From contig NZ_MWQK01000001.1 of the NCBI RefSeq assembly GCF_002210425.1, positions 124,001 to 188,000 on the forward strand: a stretch of DNA of 64,000 bases, in the 5' to 3' direction. The notes under the pieces were generated by a model. The model ran no database searches, was not told the origin of the DNA, and saw nothing but the letters and a program-made list of their open reading frames with translations. The first letter of the stretch is position 1. Each line of letters opens with the position of its first letter. Made by a program: the position numbers and the translations under genes. Source of the stretch: Fibrobacter sp. UWB2 (lineage in GTDB: Bacteria > Fibrobacterota > Fibrobacteria > Fibrobacterales > Fibrobacteraceae). Below, one piece after another: positions 1 through 64,000 of the stretch.

Positions 1-1
1 C

Positions 2-841
2 ATCATCAAGTCCTACGGCAACGTGAAGAATGCTAAGGGCGAAGTTGAAAAGGTCAAGGTCGGTCACATCCTCCTCACCGTGACGGCTTCTTCCAATACT
101 ATTGATAGCCTCGAAAAGATTCTCACCAACATCAAGAAGGATGTTGATGCTGGTTCTGACTTGCTGACCGAAGCTCAGGCTCGTGGTCTCGAAGTCAAGA
201 CTTCTGAATGGGTTTCTAACGATGGCAACATTGCAGCTTTCGGTTACCTCAAGGGTCTCGCTTCTTTCGCTTGGCCGAACGAAAACCTCCCGAAGGAAGA
301 AAGCGAAATTTCTGGCGTGCTCAGAAACAACAAGTGGGTTGTTATCGCCAAGAAGATTGGTTCTTACAAGGCTGGCGAACGTAGCCTTCCGCTTTACTAC
401 AACGATATCAAGGCAACGCTTATCAAGCAGAAGTCTGCCAAGGCTGCTGAAAGCTACTTGAACTCTGTTGCCGCCCAGGTCAAGGCTTGGAATCCGGCTG
501 ATACCGCTACCAAGATTGAAAAGGTTGAACTCGAAACCAAGAACGCTTCTGTCGACGGCTTTGTTCCGGGCTTCGGCTACGGCAATGCTCAGATTGCACG
601 CGTTGTGGGCAAGGCTACTGTTGGTGAATGGACCGCTCCGGTTGTTGCCGAAAATGGCGCCGTGATGCTCAAGGTCGTTTCCAAGAAGACTCCGAAGCTC
701 GAAGAAGTAGAAGAAGCCATCAAGCAGGATGTGGACAACTCCTACCGCTTTGGCGTGATGACTGCTTTCAACGACTACGTCACTTCTCTCGAAGCTTCTA
801 CGCCGGTCAAGAGCAACCTCGACCTCTTCTACAGAGACTAA
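2..841 (+). CDS. PpiC/parvulin-type peptidyl-prolyl isomerase, 5' end cut by window
   Basis: The frame is open to the left edge, so the N-terminus lies outside; 279 codons are visible. The first visible residues contain VKVGHILLTV, the opening strand of a parvulin (PpiC) rotamase domain, as in SurA, PpiD and PrsA. About 120 residues later a second segment (GFVPGFGYGNAQIARVV, then VGEWTAPVVAENGAVMLKVVSKK) resembles the end of a rotamase domain, and the C-terminus is a helical chaperone-like tail. Such proteins help fold exported proteins in the periplasm. Which of SurA, PpiD or PrsA it matches cannot be decided without the N-terminus. It ends 110 bases before the tRNA-Glu gene. Confidence 0.75.
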   Translation: MIKSYGNVKNAKGEVEKVKVGHILLTVTASSNTIDSLEKILTNIKKDVDAGSDLLTEAQARGLEVKTSEWVSNDGNIAAFGYLKGLASFAWPNENLPKEESEISGVLRNNKWVVIAKKIGSYKAGERSLPLYYNDIKATLIKQKSAKAAESYLNSVAAQVKAWNPADTATKIEKVELETKNASVDGFVPGFGYGNAQIARVVGKATVGEWTAPVVAENGAVMLKVVSKKTPKLEEVEEAIKQDVDNSYRFGVMTAFNDYVTSLEASTPVKSNLDLFYRD

Positions 842-911
842 GGGCTTTTGCGAGAGCTTGACTCTCGTGAGCGTGCACAAAAATCCGTCAGCAAATAAAC
901 TCAATTATTGG

Positions 912-940
912 TTGACGGAATTTGCTTAATTTGCTATAAT
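912..940 (+). promoter_or_regulatory. sigma-70-type promoter of tRNA-Glu
   Basis: TTGACG (912-917), a 17-nt spacer and a perfect TATAAT (935-940) lie 11 nt before the mature tRNA 5' end. This is the cleanest classical promoter in the window and contrasts with the TAnnTTTG boxes of many protein genes. Confidence 0.85.
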
Positions 941-951
941 GTGCCGCACTC

Positions 952-1024
952 GCCCCCATCGTCTAGTGGCCCAGGACTCGGGATTCTCATTCCCGCAACA
1001 GCGGTTCGAGTCCGCTTGGGGGTA
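952..1024 (+). tRNA. tRNA-Glu (anticodon CTC)
   Basis: A 73-nt cloverleaf. The acceptor stem GCCCCCA pairs with TGGGGGT (first pair G-U). The anticodon stem CGGGA/TCCCG encloses loop TTCTCAT, giving anticodon CTC for GAG codons. The T-arm is GCGGTTCGAGTCCGC. CCA is not encoded. A strong promoter precedes it and two terminators follow, so it is probably transcribed alone. Glutamyl-tRNA is also the precursor used by HemA and HemL further along. Confidence 0.93.
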
Positions 1025-1026
1025 CT

Positions 1027-1057
1027 AAAAACGACCAACGAAAAGTTGGTCGTTTTT
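1027..1057 (+). terminator. intrinsic terminator after tRNA-Glu
   Basis: AACGACCAAC and GTTGGTCGTT pair around a GAAAA loop, flanked by A and T runs. It begins 3 nt after the tRNA. Confidence 0.9.
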
Positions 1058-1077
1058 ATTTTCCGCCCCAGGGGTAT

Positions 1078-1111
1078 AAAAAAGTCTAACCGAAAAGGTT
1101 AGGCTTTTTTT
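1078..1111 (+). terminator. second terminator in tandem
   Basis: AGTCTAACC and GGTTAGGCT pair around a GAAAA loop, followed by seven T. Two terminators in tandem suggest a heavily transcribed tRNA unit. Confidence 0.8.
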
Positions 1112-1125
1112 GTAATATGAAAGTC

Positions 1126-1210
1126 TTGCGGGCGGGGCCCCAGCTCGGAGTTGACGCCTACGGCGTCAGCGGCTTCACTCGGTCATGTGCGCCTGCAAGC
1201 AGTCGCCCGC
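1126..1210. repeat. GC-rich structured element of unknown nature
   Basis: A GC-rich island in an otherwise A/T-rich spacer. GCGGGCG (1128-1134) and CGCCCGC (1204-1210) are inverted and close off about 70 nt that contain the small palindrome GACGCCTACGGCGTC. No ORF with a ribosome site is seen. It could be a dispersed structured repeat or a relic. Confidence 0.4.
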
Positions 1211-1252
1211 GACTCTCGTTTTGCACGCTACTGCGAAGGATTCTGTAAAACT

Positions 1253-1283
1253 AAAAAAGCCTGGGTGTTTTACCCTGGCTTTT
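1253..1283 (-). terminator. terminator of the minus-strand porin-like gene
   Basis: AAAAGCCTGGGT and ACCCTGGCTTTT pair with one T-T mismatch. The A-run on the plus strand gives a T-tract on the minus strand, downstream of the gene ending at 1342. Confidence 0.7.
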
Positions 1284-1341
1284 CAAATGCTTTAGCGAGC
1301 TTCGCGCAGTTTAGTTAATACCCGCGCATTTTAGCTTTCAA

Positions 1342-2388
1342 TTACTTGATGGTGCTTGTGAGGCGGAAGGCAAAACCAACGTCGCTGATTTCGTTACCGC
1401 TGTAGACGCTGAACTGGAGCTTGGACTTGCCGACCTTCTTGGCCCATGCAACGGTCCATGCCCAATCGTCGATGTTCTTGCCATCGGTGAGGTCTGCGCG
1501 GTCATTGATGTGTTCCCATTCCACGTAGAGGCTGCTCATGAGTGTGTTCAAGAAACCGGACTTCGGAGCAAATTCAGCACCAATGTAGAACGGATGGTAA
1601 GAAGCAGACTTCAGGTACTTATATTCCGGAGCGACATAGTTCGACACTTTTTCGTTGATGCCATCTTCTTGCGTGAAAATGAAACCGTATTCACCGTAGA
1701 GGCGGAAGAATTCCACCGGGTTGAAGCTCAAGTAGGTAGCAAGGCGGTGGGTGACGTATGCGGTGTTTTGGATCAGGTCAAGGGCGTTCACGCGGTAGGC
1801 AAACTTTGCTTCGAGCGGGAAGTCGAACTTGAGGTCTTCTTCAATGCGAACGTAGCCGGTGTTGGCCTTGTTGTCTCTTGTGGCAATCATGGCGTTGAAG
1901 TTGGAGTAACCTGTCTTCCAGCCAAGTTCAATGGCGTTGTGGCTGTAGTCGCGCATCCAGAGGCCGCGAGCCGTGAGGTCCTTATCGATGTAAGTACCGA
2001 AGTGAGTGGACTGAGACCAGTCCGTCTTCCAGTGACCGACCTTGATATTGAAGGCGTGGTCATTGTATGCCCACTTGTAGTTAGCCCAGTAGAGGTCTGC
2101 GAGAATCTTGTCGTAGCTAGTGGTTTTGCCGTCGCCGTCCTTAATCTTGTTGCCGAACTGCGGGGCGAAAATGCGCAACATGACCTGTGCGTCGAAGTTA
2201 TCGCTCTTGTAGAGACCGCCAATGTTAGCGCGGATCCAGAAGGAGCTCAGGTTGTTGTCGTCATCGGCGAGAGTCTTGGTTGCCTGAGTCTGGACGTTGC
2301 CCTTGAGGCTGAATTCGCCATCGGCTGCGAAGGCGGCAGTGCACATACCTGCGACCAAAAGTGCGCTTGTCATTTTTTTGAAGTTCAT
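1342..2388 (-). CDS. outer-membrane beta-barrel protein, unknown specificity
   Basis: 348 residues. The N-terminus MNFKKMTSALLVAGMCTAAFA is a clear signal peptide. The rest is rich in alternating aromatic and polar residues (for example FDAQVMLRIFAPQF, YKWAYNDHAFNIKVGHW, FRLYGEYGFIFTQ), as in porin-like barrels. The start is set at 2388, not the upstream GTG/ATG-like extension, because GGAG sits 6 nt before this ATG and the signal peptide begins here. A promoter box TAAATTTG lies 27 nt upstream. It is divergent from the OmpA-like gene. Substrate unknown. Confidence 0.7.
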   Translation of the reverse strand: MNFKKMTSALLVAGMCTAAFAADGEFSLKGNVQTQATKTLADDDNNLSSFWIRANIGGLYKSDNFDAQVMLRIFAPQFGNKIKDGDGKTTSYDKILADLYWANYKWAYNDHAFNIKVGHWKTDWSQSTHFGTYIDKDLTARGLWMRDYSHNAIELGWKTGYSNFNAMIATRDNKANTGYVRIEEDLKFDFPLEAKFAYRVNALDLIQNTAYVTHRLATYLSFNPVEFFRLYGEYGFIFTQEDGINEKVSNYVAPEYKYLKSASYHPFYIGAEFAPKSGFLNTLMSSLYVEWEHINDRADLTDGKNIDDWAWTVAWAKKVGKSKLQFSVYSGNEISDVGFAFRLTSTIK

Positions 2389-2415
2389 AGTTTCTCCATG
2401 TAAGTTTTTCGTGCA

Positions 2416-2423
2416 CAAATTTA
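2416..2423 (-). promoter_or_regulatory. TAnnTTTG promoter box of the beta-barrel gene
   Basis: TAAATTTG on the minus strand, 27 nt before the start codon and upstream of the GGAG ribosome site. Confidence 0.55.
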
Positions 2424-2451
2424 GAAAAATCGGAAAATATTTAAAGATAAT

Positions 2452-2482
2452 TTGAAAGTAAGCGATTCAATTTTTATTTTTG
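2452..2482 (+). promoter_or_regulatory. promoter of OmpA-like gene
   Basis: TTGAAA (2452-2457), a 17-nt spacer and TATTTTTG (2475-2482) lie 29 nt before the ATG. This is one of two sites here where a -35-like hexamer and a TAnnTTTG box are correctly spaced. Confidence 0.65.
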
Positions 2483-2511
2483 CCTCACAAAATATCCATT
2501 GGAGTACAAGA

Positions 2512-3210
2512 ATGAGAATGATTTCCCGCATTGCATTTTCGGCAATAGTGGCAGTTTCTTTTGCATCTGCCGGCAAACTTGCACCGAACAAGACGCACGC
2601 CGTGCTGAACGTGACTTACACGAACGAAGAAAACGTTCCGCATGCCAAGAAAAAGCTCACGTTTGTGGGGCAGAACAAGGGAAAAAAGGTGGTCATCACG
2701 ACGGACGTGTATGGTGAAGCTAGCTTCCATATCCCGCGTGAAGATTCCTACACGATTCTCTGCGAAAGCTTGACGGGACCGTTTGAATGCGGCGAAACTC
2801 CGTATGTTTCCCGCACGGCAAGCACGGGTGGAATTTCGGTCGTTTTTGACGATACTCGTTCCGAACTTACGGGCGTGACGTTCAAGGCGGGCAGCGCTGA
2901 ACTTGTGCCGAGCTCCTTGAAGACTCTCAATGCCGCGATTGCAGGGCTCAAGCGCAATCCGAAGGCCAAGATTGAGGTGGAAGGCCATACAAGTAGCGAT
3001 GGCTCCGCAGAACTCAACCAGCAACTTTCTGAAGATCGCGCAAACAGTGTCCGCAATTATATGATTGAACAGGGGATTGATGCTGACCGCGTGACTGCTG
3101 TGGGTTATGGCCCGAGTCGCCCGAAGGGTGACAACTCGACAGAAGCGGGTCGCCGCGCCAACCGTCGTATTGAGCTTAAAGTGCTCAACGCCGACGAAGT
3201 GAATTTCTAA
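2512..3210 (+). CDS. OmpA-family peptidoglycan-binding protein
   Basis: 232 residues from the ATG that follows GGAG by 7 nt. A signal peptide (ISRIAFSAIVAVSFASA) is followed by a small domain that may be beta-sandwich (about 25-110), then a C-terminal OmpA domain (about 115-230). This contains the family signature from IEVEGHTSSDG through LSEDRANSVRNYMIEQGI, VGYGPSRP and the final RRANRRIELKV. Such domains bind diaminopimelate in peptidoglycan and anchor the outer membrane to the wall. The protein has no N-terminal barrel of E. coli OmpA type and may be periplasmic. Confidence 0.88.
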   Translation: MRMISRIAFSAIVAVSFASAGKLAPNKTHAVLNVTYTNEENVPHAKKKLTFVGQNKGKKVVITTDVYGEASFHIPREDSYTILCESLTGPFECGETPYVSRTASTGGISVVFDDTRSELTGVTFKAGSAELVPSSLKTLNAAIAGLKRNPKAKIEVEGHTSSDGSAELNQQLSEDRANSVRNYMIEQGIDADRVTAVGYGPSRPKGDNSTEAGRRANRRIELKVLNADEVNF

Positions 3211-3269
3211 AAACGAAATCTAAATAACCGAGATGCGCGGCCGATGAGCCGCGCGAATCTTGAAAATGC

Positions 3270-3294
3270 AAAAAGCCGCAATCGCGGCTTTTTT
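3270..3294. terminator. terminator between ompA-like gene and cvfB
   Basis: AAAAGCCGC and GCGGCTTTT pair around AATC, with A and T runs on both sides, so it can serve both convergent genes. Confidence 0.85.
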
Positions 3295-3300
3295 TATAGA

Positions 3301-3328
3301 GTCATCCTGAAGCGAAGCGACGGGATCC
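3301..3328. repeat. dispersed repeat, GTCATCCTGA...GGATCC type
   Basis: GTCATCCTGAAGCGAAGCG then ACGGGATCC. Same family as the copies at 7515, 19332 and 60024. Confidence 0.7.
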
Positions 3329-3335
3329 ATTATTT

Positions 3336-4169
3336 TTAAACTGCGCGAATCCCGTCTTCGGTGATCACGATTTTTTCTTCGCGGAAAAGCGTCCCGATAA
3401 TCTTCTTGAACGTCTTTTTGGACATGCCGAATTCACGACGGATAGTTTCCGGATCGGTGTGGTCGCCGTAGGGGAGGAATCCGCCCGCAGCTTCGAGCTT
3501 TTGCATGACCGCATTGGGACTTTCGCTCTTCATCATGCCCTTGTAACCGATCGGAGTCAAGTTGAGCGTAATCTTTCCGTCGCTCGTGAAACGCTGGATG
3601 AATCCGGGCATCGTATCGCCGATGTAGATGCGTTCCATGCCGGGCGTCATCATGAGGCGGCCCGTGTAGCGGTAATCTACGAGGCAATCGACATAGTCGG
3701 GCGTGACTTCGTAAGCGGCAAGTTCTACGCGCTGGCCGATATGCAAGTCGTTCGTGTCCGGATCGATAAAGCTCTTGATTTTTTCGGTGGCGATGATGCG
3801 TCCGCTCTTTTCGTCTTCGAGTACAAAGACTACGCAGCGGTCGCCTTTCTGCAATTCGCCAAGTTGCTGCTTGAAGGGGAGGTACAAATCCTTGTTGAGC
3901 CCCCAATCCAAGAATGCGCCAACGCGGTTGACTTCCTTGACGGTGAGCACCGCAAATTCGCCTACCTGGGCGAGCGGCTTCTCGAGTGTTGCGATCGGGC
4001 GGTCTTCGGAGTCCGTGTAAACGAACACGTCAATGATTTCGCCTTCGACAAGCGTGAATTTGTTGCGGTTGCCGGGGAGGAGCACGCTTCCGCCAGTTTC
4101 AAGTTCCAGGTAGTAACCCTGTGGCGTGATAGATTCGACGCGTGCGCGGTTAATTCTTCCAAGTTCCAT
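3336..4169 (-). CDS. cvfB: CvfB/YitL-type S1-domain RNA-binding protein
   Basis: 277 residues, the usual CvfB length. It opens with MELGRINRARVESITPQGYYLEL, a first S1-like domain. A second (about 65-130) contains VNRVGAFLDWGLNKDLYLPF, the CvfB/YitL hallmark. A third (about 145-210) follows, then a C-terminal winged helix (from YGDHTDPETIRREFGMSKKTFKK). In Gram-positives CvfB is an RNA-binding regulator of virulence genes; its role here is unknown. A GGAAAGG ribosome site precedes the ATG. It is convergent with the OmpA-like gene. Confidence 0.85.
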   Translation of the reverse strand: MELGRINRARVESITPQGYYLELETGGSVLLPGNRNKFTLVEGEIIDVFVYTDSEDRPIATLEKPLAQVGEFAVLTVKEVNRVGAFLDWGLNKDLYLPFKQQLGELQKGDRCVVFVLEDEKSGRIIATEKIKSFIDPDTNDLHIGQRVELAAYEVTPDYVDCLVDYRYTGRLMMTPGMERIYIGDTMPGFIQRFTSDGKITLNLTPIGYKGMMKSESPNAVMQKLEAAGGFLPYGDHTDPETIRREFGMSKKTFKKIIGTLFREEKIVITEDGIRAV

Positions 4170-4219
4170 AATTTGCCTTTCCGTTCAAGTGATGCCGCGA
4201 ACAATCGCGGTTCATTTTT

Positions 4220-4248
4220 GTCATGCCCGCCATCGAGCGGGCATCTCC
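4220..4248. repeat. dispersed palindromic repeat, GTCATgCCCGCC type
   Basis: GTCATGCCCGCC and GAGCGGGCATCTCC form imperfect arms. It is repeated nearly exactly at 5787 and, inside tilS, at 19608. Confidence 0.8.
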
Positions 4249-4294
4249 TATAAATATACTTTTTTGTGCGAGTGCCCGCAAGGGCTCTTGTTGT

Positions 4295-4831
4295 TTACTC
4301 AGTCGGCAGTTCCTTGCAATGCCGCATGAACCTAAGCGTTTCTTTTTCGCCATCCGTCGCAAGCTTCTTGAGCAAGAACAGCAACTTCTTGTAAGTCGTT
4401 TCCGTCATTTTCTCGTGCGCAGTGCTTTTCGTCAAATACTGGAGCGGAGCTTCTTGCGTGTAGTTTTTCTTGTTGTACGTCTTGGAGGCAGCCACGCGGT
4501 CGCAGAACATCTCCTTGATGTAGCGGTCCGGCATGTCCATCGGCACGATTTTCTTTGTCTTCATGTCGTAATCGTACCAAAATTCAAAGTGGTGCTTGTT
4601 GCGCCCCTTGTGGTGCATCCATGCAAGACTGTAGCCCGTATCGCGGCGTTCGCCGTTGTTTGGCGATTCCTTGCCCGTGTAATACTTTGCACCAGGAATG
4701 AATTCGGTAGGGCTGTACTTCGACAAATCGTGGAACAGCCCCTGCAACCCGATACCGGCCTTGATGCAAAGCCGAATCACTTCGTTCCTGTGCTTGGTAA
4801 TCGTAATGAAATGACGAATAGGATGGAACAT
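4295..4831 (-). CDS. DUF5662 family protein
   Basis: 178 residues. From memory the pattern fits DUF5662: an N-terminal ITKHRNEVIRLCIKAGI, then LFHDLSKYSPTEF, then AWMHHKGRNKHHFEFW. The clustered His and Asp residues (HD in LFHDLSKY; HH and HH in the second block) look like a metal-binding HD-type site, but no activity is established. No good ribosome site is seen before the ATG. The next gene on this strand ends within 50 bp of its neighbour, so it may form a unit with the ADP-ribosylglycohydrolase upstream. Confidence 0.7.
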   Translation of the reverse strand: MFHPIRHFITITKHRNEVIRLCIKAGIGLQGLFHDLSKYSPTEFIPGAKYYTGKESPNNGERRDTGYSLAWMHHKGRNKHHFEFWYDYDMKTKKIVPMDMPDRYIKEMFCDRVAASKTYNKKNYTQEAPLQYLTKSTAHEKMTETTYKKLLFLLKKLATDGEKETLRFMRHCKELPTE

Positions 4832-4869
4832 GCCAAAAAATTAGCAAAAGCCGGGCATCCCGGCAATGT

Positions 4870-5688
4870 TTATTGCAAAATCCGATTCCCGTATTTATTT
4901 TCGAATTCCGTCACGAGCTTGTGTGGTTCCGGGAAGTAGTACTTGAGAATGTTCATGCCTACTTTATAGATTTTTTGCGGAATGCCGAATACTGCTTCGG
5001 CGATACCGCCCGCAATGCAGGCGAGCGTATCGCTATCCCCGCCGAGGGACACTGCGTTTCTGATGGCATCTTCGTAGTCCGTCGCTTCCAAGACGCAGCG
5101 GATGGCTTGCGGAACCGTCCCTTGGCAAAGCGCCGCTCCCGGATAAGACCAGCTATATTCCGGACGCAGTTCATCAATTGTGAAATTCAGATCATAGCTG
5201 AATTCGCTCTCGATGGTCGTCTTGATTTCGTCCTTGCTCGCTCCCATGCGGGCTATGAAAATTGCAAGTGCAGTCGCCTGCGCTCCCTTGATTCCTTCGG
5301 GATGGTTGTGCGTGCATTCGGCAGATTCCTTGGCCTTGGCGAGCACCTCTTCCTTGGTGTTAAACGCCCAGCCTACCGGCGAAATGCGCATGGCAGAACC
5401 GTTCCCGCAACTGTCGTATGGCGTGCCAAAACCATCGCGGCGTGCCTTGACGACATATCTGGTGAACCCTCCGCCGTAACCGCCGACAGGGCATTCGTAC
5501 TTGCTTGCGTAAGCGACGTAATACTTCCACGCTTCGCCTCCGCGCATAATCCAGTCTGCCGTAGCAAACGAGAGAATGCTATCGTCTGTGGGCGATACCC
5601 CATCAGGGAACAGCTCAAAATCCTTAGCTTTGTAGTTTTCGAATTCGTAAATGGAACCGACGGTATCGCCGATAATTGCTCCAATCAT
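4870..5688 (-). CDS. ADP-ribosylglycohydrolase family protein
   Basis: 272 residues, normal for ARH/DraG-type enzymes, which remove ADP-ribose from proteins or small molecules using two Mg ions. The metal-binding motifs are at the expected places: GDTVGSIYE at the N-terminus, TDDS at about residue 34-37, and GGDSDTLACIAGGIAEA near the C-terminus. The ATG follows AAGGAG by 6 nt. The substrate cannot be inferred; no partner ADP-ribosyltransferase (DraT-like) is nearby. Confidence 0.88.
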   Translation of the reverse strand: MIGAIIGDTVGSIYEFENYKAKDFELFPDGVSPTDDSILSFATADWIMRGGEAWKYYVAYASKYECPVGGYGGGFTRYVVKARRDGFGTPYDSCGNGSAMRISPVGWAFNTKEEVLAKAKESAECTHNHPEGIKGAQATALAIFIARMGASKDEIKTTIESEFSYDLNFTIDELRPEYSWSYPGAALCQGTVPQAIRCVLEATDYEDAIRNAVSLGGDSDTLACIAGGIAEAVFGIPQKIYKVGMNILKYYFPEPHKLVTEFENKYGNRILQ

Positions 5689-5743
5689 AAAAATCTCCTT
5701 ATTCCAATAATAATATCGTATAATGCGTGCGAATTGTAAAATG

Positions 5744-5777
5744 AAAAAAAATCCCTGCCACTTGCTGTGACAGGGAT
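5744..5777 (-). terminator. terminator of the ABC-F gene
   Basis: ATCCCTG and CAGGGAT with an inner CAC/GTG. On the minus strand the hairpin is followed by eight T. It separates the ABC-F gene from the ADP-ribosylglycohydrolase gene. Confidence 0.85.
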
Positions 5778-5786
5778 CTTAACTTT

Positions 5787-5815
5787 GTCATGCCCGCCAC
5801 TGAGCGGGCATCTCC
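5787..5815. repeat. dispersed palindromic repeat, GTCATgCCCGCC type
   Basis: GTCATGCCCGCC and GAGCGGGCATCTCC around CACT; near-identical to the copy at 4220. Confidence 0.8.
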
Positions 5816-5838
5816 GTTTCAAAACAGAGAACTGCTAA

Positions 5839-7434
5839 TTACTTCTTCTTCGTCTTCTTGGTTTCAAGCCATTCGTCGAAGGTGATGCTGCGGTCAACAA
5901 CACCATTCGGCGTGAGTTCCAAAACGCGGTTTGCGACAGTTTGGACAAATTCATGGTCCTGCGAGCAGAAGATGACCGGGCCCTGGAATGCCTTGAGGCC
6001 GTTATTCAAAGCGGTGATGGCTTCCAAGTCGAGGTGAGCGGTCGGTTCGTCGAGGAGCAAGCAGTTGGCGTTCGAGAGCATCATCTTCGAAAGCATGCAG
6101 CGTACCTTTTCACCACCGGAGAGCACGTTGGCGCTCTTGAGGGCTTCTTCACCGGTAAAGAGCATACGGCCGAGGAAGCCGCGGATGAACGTTTCGTCCT
6201 GTTCCTTGCTGTACTGGCGCAGCCAATCCACGAGGGAGAGGTCTGTCTTGAAGTAAGCGTCGTTGTTTTTCGGGAAGTAGTTGTAGCTGATGGTGTTACC
6301 CCACTTGAGCACGCCATCCGGAGCCTTGATTTCTTCGGCGATGAGCTGGAAGAATGCGGTCTTGAGTGTGTCGTATTCACCGACGAGAGCGACCTTGTCC
6401 TGGTTGCCGAGCGAGAAGTCGAATCCCTTGCAGACGATGCCGTCGCCGCCATCAACGGTGGCATTCTTGACTTCGAGCACAATCTTACCTGGTTCGCGGT
6501 CCATCTTGAAGTTCACCCACGGGAACTTACGGCTCGATGCCGGCATTTCTTCGACGGTCATCTTGTCCAAAAGCTTCTTACGGCTGGTGGCCTGCTTGGC
6601 CTTTGCAGCGTTAGAGGCGAAGCGGCGGATGAACGCCTTGAGTTCTTCAATCTTTTCTTCAGCGCGGCGGTTCTGGTCCTTGCGCTGCTTCTGGGCGAGC
6701 TGGCTTGCTGCGTACCAGAATTCGTAGTTACCGCCGTAAATGTTGATCTTGCCGTAGTCGATATCGCATGTGTGCGTGCAGACAGCGTTCAAGAAGTGAC
6801 GGTCATGGCTCACCACGATCACGATGTTTTCGAAACGTTCGAGGTAGTCTTCGAGCCAGCCGACGGTTTCCAAATCAAGGTGGTTCGTCGGTTCGTCCAA
6901 GAGCAAAATGTCCGGGTTGCCAAACAGAGCCTGGGCGAGGAGCACGCGGATCTTCTGGCCGCCATCGAGTTCGGACATCAAGTTGTAGTGGAATTCTTCG
7001 GGAATGCCGAGGCCCTTGAGGAGCACGGCTGCGTTGGAGTCGGCTTCGTAACCGCCGATTTCACCAAAGCGCGTTTCGATTTCCATGGCCTGCATGCCCT
7101 GTTCTTCGGTCATTTCAGGGAGCGCGTAAAGTTCGTCGCGCTTCTTGCTCAGTTCATAAAGTTCCGGGAAACCCATCATCACGGTTTCGAGGACCGTGTT
7201 ATTTTCGTAGGCGAAATGGTCCTGCTTCAAAACGGCGATACGTTCGCCCGGGTCCTTCGTGACTTCACCCGTGTTCGGTTCGAGTTCGCCCGAAAGAATC
7301 TTGAGGAATGTGGACTTGCCGGCACCGTTTGCGCCGATGACACCGTAGCAGTTGCCTCTCTTGAAGGAAAGATTCACTTCCTTGAAGAGGACGCGGCTAC
7401 CATACTGGAGACTGACATTAGAAACATTAAGCAT
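5839..7434 (-). CDS. ABC-F family ATPase, YbiT/YkpA-like
   Basis: 531 residues with two fused nucleotide-binding domains and no membrane segments, as in ABC-F translation factors acting at the ribosomal E-site. The first domain has Walker A GANGAGKS, signature LDGGQKIRVLLAQAL (D replacing S of LSGGQ), Walker B ILLLDEPTNHLD and SHDRHFL. A basic helical linker (about 240-300) follows. In the second domain Walker A is degenerate (GEYDTLKT), while the signature LSGGEKVR, Walker B CLLLDEPTAHLD and SQDHEF are kept. The TATCTTTG promoter box ends 5 nt before the ATG, with no ribosome site, so the mRNA may be leaderless. Confidence 0.9.
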   Translation of the reverse strand: MLNVSNVSLQYGSRVLFKEVNLSFKRGNCYGVIGANGAGKSTFLKILSGELEPNTGEVTKDPGERIAVLKQDHFAYENNTVLETVMMGFPELYELSKKRDELYALPEMTEEQGMQAMEIETRFGEIGGYEADSNAAVLLKGLGIPEEFHYNLMSELDGGQKIRVLLAQALFGNPDILLLDEPTNHLDLETVGWLEDYLERFENIVIVVSHDRHFLNAVCTHTCDIDYGKINIYGGNYEFWYAASQLAQKQRKDQNRRAEEKIEELKAFIRRFASNAAKAKQATSRKKLLDKMTVEEMPASSRKFPWVNFKMDREPGKIVLEVKNATVDGGDGIVCKGFDFSLGNQDKVALVGEYDTLKTAFFQLIAEEIKAPDGVLKWGNTISYNYFPKNNDAYFKTDLSLVDWLRQYSKEQDETFIRGFLGRMLFTGEEALKSANVLSGGEKVRCMLSKMMLSNANCLLLDEPTAHLDLEAITALNNGLKAFQGPVIFCSQDHEFVQTVANRVLELTPNGVVDRSITFDEWLETKKTKKK

Positions 7435-7439
7435 GGCGC

Positions 7440-7447
7440 CAAAGATA
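7440..7447 (-). promoter_or_regulatory. TAnnTTTG box 5 nt before ABC-F start
   Basis: TATCTTTG on the minus strand followed by GCGCC and ATG. If transcription starts a few bases after the box, the mRNA has no leader. Confidence 0.55.
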
Positions 7448-7514
7448 GTAAATTGTGGGTCGGGATTGTAGAGGGCTTGGGCATTGCTAGCCCGAAAAAG
7501 CTATTATTAAACGA

Positions 7515-7540
7515 GTCATCCTGAGCAATGTGAGGGATCC
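7515..7540. repeat. dispersed repeat, GTCATCCTGA...GGATCC type
   Basis: GTCATCCTGAGCAATGTGA then GGGATCC, immediately before the CAP lipoprotein start. Confidence 0.65.
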
Positions 7541-7560
7541 AGTTATTTTTGAGGGAGACT

Positions 7561-8310
7561 ATGAAAATTAATTTATTCGGTAATATGGCTAAGTATGCGA
7601 CTTGCGCTGCTTTTGCGTTTGCGTTTACATCGTGCTCTGATCATGCTTCGGTCGTGAGGTATGAATACCATGAATATGAACAAGAAGCAGAACAGCAGCC
7701 TTCACCTTCCGAAGTCTTGAATTCATCGTCTTCCGTAAAATCTTCATCTTCCAAAAAGTCTGCGAGCAGTTCATCATCTGAAAAGGCTGCCACATCTTCG
7801 TCTTCCGAGAAATCGGCCGCCTCGTCTTCATCCTCGGCAAGGTCTTCGTCTTCTTCCGCGGAAAAGTCCTTTTTCAGCGAAACCTGGCGCGAAGATTGCC
7901 TTGCGAAAATCAACGAATACCGTGCGACAGAAAATCTTGACCCGCTGACGCTTGCACCTGAAGAAAAGCAGACCTGTACCGATCAGGAAGCTGCAGACGA
8001 TCTCGCCGAAAACAAGGCTCATGGTCACTTTGGCAATTGCGGCGAAGGCGCGCAAAACTCGGGTCCGAACTTCAATACCTCTTGGCGCAAAACGGCAACT
8101 GAAGCTACCGATGCTTTCCTCAAGATGATGTGGGAAGATGAAAAGGCTCTCGTGACTAGTGGCGAGCGCGATCCCGACAAAAAAGAGGATTATTCCTACA
8201 TCGGCCACTACCTCAACATGAAGGGCAATTATAAAACAGTCGCCTGCGGTATTGCTCTCACAGAAGATGGCAAAAAAGGCTGGCTGAATATCAATTTCTT
8301 CAGAAAGTAA
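7561..8310 (+). CDS. CAP/SCP-domain lipoprotein with poly-Ser linker
   Basis: 249 residues. The signal peptide ends in a lipobox (AFTSC, Cys about 22). Residues about 55-105 are a low-complexity Ser linker with Lys, Ala and Glu, typical of Fibrobacter envelope proteins. The C-terminal half is a CAP (SCP/PR-1) domain, with INEYRATENLDPLTLAPE, then AHGHFGNCGEGAQNSG. Bacterial CAP proteins are extracellular with mostly unknown function. The start is ATG at 7561, preceded by GAGGGAG, rather than the TTG 12 nt upstream. It heads a row of three envelope genes. Confidence 0.8.
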   Translation: MKINLFGNMAKYATCAAFAFAFTSCSDHASVVRYEYHEYEQEAEQQPSPSEVLNSSSSVKSSSSKKSASSSSSEKAATSSSSEKSAASSSSSARSSSSSAEKSFFSETWREDCLAKINEYRATENLDPLTLAPEEKQTCTDQEAADDLAENKAHGHFGNCGEGAQNSGPNFNTSWRKTATEATDAFLKMMWEDEKALVTSGERDPDKKEDYSYIGHYLNMKGNYKTVACGIALTEDGKKGWLNINFFRK

Positions 8311-8330
8311 AATCCTAATAAAATTGTAAG

Positions 8331-8367
8331 AAATTCCCATGTTATTTTGTAATATGGGAATTTTTTT
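8331..8367 (+). terminator. terminator after CAP lipoprotein gene
   Basis: AAATTCCCAT and ATGGGAATTT pair around a 12-nt loop and are followed by T7. Confidence 0.85.
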
Positions 8368-8405
8368 GTAATAAAAGTTCTATTTACCTCATGGGCTCAT
8401 TTTTT

Positions 8406-8413
8406 TATTTTTG
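8406..8413 (+). promoter_or_regulatory. TAnnTTTG box 5 nt before next start
   Basis: TATTTTTG is followed by GCCTT and the ATG at 8419; no Shine-Dalgarno sequence is present. Confidence 0.55.
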
Positions 8414-8418
8414 GCCTT

Positions 8419-9189
8419 ATGAGTTTAAAGTCAAAAATTTTCATTTTTTTGCTGATGCTTGTTGCATTTGCATTTTCGGCAACACCTGCGGATTCTACTA
8501 AAACAACGAAAAAAGGTGGACTTCTCGGGAGCCTTTTCTCAGTTGAAGAGGATGAGGCGATTCATCGTGGCAATATCCTCACGGGTGCAACACTTTTCTT
8601 GCTTCAAGGAAATTCTGATGAAGATGCGCTGAACATTCTTTTCGGAGATATTTACAAGGCGGAAGGTTATACTTTTACAGCCGAAGTATTTGGCGGATAT
8701 TTTGTTCGTGATGCAATGGCGGTGGGGATGCGCTCCGGCTACAGCCGCACGTATGTCGATATCGACTATTCAATCCTTGAAGATCTTGCTGATGTTAAGG
8801 AACACCGCAAGTATGTGAGCAATGGCTTTTTCGTGCAGCCTTTCCTCAAGAATTATTTGAAGGTATTTGATTCCAAGACGATTTACTTCTTTAATGAAAC
8901 TTCTCTTACGGTAGAATATTCCTATGGCATTTCGCAATCGGATGATGGCGAGGATGTTTCGAAAACGAAAAATCATGGATGGACGTTTAAATTTGGCATC
9001 AATCCCGGCTTGAGTATTATGGTGTTGGATCGCTTGGCGTTTGAAACTTCTGTCGGGCTTTTAGGCTTGAACTCTTCGTGGGTTGTCATCGAAGAAAATG
9101 GTGAAAAACGTAGTGAAGTTTCTTACAACATAGTGAACTTTAAGGTTAATTTGCTTGCGCTTGATTTCTCGTTGGTTTATTTCTTTTAG
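8419..9189 (+). CDS. predicted outer-membrane beta-barrel protein
   Basis: 256 residues. The signal peptide (SKIFIFLLMLVAFAFSA) is followed by a short charged stretch and then amphipathic beta-strands to the end (GYTFTAEVFGGYF, YFFNETSLTVEYSYGI, WTFKFGINPGLSIMV, NLLALDFSLVYFF). The terminal Phe fits an outer-membrane barrel recognised by BamA. No named family is recognised. The stop lies 9 nt before the next start, so the two genes are probably co-transcribed. Confidence 0.65.
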   Translation: MSLKSKIFIFLLMLVAFAFSATPADSTKTTKKGGLLGSLFSVEEDEAIHRGNILTGATLFLLQGNSDEDALNILFGDIYKAEGYTFTAEVFGGYFVRDAMAVGMRSGYSRTYVDIDYSILEDLADVKEHRKYVSNGFFVQPFLKNYLKVFDSKTIYFFNETSLTVEYSYGISQSDDGEDVSKTKNHGWTFKFGINPGLSIMVLDRLAFETSVGLLGLNSSWVVIEENGEKRSEVSYNIVNFKVNLLALDFSLVYFF

Positions 9190-9198
9190 GGGTGAGTA

Positions 9199-10971
9199 AT
9201 GTTGTTCGAAATTTTTAATTGTACAAAAAATGGTCGTTACGCAAATGCTACGCTCTCGCTCCTTGGCATTTTAGCGTTCGTTATTTTGAATGGTTGCTCT
9301 GCAGATTACGATACATTTGGTGTATCGGATTATCGCAATTTAGAAGAAATCTCGTTTGCAGAACAGGATGGCTCATCTGCTGTATATTCGGCAGAACACC
9401 GCATGGAATTTGATTTTGTTGCCCCATCGGAATCTCAAAAAATTTGGGACTCGTTGACTATTGAAAATATCGACATGAGCCATTTCGCGTCACTCCATTT
9501 AGTCGATGATGAAATAGAAGAGTTCCCGACGGACTCGCTTGAATTGGATTCCTTGGCGCAAAAGGTGCCGTGTTCAAAAAATGCTGTAAAAGTAGGCGAT
9601 AAGATTCAAGTGCCTTCGAGCCATATTGTTTATGTAGTTGTTGTTTCTGAAAGTGGAATGAAGTCCATTTGGCAATTGGTTTTGAATATTCCGGAGCCCG
9701 AATCAGAACGCAGTTCATCTTCTGTAAAATCCGCAAAGTCTAGCAGTTCCGTGAAAAGTGCTGCGTCTAGTAGTGCTTCCAGTAGCTCCGCGAAAAGTGC
9801 TGCTTCTAGTAGCGCATCTAGCAGCTCCACGAATAAATCGAGCAGTTCAAATAGCGGCGAATCTCGTGAATCTAGCGAATCTCGTGACTCTAGCAGTTCT
9901 GCTGTTGAAAATCCCGTCGAATCCAGCGGCTCTCGTGAATCTAGCGATTCTCGCGAAGCTCCCGCCCCGCGCATCCTCTCGCTTTCCATCGCAGGCAAAT
10001 CCGCTGAATTTGATGCAGACCGCAAAACTTTCCATGTGGACAATTTGGATTTCCGTACAGACCTCACAGCGCTTGAACTTTCTGAAATTGAACTTTCAGA
10101 AGGCGCTACTGCAAATATCGAAGTGGGCGAGTCTTACGACTTTGGCGCGGGCGTTCAAGTGACTGTCACGAATGCAAACGACGAATCTGAAACGTACATC
10201 GTCAAGGCGGGCTATCAGCTGCCGGGATCGAATTTTAACACCTGGAAAGGTGACAATGTCACGCCAGATTCCATCTGGGGCAATGCCAATACCATTTTAA
10301 CGACGACGGAAAAAATCACGTCTGGCTCCATGATCGGTGCTCAAATCCAGACGAGTTCTGCTCTTACCAAAATGGCTAGCGGCAGCCTCTATACGGCGGA
10401 TTTCAATCCCAAAGGCGTCGGTACACTCTCGATGGCAAGTTCTTCGACATGGCCCGATGGCAATGAACTCTTGGATTTCGGTAAGCCATTTGCTGCACGC
10501 CCGGAATTTATGGAAGTCAAGTTCAGCTACGATGGCAAGGGCGATAGCTGCGATATTTACATCCTTCTTGAAAATCGCACTGGCGATAAGAACGTCAATC
10601 GTAAGTCTAGCGACGTAAACAAGCTGGTTGCTTCTGCTTGGTTCCGCTCTACGAAGGCGGATAATTCCGGCCGCGAGAATCCTGATGTCGTTAGCGTCTC
10701 GGAACCGGACGAAAACAAGATGCGCACGCTCCGTCTCAAGCTCCAATACGGCGAACCGCTCGCAGGCTCACCGATTGAAAATTCTTCGACGTTCAACACG
10801 AAACTTGAATCCTCGAACAAGTCTGCCATTAATAACGGCTTGGTGCAGGGGACAGGCGACGAGCCCGTGACGCATATCCGTGTGGTGTTTGCTTCGAGTG
10901 CCGATGGTAACCATTACAAGGGTACAAAGGGCGCGATACTCGTCATTGACGAAATGAAACTTATTTATTAG
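9199..10971 (+). CDS. lipoprotein with Ser-rich linker and PCMD domain
   Basis: 590 residues. The signal ends in lipobox LNGC (Cys about 33). A lipid-proximal domain (35-175) is followed by a long low-complexity linker (about 177-255) of Ser/Ala/Lys and then RESSDSR-like repeats. A small beta domain follows (about 260-335). The C-terminal 240 residues, from PGSNFNTWKGDN to the end (IDEMKLIY), look like a PCMD domain (putative carbohydrate metabolism domain) of Bacteroidetes surface lipoproteins. These are thought to bind carbohydrate, but this is not shown here. GGGGTGAG precedes the ATG. Confidence 0.75.
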   Translation: MLFEIFNCTKNGRYANATLSLLGILAFVILNGCSADYDTFGVSDYRNLEEISFAEQDGSSAVYSAEHRMEFDFVAPSESQKIWDSLTIENIDMSHFASLHLVDDEIEEFPTDSLELDSLAQKVPCSKNAVKVGDKIQVPSSHIVYVVVVSESGMKSIWQLVLNIPEPESERSSSSVKSAKSSSSVKSAASSSASSSSAKSAASSSASSSSTNKSSSSNSGESRESSESRDSSSSAVENPVESSGSRESSDSREAPAPRILSLSIAGKSAEFDADRKTFHVDNLDFRTDLTALELSEIELSEGATANIEVGESYDFGAGVQVTVTNANDESETYIVKAGYQLPGSNFNTWKGDNVTPDSIWGNANTILTTTEKITSGSMIGAQIQTSSALTKMASGSLYTADFNPKGVGTLSMASSSTWPDGNELLDFGKPFAARPEFMEVKFSYDGKGDSCDIYILLENRTGDKNVNRKSSDVNKLVASAWFRSTKADNSGRENPDVVSVSEPDENKMRTLRLKLQYGEPLAGSPIENSSTFNTKLESSNKSAINNGLVQGTGDEPVTHIRVVFASSADGNHYKGTKGAILVIDEMKLIY

Positions 10972-11045
10972 TCCATATATTATATAATACTCACAAGGGT
11001 TCCCAAACTTTCGCCTTTTAACTAACTTTTAATTAAGGTTAGAAA

Positions 11046-12542
11046 ATGATACGAAAGTTATATCTCACTCTTTTTATTGCACTGTTCTCACTTGCGCTCA
11101 CATCGTGCCAAAGCGAGAATCAGACCGTCATCCCCAACAGGGTTCATTCCATCAGCGATCTCGGCCACAAAAAGGTGGGCGTGCAGATAGGCAACACCGC
11201 CGATATCTACGCATCGGACTTTGGTGGCGACACGGCTAAGATCGATGTCGAACGCTACACGAAGCTTGCCGATGCCGTGCAGGCACTGTTGCAGGGGAAG
11301 ATTGACGCGGTCATGAGTGACGACCAGCCCGCCAAGGCTTTTGTGCTCCAGAATCCGTCGCTTCGCATTCTCGAAGAAGTCTTCGTCGAAGAAATGTATG
11401 CAGGCGTTGTCGCGAAGGGCAACGAAGCGCTTTTGGATTCAGTGAACCAGGCGCTTGAAGCGATGAAGAAGGATGGCGTTTACGATTCCCTCTTCAACAC
11501 GTACATTTACCGTTCGGGCAATTACCACTACCAGAAAAAAGTGACCGAAGGCCCGAAGCTCGTTGTTTCGACCAACGCTCAGTTCCCGCCGTACGAATAC
11601 TACGAGAACACAAAGATTGTCGGTCTCGATATCGAAATCGTGAATTACATTGCCGATTACCTCAATCGCACTGTTGAAATTCAAGACATTGAATTCGACG
11701 CGATTATCAATGCGGTTGCTTCGGGCAAGGCTGATGTCGGATTCTCGGGATTCACCGTGACCGAAGAACGCAAAAAGTCCATCAACTTTACGACTCCGTA
11801 CACGCTCTCGAAAGTCGTCGTGATTGTTCGCGGTGACCAAGCTGTCGAAAGTGAAGAAAGCTTTGGCGATCATGTCTACAAGAATTTCGTGAAGGATTCC
11901 CGCTGGAAGTTCATTGTTGAAGGTCTCCGCAACACGCTCGTGATTTCGTTCTTTGCGGCTCTTCTCGGCATCATGATTGGCTTTGTGATTGCGCAGATTC
12001 GTACGAGCAACGAATTCAACGGCCGCTTCAAAGTGCTGAACTGGTTTGCTAAGGCTTACCTCGCCGTGATTCGCGGCACGCCGATGATGATTCAGCTCCT
12101 CATCATTTACTACATCGTCTTTTCGTCGGTGAACATCAACAAGATTCTCGTCGCGATTGTTGCTTTCGGCATTAACTCGGGCGCATACGTTTCCGAAATC
12201 ATCCGTAGCGGCATCAAGGGCGTTGATCCGGGACAGATTGAAGCGGGCCGCAGTCTTGGTCTCAAGTTCCGTACTGTGCTTTATTACATCGTTTACCCGC
12301 AGGCGTTCAAGAACTCGCTTCCGGCTCTCACGAACGAATTTATCTCGCTCATCAAGGAAACGTCCATTTGCGGTTACATCGGCCTTACCGACCTCACTCG
12401 CGGTGGCGATATCATCCGCAGTATGACTTACGAAGCCATGCTCCCGCTCCTTGCTGTGGCTGCTATTTACTTTATCATTGTCGCCGGGCTTTCGGCTTGT
12501 GTTGCAAAACTTGAAAAGAGGTTGAAGAAAAATGAACGCTAA
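11046..12542 (+). CDS. amino-acid ABC transporter: permuted solute-binding domain fused to permease
   Basis: 498 residues. A lipoprotein signal (LALTSC, Cys about 21) is followed by two half-domains. Residues about 33-155 match the second lobe of a family-3 solute-binding protein ([46 protein letters not shown]). Residues about 170-265 match the first lobe ([38 protein letters not shown]). The order is reversed relative to ordinary binding proteins. From about 290 there is a HisM/GlnP-type permease with the EAA loop ([19 protein letters not shown]). It overlaps the ATPase gene by 11 nt. Substrate probably a polar amino acid. Confidence 0.85.
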
Positions 12543-13278
12543 TGCAGAAACTTTAATCCAGGTCAAGAACCTTTGCAAATCTTACGGTGACAAGCAAATC
12601 CTCAAGGGCATTTCGCTTGATATCCATCGCGGTGACGTGATTGCAATTATCGGCCCGTCTGGTTGTGGCAAGTCCACTTTCTTGCGCCAGTTGAATTTGC
12701 TGGAGCACCCGACGAGCGGCGATATCCTTTTGGATGGCAAGAGCATTTTGGCGAAGGATGTTTCGAAGCCTTCGATTCGCGAGCGCGTTGGCATGGTTTT
12801 CCAGCAGTTCAACCTGTTCAAGAACATGACCGCCCTCAAGAACATCATGTTTGCTCCGGTGAAACTCGGTCGCCTGTCCAAGGCAGAAGCCGAAACGCGC
12901 GCTCGTGAACTCTTGAAGCGCGTGGGACTTTTGGACCGTGCAGACCATTATCCAGCACAGCTTTCGGGCGGTCAGCAGCAGCGTATCGCCATTGCCCGTG
13001 CCATGGCTATGCAGCCTGAAGCAATCCTTTTTGACGAACCGACGAGCGCGTTGGACCCGGAAATGGTGGGCGAAGTGCTCAAGATCATGAAGGACCTTGC
13101 AAAGTCTGGAATGACGATGATTGTCGTGACGCACGAAATGAGCTTTGCTCGCGAAGTGGCAAACCGTGTGCTCTTCTTTGCCGATGGTTACGTTAAGGAA
13201 GACGGAACCCCCGAAGAAGTCTTCGACAACCCGAAGGACACCCGCCTTAAGGAATTCTTGTCCGCACTGAAGAAGTAG
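12532..13278 (+). CDS. glnQ: amino-acid ABC transporter ATPase (GlnQ/HisP type)
   Basis: 248 residues, the standard length for GlnQ-like ATPases. Walker [10 protein letters not shown] (about 43-51), Q-loop VFQQFNLF, signature LSGGQQQR, Walker [15 protein letters not shown] and H-loop VTHEM are all intact. It starts inside the 3' end of the permease gene, implying translational coupling. It would energise uptake through that permease. A strong terminator follows at 13370. Confidence 0.93.
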
Positions 13279-13287
13279 CTTTGCTAA

Positions 13288-13309
13288 GGTCCCTGAGCTT
13301 GTCGAAGGG
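13288..13309. repeat. dispersed repeat, GGTCCCTGAGCTtGTCGAAGGG type
   Basis: GGTCCCTGAGCTTGTCGAAG followed by GG. Related sequences occur inside cobA-hemD (55219) and cbiX-sirC (56433). Confidence 0.65.
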
Positions 13310-13331
13310 CGCGGCACTTCCGCATTAAGTT

Positions 13332-13360
13332 GTCATCCCCGCCTCCGAGCGGGGACCTCC
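13332..13360. repeat. dispersed palindromic repeat, GTCATcCCCGCC type
   Basis: GTCATCCCCGCC and GAGCGGGGACCTCC. The base changes on the two arms match each other, so pairing is kept relative to the copies at 4220 and 5787. Confidence 0.8.
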
Positions 13361-13369
13361 TTTAAAAAA

Positions 13370-13402
13370 CGAGAAACCCCGGCTTTAAACCGGGGTTTCT
13401 TG
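13370..13402. terminator. bidirectional terminator
   Basis: GAAACCCCGG and CCGGGGTTTC pair around CTTTAAA. It lies between the convergent transporter and lipoprotein genes. Confidence 0.85.
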
Positions 13403-13448
13403 CATAAGTTCGCGGGCTTCTCGTCGGCATTTACCGGCGTTTCTGCAC

Positions 13449-13826
13449 TTAGTTATAGCTATTCTTAGCTTCGGACTGAGCCTTGAAAATCTTGTCGTAT
13501 TCGTCCTTCGAGATTCTCATGTAACCCGTCACAATCTTGCCAGATTCGTCTTCGCCGAATTCATAGTAGGCGGAGTCGCCCTTGACGCGCATCAAAATGT
13601 CCATGTTGAGCGAATTCTTGCCACGGAGAGCGTTGTTCTCGTATTTGGCCGTGAGGTCGCCGTTCACGTTTCTGATGGTGTAATCGACGTTGTTTTCGGT
13701 AAGAACTTCGAAAATCATGTCGGCTTCGCCTTTCCAGTAACCCGTATAGTTGGGCTTTTCATTGTTGCAGCCGAAGAACGTAAACGAAGAAATTAAAAGT
13801 GCGGAGAGTATAAGTTTCGTTTTCAT
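13449..13826 (-). CDS. small lipoprotein, unknown function
   Basis: 125 residues. The signal peptide ends at a lipobox (TFFGC, Cys about 20). The mature part begins NNEKPNYTGYWKGEADM and is a small beta-rich domain with no recognised family. It reads like other lipocalin-like or 'copper-resistance NlpE-like' small lipoproteins, but I see no motif to support that. It is downstream of the FGE-like gene on the same strand, 67 nt away, and may be transcribed separately. Confidence 0.6.
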   Translation of the reverse strand: MKTKLILSALLISSFTFFGCNNEKPNYTGYWKGEADMIFEVLTENNVDYTIRNVNGDLTAKYENNALRGKNSLNMDILMRVKGDSAYYEFGEDESGKIVTGYMRISKDEYDKIFKAQSEAKNSYN

Positions 13827-13893
13827 GCTCTTAAATTAGATAATTTTTTCCGGTTGGGTTAGCTAATCTATGTAATGTTGTTTTAACGGTGAG

Positions 13894-15120
13894 TTATTTA
13901 CAACACCTGAAACCGACACTCGGGTACTGGTTTTGCGGATAGAAGCTGAATTTGCTTACGGAACAGCTACTTTCGTTGTTGGTATTCCATGCACCGCCTG
14001 CGACCAGGAACTTGTCCGGGTGCTGCTTGCTTGTTGAGGCTGTCCATTCCCAGAGATTTCCGTTCATGTCGTACATGCCATACCAACTACGGCATTGCGT
14101 CTTGCGGCCACTTCTCTTGGCGGCCTTCGTGTTGGTGTTGCACTTGCTCTGCTTGTAACCATTACCGTAAGAGAACTTGAAACCGTCCTTGCCACGGCAT
14201 GCGGCTTGCCATTCTTCGATTGTGCAGAGGTGCTTGCCTTCGTTCTTGCAAATGCGTGCGGCTTCTTCCTGGCTTACCATGTCCTTCGGCGTAGCGTCCG
14301 GCTGGTTCGGGTATTCGTAAGCGTCTACGCAGACGGTCTTTCCGCCAACCGGGACGGGGTAGGCGTTCTTGCCGCAAATGTTATCGCTTGCCATATCGTA
14401 CTTGGCTTCTTCCCAAGCGGAGCGGTTACCGACGGAGTCGGTAGCGTAGAAGAACACGGAACCGGTCTTATTGTATTCAATGCCCTTGCTTGCGTCTTGC
14501 GGATTGAGCGTATCGCCGATGGAAACAAACGTCTTGCACTTGATTTCGTCGCACTTGACCTTGAGCTTGATCGGGGCGTAGTAGCGGCCTGCAGGCGGCG
14601 TGATTTCGGCTGTGGGCGGGACCTTGTCCGAGTTGCGGAGGCTATCGGCGAAGCGAGCCTTGTTCAGGGAATCCTGGCGGTCTCTCTCGATACGTGCGAG
14701 TGAGTCGTTAACGCGGGCGAGGCTATCCCTGCGGAACTTGCGATAGGCACGGATGCTGTCCTTGTTGACTGCCGGGACTTTGGGCAAATTGGCGAGCGAA
14801 TCTGCCGTGCGGATGGAGTCCGCGATGCGCAAACTGTCTGCGATTCTAGCTTCTTCGAGAGCCTTCAAGCTGTCGGCCTTGGCCTGCTCGGCGCGGAGGC
14901 TATCAAGAATCTGCTGCTGGCGGAGTGCGAGTTCCGAGAGCTTCTGTTCTTCAAGCGCTTGCTGCTTGACCTTGTTGAGCTGGCACTGCACTACAAAAAG
15001 GCAGATGAGCAAAAGGAACATCAAAATCAAGATGACGAGATTGCGTTTCCCGTTTTTCTTCTTTTGGTTGCCCTGCGCATTTTGTGTGTTCTTCGTAGAA
15101 TTCTTTTCGTTGTTTGCCAT
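13894..15120 (-). CDS. membrane-anchored FGE-sulfatase (SUMF1-type) domain protein
   Basis: 408 residues. A basic, Asn/Lys-rich N-terminus precedes one membrane helix (about 27-46, LVILILMFLLLICLFVVQC). A long Ala/Asp/Ser/Arg coiled coil (about 50-165, repeats of RIADSLRIADS type) leads to a small beta domain. The C-terminal FGE/SUMF1-like domain (about 265-408) shows VCVDAYEYPNQ, LCTIEEWQAACRG, YDMNGNLWEWTAS and the final GFRCCK. Most bacterial relatives are not true formylglycine enzymes, so the function is open. The start is 3 nt from the cdaA stop, so it is the last gene of that operon. Confidence 0.82.
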   Translation of the reverse strand: MANNEKNSTKNTQNAQGNQKKKNGKRNLVILILMFLLLICLFVVQCQLNKVKQQALEEQKLSELALRQQQILDSLRAEQAKADSLKALEEARIADSLRIADSIRTADSLANLPKVPAVNKDSIRAYRKFRRDSLARVNDSLARIERDRQDSLNKARFADSLRNSDKVPPTAEITPPAGRYYAPIKLKVKCDEIKCKTFVSIGDTLNPQDASKGIEYNKTGSVFFYATDSVGNRSAWEEAKYDMASDNICGKNAYPVPVGGKTVCVDAYEYPNQPDATPKDMVSQEEAARICKNEGKHLCTIEEWQAACRGKDGFKFSYGNGYKQSKCNTNTKAAKRSGRKTQCRSWYGMYDMNGNLWEWTASTSKQHPDKFLVAGGAWNTNNESSCSVSKFSFYPQNQYPSVGFRCCK

Positions 15121-15123
15121 AAG

Positions 15124-15972
15124 TTACACCTTGTTTTCGACTGCTTCGTTTTCACCTTCGGCTTGATCTTCTTCAATCACTTCGTTGAAGAGGTCGTGCC
15201 AGTGGCGGAAAATTTCTGCTTTAAGTTCTTTCGGGGTGAGGCCGCGTCTCAGGTTGTTTCTGTAAGCGGTAGAAATTTTACCTGTTTCTTCGGAGACGAT
15301 GATGATGAGGGCATCACTTTCGGCAGCGAGAGCTTTAGCGGCGCGGTGGCGCATACCGTAGCCTGCATCGCCTTCGGCGTTACCGGTCGGCATCGGCAAA
15401 ATACAGCCTGCGGCGACAATCGACTTGCAGTTGAGAATCACAGCACCGTCGTGCAAAGCGGAGTTCGGGAAGAACAATGCGCGCAAAAGTCTGGAGCTGA
15501 TTCGTGCGTCGAGGTATTCACCTGTATCTGCGTAGTTCTTGAGGCCCACGCGCTTTTCAAGTACAATGAGCGCACCGGTTTTTGTCTTTGCCAAATCCTG
15601 AACGGCAGAGCAAATTTTCTGGGCGATGTCATCGAGACCGCTCGCGTGGAAGAGGATGTTTCTCAAGTCCACTTTACTCACGCTCTGACCGATTCGCGTA
15701 AGGGCGCTTCGAATTTCGGGCTGGAACAAAATCACGATGGCGATAATACCGAGCGTAGCGAGGTTACTGAGCATCCACACGAGCGTATGGAGTTCCCACC
15801 ACTGCGCAATGAGCCATGCGAGAATGAGCAAAAAGCCGCCGAAAATCATCTGTGCTGCACGCGTCCCGCGGAACAGTAAAAAGATGTAATACAGAATGAC
15901 TGATATGAGGAGAACGTCCAGAATGTCAGCCATACGAACATCGATGATGCCGAATAACTTAAACAGCGTCAT
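15124..15972 (-). CDS. cdaA: diadenylate cyclase CdaA (c-di-AMP synthase)
   Basis: 282 residues. Three N-terminal membrane helices (about 15-90) precede the DAC domain. The two catalytic motifs are clear: DGA in SALHDGAVI (about 173-175) and RHR in GMRHRAAKAL (about 205-209). The enzyme joins two ATP into c-di-AMP, a messenger for wall and potassium/osmotic homeostasis. It overlaps folP by 14 nt. In Firmicutes cdaA goes with cdaR and glmM; here it sits behind ftsH and folP instead. A hydrolase of the PgpH type is at 30415. Confidence 0.93.
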   Translation of the reverse strand: MTLFKLFGIIDVRMADILDVLLISVILYYIFLLFRGTRAAQMIFGGFLLILAWLIAQWWELHTLVWMLSNLATLGIIAIVILFQPEIRSALTRIGQSVSKVDLRNILFHASGLDDIAQKICSAVQDLAKTKTGALIVLEKRVGLKNYADTGEYLDARISSRLLRALFFPNSALHDGAVILNCKSIVAAGCILPMPTGNAEGDAGYGMRHRAAKALAAESDALIIIVSEETGKISTAYRNNLRRGLTPKELKAEIFRHWHDLFNEVIEEDQAEGENEAVENKV

Positions 15973-16873
15973 GGGACTTCAAAGCCTCCAAATATAAAAG
16001 TGATTCTTTTGCTTCGCGAACATCGTGAACGCGGATAACGCTTGCTCCGCCAAGGGCGGCGATAATGTCTGCGGTCACGGTCGGGATAAGTCTATCGCTT
16101 GTTTCTAGCCCAGGCATCTTTCCGATGTAAGACTTTCTCGACGTGCCAATCAAAACGGGGTAGCCGTCCTTGAGCATCACGTCCACGGACTTCATCAAGT
16201 CTATGTTGTCTTGAACCGTCTTTCCAAAACCGATACCCGGGTCAATGCAAATGCGTTCTTTTTCGACACCGGCGTCGAGGAGCTTCTTCACCTGTGCCAA
16301 GAGTTCTTCTTGAACTTCCTGGACCACGTTCGTGTACGGCTTGAAGTCCTGCTGCATCGTTCCGAAGTTTCCGCGCATGTGGTTCAGCACCACGCTTGCC
16401 TTTGTGCTTGCAACGGTTTCTATCATCTTCGGGTCCATCATGCAGGCGCTGATGTCGTTGATGATGTGCGCCCCGAGCTTCATGCATTCTTCGGCGACTT
16501 TAGCCTTGACCGTATCGACCGAGATGTAGAACTTGCGGAATCCCGGATTGTCGAGGTCTTCCGAAATGGTTGCGGTCTGTGCGAGCGCTTCTACGATGGG
16601 GCATACGCGGTCGAGTTCTTCCTGAACGCTCACGGGTGCGCTTCCCGGGCGGCTGCTTTCACCGCCGATATCGAGAATCACGGCGCCTTGTTCCACCAAC
16701 GAAATAGCGTGCTCGTAAGCGGCTTCGGGCGTGTTATGCTTGCCTCCATCAAAGAAACTGTCCGGGGTAACATTCACGATACCCATGACAAGCGGCATCC
16801 TCGAAGCTGGAATGATGTCGTTTCCAATTTTCCAAGAGATTGCACGATTAGATTCTAATAGAGAGCGGAGCAT
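15959..16873 (-). CDS. folP: dihydropteroate synthase
   Basis: 304 residues. Family motifs: MGIVNVTPDSFFDGG (pterin-binding), GAVILDIGGESSRPGS, HIINDIS, and GIGFGKTVQDN plus a C-terminal RVHDV. The enzyme condenses dihydropterin pyrophosphate with p-aminobenzoate in folate synthesis. It lies 10 nt after ftsH and overlaps cdaA, so the three genes are co-transcribed. An N-terminal extension of about 25 residues precedes the core. Confidence 0.93.
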   Translation of the reverse strand: MLRSLLESNRAISWKIGNDIIPASRMPLVMGIVNVTPDSFFDGGKHNTPEAAYEHAISLVEQGAVILDIGGESSRPGSAPVSVQEELDRVCPIVEALAQTATISEDLDNPGFRKFYISVDTVKAKVAEECMKLGAHIINDISACMMDPKMIETVASTKASVVLNHMRGNFGTMQQDFKPYTNVVQEVQEELLAQVKKLLDAGVEKERICIDPGIGFGKTVQDNIDLMKSVDVMLKDGYPVLIGTSRKSYIGKMPGLETSDRLIPTVTADIIAALGGASVIRVHDVREAKESLLYLEALKSHDAV

Positions 16874-16882
16874 TGAGCGACC

Positions 16883-18985
16883 TTATTCGTTTTCTTTCAC
16901 AGAATTTGTAGCGGTTTCATTGCCTGTTGTAGAGGTGGGGGCGGGGGCCGGCTGGACGTCGGCAATCGGAGCTACCGGCGGTTGGTCACCCGGGTCAGGC
17001 GGCGGAGTGTTTTCTTCTTCGCGCTTTTTGGCGAGCTCTTCCATGGCCTTGTACTGGCGGCTCTTCTTTGTACCGGTGAGCTTTTCGCCAGCCATGACCT
17101 TGTCGATTTCTTCGCGGTCGAGCACTTCAAATTCAAACAGCGCTTCGGCGAGGTCGGTGAGCTTGTCCTTGTTTTCTTCAAGGAGTTCTCTTGCCTTGTT
17201 GTCCATGCGCTTGATCAAGTTGTTGATGGCGTTGTCAATCTTTTCGGCCATCATTTCAGACATTTCCTTCGGCTTGCTGATTTCGCGTCCGAGGAACACT
17301 TCGCCATCGGCGCGGCTGTAGCAGACCGGTCCGATTTCTTCGTCGAAGCCCCATTCCGTCACCATCTTACGGGCAAGTTCTGTAGCGCGCTGGATGTCGT
17401 TACTTGCACCCGTGCTCTGGTGGTTGAAGAAGATGAGCTCGGCGAGACGGCCGGACATCATGATCATGATGCGTTCTTCGGCGTATTCGCGGCTGTAGCT
17501 CACCTGATCGCGTTCGGGCAAACTCATGGTCACACCGAGAGCGCGTCCGCGAGGGATAATCGTAATTTTGTGGAGCGGGTCAGAATGCTTGCAGAGAAGC
17601 GTCATGAGGGCATGGCCTGCTTCATGGTAAGCGGTGTGGCGCTTTTCTTCGTCGGTCATGAGGAGCGTGCGGCGTTCAGCACCCATGCTGAGCTTGTCGC
17701 GGGCTTCTTCAAAGTCGAGCATCGTCACTTTCTTGTTGTTGAACCTTGCGGCGAGGAGCGCTGCTTCGTTCACCAAGTTTTCGAGGTCTGCACCGGCAAG
17801 TCCCGGAGTTCCCTTAGCGACTGCCTTCACATCGACATCATCGCCAAGAGGAACCTTGCGTTTCTTCAAGTGGACTTTCAAAATTTCTTCACGGCCCTTG
17901 AGGTCGGGGAGGCCCACCACAATCTGGCGGTCAAAGCGGCCCGGGCGGAGGAGAGCCTTGTCGAGCACATCCGGACGGTTCGTGGCGGCAATCAAAATCA
18001 CGCCTTCGTTAGCGGTAAAGCCGTCCATTTCCACGAGCAACTGGTTCAAAGTCTGTTCGCGTTCGTCGTGACCGCCACCGAGACCAGCACCACGCTGGCG
18101 ACCCACGGCATCGATTTCGTCGATGAACAAAATGCACGGAGCGTTCTTCTTACCGGTTTCAAACAAGTCACGCACGCGGGATGCACCCACGCCAACGAAC
18201 ATTTCCACGAAGTCCGAACCCGACATGCTAAAGAACGGCACGCCTGCTTCGCCTGCAACAGCGCGGGCGAGGAGTGTCTTACCCGTACCCGGAGGACCAA
18301 CGAGGAGAGCACCCTTCGGGATGCGGCCACCGAGCTTGTCGTACTTCTTCGGGTCCTTCAAAAATTCAACGAGTTCCTGCAAGTCCTGCTTGGCTTCGTC
18401 GCAACCGGCAACATCATTGAACGTCGTCTTCTTCTGCGAGTTCAGCTGGCGCACTTGGCTCTTGCCAAACGAGAACGGGCTCTTACCGCCACCGCCCATC
18501 TGACGGCTCATCATGATGTAGAAGAACGCAATCAGCAAAATGGCCGGGAGGAACGCCACAAGCGTATCAATCCACGTGGTCGATTCGTGAATAACCTTGA
18601 CTTTCACGCCCTTGAATGCTTCCCAAGTCGAAATCTGCTCGTTTGAAATTTCGAGCATGTGGCTCTTGAAATGCTTGTTCTTGGTGTCGGTGCTGTTGCG
18701 AGTGAACCTGGCGAGCGCGCTTTGGCCCTTCTTGGCCTCGGCGATTTCTTCCGGGGACATCTCGTAAGCGCCTTCGATAATCACGCCATCGGGAGTCTTC
18801 TGGAGAGTAAGTTCAGTAATGACCTTGGTCGAGTCGCCCATCAATGCCAAAAATTCGGTGCGGGTAATATCCTTGCTGGAATCTTTCCCGGTCATGGGGA
18901 ACATGACGAAAAGCATGAGGAGCATGATGAGAACAATGATAAAATTCTTGTTCTTAAACGGAGCTGGCTTCTTAGGTTGATTCAT
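16883..18985 (-). CDS. ftsH: ATP-dependent zinc metalloprotease FtsH
   Basis: 700 residues. Two membrane helices flank a periplasmic region (about 18-35 and 135-150). The AAA domain follows (Walker A GPPGTGKT, Walker [16 protein letters not shown], second region of homology RPGRFDRQI). The zinc protease motif is HEAGH. The C-terminus is a Pro/Ala-rich tail ([14 protein letters not shown]). The start is at MNQPKK, preceded by AAAGGA, rather than an upstream in-frame codon. It begins inside the 3' end of tilS (14-nt overlap), an arrangement in which tilS and ftsH are often neighbours. It degrades misfolded membrane and regulatory proteins. Confidence 0.95.
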
Positions 18986-20207
18986 TATAATCCTTTTCTT
19001 TCTTCTCGCAAGATACAAATTTTGCGGCTGAAAGCGCGTCCTTGAACTCGCAAATCCAGACAGTATGCGCTATTTTGACGACGGAACGCCGGCGATAAAC
19101 CGCCCGGACCGGGATTTTCACGTGGGCAGGCTCTTTAGGACCGTAGAAAAAGCCAATCGGGAACCGAAAACCCTTTTCCGTGAGCCACAACCGGAACATT
19201 TCGGACAGATCTGCATCCGCGTATTCGCGTAGAATTTTATTGAGTTTTTTCTTGTCTAATGAGACGAAAGACGAGAGACTAGAGACTAGAGAATCTTTGT
19301 CATTCCCGCCACCGAGCGGGAATCCCCTTGTGTCATCCTGAGCGAAGTCGAAGGATCTAGAGCATTTTGCCAGCACTTTCGCATACGCTCTGTCCGCAAG
19401 CCCCGCAATCTTGCAGAGCTGTTTGTTTGCCCCCGGACATTCTTGTTCCAGATTCGGCAAAAACTCGTGCCTAATTTTATTGCGTGCGAATTTCACATCC
19501 GCATTGCTTTCGTCCTCGCACCAGCTTAAACCATTTTCGCGAGCATAGGCGAGGAGTTCGTTGCGAGAGATGTTCAGGAACGGCCGATAGATGTGAATGC
19601 AGGGAATGTCATGCCCGCCGTGAGCGGGCATCTCCTTCTTGTCCTGAATTATTCTTACTTCTTGAATTCCGCGCAGCCCGGCAAGCGTTGTCCCGCGCTT
19701 GAGACGCATATACATTGTCTCCGCCTGATCCCCCGCATGATGCGCCGTCACGATAGCGATTGGGCTATGGGGTATGGGGGCGCAGCCTTCGTCATCCTGG
19801 AGGGGCAAAGCCCCGATAGGATCCAAAGCATAATGGACTCTATCGCCTGTTGGCTCCAGAGTGACAATGCTTTTCACAATTTCTGTTAACGCTTTATACC
19901 TTGCGTCTCGTGCATTTTCTTCAAGTGAACCATCTGCACTTTTCAGCGCTTCTCCATCTAGCTTCTTCAAGAAAAAAGGAACATTGTGCGACTTTGCAAA
20001 TTCTTCTACAAATTTTGCGTCTCTGTCTGCCGTTCCTTCGCGTAGCCCGTGATGCACATGCGCAATACCCAGCCATTCAATGCCAAGCGCGGCACTGTTC
20101 TCGATAAAATAATGCGCCAAGCAAATAGAATCCAATCCGCCCGAAACTGCAAGCAACAGGCGCTTAAAACCATGATGGCGAATATTTTCAATTAAATCGA
20201 GTGGCAA
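18972..20207 (-). CDS. tilS: tRNA(Ile)-lysidine synthase with repeat-derived insertions
   Basis: 411 residues from a TTG start (AGAAGG lies about 9 nt upstream). The ATP pyrophosphatase motif SGGLDS is at about 21-26, and [25 protein letters not shown] and [22 protein letters not shown] follow in TilS order. The enzyme puts lysidine on the wobble C of tRNA-Ile(CAU). Dispersed palindromic repeats lie in frame at residues about 115-125, 128-139, 191-200, 284-292 and 294-303, and an oligo-GAGACGAAAG repeat at about 306-316. They add stretches absent from ordinary TilS, such as roughly 30 residues before TAHH. All core motifs survive, so it is probably active. Confidence 0.92.
19261..19290. repeat. 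GAGACGAAAGACGAGAG-type repeat inside tilS
   Basis: Direct GAGAC/AGAC iterations in tilS. In reverse complement the same sequence occurs inside hemD at 55676. It encodes [12 protein letters not shown] here and [11 protein letters not shown] there. Confidence 0.75.
19299..19327. repeat. palindromic repeat (GTCATtCCCGCC type) inside tilS
   Basis: GTCATTCCCGCC and GAGCGGGAATCCCC, read in tilS as part of GFPLGGGND. Confidence 0.8.
19332..19357. repeat. GTCATCCTGAGC...GGATC repeat inside tilS
   Basis: GTCATCCTGAGCGAAGTCG then AAGGATC; read in tilS as RSFDFAQDD. Confidence 0.8.
19608..19635. repeat. palindromic repeat (GTCATgCCCGCC type) inside tilS
   Basis: GTCATGCCCGCC and GAGCGGGCATCTCC; read as [10 protein letters not shown]. 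Its arms match the intergenic copies at 4220 and 5787. Confidence 0.85.
19791..19824. repeat. GTCATCCTGGAG...GATAGGATCC repeat inside tilS
   Basis: GTCATCCTGGAG and GATAGGATCC flank an inner GGGGC/GCCCC hairpin. It faces the inverted copy at 19834. Confidence 0.8.
19834..19866. repeat. inverted companion copy inside tilS
   Basis: In reverse complement it reads GTCACTCTGGAGCC ... GGCGATAGAGTCC, the same family as 19791, 54714 and 56208. Confidence 0.7.
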
Positions 20208-20231
20208 CCCGATAGACCTTCTAATAAAGAC

Positions 20232-20261
20232 AAAAGAGAACTGTCTTTTGAAACAGTTCTC
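20232..20261 (-). terminator. terminator between lipoprotein gene and tilS
   Basis: GAGAACTG and CAGTTCTC with a T-tract on the minus strand. It separates the lipoprotein gene from the tilS operon, so tilS needs its own promoter close to its start. Confidence 0.8.
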
Positions 20262-20315
20262 CTTTTAAATTAGAATTTTACGATTATTCTGTTTTTACTC
20301 TCTAAACTATTTCCC

Positions 20316-21332
20316 TTAATTCTTGGCGTACTGGCTCAACAATTGCTTTGTTTCTTCTGTCGGGAGTCCCTTTGTGCATTCGTAGAATTCGTTATTGTTG
20401 TCGATTCTGAAACCTTCTACAGGACCTTCTTCATAGTAGAATTGCTCTTCGCTTTTGTCGCGGTCGCTCAGCAGAAATTCTGCACTTTCTTCTTTGCACA
20501 ATTTCTCGTTGATGAATCCCAATCTTTGTGTGTTAGTGCATGTTTTTCCGTTGCTAGACATTGTTGTAATGTAGTTCATTCCTGATGCATCAAATTTAGG
20601 AGCAGAGACAACTTCAAAGAGTTGGTTGCCGATAGAGAATGATTGCTTTAATAATTCTTTGGGTTCCTTTGTTATCGTTTTTTCAACAAGCAGTTGCTTG
20701 ATGATAGCGTCGCCAATATCATAACCAAAATTGCGATCCAAAATGGCTCCGATGTTGATATCATTTTGTTCTAAATTGTCCGTATCAACGGTCGTTGTGA
20801 TATAAACGGAGTCTTTGGTAATCTTCATGGTTCTTGCGATTCCGCTCATACCACCAATGAATTTTGAACACTTGATATCAGTTTCTCCGAGTTGTCTTTT
20901 GCAACCGGTGACTTTCCACGTTCCGTAAATATCATTGTGGTCATTGCTCAGCGACAACGTTTCATAGTTACGGTATAAGTCAAGAAACTCTTGTTCGTCC
21001 GGATTGTCTGAAACTTGCTTTTCGGCTGGCCCCATCCAAAGCGAATCACCGACAATCTTGTAAGAACCCGGATCCAGTGATTCTGGATATTCTTCCCAAG
21101 CAAACGTTTTTGTATCGGGGTGGTAATTGCAAACGTATGTTCCTTGGTAAACACGTCCCGTTGTTTCATCGTACTTAATCGGGATGACATAAGTGTATCC
21201 TTCACCGAAATCAACATTTGTTTGAGCTGATGGATTTGTATTTTGTGTATTGTTGAGACCCGATGTCGGATTGTCATCGCTACAAGCAACGAACATGAAC
21301 ATGCCAAATAAAACTGCGTAAGCCTTTTTCAT
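20316..21332 (-). CDS. lipoprotein, unknown function
   Basis: 338 residues. The signal MKKAYAVLFGMFMFVAC ends in a lipobox (Cys about 17), followed by a polar, Asn/Thr-rich linker. The body is beta-rich with repeated 'TYVCNYHPDTKTFAWEEYP' and 'GDSLWMGP' phrases, as in many Fibrobacter surface lipoproteins. No named domain recognised. An AAGAAGGG ribosome site precedes the ATG. It is divergent from the ArfA-like gene, and the two share a short spacer. Confidence 0.65.
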   Translation of the reverse strand: MKKAYAVLFGMFMFVACSDDNPTSGLNNTQNTNPSAQTNVDFGEGYTYVIPIKYDETTGRVYQGTYVCNYHPDTKTFAWEEYPESLDPGSYKIVGDSLWMGPAEKQVSDNPDEQEFLDLYRNYETLSLSNDHNDIYGTWKVTGCKRQLGETDIKCSKFIGGMSGIARTMKITKDSVYITTTVDTDNLEQNDINIGAILDRNFGYDIGDAIIKQLLVEKTITKEPKELLKQSFSIGNQLFEVVSAPKFDASGMNYITTMSSNGKTCTNTQRLGFINEKLCKEESAEFLLSDRDKSEEQFYYEEGPVEGFRIDNNNEFYECTKGLPTEETKQLLSQYAKN

Positions 21333-21345
21333 ATTAGAACCCTTC

Positions 21346-21373
21346 TTTGTTTAACGATAATATATTAAATTTG
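21346..21373 (+). promoter_or_regulatory. TAnnTTTG promoter of ArfA-like gene
   Basis: TTTG (21346-21349) and TAAATTTG (21366-21373) lie 18 nt before the ATG, upstream of AGGAGG. Confidence 0.5.
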
Positions 21374-21391
21374 TCTATTAAGGAGGCTGTC

Positions 21392-21601
21392 ATGGCTAAA
21401 AATAAAGATAAAGTGTTCAGCAAGGTTGCTGAAACCGCCAAAGAAAGCGATATGATGCGCATACGACGCATAGACGGCTCCCAAAACGGAGCCACGTTAC
21501 GGACAAGAGTTGTCCGAGACAAGACAAAGTACAACAGAAATTTGAAACATAAGAAGTCCCTCGCAGACGCGGGGGATTTCCCTTTTTTATGGGGGTGTTG
21601 A
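21392..21601 (+). CDS. ArfA-like ribosome-rescue candidate (non-stop design)
   Basis: 69 codons from the ATG that follows a perfect AGGAGG by 5 nt. The basic core LRTRVVRDKTKYNRNLKHK resembles the ArfA stretch LFRQRV...K...Y.RK.KH, and the extreme C-terminus (FPFLWGC) is hydrophobic as in full-length ArfA. An intrinsic terminator lies inside the reading frame, with the T-tract at 21583-21588 and the stop at 21599-21601. Most transcripts would therefore lack a stop codon. ArfA frees stalled ribosomes when tmRNA fails, and its mRNA is known to be made non-stop. ArfA outside Proteobacteria would be unusual; the homology is weak and could be convergent. Confidence 0.55.
   Translation: MAKNKDKVFSKVAETAKESDMMRIRRIDGSQNGATLRTRVVRDKTKYNRNLKHKKSLADAGDFPFLWGC
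21554..21588 (+). terminator. intrinsic terminator inside the ArfA-like ORF
   Basis: AAGTCCCTCGC (21554-21564) pairs with GCGGGGGATTT (21569-21579) over 11 bp with two G-U pairs, loop AGAC, then CCC and T6. The stop codon is 11 nt after the T-tract. Confidence 0.8.
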
Positions 21602-21655
21602 AACGAATATGTTAAGTTGGAGTGCGTTTTTTTAGATATTTCTTTAAATACAGTA

Positions 21656-21663
21656 TATATTTG
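21656..21663 (+). promoter_or_regulatory. TAnnTTTG promoter box of NERD gene
   Basis: TATATTTG, 29 nt before the ATG at 21693; an AAGGAG site lies between. Confidence 0.5.
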
Positions 21664-21692
21664 GAATTGAATTGTTCAGTAAGGAGTTTGGT

Positions 21693-22688
21693 ATGTCTAT
21701 TCTTGATGCTTTGTTTTTTAAGTATTTTGGTCCTGTATTCATTAAAGAGGATAGTGATGCTGAATCTTTTGTTGAAAAGATGAAGTCGCTTTCATCAAGA
21801 GCTTCTGGAAAAATCAAAGACAAAATTGATGAACAAATAGCTATTGCTGAAGCAGGGCTTAAGGGCGAAAATCAGATTGCTTTCGAATTGAAAAATAGCG
21901 GTATGGATATGCTTATTATGCATGACCTCTATTTGGAAAAGAACGGCCTTTCAGCTCAAATAGATTTTTTAGTGATTACTCGAAAGCATATTTTTGTTAT
22001 TGAATGCAAAAACCTTTATGGTAATATTGAAATTGATGAAAAGGGAAACTTTATTCGTCATATGGGGCAAGGAAAGTTTTATCGTAAAGAGGGATTCCCA
22101 TCTCCTGTTTCCCAAAACGAAAGGCATTTGAATATTCTCAAAGAAATTCGTCGAGAATACAAAAATAATTTTGTAACACAGGGCTTGTTTGATAAGTTGT
22201 TCCCTCAAACATATCGCTCTATTGTTGTCTTGGCGAATCCGAAGACGATTTTGAATGACTCAAAAGCTCCTGAAGAGATTCGCAAAGTTGTTATTCGTTT
22301 AGATCAGCTTGTTGCCTATATAAAGAAAATTGAAGATGAGGATGATTCTTTAAAATCTTCCGAGAAAGATATGCACGAATTGTTAGATTCGTTCATTAAG
22401 TGTAGTAAGCCGATAAAATCAGATTATGCAAAGAAATATGAGGAAATGCTTACGGAGTTGATAGCAAATAAGGCAGAACCTCAGAGTGAAAAACATTTGG
22501 AAAAATCAACTTCAAAAGTTGTTGAAACGTTTAAAGAAGAAACTGTTTCAAAAAATGTTAAAATGACTGAAAAAATTTGCCCCAAGTGCGGAAAACCTTT
22601 AGTTTTGCGAACAGCGAAAAAAGGTGAAAATGCAGGCAATCAGTTTTGGGGGTGTAGTGGCTTCCCGAAATGTTGGTATAGAGAGTGA
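21693..22688 (+). CDS. NERD-domain protein with C-terminal topoisomerase-type zinc finger
   Basis: 331 residues; AAGGAG is 6 nt before the ATG. The NERD nuclease-related domain spans about 50-200, with GLKGENQIAFEL, then QIDFLVITRKHIFVIECKN (the D...EcK metal-binding pattern of PD-(D/E)XK folds). A charged helical linker precedes a C4 zinc finger at about 298-331 (CPKCGKPLVLR, WGCSGFPKCW), of the DNA topoisomerase I type. NERD proteins are predicted DNA nucleases, some plasmid- or defence-linked. The gene is visibly more A/T-rich than its neighbours, suggesting possible transfer. Confidence 0.85.
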   Translation: MSILDALFFKYFGPVFIKEDSDAESFVEKMKSLSSRASGKIKDKIDEQIAIAEAGLKGENQIAFELKNSGMDMLIMHDLYLEKNGLSAQIDFLVITRKHIFVIECKNLYGNIEIDEKGNFIRHMGQGKFYRKEGFPSPVSQNERHLNILKEIRREYKNNFVTQGLFDKLFPQTYRSIVVLANPKTILNDSKAPEEIRKVVIRLDQLVAYIKKIEDEDDSLKSSEKDMHELLDSFIKCSKPIKSDYAKKYEEMLTELIANKAEPQSEKHLEKSTSKVVETFKEETVSKNVKMTEKICPKCGKPLVLRTAKKGENAGNQFWGCSGFPKCWYRE

Positions 22689-22753
22689 AATACTGCGATT
22701 TTCTCCAGTAACTATAAAAATCCTATACTTTCTGGAGGAAACAAGCGCGTTTT

Positions 22754-22906
22754 CTATCCTCCGCAGAACCATAGGCAACAGACTATCCCGACGATAATCA
22801 GGAAGGGGAGGATTTGTAGCAACAGCGTTATGGCGCAGGCGTCGCCCACACCTCCAAGCCCTAAAATGGCAAGGACTGCAAAAATGATAAGGAATGTCGT
22901 CAGCAT
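22754..22906 (-). CDS. small hydrophobic membrane protein, 50 aa
   Basis: MLTTFLIIFAVLAILGLGGV followed by GDACAITLLLQ and a second helix ILPFLIIVGIVCCLWFCGG. It has two membrane helices, a GAGG ribosome site 5 nt before the ATG, and a possible promoter upstream. It resembles in style the tiny DUF1328-type membrane proteins, but the match is not strong. It fills most of the otherwise gene-free spacer between 22689 and 22968. Confidence 0.6.
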   Translation of the reverse strand: MLTTFLIIFAVLAILGLGGVGDACAITLLLQILPFLIIVGIVCCLWFCGG

Positions 22907-22926
22907 AAGAACCTCACAACTATAAT

Positions 22927-22956
22927 TTAATAGTTGAATGTGTCATATACTGACAA
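22927..22956 (-). promoter_or_regulatory. possible promoter of the small membrane protein
   Basis: On the minus strand TTGTCA (22956-22951), 18-nt spacer and TATTAA (22932-22927). Confidence 0.4.
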
Positions 22957-22968
22957 TTTGCGACTTTT

Positions 22969-23523
22969 TTAAAACGCTACGTCCAGTTTTAAACCGGCGG
23001 AGCCTCCGAGTAAATCGACGGCTGGTGTAACAATGACTTTTGCGCCGTCCTTGAGCTCGGCGCGTTTGCGCTTGTAAATCTCGTAGGCGCGTTCGTACGA
23101 GGCGCGTTTGCTATTTTCGCCGGTGCCGCAGATAATTTCGCGAAGGCTGAATACTAGACCGATTGTCCCTGCGACTGTGAGGCTTACGCCCGCGATTTGT
23201 AAAGTCTGCCTGTGAACTTCAGTCCATGTATTCTTGTCGATGTTCTTATTGTCGCTAAAAGCGATAATCGTGGTGAAAACGCCGAATCCTAAAGTGATTC
23301 CGCTGATGATGCTTGTCGTGGTTGCGCGGCTGACCATATCCTTTTCGGATTGAATCAGGTTCTGGTAATAGCCGTCAAAGTCTACCTGCGTGAATTCTGC
23401 ATGCTGGATGGCCTGCACGGAATCCTTGTAAAAACGCGTTTGTCCGTTATCTTCGGTGGCGTTTGCCTGTCCGAATCCGAGTGCGGCTGCGATAATCAAA
23501 AATGCAAATATTTGTTTGATCAT
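22969..23523 (-). CDS. membrane/envelope protein, unknown function
   Basis: 184 residues from MIKQIFAFLIIAAALGFGQANA, which is a signal peptide; an upstream in-frame codon (23547) is less likely. Two further hydrophobic segments (about 75-97 and 112-132) flank a short polar loop (SDNKNIDKNTWTEVHRQTLQ). The C-terminus (KVIVTPAVDLLGGSAGLKLDVAF) looks like a closing beta-strand. No family recognised. A terminator for metK lies only 23 nt upstream of the start, so expression needs a promoter in that gap or read-through. Confidence 0.6.
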   Translation of the reverse strand: MIKQIFAFLIIAAALGFGQANATEDNGQTRFYKDSVQAIQHAEFTQVDFDGYYQNLIQSEKDMVSRATTTSIISGITLGFGVFTTIIAFSDNKNIDKNTWTEVHRQTLQIAGVSLTVAGTIGLVFSLREIICGTGENSKRASYERAYEIYKRKRAELKDGAKVIVTPAVDLLGGSAGLKLDVAF

Positions 23524-23550
23524 ATTTTCTCTACGAATAAAATACAAAAA

Positions 23551-23572
23551 CAGACCGCTTGAATGCGGTCTG
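23551..23572 (-). terminator. terminator of metK
   Basis: CAGACCGC and GCGGTCTG around TTGAAT; the minus strand continues TTTTTGTATTTT. Confidence 0.85.
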
Positions 23573-23590
23573 CTTTGTAGATAAAGAACG

Positions 23591-23619
23591 GGAGATTCCC
23601 GCTCGGAGGCGGGAATGAC
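23591..23619. repeat. dispersed palindromic repeat, GTCATtCCCGCC type (inverted)
   Basis: In reverse complement GTCATTCCCGCC and GAGCGGGAATCTCC, between metK and its terminator. Confidence 0.75.
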
Positions 23620-23631
23620 AACATCCTTTTT

Positions 23632-24825
23632 TTAGACGGCTTCTGCGGCCTTCTTCAAAGCTTCGGCCTTGTCGGTCTTTTCCCACGTGAAGCGGGCACC
23701 GGTACGGCCAAAGTGGCCGAGAGCGGCGGTAGCGACGTAACCCGGCTTGCGGAGGTCGAGCATCTTTTCGATGCCGGCCGGAGAGAGGTCGAAGTTCTGT
23801 GCGACAATTTCTTCAATCTTACGGTCATCGATCTTGCCTGTGCCGAAGGTATTCACGAGCACAGAAACCGGCTTGGAGTAACCGATAGCGTAAGCGAGCT
23901 GCACTTCGCAACGGTAGGCGAGGCCTGCTGCGACAATGTTCTTAGCGACATAGCGTGCTGCGTATGCTGCGCTGCGGTCGACCTTGGACGGGTCCTTGCC
24001 GCTGAATGCGCCACCACCATGACGACCCATGCCACCGTAGGTGTCGACGATGATCTTACGGCCAGTGAGGCCGCAGTCGCCGTGCGGGCCACCGACAACG
24101 AACTTGCCGGTCGGGTTCACGAGGTAACGGGTCTTCTTGTCCAAGAGCTTGGCCGGGATGACCTTCTTGATAAGCTTTTCGATGATTTCCTTTTCGATCT
24201 GGGAATGCTTGAGTTCCTTGCCGTTCACCTTTTCGTCGTGCTGGGTGGAGATGACGACGGTGTCAACGCGGACCGGCTTGTCGTTTTCGTCATATTCGAC
24301 GGTGACCTGGGACTTGGCATCCGGGCGGAGCCACTTGATCTTGCCCTTTTCGCGGAGGTTCTGGATTTCTTCCATGAGCTTGTGAGCGAGGCTGATCGGG
24401 AGCGGCATGAGTTCCTTGGTTTCCTTGACGGCGTAACCGAACATCATACCCTGGTCGCCAGCACCCTGCTTGTCGTCTTCCTTGCCTTCGGCAGCCTTGG
24501 CGTCAACGCCCTGGGCGATATCCGGAGACTGCTTGTCCATAGCGACGAGCACGGCGCAGCCCTTATAGTCGAACTGGAGGTCCGGGTTCACGTAGCCGAT
24601 GTTCTTGATGGTGTTGCGGGCAACTTCCTGGAAATCAACAACAGCCTTGGTGGTGATTTCACCAGAGATAACGACGAGACCGGTGTTCACGAGAGTTTCG
24701 CAAGCGACACGGCTTTTCGGGTCCTGGGCGAGGCAGGCGTCGAGGATGGAGTCGGAGATCTGGTCGGCGACCTTGTCCGGGTGACCTTTAGAAACGGATT
24801 CAGAGGTAAAAAGATAATGTGCCAT
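23632..24825 (-). CDS. metK: S-adenosylmethionine synthetase
   Basis: 397 residues, slightly longer than the usual ~384. The N-terminus reads [20 protein letters not shown], then [32 protein letters not shown] and [30 protein letters not shown], all signatures of MetK. It converts methionine and ATP to SAM, which the CobA and AhbC enzymes of this window consume. AGGAG precedes the ATG by 6 nt. The leader (about 40-60 nt) contains an inverted repeat but shows no SAM-riboswitch architecture. Confidence 0.97.
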
Positions 24826-24860
24826 TTGGGGCTCCTATAATAATTCTTTCAATTTTCTTT

Positions 24861-24898
24861 CTATGCGTAAATTTAGTTAAATGCATAGATTGTGGCAA
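24861..24898 (-). promoter_or_regulatory. metK promoter with overlapping inverted repeat
   Basis: On the minus strand TTGCCA (24898-24893), 17-nt spacer and TAAATT (24875-24870). CTATGC and GCATAG (24861-24866, 24883-24888) are inverted around it, so a repressor could bind across the -10 region. Confidence 0.5.
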
Positions 24899-25060
24899 CG
24901 ATAATTTAATCCAATAAGGCTTTTTATACCCAAAATCGCACTTTTGTGTTGTAAATAAAAATTATGTATCTATATTTCCTATAGCTAATAATAGAAAGTT
25001 GGATGGTGGAGAGTCGATTCTGGCATGGTGCCGGGATGTTTTGCTTAACAAGGAGATTTT

Positions 25061-25825
25061 ATGGATCTGTCTTTTATGACTGCATGGTTTGACGACCTGC
25101 TCGACCCGAAATCCTTTAATGATTACTGTGTAAATGGCCTTTGTGTCGAGGCTAGCGACAAGGTGACCAAAATCGTGACGGGTGTGAGCCTGCGCGACCA
25201 GTTGATTGATGCCGCCATTGCCGAGCATGCTGACTGCATCATCGTTCATCATCCGAATGGTTTTTGGAAGGGCGAGTCTCAGCTCCCGGTTGGCAAGTTC
25301 GCAGAACGCCTCCGCAAGCTTATGAACAACGGAATTTCTGTGTTCGGTTTCCATTTGCCGCTCGACGGGCATCGTGAAATCGGCAACAATGCCGTTATTG
25401 CAAAACTTCTCGGCTTGAATCCGGTCCGTGAATTTTTGTACGAGGGCATGAGGGCTATTGGCGTGATTGCCGAATGGAATACGCCTGCCACGAGAGAAGA
25501 ATTTGTGGACTGCCTGGATACGGCGTTTGCTCATGGCGTGCAGAACAAGCTGTTCTATGGTCCCGAAGAAATCAAGCGCGTCGCTATCTGCAGCGGCAGT
25601 TGCGGTGAAGCTGGTATCCGTGAAGCTATGGAGATGAACTGTGATGCGTTTGTCACGGGTAGCATCAAGGAAAGTGTCCCTATATTCTGCCAGGAAAACG
25701 GGATAAACCTTGTTTCGTGCGGGCACCACCGTTCGGAGATTTTTGGTGTGAGCGCTCTTGCCGAAAAAATCCAGACTGAACTCAGCATTCCCTCGAAATT
25801 CATCGATTTGGACAATCCTATTTAA
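25061..25825 (+). CDS. Nif3-like dinuclear metal-centre protein
   Basis: 254 residues. Nif3/YbgI pattern: VHHPNGFWKG (first metal ligands), FHLPLDGHREIGNN, the conserved CSGSCGEAGIREA and a C-terminal SCGHHRSEIFG. YbgI relatives form toroidal hexamers with a di-metal site and are often mislabelled GTP cyclohydrolase I type 2; the substrate is unknown. AAGGAG precedes the ATG by 5 nt. It probably stands alone. Confidence 0.9.
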   Translation: MDLSFMTAWFDDLLDPKSFNDYCVNGLCVEASDKVTKIVTGVSLRDQLIDAAIAEHADCIIVHHPNGFWKGESQLPVGKFAERLRKLMNNGISVFGFHLPLDGHREIGNNAVIAKLLGLNPVREFLYEGMRAIGVIAEWNTPATREEFVDCLDTAFAHGVQNKLFYGPEEIKRVAICSGSCGEAGIREAMEMNCDAFVTGSIKESVPIFCQENGINLVSCGHHRSEIFGVSALAEKIQTELSIPSKFIDLDNPI

Positions 25826-25903
25826 GGGTGATGTTTGCCCTCAGGCCGCTTGTAAACTTTTGTTATGAATGGCCTGGGGTGTATCAAATGGCGTTTGGGT
25901 TAT

Positions 25904-25942
25904 TACAAAAACCATATCAATTTCTATATATGGTTTGTAATA
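25904..25942. repeat. inverted repeat before the M23 peptidase gene
   Basis: TTACAAAaACCATAT and ATATGGTTTGTAA pair around CAATTTCTAT. It is followed by A-rich rather than T-rich sequence, so it is not a plus-strand terminator. Confidence 0.5.
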
Positions 25943-25999
25943 AAAAAATAGGGATAAAACCTTTGAAAAAATCATGCCATTTATTTACATTATCCTCTG

Positions 26000-26920
26000 A
26001 TGAATTTTGTTAAGGCATCTATACATTTTCAGAAGTCGTCACGGGCATTGACCGTGAAGGTGCCTTCTTTTGTTCTCCGCGGTTCGCTCTTTTTGCGGAT
26101 CGTCGTTGTTATTGGCTTTATCCTTTTCCTTGTGCAAGTGCTTTCGACGTCTGTCTATGACGGCATTTTGAAGCACGCCTTTTCGAGCCGCCAAAAGCTG
26201 AATAAGGAGCTTTCGCAAATCCAGAGCACGGTGGATTATATTTCCAACACTTCTGGTGATTTCTTCAAGGCCGAAAAGATGCTCCATGCAAAGCTTGGAC
26301 TCCCGCTGCCAGACGAGGCTTCCCGCAAGCTCTCGACGGGTGGCCATATCGAGCCGAACGTGCAGCTTTTGCGCAAGACCTCTCCGGTGTTTGAACGTAC
26401 GGCCAAGATGCACGAAGACGTTTGGCGCATCTATGGACAGATACAGAACAACGAAGAGTCCTTTAACGCTCTGACCAAGTACATTGACCAGAGCCGCTCC
26501 GTTTTACGCTACATTCCGTCGATTTCGCCTACGAATGGTCGCTATGCGTCCGCTTTTGGACCGCGTATCCATCCGGTAACGGGTGAAATTGGCAAGATGC
26601 ACCAGGGCATCGATATTTCCAACGACCGTTGGACTCCGATTTATGCCCCGGCCGATGGCGTGGTCGAGATTTCCCAGCTGAGTTCCTCTTTTGGGAATTT
26701 TGTAGTCCTGAATCATGGCAATGGTCTTAAGACCCGTTATGGGCACATGCAGATGTCCGCCGTGACTCCGGGCGAGTTTGTACATCGTTATCAGATTCTT
26801 GGCTATATGGGCAATACAGGACGTTCCGTCGGTCCGCACCTCCACTATGAGGTTTGGAAGAACGGTGTCCCGGTGAACCCTCTTCCTTATATTCTCCCTA
26901 ACGACTATGAAGTCGACTAA
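26000..26920 (+). CDS. M23-family (LytM/DipM-type) metallopeptidase
   Basis: 306 residues. One N-terminal membrane helix (about 33-52) is followed by a coiled coil (about 60-85) and a periplasmic M23 domain (about 180-300). Metal ligands: H and D in MHQGIDIS, and HLHYEV near the C-terminus; the family signature GRYASAFGPRIHPVTG is present. Such enzymes cut peptidoglycan crosslinks or, if degenerate, activate other hydrolases; here the ligands look intact. The ribosome site before the ATG is weak. It precedes the lamin-tail protein gene by 50 nt. Confidence 0.88.
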   Translation: MNFVKASIHFQKSSRALTVKVPSFVLRGSLFLRIVVVIGFILFLVQVLSTSVYDGILKHAFSSRQKLNKELSQIQSTVDYISNTSGDFFKAEKMLHAKLGLPLPDEASRKLSTGGHIEPNVQLLRKTSPVFERTAKMHEDVWRIYGQIQNNEESFNALTKYIDQSRSVLRYIPSISPTNGRYASAFGPRIHPVTGEIGKMHQGIDISNDRWTPIYAPADGVVEISQLSSSFGNFVVLNHGNGLKTRYGHMQMSAVTPGEFVHRYQILGYMGNTGRSVGPHLHYEVWKNGVPVNPLPYILPNDYEVD

Positions 26921-26970
26921 TTCTCGCTAGCGTTTTTTACGCTTGGAGGGATGCGCCCGGGGAGGGTGCA

Positions 26971-28197
26971 ATGAAAAACTATGGTGTCGTGCCGGTGGTG
27001 AGCCTGGCGCTTTTTTCGTGGGCATTCGCATGCCCGGTGTTTACTGAATTCTATCCGGACCCGAAGGATGTTTCGGACCAGGAGGGCGAGTACGTCGAAA
27101 TTCGCATGGACGATTTTCGGGCGGAGTCGCTTTATGTGCAATTTGAATCCAAGGCTGCGATGGCTTTTGCGTGGCCGGAGGCGGAGCGCTTTGTGCTCGT
27201 GCATGACACGGCTAAGTGTCCGGTGGGTGCTGCGTGCGGTTCGCTTGGGAAAATCTCGCTGCCGAATTCGCGAGAGTCCGTTTGGAAACTCTGGGCTGGC
27301 TCGTGTATGGATTCTGTGACGGTGATGCAGCCAAAGCCTGGGAAAGTCATTCAGCGAGTGGGGCTGACGGATAACTGGGAATTTGTCGAAGCTTCCAAGG
27401 CTGTGTTGGAATCTCAAGAGGCGTCGGATTCTCTATTGGAGGGCGTGATGGCGGGATTGTCGCCATTGCGGGTGACGGAGGTGCATCATTGCCCGGAAGA
27501 GCCGATGCCGGAATGGGTGGAACTCTATAATTCGGGTGAGTATCCGCTCCCGCTAGAATCGTTCCGCTTTTGCGATCGTGGAGGCGCGCTAGGGAAGGCG
27601 GGTGATTCGATTCGGCCTTACCAGGCGGTGCTTGTTAGTAAGGATACGTCGTCTCTGCGTTCGGCTCTTGGCATTCCCGATATCCGGATGATTCAGGTGT
27701 CGCTAGGGTTCCTGAATAACAATGAGGGGACGCTCCGGCTTTGTTTCCGTGATAATGTCATTGATAGTGTGTATTGGAACAAGGGAACTGTTTCTTGCCC
27801 TTCGGGATTTAATCCGCTCTCGATGCGGCGGGAATTTACGCCGGGGTATTTGCCTAATGGCTTGCAAGTGAATGCGTGGAACAAGTCCCGGGCGGGAGTC
27901 GCAAATAAAGAATCGTCAAATCCGGTTCCAGCGAAGGTTCCTGTTGAATACAAACTATCGTCGCGCGTCATCTCGAAAAAGGGCTCTCCGCTTCGAGTGC
28001 GCGTGGAATCAGAACACAACGTGACGCTTTCGCTTTTGGATTCTGCAGGGCGTTGCGTGTGGAAATCCGTAGTTTCGGCAATGTCGTACGAATGGGTGAA
28101 AGTTCCGGCGCAGGAATATCTTGGCGTTGGTGCCGCTTTTGTTTCTTTGTCTGTGGGGGAATACGAGGATGTGGTCGGTATTCTTGTTCGCCCGTAG
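26971..28197 (+). CDS. secreted protein with two lamin-tail-like domains
   Basis: 408 residues; GGAGGG precedes the ATG. After a signal peptide ending near FSWAFA, the mature N-terminus CPVFTEFYPDPKDVSDQEGEY is a lamin-tail-type opening. A second copy starts at about 165 (LRVTEVHHCPEEPMPEWVELYNSG), with the LTD pattern of E[WY]VEL.N. The C-terminal ~90 residues carry a beta domain ending in VGEYEDVVGILVRP. LTD domains are found on bacterial surface and nuclease proteins; role unknown here. It overlaps the next gene. Confidence 0.75.
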   Translation: MKNYGVVPVVSLALFSWAFACPVFTEFYPDPKDVSDQEGEYVEIRMDDFRAESLYVQFESKAAMAFAWPEAERFVLVHDTAKCPVGAACGSLGKISLPNSRESVWKLWAGSCMDSVTVMQPKPGKVIQRVGLTDNWEFVEASKAVLESQEASDSLLEGVMAGLSPLRVTEVHHCPEEPMPEWVELYNSGEYPLPLESFRFCDRGGALGKAGDSIRPYQAVLVSKDTSSLRSALGIPDIRMIQVSLGFLNNNEGTLRLCFRDNVIDSVYWNKGTVSCPSGFNPLSMRREFTPGYLPNGLQVNAWNKSRAGVANKESSNPVPAKVPVEYKLSSRVISKKGSPLRVRVESEHNVTLSLLDSAGRCVWKSVVSAMSYEWVKVPAQEYLGVGAAFVSLSVGEYEDVVGILVRP

Positions 28198-28963
28198 GTT
28201 TGTTTGTGCGTGCTTGTGCGCTCGGCTCTGTATGGGCCTGCTTTTGCTTCTGGGATTGCTGTTGGCGCCGGGACGCGTCTTGGCTGCGGAGGGGCATGCT
28301 TCGTTTGCCTCGCTTTTGGCAGGCGGGCTTTCGCCTGTCGGGCTTGGCGGTTACCATTCGACTCCTGCACGGTATGCGGTACCTTCGTACGGCGTTTCGT
28401 ATTACTGGATGGACGATGTGGACGAATCTTCGTGGAATTTGTCGCTTGAATTTGGGAGCGATGCTTACCGCGTGGGGGCTTTTGTCGCTTATCTGTCGAT
28501 GGATTCGCTGTACCGCAATTTGTATTCAGAAATGTCGTTTGCTAAGACCTGGACACTGTTAGCTTTAGGCGTGAGCTATGGGCTTGATGTGAACTGGGTT
28601 CCGGGTGATGCGCTTTGGACGCGTCACCGGTTCAAGTGGGCGTGCGATTTTAAATGGCGCGAGATCCATTTGGCGGGAATGCTGAGCGGATTTTTGGATG
28701 AGGGCGTTTCTCCTATGGTGGGGGTTCACTGGAATACAGACGAGGTTGTCTCCGCATTTATGGAATGCGATTTTGACTACATCTATGTGGGGGCGAATTT
28801 TCGCTGGAAAATCGCTGAAATTAGCACGTCTTATCGTTTTCCGGACTTTGCCGTGGCGCTCCAGTTTTCTGTTAGCGGTGCGCATTATGGTGCGTCTTAC
28901 GCACGAGGTTTCAAACACAATTCTATAGGGTGGAATGGTTTTCATCTTAAGAAAAAAATCTAA
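28169..28963 (+). CDS. predicted outer-membrane beta-barrel protein
   Basis: 264 residues if the start at 28169 is right (29-nt overlap with the lamin-tail gene; GGGGG is 9 nt upstream). A long Arg/Cys-rich N-region then LLLLLGLLLAPGRVLAAE forms the export signal. A later ATG at about 28231 would give a more normal signal length. The mature part alternates aromatic beta-strands (YGVSYYWMDDVDESSWNLSLEFG, FDYIYVGANFRWKI, AVALQFSVSGAHYG). No family recognised. It is followed after 9 nt by another envelope gene. Confidence 0.6.
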   Translation: MWSVFLFARRFVCACLCARLCMGLLLLLGLLLAPGRVLAAEGHASFASLLAGGLSPVGLGGYHSTPARYAVPSYGVSYYWMDDVDESSWNLSLEFGSDAYRVGAFVAYLSMDSLYRNLYSEMSFAKTWTLLALGVSYGLDVNWVPGDALWTRHRFKWACDFKWREIHLAGMLSGFLDEGVSPMVGVHWNTDEVVSAFMECDFDYIYVGANFRWKIAEISTSYRFPDFAVALQFSVSGAHYGASYARGFKHNSIGWNGFHLKKKI

Positions 28964-28968
28964 ATTTG
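28961..28968 (+). promoter_or_regulatory. TAnnTTTG box 4 nt before the next start
   Basis: TAAATTTG is followed by GGGC and ATG. Its first three bases are the stop codon of the previous gene. Confidence 0.5.
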
Positions 28969-28972
28969 GGGC

Positions 28973-29629
28973 ATGAAACGCATCGTCCTTCTTTTGCTTG
29001 CATTGTCTGTATTTTGTGTTGCTAAACCTGCGGACGAGTCTACGGATGCGCAGGCCTTGCCCGAAGAAGAGTCCTTGCGTGATTCAACGATTACGGTGTA
29101 CATCCATCCGTTGAACTTTATGGTGCCGTATTCGCACTTTTGGGGCGGCATCAACGTTCCGAACGGCATTACGGACTATCCGCAGTTTTTTTTGACGCTG
29201 GAATGGAAGTTGATGGAGAAAATTTCTCTTATCTCGACTCCGCATTTTGTACGCGTGGACCGCACCGAAGACGACGACGATGGCTACAAAATTTACGATA
29301 TCGGCTTGCAGGAAAGTTTCCGCTTGTATGGCGTTGGCGGCAAGCGCTGGCGCTATTTCCAGGCGGGAATGATTGTGGATCACCTGAATATCGATACGGA
29401 AAAGCATGGGGACTTTAATGGCTGGCTGTGGGGCTTTATGCTCAATGGCGGTGTCAAGAAGGTCCTGAATGATGGGGAAGGTTTCTTTGGGCGTTTTGCC
29501 GTGTTCCTCGATGCCGGATTTGGCTATGTCTGGACGAGTAAATTTGAAGCGGACCGCAAGAACGCCTTCTTCAAGATGGACAAGGGCCTTGTCATCGATA
29601 TTAATGCCGCAATAGGCTTCCAGATTTAA
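28973..29629 (+). CDS. predicted outer-membrane protein, unknown function
   Basis: 218 residues. MKRIVLLLLALSVFCVAKPA is a clean signal peptide, followed by an acidic stretch and beta-strands of barrel type (TVYIHPLNFMVPYSHFWG, FLTLEWKLMEKISLISTPHF, LQESFRLYGVGGKRWRYFQAGM). The C-terminus DINAAIGFQI is a plausible closing strand. No family recognised. It ends 36 nt before the tRNA-Asp gene on the other strand. Confidence 0.65.
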   Translation: MKRIVLLLLALSVFCVAKPADESTDAQALPEEESLRDSTITVYIHPLNFMVPYSHFWGGINVPNGITDYPQFFLTLEWKLMEKISLISTPHFVRVDRTEDDDDGYKIYDIGLQESFRLYGVGGKRWRYFQAGMIVDHLNIDTEKHGDFNGWLWGFMLNGGVKKVLNDGEGFFGRFAVFLDAGFGYVWTSKFEADRKNAFFKMDKGLVIDINAAIGFQI

Positions 29630-29631
29630 AC

Positions 29632-29663
29632 GAAAAGCACTTCTCAAAGAGAAGTGCTTTATC
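29632..29663 (-). terminator. terminator of tRNA-Asp copy 1
   Basis: AAAGCACTTCTC and GAGAAGTGCTTT pair around AAA; the minus strand ends in a T-run. Confidence 0.85.
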
Positions 29664-29664
29664 G

Positions 29665-29740
29665 CGGGATAGACGAGGCTTGAACTCGCAACCTCCGGCG
29701 TGACAGGCCGGTGCTCTAACCAAAATTGAGCTACCACCCC
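29665..29740 (-). tRNA. tRNA-Asp (GTC), copy 1
   Basis: 76 nt. Acceptor GGGGTGG pairs with CTATCCC (two G-U pairs), discriminator G73 as expected for Asp. Anticodon arm CCGGC-CTGTCAC-GCCGG gives GTC. The D-arm is one to two bases longer than usual (AGCTCAATTTTGGTTAGAGC). CCA is not encoded. It follows tRNA-Val on the same strand. Confidence 0.93.
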
Positions 29741-29765
29741 AAAATCGTTTCCGATTCTTTGGTAG

Positions 29766-29840
29766 TGGACGATAACGGATTCGAACCGCTGACATTCTGC
29801 TTGTAAGGCAGACGCTCTGAACCAGCTGAGCTAATCGTCC
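29766..29840 (-). tRNA. tRNA-Val (TAC)
   Basis: 75 nt. Acceptor GGACGAT pairs with ATCGTCC, discriminator A73. Anticodon arm CTGCC-TTACAAG-region (stem TCTGC/GCAGA, loop CTTACAA) gives TAC. T-arm contains GGTTCGAATCC. It lies directly after the small membrane protein gene and before tRNA-Asp copy 1. Confidence 0.93.
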
Positions 29841-29846
29841 GAATAA

Positions 29847-30038
29847 TTACTTGTCTTTTTCCTTGCCGCTGTAAAGGATTCCAAGAGGAATAATCACAAC
29901 ATAAGCAATCGTCAAGATAATCGGTGCAACAGAAAGGCTTACCGGATTATCTGCCGGACCTGTACCCAAGCAAATAAAGCCAATAATGAGTAGTAAAATG
30001 CCAATACCGATAAGAATGAGATTCTTTTTGTTCAACAT
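29847..30038 (-). CDS. small two-helix membrane protein, DUF3098-like
   Basis: 63 residues. Two membrane helices (about 7-26 and 36-57) around GTGPADNPVSLSVAPIILTIAYVV, similar in layout and in the 'LAPI' turn to DUF3098 proteins of Bacteroidetes. GAGG lies before the ATG and a TATATTTG box 24 nt upstream. It is followed after 6 nt by tRNA-Val, so the protein gene and two tRNAs probably share a transcript. Confidence 0.65.
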   Translation of the reverse strand: MLNKKNLILIGIGILLLIIGFICLGTGPADNPVSLSVAPIILTIAYVVIIPLGILYSGKEKDK

Positions 30039-30062
30039 TTTCTACAACCTCGAGTTACGAGC

Positions 30063-30070
30063 CAAATATA
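30063..30070 (-). promoter_or_regulatory. TAnnTTTG promoter box of the DUF3098-like/tRNA unit
   Basis: TATATTTG on the minus strand, 24 nt before the ATG at 30038. Confidence 0.55.
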
Positions 30071-30172
30071 CAAATATTAAAAGTCTTGTCAACCGAAAAC
30101 GCCTGTTTTTCACAAAAAAATGAAATTTTTATGTGGGTGGAAAATTTGACTGTGAAGGCTTGTGTGTATGCT

Positions 30173-30198
30173 GACCCCGGCACAGAGGCCGGGGTGAC
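30173..30198. repeat. dispersed palindromic repeat, GTCAcCCCGGCC type
   Basis: GACCCCGG and CCGGGGTGAC arms; intergenic, just before the duplicated tRNA block. Confidence 0.65.
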
Positions 30199-30207
30199 TG
30201 CAAAAAC

Positions 30208-30239
30208 GAAAAGCACTTCTCAAAGAGAAGTGCTTTATC
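30208..30239 (-). terminator. terminator of tRNA-Asp copy 2
   Basis: Same AAAGCACTTCTC/GAGAAGTGCTTT hairpin as copy 1. Confidence 0.85.
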
Positions 30240-30240
30240 G

Positions 30241-30316
30241 CGGGATAGACGAGGCTTGAACTCGCAACCTCCGGCGTGACAGGCCGGTGCTCTAACCAAA
30301 ATTGAGCTACCACCCC
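30241..30316 (-). tRNA. tRNA-Asp (GTC), copy 2
   Basis: Sequence identical to copy 1. It has its own strong promoter at 30350-30380 and its own terminator, so it is an independent unit. Confidence 0.93.
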
Positions 30317-30349
30317 AGTGGTTTGATTCAGTCTTTCAACCGAACGAAC

Positions 30350-30380
30350 CAAATATAAAAAGAATTAATTCGTGTGTCAA
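30350..30380 (-). promoter_or_regulatory. promoter of tRNA-Asp copy 2
   Basis: TTGACA (30380-30375), 17-nt spacer and TATATTTG (30357-30350) on the minus strand. This links the TAnnTTTG box to a classical -35 element. Confidence 0.8.
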
Positions 30381-30414
30381 GGGATATAGGCGATTTTCTT
30401 TAAATTTTTTTCGC

Positions 30415-32691
30415 CTATCTCTGACCAGGGTATTTGACGCGGGTGTGGTACGTGCCGTCGAGACTGTGGAGGAACGCTTCTTCGAGCTTGGAAAGTTCCT
30501 TTACAGACAAATTGCTCTCGTTGAACTGCCCGTCCATGAACTTGTCAAGAATCGTCTTGTGGATCATGGATATGAGCGCTTCGGAGGAGGTGTCTGTCAT
30601 GGAACGGCTGGTTGCTTCGATGACGTCTGCAAGCATGAGGATTGCGGTTTCCATGCTCTGTGGGCGCGGGCCCTTGTAGCGGAAATCCTCTTCCTTGACT
30701 TCCTTACCGGTTTCCTTGGCGAGTTCAGTTGCTTTATGGTGGAAGAACTGGATAAGCGTTGTGCCGTGGTGTTCCTGGATGCCTGTGGCGACGAGTTCCG
30801 GAATCTTGTATTCCTTGGCGAGCAGCATGCCCTGCGAAACGTGACCGGTCAAAATCTTGACGGACTGGTATGGGTCGAGGTTGTTGTGCGGGTTCACGCC
30901 TTGCTTCTGGTTTTCGGTGAAGTATTCGGGGCGCATCGTCTTGCCGAGGTCATGGTAGAGCGCCATCACGCGGACGAGGAGCGAATTTGCACCAATGCTT
31001 TCGGCAACGCTTTCGGCGAGGTTCGAAACCTGGATGCTGTGGTGGAACGTACCCGGTGCAAGTTCCGAAATGCGCTTGAGGGCCGGGCGGTTGAAGTCCG
31101 ACATTTCCATGAGCGTAAGCACTGTCGTGATGCTGAAGACCTTTTCGACGACGTGGATCAAGAGCACGGATGCGACTGCGGTAAAGATGATGATGTTTGC
31201 GCTTGCCGCAATGAGCGTCTGGTAGAATGTCGCAAAGTTGAATCGGTTACGCAGGAGAAGCATAATGCTCACGGATGCGGCTGCGGCGACAATGCCTGCG
31301 ATCATGCTCCAGGCAAACTGCACACGGTAGCGCATACGGAAGAGCGGGGCAATCACGGCGATGTTTACGACCAAACTTGTAAGCGTTGCGGCGAGGTCGT
31401 AGCCGTTCAAAATGCCGTAGAACCCGGCAGAGAATGTCGCAAATGCAAGTCCCATGCGGGCGTCATAGAGCACGACTGCAATCACAGGCGTAAACGTAAT
31501 CGGGTACAGCCACATGAAGTCGATGGCGTCGGGGAGGATACTTTCGGGGCGGCTGAGCGTACCCGAGAGATTGTGGATAATCCAGAACGCAAGGAGCTGC
31601 AACACCGTGAGGAAAATAAGGCTCCACAGCTGGCGCGGTGTCTTGAACATAGTGCGCGTCGGCGTGTAAAGGCAGAACATGATGAGGAGCGTAATGATGA
31701 TGACAAAGACAAGCACGTTACCATACGGGGCGGTGAGCATCTTCGAGTTTTCTTCGTTCTGCTGGGCGAGCTGGAGTGCGTCGATCTTTTCGAGAATTTC
31801 CTTGGTGATGGGGGCACCCTGGGCTACGATTTCCATGCCGCGCGGGACCATGCCCTTGATGAGCGTGACCTTGTTGCTCGCGTCGAGCTTGCGGGCTTCA
31901 GTTTCTTTTTCGAGATAGAATACGTTCGGGCTCGTGAAAACGTAAAGGGCTTCGTAGAAGGCGCTTTGCAATCCCTGTTCGGCGGAGAACGAATTTTGCA
32001 GCTGGCCGAATGCTTCTTCGATGCGGCGCTGCATGGGCTGGATTTCGCTGATTTCGAGCGTGCTTTCTTCGTTTTCCTTGATGAGCGAAATGTTCGGCTT
32101 GTTATAGATGATGTTCTTGATCTGCTTGATGTTGTAGCTGCTGCAGAACAAGCTGACTTCGGTTTCGGTCTTGGCAAGGAGCGTGTTCGAAACACCCTTT
32201 TGCATCATCTGGTAGAATACGGACATCAATGAATCGCGTGCAACGGCGTTTGTGCTAAGCGGCTTGATGGCGGTAATGGAAAGGCGCTGCTTGAGCTGGT
32301 CGTAAATGCTCGAAGCTTCCTTGATTTTCTCCTGCATGGCGGCGCTGCCGTCGTCTTTGCTGGTGCTGATGACGGCTTGCATCTTGCCGTACTGTTCGAG
32401 TTTCTTGAGGTACTGTTCCAGTTCGCGCAAGAGGCGCGTTGTTTCGTCGGCATTGAATTCAAAAATGGCGTTGATCTTGTCGGCGGCACGGGCCCTTTCG
32501 GCCTGGATTTCCTGTTCGCTCTTCGGAACTTCGAACTTGAACGGGGCGACAATCGTCCTCGTACTGAGCTGGCCCAAGTGCGGGCGCTCGGCGCGGAGGG
32601 CAATGTTCTTGTCCGGGAATAAGAGAATGGCTATAAGGATTAAGATAACCCAGCCAATAAACAGATGAATCTTTTTCTCTTTCTTGTTCAT
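30415..32691 (-). CDS. pgpH: 7TM-HD-family c-di-AMP phosphodiesterase PgpH
   Basis: 758 residues. One N-terminal membrane helix, a long extracytoplasmic domain (about 45-315), a seven-helix membrane region (about 325-505) and a cytosolic HD domain (about 535-700). The HD signature residues are visible: [26 protein letters not shown], and downstream HNNLDPYQS and [11 protein letters not shown]. PgpH (YqfF) hydrolyses c-di-AMP to pApA. The gene follows phoH by 11 nt, as in the conserved phoH-yqfF-ybeY order of other bacteria; ybeY is not found here. It is the counterpart of CdaA at 15124. Confidence 0.92.
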
Positions 32692-32702
32692 TTATTTCTC
32701 TT

Positions 32703-33665
32703 CTATTTTTTTTGCTCGTTCTGTTCGTAAGCTAGCAAAATGTCCTTGACTAGATGATGACGAAGAACGTCAGTTGCGCTAAATTCGACTTCCGCGATTC
32801 CCCGGATCCCCTGGAGGATTTTCATCGCGTGCTCGAGACCGGAAGTTTGGCCTTTGGCTAGGTCAATCTGGCTTGTGTCTCCGGTGATAATCGCCTTGCT
32901 GTGGGGGCCAAGTCGCGTGAGGAACATCTTCATCTGGGCAATGGTCGTATTTTGCGCTTCGTCAAGGATGATGAAGGCTCGTTTCAAAGTGCGGCCGCGC
33001 ATGTAGGCGAGGGGAGCCACTTCGATGGCGCCCGTTTCTTCGTAACGCTTGAGTTTCTCGGCGGGTAAAAGCTCGGAGAGGCTGTCGTGGATCGGGCGAA
33101 GGTACGGGGCTATCTTTTCTTTGAGGTCGCCGGGCAGGTAACCGAGCGATTCGCCGGCTTCGACGGCGGGGCGCACAAGGCAGATGCGTTCGGCTTCGCC
33201 GCGTTCAAGGCTTGCGACGGCAAGCGTTACGGCAAGGAATGTCTTGCCTGTACCTGCGGGGCCCTTTGCAAAAATGATGTCGTTTTTTTCGACTGCCTTG
33301 ACCAGTTCCGCCTGAGCGGGAGTCTTTGCGGAGACGCTGATGCCGAACCTGTTCCTAAAGACGGGGCTGTCGGGAATGAGTTCGGTGTAGCTTGTTTCGG
33401 AAGTTTCCTTGGGACCGAGCATGCGGTCGAGCTGGGTGGCGTCAAGAATCTCGCCGTTGCGTGCGGCGATTTTGAGCTGGTCGAGCACGGCCAGCAGGCC
33501 TGACAAGTCGGCACCTTCCTGGGGGACGAGGTCCAGACCCGGAAGACGGGTGCGTATTTCAACGCAAAAACGGCTCTCCAGTAATCGGAAAACCGTTTCA
33601 CGTTCGCCTGAAATAACTCGTTTCAGGTTGTCAGACAGTGAGTAATGCCTTATACTACTCTTCAT
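32703..33665 (-). CDS. phoH: PhoH-family ATPase (YbeZ type)
   Basis: 320 residues from the ATG at 33665; an upstream TTG (33695) is less likely. The P-loop is GPAGTGKT (about 144-151), followed by LVRPAVEAGESLGYLPGDL, PLAYMRGRTLKRAFIILDEAQNTT (Walker B) and TGDTSQIDL. PhoH/YbeZ is an ATPase linked to rRNA processing with YbeY. Its start overlaps the end of the lipoprotein gene by 11 nt. Confidence 0.92.
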   Translation of the reverse strand: MKSSIRHYSLSDNLKRVISGERETVFRLLESRFCVEIRTRLPGLDLVPQEGADLSGLLAVLDQLKIAARNGEILDATQLDRMLGPKETSETSYTELIPDSPVFRNRFGISVSAKTPAQAELVKAVEKNDIIFAKGPAGTGKTFLAVTLAVASLERGEAERICLVRPAVEAGESLGYLPGDLKEKIAPYLRPIHDSLSELLPAEKLKRYEETGAIEVAPLAYMRGRTLKRAFIILDEAQNTTIAQMKMFLTRLGPHSKAIITGDTSQIDLAKGQTSGLEHAMKILQGIRGIAEVEFSATDVLRHHLVKDILLAYEQNEQKK

Positions 33666-34011
33666 CTGTAGAAGGTTGCTGAATCGGGAGACCAAGCTTG
33701 GTCCTTGCTTCGAAGATTTCCTTGCGGAGCTTGTGGTTGTCTTCGTTAGCGGCGACTGCTTCGTCCTGAGTCTTCTTCAGAGTCTTTTCGTTGATGACTT
33801 CCTTGGGCGGTTCCTTCTTTGCAGGAGCAGCCGGCTTAGCGGCTTCGGCCTGGTTTTCGCTGTAACCCGTGTAAGAAGAGGATTCAGAAGTGGATTCGTT
33901 GCTTCCGGTGTAGCTAGCATCGCTGCTGCCAGAGTTAGAAGAACCTGCGCAAGCTGTGAAAAGTGCTACAGAAACAGAGGCGAGAACTAATTTCCATTTT
34001 TTAAGAGACAT
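33655..34011 (-). CDS. small lipoprotein with helical C-terminus
   Basis: 118 residues; GGAG is 7 nt before the ATG. The signal ends in the lipobox FTAC (Cys about 21). A Gly/Ser/Tyr linker with repeated SYTG motifs and an Ala/Pro/Lys stretch follow, then an alpha-helical segment (about 70-105, with KTQDEAVAANEDNHKLRKEI) that may form a coiled coil. No family recognised; it recalls short envelope-tethering lipoproteins. It overlaps the phoH start. Confidence 0.65.
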   Translation of the reverse strand: MSLKKWKLVLASVSVALFTACAGSSNSGSSDASYTGSNESTSESSSYTGYSENQAEAAKPAAPAKKEPPKEVINEKTLKKTQDEAVAANEDNHKLRKEIFEARTKLGLPIQQPSTDEE

Positions 34012-34093
34012 TATTAAGCTCCATTCTAGTCTTTGATGGCTAAAATATATATAGTTGTGGCAGAAAAAATGTTAAAAAAGGTAAAAATTGACT

Positions 34094-35470
34094 ATGCAAG
34101 CACGTAAAAATGACGTTCAAGCCTATTCTCAGGTCTTTTTATCGTCCAAAAATTACGATTCCAAGAAAATTTATGCGAAAAGACGCTTGTCCTTGATGAA
34201 AAAGTTGGACTCTTTTGGCGTTTTTGCCGGGATGCCCATTGAACCGGGGGGCGAGGAAGCCTTTGTTCAAACTTGGACGCGCTTTGTGCAGGACCCGGCG
34301 TTTCTGTATTTGACGGGCGTGAACCAGGCGGGTTGCTATCTGGTGCTGGACCCGCGTGCTATGCGTTCGACGCTCTTTGTGCCGCGCAAGGACCCGTTCA
34401 AGGAATTCTGGAACGGCAAGCGCCTTGGCTTTGTGGATGGCGAAAACGTTGTTGCATGTTTGACGGGCGTCGAGGAAGTTCGACCGATTGATGATCTTTG
34501 GGATTTTGTCGAGTCGCTTGCGAAGAAATATACGAACGGCAAGAATGCGGTGGACCACGCTTATGCTTTCTATTACGAGAAGTTCAAGGGCGACCACAAC
34601 GAAAAGCTCAAGAACGATTTGAAGAAGGTGCTCCGCCCCTATAAGTTGAGCGTCAAGAGCTGTGCCGACAAACACTTTGAAGACCGCCTGGTGCTGGAAC
34701 CGGAGCGCATTGATGATGCCCGCGTGGCGCAAAAGATTACGGATGAGGCTTTCCGTGCGCTTTTGCCCGAGATGAAGAACATGAAGACCGAGCGCGATGT
34801 GGCGCTGTTCCTCAATTACGAAATGCAGCGCCGTGGCGATGGCGACCTTGCGTTCCCGACGATTATTGCGGGCGGCAAGAACGCTTGCTGTCTGCATTAC
34901 GTGAAGAACGACGAGCAATTGCGCGATGGCGAACTTGTGCTCTTTGACTTTGGTGTGCGGTTCGGGACGCTCCATAGCGATATCTCGCGCACCATCCCTG
35001 TAAATGGCAGGTTTGACCCGCTTCAAAAAATGTTGTACGAAATCGTGCTCGAGTCTGCGAAGGTGTACCAGCGCGTGGTGCGTCCGGGTGTTGCTCTCAA
35101 GGAAATCGGCATGATTTGCTGGGAGTTCATCATGATGGAACTCGACCGCCGCCTTGTAAAGGGGGCGAAGGGGAGTTTCAAGCTCCTGTACGACAAGAGG
35201 CCGCATGGGGTGAGCCACTTTATCGGGGAACATATCCACGAAGGCGACCCGGGTTCCCGTTCTTTGGATGTGGTGTTGAAACCGGGAATGCTCATCTCTT
35301 GCGAGCCGGGGTTGTATGGCGATTTTACGGCGACAATTGATGGCAAGCGCTACCGCGAAAGTATCGGCATCCGCATCGAAGATGATTTAATTATTACAAA
35401 AAGCGGTTTTGAAAATATTTCGGAGCATATTCCGCGCACAGTAGGGGAGATTGAGGCGCTCATGAAGTGA
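34094..35470 (+). CDS. Xaa-Pro aminopeptidase (aminopeptidase P, M24B)
   Basis: About 458 residues. The N-terminal aminopeptidase-P domain (about 20-170) is followed by a pita-bread M24 domain (about 190-450). The five metal ligands are present: D in VLFDFG and D in SDISR, H in GVSHFIGEHIHE, E in CEPGLY and E in IGIRIEDD. It removes N-terminal residues before proline. AAGG lies 12 nt before this ATG but only 6 nt before an in-frame TTG at 34088, so the true start may be that TTG. The gene is divergent from the lipoprotein-phoH-pgpH unit. Confidence 0.9.
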   Translation: MQARKNDVQAYSQVFLSSKNYDSKKIYAKRRLSLMKKLDSFGVFAGMPIEPGGEEAFVQTWTRFVQDPAFLYLTGVNQAGCYLVLDPRAMRSTLFVPRKDPFKEFWNGKRLGFVDGENVVACLTGVEEVRPIDDLWDFVESLAKKYTNGKNAVDHAYAFYYEKFKGDHNEKLKNDLKKVLRPYKLSVKSCADKHFEDRLVLEPERIDDARVAQKITDEAFRALLPEMKNMKTERDVALFLNYEMQRRGDGDLAFPTIIAGGKNACCLHYVKNDEQLRDGELVLFDFGVRFGTLHSDISRTIPVNGRFDPLQKMLYEIVLESAKVYQRVVRPGVALKEIGMICWEFIMMELDRRLVKGAKGSFKLLYDKRPHGVSHFIGEHIHEGDPGSRSLDVVLKPGMLISCEPGLYGDFTATIDGKRYRESIGIRIEDDLIITKSGFENISEHIPRTVGEIEALMK

Positions 35471-35476
35471 TTTTTC

Positions 35477-35484
35477 TATCTTTG
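35477..35484 (+). promoter_or_regulatory. TAnnTTTG promoter box of the MFS/acyltransferase gene
   Basis: TATCTTTG 36 nt before the ATG; AAAAGGG ribosome site between. Confidence 0.5.
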
Positions 35485-35520
35485 GACAAAAGGACATTTT
35501 GCAAAAAAAGGGTTTTGTAA

Positions 35521-38500
35521 ATGTGGAAAGTTAAAGGTTCTATAAGATTCTTCTTATCAATCCTTGCAACAGCTTTTGTTCAGGCGGGTGTGTTTATTTA
35601 CGCCCAAAAAATTCTGTCGGGATCGTTCTTTGCCAAAGACGGTATCATCTGGCAGAACTTCATGCTTCAAATCTTCTTCCTCGCGCCATACGTGTTGATG
35701 GTGTTCTTTGCGGGGTTCTTCACCAATAAGTTCTCGAAGAACAAGGTGATGGCTTGGTCGTCACTCATGATGACGCTATTTGTGATAGCGCAGTCGGTCT
35801 TGGTGACGGTCGATTACCCGCGAATCGCATTCTGGCTCTCGATAGGCCTGAGCTGCGGTTTTGCCATCCACAGTGCGGCAAAGTACGCCATTATCAAGGA
35901 AATGTTCGGCGTGCGCAATTTGAGCTACGCGAACGCTTTCCTCCAGATATTTAGTATTAGCGGTATTATCGCGGCATCCTGGCTTGCGATTGTCGGCGTG
36001 AACCTGATCAACCTCGATCAGCTCGTTTCTTACGAAGCCGTGCGTCGCATTACGGAAAAGTCCGTCGTGATTCCGTGGATTTTGACGGCAGTGAGCGTGC
36101 TCGGTACGGTTGCAAACTTCATGATTCCGCGTGTGAAGTTCGAAGACTTGAACGTGAGCATTGACAAGGTCAAGCGCCATTTGAGTCTCGGTTTCCGCGT
36201 GCCTACGCTCCGTGCGTCCATCATCGCCCTTTCGATGTTCTGGGCTTTGGCTCAGGTGTTCGTGTTGACTTACCAGGACGTGTCCGGTTCTTCGACCGTG
36301 AACATGATGCAGGACTATATGTCGTTTGCAATTGTGGGTCTCATGGTCGGAACGATTGTGGCTGCGCACTTCTCCAAGGACTTTATTGAATCTGGTTTTG
36401 TGCCGCTTGGCATGTTTGGTGCCTCGATCTGCATGTTCCTCGTGCCGTTTCTTGTACATCCGGTTGCACTTGTGCTTCTTTACTCCTTGACCGGTTTCTT
36501 TGGCGGTCTCATCTTGGTGCCGGTGAATGCGCTTTTGCAGTATAACACGCGTCCGAATAACTCCGGTTCCGTGATTGCTCTTGCGAACTTGATTCAGGCT
36601 GTGGTGCTTGTGGCGTTCCTATTTGTGTTCACGATGATGGTCCGCAACACCGATGTCCGTCCGCAGAACTACTTCATTGGCCTTGCCGTGATTTCTGTGG
36701 GTGTGTTCGTCTGGTCGATTTCCAACTTGCCGCAGGCAATGCTCCGTACGCTTTTACGTTTTGTGTTCAGCCGCTATAGAATCCGCGTGTTGAACGTTCA
36801 GAACATCCCGAACGAAGGCCCGATTCTCTTGGTCGGTAACCACCACAGCTTTATTGACTGGGCTATGGTGCAGATGGCATCTCCGCGTCCGCTTTGCATT
36901 GCAAGTAACAAGGACCATTTCGACAAGTGGTATTTGCGCGCTGTGCTCAAGCGCTTGGGCATGATCCGTATTGATAACCGCAATCCCAAGGTTGCGATGG
37001 ACAAGATTCATGCAGCCCTCCTCGCAGGTAAGGCTGTCGTGATTTTCCCGTCGGGCGAAGTTTCCAAGTCTCCGCACGTGGAACCGTTTACGATTGATTA
37101 TTCTTCTGCTGTCGATGGTACGAAGGCTCAGGTGATTCCGTTCTACATCCAGGGCTTGTGGGGCTCTAACTATAGCTATAGCTCTTCGAACATGTTCGGT
37201 GCTTCGGCTGAACGTTCTGTGACGGTCGCCTTTGGTGAAGCTCTCCCGGCGAACACGCCGCCTAACGAAATCCGTGCTGTTATCCGCCGTATTTCTATTG
37301 ACGCCTGGAACTATGCGGTTTCGTTTGTGCACCCGATTGCCGATAGCTGGATCCGCACTTACAAAAAGTATGTGAAGAACGGCCCTGCTATTTACAGCCC
37401 GGATGGCGCTCACTTCTCGGGTTACAAGCTGATGGGCGCTGTGATGGCGTTCCGTGGCTACCTCAAGAAGACGCTTGGCAAGAATGAACAGAACGTGGGC
37501 ATTATGCTCCCGCCGAGCCCTGCGGGCGTGATTGTGAACCTCGCTCTCTGGGTAATTGGCAAGACGAATGTGAACTTGAACTATACGTCTTCTGTTGATA
37601 ACGTGAAGTTCTGCTGCGATCGCGCTGAATGCTCAACCGTGATTACGAGCCGCCAGTTTGTGCAAAAGCTGAAAGGCCGTGGTAACGATTACTCGCAGAT
37701 TGCTTCGGACAAGGTGCGCTTGCTCTATGCCGAAGACATCATGAAGGAAATCCCGAAGGTTAAGATTGCTGCTTTCCTCGTGCTTTGCATGATTATGCCG
37801 AGCTGGCTGATTCGCTTTGTGTTTGTGAAGCGCCGTGCCATGGATGATAATGCTGTTATCGTGTTTAGCTCTGGTTCTGAAGGTACGCCGAAGGGTGTGG
37901 AACTTACGCAGCGCAACTTGATGGGTAACATCCAGCAGCTTGCCTGTATTTTGAACGTGAGCCGTGGTGACGTGATGCTCTCGGAACTCCCTCTGTTCCA
38001 TAGCTTTGGCCTTACGGTGACGACGCTTTTGAACCTTACGGAAGGCTGCCCGATTGTGGCAGTGGCTGACCCGACCGATGTGAAGACGATGTCTCGCGTT
38101 TGTGCGGAATTCCAGGTGACGTTCCTTGTGGCAACGCCGACGTTCCTCCGCGCCTTTACGGTGAGCCGCTATGTGCACCCGTTGATGTTTAAGTCTGTGC
38201 GTATCATTATCGCTGGTGCTGAAGCGCTCCGTCCGGAACTTGCAACGGCATTCCGCCTCAAGTTCGGTAAGGAAATTTACGAAGGTTACGGCTGTACCGA
38301 AACGGCTCCGGTGGCCTCGGTCAATACCGAAAATACGTTGTTTGATGACTATACCACGTTGCAGGTGAACAACAAGCCGGGGACGGTGGGTCCTGCGCTC
38401 CCGGGTACGCAGTTCTTGATTGTCGATCCTGAAACAAACGAAGAACTCCCGACTGGTGAAGCGGGCATGATTCTCATTGGCGGTTGCCAGGTGATGAAGG

Positions 38501-38946
38501 GTTACCTCAAGGATGAAGACCGCACGAAGAGTGTGATTGTCCAGAAGGATGGCATACGCTATTACCGCACGGGTGACAAGGGCTATCTCGATGAAGACGG
38601 CTTCCTTACGATTGTGGACCGCTATAGCCGCTTTGCAAAGCTCGGCGGTGAAATGATTAGCCTTGGTGCAGTCGAAAAGAAGATTCAGGATACGCCTGTT
38701 TTGCAGGGTTGCGATTACGTTGTTACGGCAATCCCGGATGCCACCAAGGGTGAAAAGATTGTTCTTTTGTACCAGGGCGAAAAGGATCCGAAGGATGTGC
38801 TCTCGGAATTGCGTGCAAGCGGCATGCCGCCTCTCATGCTCCCGTCCGCTGCGTTTAACGTAGATGTGATGCCGAAGCTTGGTTCTGGCAAGGCTGACTT
38901 TGTGGCCGCAAAGAAGATGGCGAAGGAACTGGTGGAGAAGAAGTAA
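35521..38946 (+). CDS. lysophospholipid transporter / acyltransferase / acyl-ACP ligase fusion (LplT-Aas)
   Basis: 1141 residues in three modules. Residues about 1-410 form an MFS transporter of LplT type (11-12 helices). Residues about 425-620 are a PlsC acyltransferase, with HHSFID (HX4D) at 441-446 and the FPSGEVSKS motif near 515. Residues about 640-1135 are an AMP-binding acyl-acyl-carrier-protein ligase with the P-loop VFSSGSEGTPKG at 781-792, EGYGCTETAPV and YYRTGDKGYLDEDGF. Together they import a lysophospholipid, activate a fatty acid and re-acylate it. E. coli uses two separate genes. AAAAGGG precedes the ATG. Confidence 0.92.
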   Translation: MWKVKGSIRFFLSILATAFVQAGVFIYAQKILSGSFFAKDGIIWQNFMLQIFFLAPYVLMVFFAGFFTNKFSKNKVMAWSSLMMTLFVIAQSVLVTVDYPRIAFWLSIGLSCGFAIHSAAKYAIIKEMFGVRNLSYANAFLQIFSISGIIAASWLAIVGVNLINLDQLVSYEAVRRITEKSVVIPWILTAVSVLGTVANFMIPRVKFEDLNVSIDKVKRHLSLGFRVPTLRASIIALSMFWALAQVFVLTYQDVSGSSTVNMMQDYMSFAIVGLMVGTIVAAHFSKDFIESGFVPLGMFGASICMFLVPFLVHPVALVLLYSLTGFFGGLILVPVNALLQYNTRPNNSGSVIALANLIQAVVLVAFLFVFTMMVRNTDVRPQNYFIGLAVISVGVFVWSISNLPQAMLRTLLRFVFSRYRIRVLNVQNIPNEGPILLVGNHHSFIDWAMVQMASPRPLCIASNKDHFDKWYLRAVLKRLGMIRIDNRNPKVAMDKIHAALLAGKAVVIFPSGEVSKSPHVEPFTIDYSSAVDGTKAQVIPFYIQGLWGSNYSYSSSNMFGASAERSVTVAFGEALPANTPPNEIRAVIRRISIDAWNYAVSFVHPIADSWIRTYKKYVKNGPAIYSPDGAHFSGYKLMGAVMAFRGYLKKTLGKNEQNVGIMLPPSPAGVIVNLALWVIGKTNVNLNYTSSVDNVKFCCDRAECSTVITSRQFVQKLKGRGNDYSQIASDKVRLLYAEDIMKEIPKVKIAAFLVLCMIMPSWLIRFVFVKRRAMDDNAVIVFSSGSEGTPKGVELTQRNLMGNIQQLACILNVSRGDVMLSELPLFHSFGLTVTTLLNLTEGCPIVAVADPTDVKTMSRVCAEFQVTFLVATPTFLRAFTVSRYVHPLMFKSVRIIIAGAEALRPELATAFRLKFGKEIYEGYGCTETAPVASVNTENTLFDDYTTLQVNNKPGTVGPALPGTQFLIVDPETNEELPTGEAGMILIGGCQVMKGYLKDEDRTKSVIVQKDGIRYYRTGDKGYLDEDGFLTIVDRYSRFAKLGGEMISLGAVEKKIQDTPVLQGCDYVVTAIPDATKGEKIVLLYQGEKDPKDVLSELRASGMPPLMLPSAAFNVDVMPKLGSGKADFVAAKKMAKELVEKK

Positions 38947-38975
38947 GCGGCGGAGCCGCAACATGGAGTAAATAG

Positions 38976-39893
38976 ATGAATGCTCTGACATCTGTACGTA
39001 CTGCGCGTTTGGTTGCATCGCTGATTGCAATCCTTGGAATGTTCTTCTTTGCTGCCGAACGTGTGCTTGCGAAAGTTTGCGTTATGGCAAAAGACGGCGT
39101 GCAGATGGGGCTCAACCGTTATTCCAATTCGTTCACGGGGCGCTTTGCTGCCGAGAATTTCTCGGATGACAAAAAGCTTTTGGATGTTCTCCGTCAGGCA
39201 AATGAGCTTTTCCCGATTGCAGAGAAAGTCTCGCTTGCCTTGTTCATTATTTGCTTGATTCTCTTTATCGTGGCTGCTTTTGGAATAGCGTTCCCGAAGC
39301 AGTTTTGCCATGTGCTTGTGGCGATGAAGCTCCTCAAGTGGCAAGACGGGATTGTTTTGCAGGATATGAAACTCTCGGGAACTCCGTCAGAGGGACCTCG
39401 CGTTTCTGATAAACTTAAGGTACTTTGCGGAAAAATTGCCGCTGCTGCGAAAAAAGTTCAGCCGAAGTACTGGATTTTTATCGGTTGCTCGCTTGTGTTT
39501 GTGCTTGTGCTCGTCTTTGGCGTGCGCGGTTGTTCGGCTCCGAGCGTTTTCGGCGGCTCGCAGGCTGTGACCGATGACTTGAACGGACAGACTTTGTACT
39601 ATATCCAGGCGCAAAAGTCGTTCTTTGCAAAGACGAATAAGGTGGGCGGGCCGAAATCCCTCCAGATGCCGGATTCTTTAGTGTCTGACTACTTTACGTA
39701 TCGCATTACGGGCGGTAAGTTTACGGCGACTTTGAACAAGAATGTCAAGGATTGCCCTGCCGGTACCCGCTGGTCGGTGAGTGCGGCCACCAAGGGAATT
39801 TTCACCTTGGATCTAGTGCTTTATCGCTCTGCTCCCAAAGACTCCAATTGCGTGTTCATTTCGCCTAATTTCAAAAATCTCGGAAGAAAGTAA
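38976..39893 (+). CDS. membrane protein, unknown function
   Basis: 305 residues with a GGAG site 7 nt before the ATG and a 30-nt gap from the acyl-ACP ligase, so probably co-transcribed. Three hydrophobic helices are visible (about 11-30, 85-110 and 160-180, with the last reading FIGCSLVFVLVLVFGVRGC). A soluble C-terminal beta domain (about 185-305) follows. No family recognised. The context suggests an envelope or lipid role, but this is only inference. Confidence 0.6.
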   Translation: MNALTSVRTARLVASLIAILGMFFFAAERVLAKVCVMAKDGVQMGLNRYSNSFTGRFAAENFSDDKKLLDVLRQANELFPIAEKVSLALFIICLILFIVAAFGIAFPKQFCHVLVAMKLLKWQDGIVLQDMKLSGTPSEGPRVSDKLKVLCGKIAAAAKKVQPKYWIFIGCSLVFVLVLVFGVRGCSAPSVFGGSQAVTDDLNGQTLYYIQAQKSFFAKTNKVGGPKSLQMPDSLVSDYFTYRITGGKFTATLNKNVKDCPAGTRWSVSAATKGIFTLDLVLYRSAPKDSNCVFISPNFKNLGRK

Positions 39894-39903
39894 ACTCAAA
39901 CGA

Positions 39904-39919
39904 GTTGTCTAGAGACAAC
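39904..39919. repeat. small hairpin GTTGTC-TAGA-GACAAC
   Basis: Six-base arms around TAGA after the membrane protein gene. No T-tract follows, so it may be a weak terminator or a binding site. Confidence 0.5.
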
Positions 39920-39971
39920 AATTTGCTAGTTGGTTCTTGCGCTTGAGGGGGCGAGAATATATATTAGTAAT

Positions 39972-39992
39972 ACCTAGAATGTTCTAGGTTTG
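39972..39992 (+). promoter_or_regulatory. palindromic operator overlapping a TAnnTTTG box
   Basis: ACCTAGAATGTTCTAGGT (39972-39989) is a perfect palindrome with 8-bp arms and 2-bp spacer. Its right arm shares bases with TAGGTTTG (39985-39992), 14 nt before the start at 40007. A repressor bound here would block the promoter. Confidence 0.6.
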
Positions 39993-40006
39993 TGATGGGT
40001 GGTGGT

Positions 40007-42331
40007 ATGAAATTTACGCAGATAGTCTGTGCTATGGTCGTTGCGTCGTTTGCCGACGTGACTTGGGTCCCGCAGTGTGAAGATAATGGCTTTACGCTGA
40101 TTCGTTCTTCAGAACATTTTGAAGTTTGTAAAAAGCCAAAGACCGACGATGGTGCGGCGAATAATGTTTCAATCTCGACTTCTGATGCCGAGGGTGTGCT
40201 CCAGTCGCTAGAAAAGGTGTATTCGTTCTACATCGATTCGCTCGGCTGGATGTTGCCGTTCCCGAAAAGTTCGGATAAAAAGCTCAAGAGCAACATTTAC
40301 GTGTTCGACAACTCTGTGATGGCGGCACTTTACGGCGGCCAGGATTACGTGAAGGGACTGAATAACGAATTTGGCCCCGGCATGTGGATTGGCGTTGGTT
40401 CCCTCAAGGATTATTGGGGGACATCGCACGAGTTTGCGCATGGTTTGCAGGGCGTTGCCGGCTGGATGGGCAACAACAGCCATTCGGGATGGTTCGCCGA
40501 GAGCCACGCGAATTGGATGGCGCACCAGTACAATCCAAATGACGCTCATTGCTCGGAATATCTGATAAATTATCCGTATTTGTATTACGGTTCCACGCGC
40601 GACCGTTATTGCAACTGGCAATTCTTGGAACACCTCAAAGAAGAGTTTGGCGGTGGCTACAAGGGAGCACACGAAGTCAACCGCATTTGGATGGAATCAA
40701 TTCGCGATGGGGAAGATGGCCGCATGGAGCAGACTCCGTTTAGCGCGATGATGATGGTCTATGGCTGGTCGCTGGAACAGTTGAATGAACAGTTCGGAAA
40801 GTTCGCCATGAAAAACGCGACGCTTGAATACGCTCCGGCAAAAAAGAGTTTGTACAAAAAATCCTATGGCGATTATGAATTTAAGACGCGTCGTGACGCA
40901 AGCTGGGGCGACAATTACCGTAGGCATACGCGTGTGACCATGCTGAACAAGATGGAGTGTGATGGTTCTGGTAATTCGGATGGGAACGCCGCGGTCGAGG
41001 ATTGCGCAAACCGCTATATTTCGCCGAGCTACTGGGCTCCGCAGCGTTGGGGCTACAACCTTGTACGCATTTATCCGGATTCGGCAGGGAAGGTGACGGT
41101 CAAGTTCCGTGGAATTGTGCAGGAAAAGCCGACGGTTAATGGTTACACTTGCTTTGGCGATAACACAGACTATTACAAAGGTAAAACTTATAAATGGTGC
41201 AATTATGCTCCGGACAAATTGCCGGATCCTGCATCGGGTTGGACGGTTGGCTTGGTCGCGGAAGGTGCTGATGGCACGCCGCGATACAGCGAAATGAAAC
41301 ATGGTACAGGTTTTAATCTTGAAATCGAAACGAAGGCGAATGACAAGGCTTTGTGGCTTGCGGTGACGGCGACTCCGACCGAAATGCAGACGATTTTGTG
41401 GGACCAGTTCTATTACAGCATTTATCGCTATCCGTACATGATTGAAGTTGTGAACGGCGCGCCTGAAGGTTATACGAAAGATTTCTGGAAGCCTGCTGGA
41501 TTTAATGGAACGACTGCTTCGGGATATACGCAACATAGCAATGGCGGTGGCTGGGTCAGTAACAAGGCGAAAGTGGCGGCTACCGCTTATGTGGGGCCCG
41601 ATGCTGTCGTGAACGGCGGTACGATTTCTGGGAATGCCCGCATTGAAGATTTTGCGGTCGTGAATGGCGGAACGATTAGCGGTAACGCCGTGGTGCGCGG
41701 GCGCGCTCTTGTGACAGCAGGCACGATTAGCGATGATGCTGTGCTTGAAGACGATGCCTGGCTTGTAAGCGGAACGATTAGTGGCAAGGCTAAAGTCGGT
41801 GCGCTTTCGCTGATTGTGAATTCTACCGTGACCGACAACGCACAGGTCTATGGCGTGATGTGGGCGGTAAATGGCAAGAAACTTTCCGGCACGGCTCAGC
41901 TTCGCGGCGACCTCGAAAACAACTTCGATAAGGAAATCTCAAAGGGAATTTTCTACGGCATGGTCGATAATGGAATGCTTGGCAATGCAAATTACGGTGC
42001 AAACCTCACGACGCCCCCGACCGATGCGACCGCAAGCATAGAAAATGCCAAGTGGTACGCCGTTGCGGATGATTCCACGCAGACTGATCCGGGGCCAACA
42101 GGAATTGTTTCTAGGGTGGCTTCGCTCCAGTTGAGTGACGTGAATGAAACATATGATGTGTTCGATTTGAATGGAAAACATCTTGGTTTTGCGAAAGTAA
42201 CGCCCTCTGAATGGAATGCGCTTGGCAACAAATCTTTACAAAAAACGCTTCGTGCATCAGGATTCAACGCTGGAATGTATATTGTTCGTGCAAAACGTTC
42301 GCACCGCCTGGTTCGTGTAAATGTGCGTTAA
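40007..42331 (+). CDS. secreted HEXXH protein with beta-helix and sorting-domain-like tail
   Basis: 774 residues from the ATG preceded by GGTGGT; GTG at 39992 and ATG at 39995 are alternatives. A signal peptide (FTQIVCAMVVASFA) is followed by a region with HEFAH at 141-145 (TSHEFAHGLQGVAGWMG), a zinc-metallopeptidase-like motif. The domain resembles DUF6055, seen in Fibrobacter proteins. A middle beta domain is followed by a left-handed helix of about ten imperfect repeats such as VVNGGTISGNA (about 520-640). The last ~85 residues, including FNAGMYIVRAKRS, look like a T9SS-type sorting domain. The metal site has no confirmed third ligand. Confidence 0.65.
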   Translation: MKFTQIVCAMVVASFADVTWVPQCEDNGFTLIRSSEHFEVCKKPKTDDGAANNVSISTSDAEGVLQSLEKVYSFYIDSLGWMLPFPKSSDKKLKSNIYVFDNSVMAALYGGQDYVKGLNNEFGPGMWIGVGSLKDYWGTSHEFAHGLQGVAGWMGNNSHSGWFAESHANWMAHQYNPNDAHCSEYLINYPYLYYGSTRDRYCNWQFLEHLKEEFGGGYKGAHEVNRIWMESIRDGEDGRMEQTPFSAMMMVYGWSLEQLNEQFGKFAMKNATLEYAPAKKSLYKKSYGDYEFKTRRDASWGDNYRRHTRVTMLNKMECDGSGNSDGNAAVEDCANRYISPSYWAPQRWGYNLVRIYPDSAGKVTVKFRGIVQEKPTVNGYTCFGDNTDYYKGKTYKWCNYAPDKLPDPASGWTVGLVAEGADGTPRYSEMKHGTGFNLEIETKANDKALWLAVTATPTEMQTILWDQFYYSIYRYPYMIEVVNGAPEGYTKDFWKPAGFNGTTASGYTQHSNGGGWVSNKAKVAATAYVGPDAVVNGGTISGNARIEDFAVVNGGTISGNAVVRGRALVTAGTISDDAVLEDDAWLVSGTISGKAKVGALSLIVNSTVTDNAQVYGVMWAVNGKKLSGTAQLRGDLENNFDKEISKGIFYGMVDNGMLGNANYGANLTTPPTDATASIENAKWYAVADDSTQTDPGPTGIVSRVASLQLSDVNETYDVFDLNGKHLGFAKVTPSEWNALGNKSLQKTLRASGFNAGMYIVRAKRSHRLVRVNVR

Positions 42332-42361
42332 CGTCTTGTCGATTTGGCAATAAAATAAATT

Positions 42362-42390
42362 TGAGAAACCTCGAAATGGGGTTTCTTTTT
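42362..42390 (+). terminator. terminator after HEXXH protein gene
   Basis: AGAAACC and GGTTTCT around TCGAAATGG, followed by a T-run. Confidence 0.75.
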
Positions 42391-42428
42391 GGTTATAATA
42401 ATATTGGTGGGATATTTATGGAGTAAAA

Positions 42429-43493
42429 ATGGTTAAAAAGTTTTTGTTTTCGCTTGCTGTTTTGGGAGCGGTGTCTTTTGCTCAGGACCCGAACTTGCAT
42501 ATTTACCTCGCTTACGGGCAGTCCAATATGTCGGGGCAGGCGACTATTACGGATACGGACCGTCAAACGAATCCGCGTTTCTTGGTGTTACGTGCTGGGA
42601 ATCATTCCAACCAGAAAGTTGGTGAATTTTATCCGGCGGCACCTCCCATGGGTCATAGCGGTTCCAAGGTCGGCATTGTCGATTTCTTTGGTCGCAAAAT
42701 GATCAAGGAACTCCCGGATAGCATCACGGTGGCGGTCGCGAATGTGGCAATTGGCGGGCAGAGCATTGACCTGTTCGATAAAGACCGCAATGCGGCTTAT
42801 GTGCAGAATGCCAAAAACAAGAACGATACTTGGTGGATTCAGTATCTGAATGAATACGGTGGCGATGTGCACAAGCGCATTGTCGAAATGGGTAAAATTG
42901 CAAAGCAAAAGGGCGTCATCAAGGGATTCCTTTTCCACCAGGGCGAAGCGGATTACCAGATGAAGGACTGGCCCGAACGCGTCAAGAAGGTTTATGACCA
43001 GTTCATTGAAGAACTGGAACTCGACCCGGAAAAAACTCCGATTTTGCTTGGGGAGCTTGCGCCTACGGGTGATTTGGGCTGGCGAAACGATGCGGTGAAA
43101 GAGGCGGCGGACTTGATTCCGAATGGCTATGTGATTTCGGCTCAGGGGTGCCCTGCGATTAAGGAACCGAGCTATACGCTCCATTTCACTCGCGATGGAT
43201 ACCAGACATTGGGCGAACGCTATGCGGAAAAGATGCTTGAATTGCTCAAGGCTCAGGAACCGGCTCCAGATTCATCTAAAACGGATTCCTCGAAGGTCGC
43301 GCCTTCTGATTCGATAGGTCGTGATTCTACTGCTTCGGATAGTACAAACGCTATTCGCAATTCGGCTGTTGCGCGTGCTGTGGAATCGCATTTACCGAGA
43401 CTTTTCTACGATGTTCGCGAACATAGTTTGTTTGTTCGATTCAAGAAAAACGGTGTAGAACATCGTTATCGTTTGACCGGACGGAAAGAGTAG
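42429..43493 (+). CDS. CE6-family acetyl(xylan) esterase
   Basis: 354 residues. A signal peptide (FLFSLAVLGAVSFA) is followed by an SGNH-like esterase. Catalytic Ser32 sits in YGQSNMSGQ. HQGE (170-173) supports the oxyanion site. LHFTRDGY (His252) supplies the catalytic His. CE6 enzymes deacetylate xylan, and F. succinogenes has known CE6 esterases (Axe6 type). The C-terminal tail (about 275-354) has a Ser/Asp/Lys-rich linker and then a small beta region (FYDVREHSLFVRF) that may bind substrate. AATTGG-type ribosome sequence is weak. It follows the HEXXH gene after a terminator. Confidence 0.85.
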   Translation: MVKKFLFSLAVLGAVSFAQDPNLHIYLAYGQSNMSGQATITDTDRQTNPRFLVLRAGNHSNQKVGEFYPAAPPMGHSGSKVGIVDFFGRKMIKELPDSITVAVANVAIGGQSIDLFDKDRNAAYVQNAKNKNDTWWIQYLNEYGGDVHKRIVEMGKIAKQKGVIKGFLFHQGEADYQMKDWPERVKKVYDQFIEELELDPEKTPILLGELAPTGDLGWRNDAVKEAADLIPNGYVISAQGCPAIKEPSYTLHFTRDGYQTLGERYAEKMLELLKAQEPAPDSSKTDSSKVAPSDSIGRDSTASDSTNAIRNSAVARAVESHLPRLFYDVREHSLFVRFKKNGVEHRYRLTGRKE

Positions 43494-43513
43494 AATTTAT
43501 ATTTTAGAGTGTT

Positions 43514-44395
43514 ATGGTCTCTAAAATATTTGAAAAAATGTCCGTTTTTTTGCTTTTGGCGTTTTCGCTCTCGTTTTCTTGCGATGGAAGGTCGTCGTGC
43601 GAAGGTGGCTGCGCCATTTTCCTCAATATTCTTGATTTGAAAAATAATCCGAAAATGGCGGAATTGTTTGCGTCCATTGATGATTCTCTATATGCAAGGA
43701 AGATGAATCATAAATATCAAGACCCGGAACCCGATGGCTTGGCGGGATTGTGCGGATGCGATCCCGGTGGAATCTTTTTGGAATCGCGTCATGTTGATTT
43801 GATGGATTCCGGCTGGCATTTCAACAGTTGCGGAAATCCTGATTCTATAGTCAAGTTGCAAACTTATAGCAGTTCTATACCTGAGGAAAATTACATTGTA
43901 GAAAGTAATTCTGTCTTGTCGCGTAATATTGAAACTTTGAAAAGGTTCCTCAAGGATGATGGTTGCATTGTTGATTCCGTTTATGAAATTTCAGCAGCGG
44001 AGTTGACTCCTGAAAATGCTAAAAAGGGAATTTATGCGACTTCGATAAATGTCCTTAATAGAGATGTTGTTGTCCCTAAAAATGTGAGAGTTCTAAAAAC
44101 GTACCATCCCAATGGAAAACTGGCGCAGAAAATTCAGTTTGAACAAGGTAAACGTAATGGAACTGAAATGCGTTATTTTCCGCATGGGAAAAAATACAAG
44201 GTGACAAATTTTAAAAATGGATTGCGCCACGGAACTGAAATTGAATATGATGAGTCCGGTTACAAAAAGTATGAAGAGCCTTATAGGAACGGAAAATTAC
44301 ACGGCATAAAAAAGTACTACGATGAAAAAGGACGAATTTGGTCAAAACAGAAATATGTGGATGATGTAGAAATTTCTTCGGAACGGGTAAATTAA
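43514..44395 (+). CDS. lipoprotein with MORN-type repeats
   Basis: 293 residues. The N-terminal signal (about 1-24) ends in a lipobox SFSC, and Cys residues recur in the next 60 residues (CDGRSSCEGGC, CGCDPGG). The C-terminal third (about 195-285) consists of short MORN/YwqK-type repeats: YHPNGKLAQKIQFEQGKRNG, YFPHGKKYKVTNFKNGLRHG, YDESGYKKYEEPYRNGKLHG. Such repeats are annotated as toxin-antitoxin 'YwqK antitoxin' but no toxin partner is visible. It is 21 nt after the esterase gene and may be co-transcribed. Confidence 0.7.
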   Translation: MVSKIFEKMSVFLLLAFSLSFSCDGRSSCEGGCAIFLNILDLKNNPKMAELFASIDDSLYARKMNHKYQDPEPDGLAGLCGCDPGGIFLESRHVDLMDSGWHFNSCGNPDSIVKLQTYSSSIPEENYIVESNSVLSRNIETLKRFLKDDGCIVDSVYEISAAELTPENAKKGIYATSINVLNRDVVVPKNVRVLKTYHPNGKLAQKIQFEQGKRNGTEMRYFPHGKKYKVTNFKNGLRHGTEIEYDESGYKKYEEPYRNGKLHGIKKYYDEKGRIWSKQKYVDDVEISSERVN

Positions 44396-44410
44396 TAAAG
44401 AATATACAGA

Positions 44411-44436
44411 AAAACGCCCAGCGAGTGCTGGACGTT
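44411..44436 (-). terminator. terminator of trpB2
   Basis: AACGcCCAGC and GCTGGaCGTT around GAGT; the minus strand continues TTTTTCTG. Confidence 0.75.
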
Positions 44437-44489
44437 TCTGCTTAATGTCTTTAGATCATCACGTGATGCCTTGCGGCATCTCGTTGAAA

Positions 44490-45875
44490 TTAGCCTTCGA
44501 CCTTCGGAAGCTGGGCGAGACTCTTCGCGATGTCTTCATCCGTCGGGATGTAGTCGCTCATTTCGCCGTCGTTGAACTTCTGGTAAGCAACCATGTCGAA
44601 GTAACCCGTGCCAGTGAGGCCGAACACGATGTTCTTGGCCTGGCCGGATTCCTTGCACTTGAGAGCTTCGTCAATTGTAGCGCGAATGGCGTGGCTGGAT
44701 TCCGGAGCCGGGAGGATACCTTCGGTCTGGGCGAAGAGCTTTGCTGCTTCGAAGACCTTAGTTTGTTCGACAGACGTTGCACGCATGAGGCCCTGATCGT
44801 AAAGTTCAGAGAGAATGCTGCTCATACCGTGGTAGCGGAGGCCACCAGCATGGTTTGCAGACGGGATGAAGCTAGAACCGAGGGTGTACATCTTGGCGAG
44901 CGGGCAAACCTTACCGGTATCGCAGAAGTCGTAAGCGTACTTACCGCGAGTGAAGCTCGGGCAGCTTGCCGGTTCCACAGCGAGAATATCGTAGTCGGCT
45001 TCGCCACGGAGCTTTTCACCGATGAACGGGCTCACGAGACCACCGAGGTTAGAACCACCGCCAGCGCAACCGATGATGAGGTCGGCCTTCACGCCAATCT
45101 TGTCGAGTGCGGCCTTTGTTTCGAGACCGATGACGGACTGGTGGAGGAGCACCTGGTTCAGCACGGAACCGAGAACGTAGCGGTAACCCGGCTGCTTCAC
45201 AGCGGCTTCCACAGCTTCGGAAATGGCGCAACCAAGGCTACCCGTGGTGCCCGGGAATTCGGCGTTGATCTTGCGGCCGATGTCGGTCGTCATGGACGGG
45301 GACGGGGTGACGGATGCACCGTAGGTGCGCATCACTTCGCGGCGGAACGGCTTCTGTTCGTAAGAAACCTTCACCATGTAAACCTGGCAGTCCAGTCCGA
45401 AGAAGGCGCTGGACATAGAAAGTGCTGTACCCCACTGGCCTGCACCCGTTTCAGTCGTCACGCCCTTGAGGCCCTGCTTCTTAGCGTAGTAGGCCTGAGC
45501 GATAGCGGAGTTGAGCTTGTGGCTGCCCGAGGTGTTGTTTCCTTCGAACTTGTAGTAGATGTGTGCCGGAGTGCCGAGCGCCTGTTCCAAGAAGTAAGCG
45601 CGAACGAGCGGAGACGGACGGTACATCTTATAGAACGTGCGGATGTCTTCCGGAATTTCGATGTAAGCGGTATCGTTATCGAGTTCCTGCTTGATGAGTT
45701 CATCGCAGAAAACTGGCTGCAGGTCTTCGAAAGTCACCGGCTTGCCGGTACCTGGGTTCAGAAGCGGAGCGGGCTTCTTCTTCATGTCGGCGCGGACGTT
45801 ATACCATGCCTTCGGAAGTTCATCTTCGTGGAGATAAGTCTTGACCTGACCATCGATCTTGAGCGAGTTTCTCAT
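44490..45875 (-). CDS. trpB: TrpB2-type tryptophan synthase beta chain
   Basis: 461 residues, longer than TrpB1 (about 400) as expected for TrpB2. The PLP lysine lies in GNNTSGSHKLNSA. Other TrpB blocks are TETGAGQWG, GCAGGGSNLGG and PAPESSHA. It catalyses tryptophan formation from indole and serine. The N-terminal ~45 residues match the TrpB2 extension. No trpA or trp operon is nearby; TrpB2 is thought to salvage indole. A TAAATTTG promoter box lies 34 nt upstream. Confidence 0.9.
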   Translation of the reverse strand: MRNSLKIDGQVKTYLHEDELPKAWYNVRADMKKKPAPLLNPGTGKPVTFEDLQPVFCDELIKQELDNDTAYIEIPEDIRTFYKMYRPSPLVRAYFLEQALGTPAHIYYKFEGNNTSGSHKLNSAIAQAYYAKKQGLKGVTTETGAGQWGTALSMSSAFFGLDCQVYMVKVSYEQKPFRREVMRTYGASVTPSPSMTTDIGRKINAEFPGTTGSLGCAISEAVEAAVKQPGYRYVLGSVLNQVLLHQSVIGLETKAALDKIGVKADLIIGCAGGGSNLGGLVSPFIGEKLRGEADYDILAVEPASCPSFTRGKYAYDFCDTGKVCPLAKMYTLGSSFIPSANHAGGLRYHGMSSILSELYDQGLMRATSVEQTKVFEAAKLFAQTEGILPAPESSHAIRATIDEALKCKESGQAKNIVFGLTGTGYFDMVAYQKFNDGEMSDYIPTDEDIAKSLAQLPKVEG

Positions 45876-45895
45876 TTTTAATTCCTTTATGTGCT

Positions 45896-45917
45896 GTAGC
45901 GGGGTGCTACAAATTTA
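45896..45917 (-). promoter_or_regulatory. trpB2 promoter and 5' hairpin
   Basis: TAAATTTG (45917-45910) on the minus strand is directly followed by GTAGCACCCCGCTAC, a hairpin at or just after the expected start of transcription. It may stabilise the mRNA. Confidence 0.45.
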
Positions 45918-46003
45918 TGCGCAAAATATACGAAAAGTGAGGAATGTTGGCAGAGGAAAAATCTATATTTACCATATCACCATCATAAACATTAGGAGCT
46001 CCT

Positions 46004-47342
<1,339 letters not shown>

Positions 47343-47363
47343 ATTTTTTTATAAATTGAAAGT

Positions 47364-48326
47364 ATGCTAGAATTTCGAATTCCAGAACTTTCAGATCGAG
47401 AAAATGCGGCGAGGGCGGTGGCTGAATCCGGTTATATCGGGAGTGATGCTGCGTTTGCAAGCCTTTTCTTGTGGCGCAAAAAATACGGCACACTGATGGC
47501 GTTACAAAATGGTTTCCTCTTCCGCTATTATCAAGGCGAGGGGAGCCGTCGCGGTTACGCATTCCCGCTTGGGGCCGAAGACCCGCGTGAAGCGCTTGAC
47601 GCCATTGTTCAAGATGCGAAAGAATCGGGACGTCCGTTGGAATTCTGCTTGGTTGATGAAACTCGTGCGCATATCCTTTGGGATTATTTTAAGAAGTCCA
47701 TCCAGTTTGTAAATGACCGTGGCGATAGCGATTACATTTATTCTGCGGAAAGTCTTGCGACTCTTGCTGGAAATACGTATCGCAAAAAGCGAAACCATAT
47801 TTCGAAATTCAACCGTTCGTATGAACATTATGAACTGCGCGAAATTACCGCTGATAACTATGCGGATGCTCTCGAAGTTGAGAAAAAGTGGCTGCAAAAT
47901 TCTATGTCGGGCGATGAGCCTTGTGAACCGACATGCGAATGCGAAGAAGCTGCTTGGGCAGAACGGTCTACAGATGAAAAGTCGCGTATGGCTGAGCTTT
48001 GTGCAATAGAAGAAGCGCTTAAGAATTTTGATGCGCTTGGCTTGAAAGGCGCAATCCTTTATGTGAATAATGCTCCTGTTGGCATGACAATCGCTTCTGA
48101 AATTGCTCCCGGTGTCTGGGATGTCCATTTCGAGAAGGTCATTGGTGAGTATGCGGATAATGGCGGCTATGCCGTTATCAATAAAATGTTTGCAGAAACG
48201 CTTACTGGTGTAAAACTTATCAATCGCGAAGAAGATATCAATATCGAAGGACTCCGCAAGGCAAAACTTTCGTATTACCCGCTTATTATTTTGGATAAAT
48301 GCCATGCTCTCCAAAGTGCTTTCTAA
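47364..48326 (+). CDS. DUF2156 family protein (phosphatidylglycerol lysyltransferase C-domain-like)
   Basis: 320 residues. The DUF2156 layout: an N-terminal lobe (SDAAFASLFLWRKKYG, then FLFRYYQGEG) and a GNAT-like C-terminal lobe (DYIYSAESLATLAGNTYRKKRNHISKF, then LKGAILYVNNAPVGMTI, and GGYAVINKMFAETL). It relates to MprF's cytosolic domain, which transfers an aminoacyl group to lipid, but the membrane part is missing, so the substrate is unknown. No good ribosome site. It is 21 nt after tgt and overlaps the YkgJ-like gene by 23 nt. Confidence 0.85.
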   Translation: MLEFRIPELSDRENAARAVAESGYIGSDAAFASLFLWRKKYGTLMALQNGFLFRYYQGEGSRRGYAFPLGAEDPREALDAIVQDAKESGRPLEFCLVDETRAHILWDYFKKSIQFVNDRGDSDYIYSAESLATLAGNTYRKKRNHISKFNRSYEHYELREITADNYADALEVEKKWLQNSMSGDEPCEPTCECEEAAWAERSTDEKSRMAELCAIEEALKNFDALGLKGAILYVNNAPVGMTIASEIAPGVWDVHFEKVIGEYADNGGYAVINKMFAETLTGVKLINREEDINIEGLRKAKLSYYPLIILDKCHALQSAF

Positions 48327-48813
48327 ATCATCTTGCGCATCGTGTAAGTTTTGCTGTTCCTTTAGGCGAAAGAGCCTTTGGGAAACACCTCTTTTTCCGC
48401 ATGATATTGCAGAAAAATTAAGTCGCGAAAATGAATATGGTGTGGTGGGCGAGTTCCGCATGTCTCAAACGGTGCAGGGAGTGCGCTTTGGCCGCTTGAT
48501 TCTCGAAAATAATTATCGTACGGATGATCCCGAAGAAGAAGTGCCTTGCACATTCTTGGATCCGCAAAAAGGTTGCATTTTGAAGGGTGAAGACAAACCG
48601 TTTGATTGCAGTATTTGGCCTCTTAGAATCATGGATAAGAACGGTGAACTTGTTATTGCGCTTACGCCTACGTGTCCAACAATTGGAGCAACGCCGGGTA
48701 GAAATCTTGTGGATCTCGTAAAATCGGGTCTTGGTGAAAAAATTTACGAGTATGCCAAAATACACCCCTACATTATCAAGGAATACCGTGAGGGCTTTCC
48801 GATTATCGGGTAG
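48304..48813 (+). CDS. YkgJ-family zinc/iron-chelating domain protein
   Basis: 169 residues. The N-terminal Cys cluster CASCKFCC, a later CTF and GCILKGEDKPFDCSIWPL match the Cys-rich YkgJ (UPF0153) pattern. Such domains bind a metal or Fe-S cluster; function unknown. It is translationally coupled to the DUF2156 gene (23-nt overlap), so the two may act together. It is not part of the following heme operon, which has its own promoter. Confidence 0.75.
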   Translation: MLSKVLSKSSCASCKFCCSFRRKSLWETPLFPHDIAEKLSRENEYGVVGEFRMSQTVQGVRFGRLILENNYRTDDPEEEVPCTFLDPQKGCILKGEDKPFDCSIWPLRIMDKNGELVIALTPTCPTIGATPGRNLVDLVKSGLGEKIYEYAKIHPYIIKEYREGFPIIG

Positions 48814-48897
48814 AAATTTGGGTCATGTAATATTTTTTTGAATCAAAAAACATAAATATGGATACTTGTGGATGGCGGATTGCTGTCAGATTATTTC

Positions 48898-48905
48898 TAT
48901 TTTTG
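48898..48905 (+). promoter_or_regulatory. TAnnTTTG promoter of the ahb/hem operon
   Basis: TATTTTTG, 45 nt before the ahbC ATG, with a GGAAG site between. Confidence 0.5.
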
Positions 48906-48950
48906 GCTTATTCTTTGTAGTCGTTGTTTTAGTGTTTTTGGAAGACCCTG

Positions 48951-50123
48951 ATGATCAGTATTACTAAGCTTTTGATGGACTCCCCGAATTTTGGGGATTC
49001 TCTTCGTTATCAACCTCATGCGCACAAGGCGACAAATGGTGTGGGCGCAGGACGTGGCCCGGTGGTGGTGTGGAACTGCACCAAGACTTGCAACCTGAAG
49101 TGTGTGCATTGCTATGCCCGTTCAGAGGCAATCAAGTACCAGAACGAACTTACGCACGAAGAGGGAATCAAGCTTATTGATCAGCTTGCGGATTTCCATG
49201 TCCCGGTGATTTTGTTCAGCGGTGGCGAACCGCTTTTGCGCCCGGACTTTTTTGAACTCGCAAACTATGCGGCAAGCAAGGGCATCCGCCCGACGATTTC
49301 GACGAACGGCACCTGCATCACGCCGGATGTGGCTCAGAAGCTCAAGGCGATGGGCGTTGGCTATGTGGGCATCAGCTTGGATGGTTGCGAAGAAACTCAC
49401 GACAAGTTCCGCGGCAAGCAGGGCGCGTACCAGATGGCTTTGCGTGGAATCCGCAATTGTGTGGCGACGGGCCAGAAGGTTGGACTCCGCTTCACGATTA
49501 CAAAGTACAACTATCAAGACCTGAACGCTATTTTCGATTTGCTCGAAGCGGAAAACATTGATAGAGTTTGTTTCTATCACCTTGTCTATAGCGGTCGCGG
49601 AAGCGCAATGGTCGATAACGACTTGAATCATGAAGAAAGTCGCAAAGTGATGGACTTGATTATTGACCGCACGTTGGACTTTAAGAAGCGCGGTGTGAAC
49701 AAAGAAATTTTGACGGTCGATAACCATGCCGATGCCGTTTATCTGTACCAGCGCATGAAGCGTGAAGACCCGGAACGCGCCGAAAAGATTTTGGATTTGA
49801 TTAAGATGAACGGTGGCAACCGCAGTGGCATGGCATTTGGCAATATCGATAGCATCGGTAATGTGCATCCGGACCAGTTTACGCAATATATCACGCTTGG
49901 TAACGTTCGCGAACGCAGTTTCGGAGACATTTGGACAGACTTGTCAAATCCGATTATGGCTGGCCTCAAGAACCGCAAACCGCTTTTGAAGGGGCGTTGT
50001 CCGAAGTGTGCTTACTTGAATTTGTGCAACGGCAATTTCCGCACGCGTGCCGAAGCCGTTACTGGTGACTTCTGGGCTGAAGATCCGGCTTGCTATTTGA
50101 CGGATGAGGAAATTGGGCTGTAA
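48951..50123 (+). CDS. ahbC: radical SAM enzyme AhbC/NirJ type (siroheme to heme route)
   Basis: 390 residues. The N-terminus MISITKLLMDSPNFGDSLRYQ and VVVWNCTKTCNLKCVHCYARS are typical of NirJ/AhbC. The radical-SAM cluster cysteines are Cys47, Cys51 and Cys54 (C-NLK-C-VH-C). A C-terminal SPASM-like site is CPKCAYLNLCNGN. AhbC removes two acetate side chains from 12,18-didecarboxysiroheme to give iron-coproporphyrin III. NirJ acts in heme d1 synthesis and is similar, but no other d1 genes are here. GGAAG precedes the ATG, and the next gene overlaps by 20 nt. Confidence 0.9.
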   Translation: MISITKLLMDSPNFGDSLRYQPHAHKATNGVGAGRGPVVVWNCTKTCNLKCVHCYARSEAIKYQNELTHEEGIKLIDQLADFHVPVILFSGGEPLLRPDFFELANYAASKGIRPTISTNGTCITPDVAQKLKAMGVGYVGISLDGCEETHDKFRGKQGAYQMALRGIRNCVATGQKVGLRFTITKYNYQDLNAIFDLLEAENIDRVCFYHLVYSGRGSAMVDNDLNHEESRKVMDLIIDRTLDFKKRGVNKEILTVDNHADAVYLYQRMKREDPERAEKILDLIKMNGGNRSGMAFGNIDSIGNVHPDQFTQYITLGNVRERSFGDIWTDLSNPIMAGLKNRKPLLKGRCPKCAYLNLCNGNFRTRAEAVTGDFWAEDPACYLTDEEIGL

Positions 50124-51132
50124 CGCCTCTCGCGATGTGCCGCAAATGCTGAGTCAAAAACTTCTCGCGATTATTCAAGACGGCTTTCCGTTAGTGGAAC
50201 GCCCGTATAAAGCGCTTGCGGAAATGTTGAACGTTTCAGAACAAGACGTTTTTGATGAAGTTGAGAAAATGCGCGCTTCTGGCGTAATTCGCCGTATTGG
50301 AGGCGTGTACGATTCCAAAAAACTCGGCTTTATTTCAAGGCTTTGTGCAGGGAAAGTACCTGCTTCGTCGCTTGATTTTTCGGCAGAACCGCATTCGCAA
50401 ACGCCGATGGAAAAGTTCGCTGCAGTCGTGATGAACGAACCTGCGATTACGCACAATTATATCCGCAGTCACGAATACAATGTTTGGTTTACGGTCATTG
50501 TCGAAAATGAATCCGCAATCCAAACGGTTGTTGACCGAGTTTGTTCAGAAACTGATTTGCACGATGTTCATGTCCTCACCGCCACGAAGAAGTATAAAAT
50601 CAATACGGTGATGGGGAAGGGGGCTGGCGCACCTTCTAAAAACGTCTTTGCGAGCGCCGTGCGGCAATCCCCTGAGAACGCGTTAACAGAAGCTGACCGT
50701 ACCCGAATCCACATCGCTTGTGACGACATTCCGCATTCTCTCACTCCGTTTAAGGACTGGGGCGTTTCTTGCGATGAACTTCGCGAAGACATTGCTGCAA
50801 AACGCATGCGTCGCTTTGGAGCAATCCTCCGTCATCAAGATGCGGGTTTCCCATGCAATGCGATGGTCTGCTTTATGTTGGACGAGGGAACGCTCGCAAA
50901 TTCGGAAAGTGCGGGTTCTCTACTTGCAAAAAAACATTACGTGTCGCATTGTTACGAGCGTCCGTCTTTTGAAAATTTTCCGTACAACTTGTATGCAATG
51001 ATGCATGCGCAGACGCCCGAAGAATTGAACGGCTATATCAAGGAATCCGTGGCTTTGCTTGATAATCTGGAATACGTCGTTCTCCATTCGCTCAAGGAAC
51101 TCAAGAAAACGAGCTTTAGATTTTTTGCGTAG
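50104..51132 (+). CDS. ahbAB: siroheme decarboxylase, AhbA-AhbB fusion
   Basis: 342 residues with two Lrp/AsnC-type domains in one chain. Domain 1 (about 15-165) has ALAEMLNVSEQDVFDEVEKMRASGVIRRIGGVYDSKKLGF. Domain 2 (about 190-340) has VSCDELREDIAAKRMRRFGAILRHQDAGFPCNAM. AhbA and AhbB are normally two proteins forming a heterodimer that decarboxylates siroheme at C12 and C18; here they are covalently joined. The start at 50104 overlaps ahbC, which favours coupled translation; a later ATG (50146) is possible. Confidence 0.88.
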   Translation: MRKLGCNASRDVPQMLSQKLLAIIQDGFPLVERPYKALAEMLNVSEQDVFDEVEKMRASGVIRRIGGVYDSKKLGFISRLCAGKVPASSLDFSAEPHSQTPMEKFAAVVMNEPAITHNYIRSHEYNVWFTVIVENESAIQTVVDRVCSETDLHDVHVLTATKKYKINTVMGKGAGAPSKNVFASAVRQSPENALTEADRTRIHIACDDIPHSLTPFKDWGVSCDELREDIAAKRMRRFGAILRHQDAGFPCNAMVCFMLDEGTLANSESAGSLLAKKHYVSHCYERPSFENFPYNLYAMMHAQTPEELNGYIKESVALLDNLEYVVLHSLKELKKTSFRFFA

Positions 51133-51144
51133 TCCAATCTTTTC

Positions 51145-51152
51145 TATCTTTG
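51145..51152 (+). promoter_or_regulatory. TAnnTTTG box 4 nt before hemA
   Basis: TATCTTTG followed by GGCT and ATG. Confidence 0.5.
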
Positions 51153-51156
51153 GGCT

Positions 51157-52410
51157 ATGCGCAAAATTTACATGGCAGGCATGAGCCACAAGGTGGCTGA
51201 AATCGCGATTCGCGAAAAGTTTTATATCCCGATGGATGTAAAGACCGAGGCGTTGACGCATTCTCCGTTTGATGAACTTTTGATTTTGGCAACGTGTAAC
51301 CGCACGGAAGTCTATGTGGCGAGCGACCGCGAAATCACTGATGGTGAACTCGTTCGTTATGTGTGTGGACTTGCCCGTCAAGATTACGATGATTTTGCGA
51401 AGTTCTTTTATTTTAAGTCGGGTGACGATGTTGCTCACCATGTGATGAACGTGTGTGCCGGGCTTGATTCTGTCGCTATGGGTGAGGATCAGATTTTGCA
51501 CCAGATTGGTCGTGCGTACGAAACGGCGCACCAGCTGAATGCGACTGGCAATACGCTGAACAAGCTTTTCCAGAGTGCAATTCATACGACGAAGCGCATC
51601 AAGACCGAGACGAACTTGAGCAAGCTCAGTTGCAACATTCCGTTCTTGGCGATGAAACAAGTGCAGAAAACTTTTGACGATCTTGAAAATCGTACCGTGT
51701 ATATCGTAGGGCTTGGCGAAATGGGTTCGCTGATGCTCAAGTATGTACAAGAGAATACGACCAAGATTTTTGCAAGTAGCAAGACTTTTGCAAATGCCGA
51801 AAAATTTGCAGATGTGCTTACGCCTGTGAAATTCGAAGACCGCTACGAAGTCCTTGGCAAGTGCGATGTCGTGATTCTCTGCAGCGCTTGCCAAGAACCG
51901 ATTGTCACGAAAGATGAATTTGTTAAGGCTGTTCAGGTTGCAGATTCCATCGATGTCCCATCAAAGCGCCTTGTCGTTGACCTCGCGAATCCGCGCAATG
52001 CTGAAGCTTCTATTGGCGAACTTCCGGGCGTTGAATACGTTTGCGTTGATGACCTTGAAAAGATCGTTTCTGAAAATCGTCGCTTGCGCATGATTGAACT
52101 TGATGCCGCGCAGAAAATCTTGAAAGAAGGTCTCGATGAATTTTTGCATTGGAACCGCATGGATGAGGTCTCCAAGCAAATTCATTTGCATGCCGAAAAA
52201 ATGCTTACGACGGCAAATGAAGAATCTGAAAAGTTATTGCGCTCTATGCCGGAACTTTCGGAAGATGATCGCCACCGCATCCAGATGATGTACGAACGCT
52301 TTGCGAAGAAAATGGCAAATGACTTTTTGTATAAAGTTAAGGCTGAAAATTCACCCGAAGATGTGCAGGTTTTCCTGAAGTGCTTGAATTCAAAATCTCC
52401 TAGGAATTAG
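51157..52410 (+). CDS. hemA: glutamyl-tRNA reductase
   Basis: 417 residues. Catalytic Cys47 lies in ATCNRTE, and the tRNA-binding and NADPH blocks read GLDSVAMGEDQIL, SNLSKLSC... and VYIVGLGEMGS. The reductase makes glutamate-1-semialdehyde from glutamyl-tRNA. A TATCTTTG box 4 nt before the ATG could start a leaderless transcript even though it lies only 24 nt behind ahbAB. It precedes hemC by 12 nt. Confidence 0.95.
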   Translation: MRKIYMAGMSHKVAEIAIREKFYIPMDVKTEALTHSPFDELLILATCNRTEVYVASDREITDGELVRYVCGLARQDYDDFAKFFYFKSGDDVAHHVMNVCAGLDSVAMGEDQILHQIGRAYETAHQLNATGNTLNKLFQSAIHTTKRIKTETNLSKLSCNIPFLAMKQVQKTFDDLENRTVYIVGLGEMGSLMLKYVQENTTKIFASSKTFANAEKFADVLTPVKFEDRYEVLGKCDVVILCSACQEPIVTKDEFVKAVQVADSIDVPSKRLVVDLANPRNAEASIGELPGVEYVCVDDLEKIVSENRRLRMIELDAAQKILKEGLDEFLHWNRMDEVSKQIHLHAEKMLTTANEESEKLLRSMPELSEDDRHRIQMMYERFAKKMANDFLYKVKAENSPEDVQVFLKCLNSKSPRN

Positions 52411-52422
52411 AGGAGGCTTGCT

Positions 52423-53448
52423 GTGAGTGACTTGAAATTACGTATCGCAACGCGCAAGAGCGCTTTGGCTTTGGCTCAGACCACGATGGCGGCAGATGCT
52501 ATTGTCGCTGCGAATGCGGTTGCTGAACCGTTGACTTATGAACTTGTCTCCATGACAACCGAAGGCGACCGCCGTTTGGATAAGTCGCTGGCAAGCTTTG
52601 GCGGCAAGGGCGTGTTCATCAAGGAATTGGAAATTGCACTCCTCGAAGATCGTGCCGATATTGCGATTCACAGTTTGAAGGATATGCCTGCTGAAGTGCT
52701 GCCGCAGTTCAAGCTTGCAGCAGTCTTGAAACGCGAAGACCCGCGAGATGCATTCCTTTCGCGCGGTGGTGCTGCTGGGGTCCGCTTTATGGATTTGCCT
52801 GCGGGCGCTCGTGTCGGTACGGGAAGCATTCGCCGTGTGGTGCAGCTGAAGGCGCTCCGCCCTGATTTGGAATATGTTCCGATTCGCGGAAACATCCAAA
52901 CTCGTATAGGCAAGCTTGCAGAACTTGATGGTGTTGTGCTTGCAGCGGCGGGCCTTAAGCGTATGGGCCTTGCCGATCAGGTAACGGAATACTTTAGCAC
53001 CGAACAGATGCTCCCCGCAAGCGGTCAGGGAATCCTTGCGATTGAAACATTGAAGGATGAAATTCCCCAAGAATCGCGCGTCACAGGTCGTGCGGATCTT
53101 GCGCAGATTCTCGCTCGCGTGAACGATGTTGCGACATTCTGCATCGCCTCTGCTGAAATGGCTTATTTAAAAGCGCTCAACGCAGGGTGCCAATTCCCGG
53201 TGGCAAGCTTCGCGGAATTTATTTCCGATGATAGTGCTGAAAATCGCGGCACTTGTGGCGCACTCGAAGAGAATGCTAATAGAATTGCGCAGACTTTGAA
53301 AATCCGCGGCATTTACTGGGACGAAAAATCAGAAAAACTGCTCCGTGCAGAATGCTCAGGCTCGGTTGATTTGAACTCTGCGGACTCAGTCCAACAAGCC
53401 AAGAACTTGGGCGTTGAACTCGCCTGTGCAATTCAAAAACAATTGTAA
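52423..53448 (+). CDS. hemC: hydroxymethylbilane synthase
   Basis: 341 residues from a GTG start with an AGGAGG site 6 nt upstream. The N-terminus KLRIATRKSALALAQT is typical. The dipyrromethane-binding Cys is Cys256 in ALNAGCQFPVA. It polymerises four porphobilinogens. Compared with E. coli HemC (313), about 25 residues are extra near residues 270-300. It runs up to a terminator shared with the convergent deaminase gene. Confidence 0.93.
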   Translation: MSDLKLRIATRKSALALAQTTMAADAIVAANAVAEPLTYELVSMTTEGDRRLDKSLASFGGKGVFIKELEIALLEDRADIAIHSLKDMPAEVLPQFKLAAVLKREDPRDAFLSRGGAAGVRFMDLPAGARVGTGSIRRVVQLKALRPDLEYVPIRGNIQTRIGKLAELDGVVLAAAGLKRMGLADQVTEYFSTEQMLPASGQGILAIETLKDEIPQESRVTGRADLAQILARVNDVATFCIASAEMAYLKALNAGCQFPVASFAEFISDDSAENRGTCGALEENANRIAQTLKIRGIYWDEKSEKLLRAECSGSVDLNSADSVQQAKNLGVELACAIQKQL

Positions 53449-53456
53449 CTTACACT

Positions 53457-53485
53457 GTCATTCCCGACTCCGTTCGGGAATCGCC
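53457..53485. repeat. dispersed palindromic repeat, GTCATTCCCGactcCGTTCGGGAATCGCC type
   Basis: GTCATTCCCGA and TCGGGAATCGCC arms around CTCCGT, intergenic after hemC. The same spacer CTCCGTT occurs in the copy inside hemD (55173). Confidence 0.75.
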
Positions 53486-53499
53486 TTCTTGTATCGCAA

Positions 53500-53540
53500 A
53501 AAAAATCCCGCGCATTTTGGATGTGCGGGACTACTTTCTT
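53500..53540. terminator. bidirectional terminator between hemC and deaminase
   Basis: AAATCCCGCgCAT and ATGtGCGGGACT around TTTTGG, flanked by A and T runs. Confidence 0.75.
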
Positions 53541-53555
53541 TAGTCAAATCTTTTC

Positions 53556-53590
53556 GTTATTGCGAGTCGCAGAGCAACGTGGCAATTTAT
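53556..53590. repeat. dispersed repeat, TTATTGCGAGTCGCAGAGCAAC type
   Basis: TATTGCGAGTCGCAGAGCAA then CGTGGCAAT. Only one copy is seen in this window. Confidence 0.45.
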
Positions 53591-53593
53591 ACG

Positions 53594-54151
53594 TTACTTC
53601 TTTTCAGGCTTCGATACAACGGGCTTGATTCGTTTGCCGCAAAGCGTCACGATGATTCCTGCTTGTGCGAACATGTAGTAAGCCGTGTCGCGGTTGTTGT
53701 TCAACGTGGACTTCGGATCATAATCGTCCTTGGTCACGAAAACTTCGGCAACGCCCGAAAGGCTGATGTCCAAAGAGCAACGTTCGCACGGGAATCCAAT
53801 CACGTAGAGCTTGGAACCAGGAGGAACCTTTCCGCGAGCGTAGTGGAGCGCGTTGATTTCGGCGTGGACCATGAACGGATATTTGTTCGCCTCGAATTCG
53901 TGGTGGCTCAAAAGCTCGCCTGAGTCGGCGTCTAGCAAATCGTAAGCGAGGAGTTGCTTTTCGCGCGTGTACGGAACGGTCTCGTCGTCGAATCCGGCGG
54001 GAGCTCCGTTGTAACCTGTGCTAATAACACGCCCGTCGGCGCTCACTAGAACGGCACCCATTTGGGTATTTTGGTCTTTGGAAAGGCGTGCCTGGGCACA
54101 CATCATCTGCGTATAGACTTCATCGCGAAGCTTTGCTCTAGAACTATTCAT
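53594..54151 (-). CDS. deoxycytidylate deaminase-family protein (ComEB type)
   Basis: 185 residues from the ATG at 54151, although no ribosome site is seen; a TTG at 54169 is an alternative. Zinc-deaminase motif: HAEINAL (His, Glu) and PCERC (two Cys). The rest (MMCAQARLSKDQNTQMGAVLVS, ISTGYNGAPAGFDD) is typical of dCMP deaminases. It makes dUMP for thymidylate. It lies in the opposite orientation inside the heme cluster and splits it into two transcription units. Confidence 0.88.
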   Translation of the reverse strand: MNSSRAKLRDEVYTQMMCAQARLSKDQNTQMGAVLVSADGRVISTGYNGAPAGFDDETVPYTREKQLLAYDLLDADSGELLSHHEFEANKYPFMVHAEINALHYARGKVPPGSKLYVIGFPCERCSLDISLSGVAEVFVTKDDYDPKSTLNNNRDTAYYMFAQAGIIVTLCGKRIKPVVSKPEKK

Positions 54152-54191
54152 GCTAAAAAATATAGGCAAAATTTTAATGGCGAAGTTTTTC

Positions 54192-54199
54192 TAAATTTG
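54192..54199 (+). promoter_or_regulatory. TAnnTTTG box 6 nt before cobA-hemD
   Basis: TAAATTTG then GTTTCG and ATG at 54206; no ribosome site. Confidence 0.5.
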
Positions 54200-54205
54200 G
54201 TTTCG

Positions 54206-55837
54206 ATGGAAAATTCGAATCATTTTGGCAAAGTTTATTTGATTGGCGCGGGACCAGGCGATCCTGGGCTTTTAACCGTGCGCGGAAAGTCGATTCTTGA
54301 AAAAGCCGATGTTGTGGTTTATGATCGCTTGGTCTCACCGGGCGTGCTCTCGTTATGTAATCCGAAAGCAAAGATGGTCGATGTGGGTAAAATGCCGACG
54401 CACCACAAGGTGAAACAGTCCGAAATCAATAAGCTCTTGGTAAAATTTGCCGTTGAAATGCCGGGTTCGATCGTTGCGCGTTTGAAGGGCGGTGATCCGT
54501 TTGTGTTCGGTCGTGGTGGCGAAGAGGCTTTGGAACTTGTCGCTGCAGGCGTCGAATTTGAAGTTGTGCCGGGCGTGACGTCTGCCATAGCTGTGCCAGC
54601 CTACGCAGGCATTCCCGTGAGTCATCGTGGAATTGCAACAAGTTTCCACATCATCACAGGGCATGAAAAAGAAAAATCCGTCGTGGACCCTATCGCTGCA
54701 CTCCAGGGTGACTGTCATTCTGGAGCCGAAGGCGATAGAATCCAATGCAATCTTTCGCTGGACTTCGAGACTCTCGCGAAGTGCCAAGGAACGCTCATCT
54801 TTTTGATGGGCATAGCCAATATGGACTTTATCGCACGTCGTTTAATCGAGTGTGGCAAAGACCCGAAGACTCCGCTTGCATTTATTGAAAAAGGAACAAC
54901 CCCGAACCAGCGTACCGTTATGGCAACGCTTGAAACAGCGGGGGAGACCATTGTCCGTGAAAATGTGACTGCACCCGCAATTACGATTATGGGTGGTGTG
55001 GTTGAACTGGGCAAAACTCTTGCTTGGAAAAAGAATTTGCCGCTTTCGGGTAAGCGCTTGGTTGTAACGCGTGCCGCAAAACAATCTAGTGGGATTACAG
55101 CTCGACTGACAGCTCTCGGTGCCGAAGTTATCGAAACCCCGATGATTGAAACACGGGATGTTTTCCCTTGTTGTCATGCCGGACTCCGTTCCGGCATCGC
55201 CAATTCTTCTGAAAAAAAGGTTGCTGAGCCTGTCGAATTCGAAGACCTCAAAAATTTTGACATTCTTGCTTTCACGAGCACAAACGGCGTAGAAAGTTTC
55301 TTCAAGCAGTTGTTTGCTGCGGGTTATGATGTGCGTGTGCTTGCGGGCAAGAAAATTGCAAGTGTCGGAAAGATTACCGAAAAGAAGTTGCTTGAATACG
55401 GCATTCGTTGCGATTATGTTCCTGAAGACCACACCGGTGAGGGACTAGGTCTGTTGCTACAAAAAGTGGTTGGCGACGAATCCCGAATTCTTCTTTTGCA
55501 GGGAAATCTCGCAGACGATACTTTGCTCAAACTCTTGCCGAAAGCAACCCGTTGGACAGTCTACGAAACACTCCCGGTTGCAGAACTTCCGGATTGGAAA
55601 CGTGAAGCTATTGCCTCCGCCGATGCAATTGTCTTTGCAAGCTCCAGTGCCGTTGAAAATTTTGCGCAAATCTCAAGTCTCTCGTCTTTCGTCTCTCGTC
55701 TAAGTTTCTGCATAGGTCGCATGACTGAAGCTTCCGCGAAAAAACATGGCTTTGAAACGGTCACCTCTGACGAAACAACGATGGATTCGCTCGTCAAAAA
55801 AATCGTGGAGTATTACACGATGGGGGAGATTGCTTAA
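54206..55837 (+). CDS. cobA-hemD: uroporphyrinogen-III methyltransferase / uroporphyrinogen-III synthase fusion
   Basis: 543 residues. Residues about 1-275 are CobA/SUMT: VYLIGAGPGDPGLLTVRG, RLKGGDPFVFGRGGEE, VVPGVTSAIAVPAYAGIPVSHR, EKGTTPNQRTVMATL. Residues about 279-543 are HemD: VVTRAAKQSSG, LAFTSTNGVESFFKQL, FASSSAVENFA. The fusion makes uroporphyrinogen III and converts it to precorrin-2. Dispersed repeats lie in frame at about residues 160-180 (CobA), 323-332, 338-346 and 491-499 (HemD). The frame is intact. The ORF upstream of 54206 is a shadow of the deaminase gene. ATG overlaps cbiX-sirC at its end. Confidence 0.92.
   Translation: MENSNHFGKVYLIGAGPGDPGLLTVRGKSILEKADVVVYDRLVSPGVLSLCNPKAKMVDVGKMPTHHKVKQSEINKLLVKFAVEMPGSIVARLKGGDPFVFGRGGEEALELVAAGVEFEVVPGVTSAIAVPAYAGIPVSHRGIATSFHIITGHEKEKSVVDPIAALQGDCHSGAEGDRIQCNLSLDFETLAKCQGTLIFLMGIANMDFIARRLIECGKDPKTPLAFIEKGTTPNQRTVMATLETAGETIVRENVTAPAITIMGGVVELGKTLAWKKNLPLSGKRLVVTRAAKQSSGITARLTALGAEVIETPMIETRDVFPCCHAGLRSGIANSSEKKVAEPVEFEDLKNFDILAFTSTNGVESFFKQLFAAGYDVRVLAGKKIASVGKITEKKLLEYGIRCDYVPEDHTGEGLGLLLQKVVGDESRILLLQGNLADDTLLKLLPKATRWTVYETLPVAELPDWKREAIASADAIVFASSSAVENFAQISSLSSFVSRLSFCIGRMTEASAKKHGFETVTSDETTMDSLVKKIVEYYTMGEIA
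54684..54743. repeat. inverted pair of CTGGAG...GGCGATAG repeats inside cobA
   Basis: 54684-54712 (inverted copy, GGACCCTATCG to CCAGGGTGAC) and 54714-54743 (direct copy, GTCATTCTGGAGCC to GATAGAATCC) are separated by one base. They encode about 20 extra residues after the conserved TGHEK. Confidence 0.8.
55173..55201. repeat. palindromic repeat inside hemD part
   Basis: GTCATGCCGGA and TCCGGCATCGCC arms around CTCCGT; encodes CHAGLRSGIA. Confidence 0.8.
55219..55242. repeat. GCTGAGCcTGTCGAA-type repeat inside hemD part
   Basis: GGTTGCTGAGCCTGTCGAA, related to the intergenic GGTCCCTGAGCTTGTCGAA at 13288; encodes VAEPVEFE. Confidence 0.65.
55676..55702. repeat. TCTCTCGTCTTTCG repeat inside hemD part
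   Basis: AGTCTCTCGTCTTTCGTCTC, the reverse complement of the repeat in tilS at 19261. Confidence 0.7.
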
Positions 55838-56784
55838 TGAAAGCTATTCTTATCATCGCTCATCATTGCATTTTGCCGGGGGCATACAAAGGATTCGAAG
55901 AAATCCTCGACCGCTTGCATCATGATTTGCCGGGTACACGTGTCGCAAGTACGAGTTTGTTGGATTTGGAAAATGACCTCCGCACGCTTTTGCGCGAAGA
56001 TGTGGAATCGGTGACGCTTCTACCGTATTTGTTGTTGAACGGTCAGCATTCCAAGAACGATGTGCCGCGTGTTGTTGCAAAATTGCAGGAAGAATTTCCG
56101 CAAATTCCGATTACGCTTTTGCCTTGCCTTGGTGATTGGAAAGAATTTTCGAGCATGGTGGTCGCCGGTGTCCGCTCTGCTCAGAACGCATGTACTTGTG
56201 CCCCTTTGTCATCCAGGAACCACGAATGTGGCGATAGGATCCGCTCAGAGCGCGCCTATAGTTCAAACCTCTTCTCCATCGAATTGAATCTTGAAGGACG
56301 TAACGTTCTCGTTGTAGGTGGCGGCCGCATTGCTCTTCGCAAGGTGAAAACGCTAATCCCGACAGGCGCTCACATTACCGTTGTCGCTCCGCAATTCGAC
56401 CCCGAATTTGAAACGCTCAAGGCTGGAGATAAGGTCCCTGAGCTAAGCCGAGGGGCCGAGGCTTCTATCACTCTAAAAAAGCGCCCGTACGAACCGCTTG
56501 ATTTGCGTTGTATTTTCATGGTCTTCATTTGTACCGACCAACCTGCCGTCAATGCCCAGGTTTCTAACGATGCTCGCGCTCGTCGCATTCTCGTGAATAA
56601 TGCTTGCGATTACCTCGACGGTGATTTCATTGTGCCTGCCCGCATGGACTTTGGCGAAAACATTGCCGTGACCGTCTCTACGCAGGGCCGCGCCCCTTCG
56701 CTCGCGAAAAAGCTCAAGCAGAAAATCCAGACCGAATGGGCCGAAGACCTTGTGCAAATTGAAAAAGATTTCAAAAAGGAATAG
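55837..56784 (+). CDS. CbiX-type ferrochelatase fused to precorrin-2 dehydrogenase (SirC)
   Basis: 315 residues. Residues about 1-110 match the short CbiX/SirB sirohydrochlorin chelatase, with IIAHHCILPG, LLPYLLLNGQHSKNDVP. Residues about 150-315 match SirC/Met8: LEGRNVLVVGGGRIALRKV, LVNNACDYLDGDFIVPARM, TVSTQGRAPSLAKKL. Together with CobA this gives uroporphyrinogen III to siroheme. Repeat elements lie at residues about 124-136 (linker) and 199-207 (in SirC). It starts on the stop of cobA-hemD and ends 5 nt before hemB. Confidence 0.88.
   Translation: MKAILIIAHHCILPGAYKGFEEILDRLHHDLPGTRVASTSLLDLENDLRTLLREDVESVTLLPYLLLNGQHSKNDVPRVVAKLQEEFPQIPITLLPCLGDWKEFSSMVVAGVRSAQNACTCAPLSSRNHECGDRIRSERAYSSNLFSIELNLEGRNVLVVGGGRIALRKVKTLIPTGAHITVVAPQFDPEFETLKAGDKVPELSRGAEASITLKKRPYEPLDLRCIFMVFICTDQPAVNAQVSNDARARRILVNNACDYLDGDFIVPARMDFGENIAVTVSTQGRAPSLAKKLKQKIQTEWAEDLVQIEKDFKKE
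56208..56242. repeat. GTCATCCAGGA...GGCGATAGGATCC repeat in the CbiX-SirC linker
   Basis: GTCATCCAGGAACCACGAATG then TGGCGATAGGATCC; same family as 19791 and 54714. Confidence 0.75.
56433..56456. repeat. GGTCCCTGAGC...GAGGGG repeat inside sirC
   Basis: GGTCCCTGAGCTAAGCCGAG then GGGCC, matching the intergenic element at 13288; encodes KVPELSRGA. Confidence 0.7.
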
Positions 56785-56789
56785 TTATT

Positions 56790-57755
56790 ATGATTATTCG
56801 TCCTCGTCGTTTACGTAGAAATGAAGTTATCCGCAACATGGTTGCAGAAACTGCTGTAAATCCCGATGCCCTCGTTTACCCGATGTTCGTGGTTGAAGGA
56901 ACGGGCGTCAAAGAAGAAATCCCGTCTATGCCGAACCAGTTCCGTTTCTCGATTGACGAAATCTTGAAGGAACTCGAAAGCTGTGTGGCGCTTGGCATCA
57001 AGTCCATTTTGCTGTTTGGCATTCCGAATCACAAGGATGAAATGGCAACTTCTGCATACGATAACGATGGCATTGTGCAGCGGGCCGTACGTGCCATCAA
57101 GGCGAAGTTCCCAAGTTTGTACGTGATTACGGACGTGTGCCTTTGCGAATACATGAGTCATGGCCATTGCGGCATCATCAAGGATGGCGATGTGGATAAT
57201 GATCCGACGCTTGAACTTTTGGCAAAGACCGCTGTTTCTCAGGTGGCTGCTGGTGCCGACATGGTGGCTCCGAGTGATATGATGGATGGCCACATCACGG
57301 CTCTACGCGAAGCTCTTGACAATGCGGGTTTTACAAATACGCCGATTATGGGTTACAGCGCGAAGTTCGCTAGCGCTTATTATGGTCCGTTCCGCGATGC
57401 CGCTGATTCCGCTCCGCATTTCGGCAACCGCAAGAGTTACCAGATGGACGTGCGCAATGGTCGTGAAGCTCTCCATGAAGTGGAACTCGATCTTGAAGAA
57501 GGTGCAGATATCGTGATGGTAAAGCCGGGTCTCGCATTCCTCGATGTGCTTCGCCAGACGGCTGAAATCAGCAATGTGCCGGTCGCTGTGTATAACGTAA
57601 GTGGCGAATATTCGATGGTCAAGGCTGCTGCAAAGATGGGCTGGATTGACGAAAATGCAATCATCCGCGAAAACATGATTGCGTTCAAGCGTGCCGGTGC
57701 TGATATCATCATTACGTACCACGCCAAGGAAATTTTGGAAAATAAAATTCTGTAA
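56790..57755 (+). CDS. hemB: porphobilinogen synthase
   Basis: 321 residues. Zn-binding Cys cluster DVCLCEYMSHGHCG; Schiff-base lysines Lys192 (MGYSAKFAS) and Lys245 (VMVKPG). It condenses two 5-aminolevulinate. The gene follows cbiX-sirC by 5 nt and is followed by an MscS-type gene. Confidence 0.95.
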   Translation: MIIRPRRLRRNEVIRNMVAETAVNPDALVYPMFVVEGTGVKEEIPSMPNQFRFSIDEILKELESCVALGIKSILLFGIPNHKDEMATSAYDNDGIVQRAVRAIKAKFPSLYVITDVCLCEYMSHGHCGIIKDGDVDNDPTLELLAKTAVSQVAAGADMVAPSDMMDGHITALREALDNAGFTNTPIMGYSAKFASAYYGPFRDAADSAPHFGNRKSYQMDVRNGREALHEVELDLEEGADIVMVKPGLAFLDVLRQTAEISNVPVAVYNVSGEYSMVKAAAKMGWIDENAIIRENMIAFKRAGADIIITYHAKEILENKIL

Positions 57756-57773
57756 AATATGATTTTGTAAAAA

Positions 57774-57802
57774 GGCGATCCCGGAACAGAGTCCGGGATG
57801 AC
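57774..57802. repeat. dispersed palindromic repeat, GATCCCGGAA...TCCGGGATGAC type
   Basis: GATCCCGGA and TCCGGGATGAC arms, intergenic between hemB and the MscS gene. Confidence 0.75.
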
Positions 57803-57822
57803 AACTAAAAAGGGATGCTAAA

Positions 57823-58632
57823 ATGAAAGAATACGAAGCTTTCTTGAAAAATATCGGTGTCACGAATGCTATTGCTCAGGACATCGTTGAAATTGCGACA
57901 GTGCTTATTGTTATCGCCATTATCTTGGCGATTATAAAGTTTATTCTTAGTTTTGCCATTAAGAAGGGCGCTGATGAATCGGTAAAACCGCTACTTTATT
58001 CGCTGTTCTCTTATGCGCTGTACATTGTCGGTTTGCTCATGATTCTGCACATTCTCGGTGTGAATACCGCTGGAATCGTGACTGTAATCGGTGCCGCTTC
58101 TCTTGCCATTGGCCTTGCTTTGAAGGATACGCTTGGCAACATTGCGTCGGGAATCCTATTGCTGTTCCTCCATCCGTTCCGCGCTTCGGACTACATTGAA
58201 TGCGGTTCTTTGAAGGGAAAAATTGTAGGCGTGGGGCTTTTCAACACGACGCTTATCTCGTTGGATGGTCTTTACGTTTCTGCTCCGAACAGCATGTTGT
58301 GGGGTGCTCCGATTGTCAACTTTAGCCGCAATCCGAGCCGCCGCCTTGATTTGGCTTTTGGCATTGATTATGCGGATTCTGCTGAAAAGGCGATGAACGA
58401 AATGAAACAACTTGTGAATGCGGACCCTGAAGTCCTGAAAAATCCGGAACCGTCGTTCTTTGTTTCGTCGCTGGATGATAGCTCGGTGGCTGTCAATTTG
58501 AGAATTTGGGTCAAGACCGCAAATTACTGGGATATGCGTTGCAAGTACATGAAGGCTGTGAAGGAACGCTTTGACGCAGTCGGTATTTCTATCCCGTTCC
58601 CGCAGCGCGTGGTACATATCGTAAAGGAGTAA
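57823..58632 (+). CDS. MscS-family mechanosensitive channel
   Basis: 269 residues, the E. coli MscS size. Three membrane helices (about 20-45, 60-82 and 88-115); the third, [23 protein letters not shown], carries the Gly/Ala pore pattern. The beta domain follows ([23 protein letters not shown]). It opens when membrane tension rises. It lies between hemB and hemL but has no obvious heme role. Confidence 0.9.
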
Positions 58633-58633
58633 T

Positions 58634-59920
58634 ATGAATCACTCTTTGAGCGAAAAGTTGTTTGCAGAAGCAAAGACGCTCATGCCGGGCGGCGTGAACA
58701 GTCCTGTGCGTGCGTTTAGCAATGTGGGGGCGACGCCTCCGTTTATTGCCCGTGCGAAGGGGAGTCACATCTACGATGTCGATGGAAACGATTATATTGA
58801 TTACGTGGGTAGCTGGGGCCCGATGCTTTTGGGGCATGCGCACGATGCAGTGATTAAGGCTGTTGCCGATACAGCTCAGAATGGCCTCAGTTTTGGCGCC
58901 CCGTGCGGTCTTGAATCGGAACTTGCAAAGCTTGTGATGTCGCTTGTTCCGAGCGTCGAGATGATTCGTATGGTGAACAGCGGGACTGAAGCGACGATGA
59001 GTGCTATCCGTGCGGCTCGCGGTTTTACCGGTCGCGATAAGATTGTGAAGTTCGAAGGTTGCTATCATGGCCATAGCGATAGCTTGCTCATCAAGGCGGG
59101 TTCTGGAATGCTCACGACGGGCAAGCCGAGCAGCAAGGGTGTGCCTGCGGACTTGGCAAAGTACACGCTCACGCTCCAGTACAACGACGTGGCTGGCGTG
59201 AAGGAACTCTTCGACAAAATCGGTGACGAAATTGCAGGCGTGATTGTTGAACCGGTAGCGGGCAACATGGGCGTTGTGCCGGCGAAGCCGGAGTTCTTGC
59301 AGACGCTTTCTGAAGAGACGAAAAAGCATGGCGCTTTGCTCATTGTCGATGAAGTCATGACAGGTTTCCGTGTCGGGATTCATTGCGCACAAGGGCTTTA
59401 CGGAATCAAGCCGGATCTCACGACGTTTGGCAAGATTATTGGCGGTGGCATGCCGGTGGGTGCTTATGGCGGCCGCTTGGACGTGATGCAACAAATTGCT
59501 CCGCTCGGTGGAATTTACCAGGCGGGTACGCTTTCGGGCAATCCGGTGGCGATGGCGGCAGGTCTTGCAACGATGCGCGAACTCAATGCACACCCTGAAT
59601 ACTATGTGCATGCCGAAGCTATGACGAAGCGCTTGATTGCAGGGCTCAAGACTGCAGCAACCGAATCGGGCATTCCGCTTGCGACAAACCAGGTCGGCTC
59701 CATGGGCTGCATCTTCTTTACGGAAGGGCCGGTCACGTGTTTTGCCGACGTGCAAAAATCCGATTTGGAACTTTTCCGCAAGTATTTCCTCGGAATGCTC
59801 GATGAAGGTTTCTACTTTGCGCCGAGCCAGTTCGAAGCCATCTTCGTGAGCGCCGCTCACACCGAAGACGAAATCGACCGTACCATTGAAGCCGCGAAGC
59901 GCGTTTTCAAAAAATTGTAG
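58634..59920 (+). CDS. hemL: glutamate-1-semialdehyde 2,1-aminomutase
   Basis: 428 residues. The PLP lysine is Lys267 in [18 protein letters not shown]-terminal [12 protein letters not shown] and middle [16 protein letters not shown] are signatures. It uses the semialdehyde from HemA to make 5-aminolevulinate. One nucleotide separates it from the MscS gene; AAAGGAG lies upstream. A strong terminator follows at 59988. Confidence 0.95.
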
Positions 59921-59987
59921 CGGCGGCGTATCTCGTTAAGCGTTACCCTAGCGGTTCGCGCTTCTTGTAAAACTTACGCATCTCGCA

Positions 59988-60015
59988 AAAAACGCACCCC
60001 GAAGGGTGCGTTTTT
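59988..60015 (+). terminator. terminator of the hem operon
   Basis: AAAAACGCACCC and GGGTGCGTTTTT around CGAA, T-rich on both sides, so it could also serve the convergent synthetase gene. Confidence 0.85.
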
Positions 60016-60023
60016 CGATTCTC

Positions 60024-60051
60024 GTCATCCTGAGGCGGAGCCGAAGGATCC
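60024..60051. repeat. dispersed repeat, GTCATCCTGA...GGATCC type
   Basis: GTCATCCTGAGGCGGAGCCG then AAGGATCC, directly next to the synthetase stop. Confidence 0.7.
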
Positions 60052-60053
60052 AG

Positions 60054-61787
60054 TTATTTCTCGTTGTTTGCGGTCGTTTCGCTTGCTGCGTTTTCCGCAT
60101 TCGCTTCGTCCGGCGCAGTCACATTCTCAGCCGTATCCTTGTCGCGGATGGTTGCGCGTCGAATCTTTCCGCTAATCGTCTTCGGCAGTTCCGTCACAAA
60201 GTCAATAATGCGCGGGCTCTTGTAGCTTGCGGCAATGTTCTTTGCAAAGAGCTGGATTTCCTTTGCAAGTTCCTTGGAGGCTTCGTAGCCCTTCTGCAAA
60301 ACGACCGTTGCCTTGACCGCCTGACCGCGAGACTTGTCTTCGACGCCCGTGACAGCGACTTCCAAGACGGCGGGGTGCTTGTGCAGCACTTCTTCGACTT
60401 CGAAGGGGCTGATGCGGTAGCCAGAACTCTTGATCAAGTCATCGGTGCGGCCCACAAACCAGAAGAATCCGTCCTTGTCGCGGTAAGCCGTATCGCCGGT
60501 GTGGTACACGCCGCCTTCAAAGACTTTCTCGGTGCGTTCCGCATCGCGATAGTAACCGCCGAACATGCCAAAAGGCTTGCCTTGGTCAATCTTGATAATC
60601 AGTTCACCGACTTCTTCAGCCTCGCACGGCTTGCCTTCGGCATTGATGATTTCCATCTGGTAACCCGGAGAGGGCTTGCCGATAGAACCCGGATGCGGTT
60701 CACTAAAGCCAAAGTTACCCGTGGTAAGCGTAAGCTCGGTCTGTCCGTAGCCTTCCTGCATGCGGATGCCCGTCTGCTCGAAGAACCTGTTGTAAATGTC
60801 CAAGTTCAATGCTTCGCCAGCGGTCGTGCAGTATTGCAAGCTCGATAGGTCGTACTTGCTGAGGCCATGCTGCAAAATGTAGCGGTACACTGTCGGCGGT
60901 GCGCAGAATGTCGTCACCTTGTATTCCGCCATCTTCTCGAGGAGCTTGCCCGGGATGAACGTGGTCATGTCGTAAGTGAATACGGCGCTTCCAGCAATCC
61001 ACTGCCCGTAAATTTTGCCCCAGAGAGCCTTGGCCCAGCCTGTTTCGGCAACGGTCAAATGGCGACCTCCGTCCACAACGTGTTGCCAGTACTTGGCGGT
61101 TACAATGTGTCCGAGCGGGTAGGTGTACGTGTGTGCGACCATCTTCGGATTTGAGCTCGTGCCACTCGTGAAATAGACGATCATGATGTCGTCGTTATGC
61201 GTAGCTGCATCGCCAACGGGGCGTTCAAACGTCGATGGGAAAAGTTCATAGTCGTCGTAGAAGCTAATCCAGTTTTGGCGAGCGGTCTGACCAACGGTCA
61301 CGAGCTTTTCGACCGATTCGCACTTGGACTTTGCCTTGTCCACTTCCTTTTGCAAGGCGGGATCGTCATACGTTACGACCATCTTGATTTCGGCGGCGTT
61401 GAATCGGTATTCCAAATCCTCGGCGGCGAGCATGTTCGTTGCCGGGATGGCAATTGCGCCAATGCGGTGGAGCGCCAACAAGAAGAACCAGAATTCGTAG
61501 CGACGGCGCAAGATGAGCATCACGCGGTCGCCCTTCTGGATACCTTGTTCTACAAGGAAATTCGCCGTGCGCTGGGAGGCAAGCGACAAGTCCTTGAACG
61601 TGTAAATGTGGCTTTCGTCGTTATCGTCACACCACACGAGGGCTTCACGTTTCGGCTCCGTCTTGGCATATTCGTCAACAACGTCATAAGCGAAGTTAAA
61701 ATCGTTCGGAATCGTTATCTTGAAATTTTTATACAAGTCTTCATAAGACTTGTAATCAATTTTAGATAGAAACTTATTTAAAATCAT
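60054..61787 (-). CDS. acyl-CoA synthetase, AMP-forming (AcsM-like)
   Basis: 577 residues. Motifs: YFTSGTSSNPKMVAHT (P-loop), EGYGQTELT, HTGDTAYRDKDGFFWFVGRTDD and the C-terminal Lys in LPKTISGKIRR. It activates a carboxylic acid with ATP and CoA; the substrate (short/medium-chain acid or aryl acid) is not clear. A Glu/Ala-rich tail of about 25 residues ends the protein. AGGA lies 10 nt before the ATG. It is downstream of the DUF2334-like gene with an 18-nt gap, so probably co-transcribed. Confidence 0.88.
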   Translation of the reverse strand: MILNKFLSKIDYKSYEDLYKNFKITIPNDFNFAYDVVDEYAKTEPKREALVWCDDNDESHIYTFKDLSLASQRTANFLVEQGIQKGDRVMLILRRRYEFWFFLLALHRIGAIAIPATNMLAAEDLEYRFNAAEIKMVVTYDDPALQKEVDKAKSKCESVEKLVTVGQTARQNWISFYDDYELFPSTFERPVGDAATHNDDIMIVYFTSGTSSNPKMVAHTYTYPLGHIVTAKYWQHVVDGGRHLTVAETGWAKALWGKIYGQWIAGSAVFTYDMTTFIPGKLLEKMAEYKVTTFCAPPTVYRYILQHGLSKYDLSSLQYCTTAGEALNLDIYNRFFEQTGIRMQEGYGQTELTLTTGNFGFSEPHPGSIGKPSPGYQMEIINAEGKPCEAEEVGELIIKIDQGKPFGMFGGYYRDAERTEKVFEGGVYHTGDTAYRDKDGFFWFVGRTDDLIKSSGYRISPFEVEEVLHKHPAVLEVAVTGVEDKSRGQAVKATVVLQKGYEASKELAKEIQLFAKNIAASYKSPRIIDFVTELPKTISGKIRRATIRDKDTAENVTAPDEANAENAASETTANNEK

Positions 61788-61805
61788 CTGTGCGAAGTCC
61801 TGAAA

Positions 61806-62576
61806 TTACAAGTCCTTGTACATGATTTTTTCGCGCAAGGTCGAAATGTAGCGCACCATGTTCAAAATGCGTTTCTCGCCAATCGTTCTGAAGTCTTTAT
61901 CGTGGAACACCAGGCGGTGGACTCCACCCGGCAAGAGCATACGAAGGCAGGCGTAAGTCTGCGCGATACCGAGAATCGGGGTGGGCAAAATCGAGAAGCT
62001 AAGCGTTGCGGAATTCGTCTTCTTGATGTTGCCTTTGACCTTTTGGTAAATGCCGTGGAAATCTTCGTAGTAGTCGAAAATTTCGAGAGCCTGTTCCTTG
62101 AGGTACTTGTTGCCAAACCAAATCGGCGGGATAAAGCCGGAGGGCTTGCCGTTGCCGTGAGCCTTCCACAGCGCGAGGCTGCGCTTGAGAAGAGCCTGCG
62201 TGAAGCGTTCGTCAATACCTGCAAATTCGGCTTCGTTGTTCGAAACGAGGAGCGCGAGCTTGCCTGCAATGCTACGGTTCAGCGAAAGGTCTGCGCGGTG
62301 GCGTGCACCGTGGAGCATAATTTCGTAGCCTTCCTTGACAAACTTGTCGAGTTCTTCGCGGAACTGTTCGGCTTCGGATTCCGGGGCTGCACCAAAAGCG
62401 GGGATGACTGCAATGCTGATGGGGGAGCCTGCCGCTTCTGCAAGCTTTCTAATCTGGACGGATGCCTTCTTGAAGTTGTTCACGCTAAAGCTGTGGTAGC
62501 AAAGGATGAACTTCTTCTTCTTTTGGAAGGTCGCTTCGGCCGCTTGGATGTCGGCGATATCTTTATTCTGTTCCAT
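61806..62576 (-). CDS. DUF2334/polysaccharide deacetylase-like protein
   Basis: 256 residues. FILCYHSFSVNNFKKASVQ near the N-terminus, IAVIPAFGAAPESEAEQF and EGYEIMLHGARHR are DUF2334-type signatures of a deacetylase-like TIM-barrel. It has no signal peptide, so it is predicted cytosolic, and the catalytic Asp pair is not obvious. Activity unknown. It lies in a minus-strand unit with a small membrane protein and fabF upstream and the acyl-CoA synthetase downstream. Confidence 0.75.
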   Translation of the reverse strand: MEQNKDIADIQAAEATFQKKKKFILCYHSFSVNNFKKASVQIRKLAEAAGSPISIAVIPAFGAAPESEAEQFREELDKFVKEGYEIMLHGARHRADLSLNRSIAGKLALLVSNNEAEFAGIDERFTQALLKRSLALWKAHGNGKPSGFIPPIWFGNKYLKEQALEIFDYYEDFHGIYQKVKGNIKKTNSATLSFSILPTPILGIAQTYACLRMLLPGGVHRLVFHDKDFRTIGEKRILNMVRYISTLREKIMYKDL

Positions 62577-62579
62577 AAG

Positions 62580-62711
62580 CTACTCTTGTTCTTTAGATTT
62601 TGTGGAAACTTCTTCTTCCAACTTCTGCGAAATGAAGAGGTGGTAGAAAAAGAACAATACTGCGCTGCAGATAGTTGCTTTAACCCAGGATTTAAAAAGC
62701 CAATCAGACAT
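62580..62711 (-). CDS. small single-helix membrane protein, 43 aa
   Basis: MSDWLFKSWVKATICSAVLF then FFYHLFISQKLEEEVSTKSKEQE. One membrane helix (about 8-28) and a charged tail. AAAGGAG precedes the ATG at 5 nt. It starts 13 nt after the fabF stop and ends 3 nt before the next gene, so it is co-transcribed. Unknown function. Confidence 0.65.
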   Translation of the reverse strand: MSDWLFKSWVKATICSAVLFFFYHLFISQKLEEEVSTKSKEQE

Positions 62712-62724
62712 AGCGGCTCCTTTG

Positions 62725-63978
62725 TTAATCTTTAAACTTTTTGATGACGACGATACCGTTGTGACCGCCAAAGCCAAGCGAGGCAGACACTGCAACATCG
62801 ATGTTCCCTTCAACGCCCTTGTGCGGAACGTAGTCGAGATCGCATTCTGCGTCCGGGTTGTCGAGGTTGATGGTGGCGGGGTAGAACGAATCGCGGATGG
62901 CAAGCGTGCTAATCATCGCTTCGATAACGCCTGCTGCACCGACGCAGTGGCCGGTCATGCTCTTGGTGCTAGAGACTTTGATCTTGTAGGCGTGTTCGCC
63001 GAGAGCAATTTTCAGCATCTGCGTTTCGGTGAGGTCGTTCAGGTGCGTCGAGGTGCCATGGGCGTTGTAGTAGTCCACATCCGTCGGGGCGATGCCCGCA
63101 TCCTTCATAGCCTTGATCATTGCCTTGGCGCAAGTTTCTCCACCCGGGCGCGGGCTTGTAATGTGGTAAGCATCGGCAGAAGAACCGTAACCGGCGACTT
63201 CGGCGTAAATCTTTGCACCGCGGGCCTTGGCGTGTTCGAGTTCTTCGAGCACGAGGATGGCTCCGGCTTCACCCATGACAAAACCGCTGCGGTCCTTGTC
63301 GAACGGGCGGGAAGCCTTTTCCGGGGCGTCGTTGAACTTGTCGGTGAGGGCGTGCATGCCCGCAAAGCTCTTGATGGAGTAGTCCGTGATGGCGCTTTCG
63401 GAACCGCCGGCGAGGCAGACGTCAAGCCTGCCCGAGCGGACGGCGTCAAGGGCAACGCCGATGGCGTCCGTGCCGGAGGCACAGGCGGTGCAGACTGTCC
63501 AGGCAGAGCCTGTGATGCCAAGAGCGATGGATACGTTGGCGCATGCTTCGTTTGCAATCAGTTCGGGCATAGCGAGTGGCGAGACGCGGCGGCGGCCACC
63601 TTCGAGGTACTTGCAGTAAGTTTCTTCAACAACGTCCATGCCGGCAAGGCCGTTACCAGCGACAATACCAGTCGTGTCGGCGGCGATTTCTTCCTTCGTT
63701 AAGCTTGCGTCCTTGACCGCTTCGTTAGCGGCGGCGACGAGAAACTGCGTGAAGCGGGCCATGCGGCGGGCTTCCTTCGGGTCGATGCCATGTTCTTCGG
63801 GCTTAAAATCTTTGACTTCTGCCGCAATTTTCACCGGGCAGTTCGTAGCATCGAACAAAGTGATCGGGCCGATGCCACACTTGCCTGCCTTGATGGCGTT
63901 CCAAAGCTCGGGGGCGGACTTGCCTACGGGGGTCACCGCACCCATACCAGTAATAACAACTCTTCTTCTATTCATCAT
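62725..63978 (-). CDS. fabF: beta-ketoacyl-ACP synthase II
   Basis: 417 residues. Catalytic Cys in VCTACASGTDAIG, His in AHGTSTHLND and His in KSMTGHCVGAAG. N-terminal RRRVVITGMGAVTPVG is typical. It extends fatty-acyl chains on ACP. The start is one of two adjacent ATGs at 63978/63975; no ribosome site is visible, and TATCTTAG (one mismatch to TAnnTTTG) lies just upstream. Confidence 0.95.
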   Translation of the reverse strand: MMNRRRVVITGMGAVTPVGKSAPELWNAIKAGKCGIGPITLFDATNCPVKIAAEVKDFKPEEHGIDPKEARRMARFTQFLVAAANEAVKDASLTKEEIAADTTGIVAGNGLAGMDVVEETYCKYLEGGRRRVSPLAMPELIANEACANVSIALGITGSAWTVCTACASGTDAIGVALDAVRSGRLDVCLAGGSESAITDYSIKSFAGMHALTDKFNDAPEKASRPFDKDRSGFVMGEAGAILVLEELEHAKARGAKIYAEVAGYGSSADAYHITSPRPGGETCAKAMIKAMKDAGIAPTDVDYYNAHGTSTHLNDLTETQMLKIALGEHAYKIKVSSTKSMTGHCVGAAGVIEAMISTLAIRDSFYPATINLDNPDAECDLDYVPHKGVEGNIDVAVSASLGFGGHNGIVVIKKFKD

Positions 63979-64000
63979 ATAGAACTAAGATAGTATTTTT

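Follow-up and report, generated by a model that had tools for sequence, protein, structure and literature searches.

The system closest to the locus described here is ArfA (PF03889) of beta- and gammaproteobacteria, a small protein with the basic tail R.RV..K..Y.RK.KH, silenced by tmRNA. Factors of the ArfA type are expected to fold on the ribosome only, and the N-terminal half of ArfA contacts RF2. In the arfA gene, a hairpin interrupts the open reading frame (ORF) ahead of the stop codon and yields a non-stop mRNA, a known design (PMC6299226, PMC8874680); E. coli arfA also contains an RNase III site, and cleavage by this enzyme is reported to generate its non-stop mRNA (PMC8874680). BrfA of Bacillus carries a terminator within its ORF and yields a product of about 62–65 aa (PMC6881298). 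ArfT of Francisella is a small basic factor recruiting a release factor, for which an internal terminator has not been reported (PMC6299226). ArfA has been annotated in phages earlier (PMC12753301, PMC8953757). A 2024 survey of more than 15,000 genomes detected no arfA in the Fibrobacterota–Chlorobiota–Bacteroidota group (PMC11633108), and titles and some passages of the literature on Fibrobacter and ribosome rescue apparently describe no such factor.

The window (the whole 64,000-nucleotide stretch of Fibrobacter DNA analysed) contains a small gene with a terminator ahead of its stop codon, an observation that we confirm. The ORF (21392–21601, +) comprises 69 sense codons, starting with ATG at 21392 and running to a TGA at 21599–21601 (+), and is preceded by the near-perfect Shine-Dalgarno sequence AAGGAGG (21380–21386, +). 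The start, the stop, the quoted peptide and the AGGAGG site thus stand as given in the initial annotation; the complete homologs inspected likewise carry AAGGAG or AAGGAGG ahead of their start codon. The protein consists of an N-terminal half (MAKN..RIDGSQNGA; 21392–21493, +) and an ArfA-type basic tail, TLRTRVVRDKTKYNRNLKHKK (21494–21556, +), predicted to be placed in the empty mRNA entry channel. The end of the tail overlaps a hairpin with the loop AGAC lying inside the frame (21553–21580, +), followed by CC and a T6 tract (21583–21588, +). The hairpin had been described as 11 bp long; it is indeed in frame, and the T6 tract does precede the TGA, but the stem has one more pair, 12 bp in all. 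The predicted transcript end at T6 would leave the mRNA without a stop codon, the TGA being reachable only for read-through transcripts.

Judging by eye from translations, we take the neighbours to be a divergent lipoprotein-like gene on one side and a NERD-like gene downstream, presumably with FtsH-, TilS- and MetK-like genes nearby; because of this company, the gene seems chromosomal and outside any obvious prophage. The short length of the ORF would suit a chance reading frame or a non-coding RNA, an explanation contradicted by the strong protein conservation and the conserved Shine-Dalgarno sequence, and whose probability we consider negligible.

The 56-nt segment at 21545–21600 has a folding energy of −24.7 kcal/mol (z = −5.0), equalled by 0/200 shuffles. 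Other matches to a hairpin followed by T within same-strand genes of the window are few and lie 394–2233 nt before the stop, none of them near a 3′ end. Across 43 distinct homologous segments, 11.81 of the 12 positions are paired, versus 9.47 ± 0.20 in synonymous-codon redraws, the highest of 500 redraws reaching 10.07. None of the 43 segments is less stable than −14.8 kcal/mol, and 6% of the redraws reach −14, an almost complete separation of the two sets by folding energy. Pairing holds for 97.9% of the cells in 28 distinct rows, versus 43–63% after sliding one side by 1–3 columns. Counts of two-sided changes on these rows are by themselves not above shuffles, and for this reason the synonymous redraw serves as the main test. 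At columns 4–25, which are third codon positions, G-C, G-U and A-U occur and A-C never does, while the pair 8–21 varies among CG, UG, UA and AU, with two-sided changes at these columns in more distant members (U-A in L113, A-U in L115). Comparison of the homologous sequences thus shows that the predicted in-frame terminator hairpin is conserved under RNA-level selection.

T is enriched 3′ of the stem across 62 homologs. The tract is short in some of them: a strict requirement of 5 T in 8 is failed by 11/61 copies, one of which is truncated by the end of its contig. The T-rich stretch following the stem in most homologs, and a length of 12 bp that is short for RNase III, argue against the improbable alternative that this enzyme cuts the hairpin, instead of or alongside termination, giving a non-stop mRNA with the factor and its control unchanged. 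Such cleavage would agree with the stable conserved stem and has a precedent in the RNase III site of arfA (PMC8874680). Two members from other genera (L116 and L120) possess unrelated hairpins with T-tracts at the same place, in frame ahead of the stop. In another copy (L006; G004:C1:683010-683243), an insertion of nine codons, which seems to be a repeat of the KSL codons, separates KHKKSL from the hairpin, and the hairpin is still in frame.

The portion of the protein alike between genomes comprises codons 1–65 (to ..DFPF; 21392–21586, +). Among 62 distinct loci, the hairpin codons show an amino-acid identity of 0.85, with 0.81 and 0.74 upstream of them; right after the T-tract the value is 0.09. 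The stop codon lies 1–76 codons past the T-tract, scattered, with a mean of 19.4 versus about 20 expected by chance. A Kolmogorov–Smirnov test rejected a geometric law for these distances (p 0.004), probably because many loci have the same downstream neighbour in common; the randomness of the stop is therefore argued solely from its scatter and absent conservation. The collapse of identity past the T-tract, together with the scattered stop, indicates that the protein ceases to be under selection at the point where transcription is expected to stop. The hydrophobic terminus FPFLWGC, proposed in the initial annotation as a feature of the peptide, does not hold as such: FPF alone, encoded by the hairpin and T-tract, is conserved, and later codons vary by genome.

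These data also bear on a simpler explanation, namely that an ordinary 3′ terminator overlaps the coding end, with much read-through to the TGA, and that the product is a small ribosome-binding protein with another function, perhaps phage-derived. Relatives with normal stops do exist in many phages, and DUF7230, the phage domain discussed below, is a domain of unknown function. However, since neither the stop position nor the codons after the T-tract are conserved, a read-through product would have no selected form, and the design recurs with unrelated hairpins; we regard this explanation as rather unlikely.

A single-sequence search detected the gene in 28/61 relatives, every one within the genus. 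The profile search found it in 66/80 genus genomes, plus a truncated relic (L118) in one further genome, and identified members in three additional genera of the family. When one genome per GTDB species was scanned, 45 loci were recovered, all labelled Fibrobacter or Fibrobacterales. The gene is not universal in the genus: 13 of the 80 genomes, including several nearly complete ones (G009, G025, G028, G124), gave no profile match. The search for the same in-ORF hairpin in other Fibrobacter genomes, suggested in the initial annotation, found it conserved in frame across genomes: among the complete copies that were read, the reading frame continues uninterrupted across hairpin and T-tract, save in one divergent paralog; L021/L064 is a copy cut close to a contig end. 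The paralog (L117 in G134:C34; MPVITITISIDTGKETPAQRKVRIAETQNGRKTRTRAIPDKRHKAPKHKKNPIDGE) has a normal stop, without a T-tract or terminator. Genome G127 carries two copies, L115 (C15) and L124 (C11), one of which is divergent and also has an in-frame hairpin (SIAEAMD). Four weak profile matches (L119, L121, L122, L123) were read and judged to be chance.

Direct searches for kinship with ArfA gave little. At the gathering score, the curated Pfam model PF03889 matched neither the window protein nor its relatives, which is the answer to the HMM search proposed earlier for the 69-aa product. NCBIfam, Pfam and PDB searches yielded no direct match to ArfA or BrfA, profiles of the Fibrobacter family matched no solved PDB chain of any kind, and BLASTP of a Fibrobacter homolog (L025) against E. 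coli ArfA returned nothing. Direct profile comparison with ArfA by hhalign was weak (28% probability), aligning the tail with ArfA FRxRV..KKGKGSYxRKxKH; the sequence RVVRDKTKYNRNLKHKK is a variant of the ArfA tail RVxxxKKGKGSYxRKxKH. An HMM of the ArfA N-terminal half (GxIKDNALxALVxxxLF) reached E 1.6 or worse against Fibrobacter members, so that the two N-halves are unrelated by this test.

The tail RTRVVRDKTKYNRNLKHKK belongs to the large phage family DUF7230/PHROG 2701; DUF7230 is named in no paper found by our literature search. The window protein scores 21.6–21.8 bits against DUF7230 (PF23876; E 2e-4), under the gathering score of 27, and 11/16 members match this domain (best E 4.6e-6); PHROGs 2701, 18092 and 6310 are matched by the tail. 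A first scan of viral contigs with the full alignment gave no match because its patterns require KHKKS[LF]A[DE] or RIDGSxNGA, and the tail pattern gave at least 120 stretches, retrieving more than 100 viral proteins. As these viral loci were chosen by a motif pattern, their tail similarity is partly by construction, and the masked tests alone are free of that selection.

Two of the phage proteins, L147 (ATN93434.1, Pseudoalteromonas phage J2-1) and L166 (from a viral contig), pass the cut-offs of both families, with 41.3 and 48.4 bits for PF03889 (cut-off 25.5) and 28.6 and 31.0 bits for DUF7230 (cut-off 27). An HMM built solely from chromosomal-type ArfA finds them among 16,955 ORFs at E 4e-13 and 5e-12, and also recovers L167, L261 and L171. 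With the selecting motif masked, the ArfA N-half HMM still matches L147 (8e-13), L166 (4e-11) and L167 (5e-4). In these viral proteins (L147:520-675, L166, L167, L171 and L195/L261) an ArfA N-half is joined to the DUF7230 tail DKTKYxRKxKHK, which suggests, at the level of sequence, that DUF7230 and PHROGs 2701, 6310 and 18092 are relatives of ArfA. When ArfA and five such phage proteins are combined in one HMM, this model matches the window protein (E 1.5e-4), and 1/169 of its matches lies outside the family. The masked HMM of the Fibrobacter N-half matches three other viral proteins (L179, L270 and L193) at about 1e-13 to 1e-12, with no other match of note outside Fibrobacterota. This N-half, which is not that of ArfA, is common to the three and to Fibrobacter, and over the full length they reach E about 1e-19.

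The protein is therefore best called ArfA-like: its tail is of the ArfA type and shared by way of phages, its N-half is distinct, and its non-stop design is a known one. The earlier ArfA assignment is retained as regards that design, the in-frame terminator, tmRNA/SmpB and the basic tail, but not as regards family membership, since PF03889 is unmatched and the N-half differs. The link to ArfA runs through profile chains via the phage proteins; the Fibrobacter protein differs in a KGKGS stretch shortened by three residues, in the sequence of its hairpin and in its phylum. The tail is the same as in DUF7230 and PHROGs 2701, 6310 and 18092; however, the viral genes, typically of 40–60 aa, have an ordinary stop without a preceding terminator in 106/107 cases. 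The ArfT tail motif, KKGGSTNKK, is unlike that of Fibrobacter.

Alternatively, this might be an independent rescue factor, with the same job and non-stop regulation but no ArfA ancestry, its tail being convergent, as in BrfA versus ArfA. The unmatched PF03889 and the N-halves found unrelated in the masked HMM test would fit such an origin, and BrfA shows that such convergence occurs (PMC6881298). In the phage intermediates, however, an ArfA N-half is followed by this same DKTKYxRKxKHK tail, which aligns to ArfA FRxRV..YxRKxKH with a three-residue gap, and we consider convergence possible but doubtful. The terminator placed ahead of the stop, together with the phage link to ArfA, makes the gene very probably an unrecorded rescue factor, and we consider it likely that its product is an ArfA-type factor serving as a back-up in ribosome rescue, with an mRNA that is non-stop by design. 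That DUF7230 and the three PHROGs form, with ArfA, one superfamily of rescue factors, whose chromosomal member in Fibrobacteraceae acquired a new N-half, a different recruitment of release factor and control by trans-translation via the in-gene terminator, seems to us an evenly balanced proposition.

The genome encodes tmRNA (tag ADENYALAA), SmpB, RF1 and RF2; no match to RqcH was found in the genome. The predicted in-frame intrinsic terminator and the size of the product have a parallel in BrfA. We hypothesize that RNA polymerase halts at the hairpin and T-tract within the frame, so that ribosomes would run out of mRNA near codon 65 and stall there. As for ArfA and BrfA, with tmRNA–SmpB working, the nascent protein of ~65 aa would be tagged with ADENYALAA and degraded; with trans-translation saturated or blocked, untagged protein would be freed and build up. 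Its basic C-terminal tail could then insert into the vacant mRNA channel of other stalled ribosomes, while the N-terminal half may recruit or open a release factor (RF2 or RF1).

The genome also encodes another release-factor-like protein, its third, which is 163 aa long and contains a GGQ (L135:1252-1743, −). This protein has a match in every genome tested and scores under the cut-offs of the ArfB, RF1, RF2 and PrfH models; it is possibly another rescue hydrolase. Genomes without the gene showed no difference in terms of an extra ArfB, three RF-1-domain matches being present in 19/20 genomes, and the release-factor set is identical in genus genomes lacking the gene.

If the proposed function is correct, the Fibrobacterota–Chlorobiota–Bacteroidota group would have its first ArfA-like factor, and a third lineage would be known whose gene senses trans-translation failure via a stop-less mRNA; a phage protein family that is very common would also gain a concrete hypothesis of its function. 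An in-frame terminator in a small basic ORF with an unconserved stop could serve as a signature for rescue factors missed by similarity searches. A gene of the tail family on a viral contig of 315 kb (L241:6619-6882, +) contains a strong in-frame hairpin of its own (GAGGCGTATGG..CCATACGCCTC) and T7 just ahead of its stop, so a virus may have arrived at a non-stop design independently.
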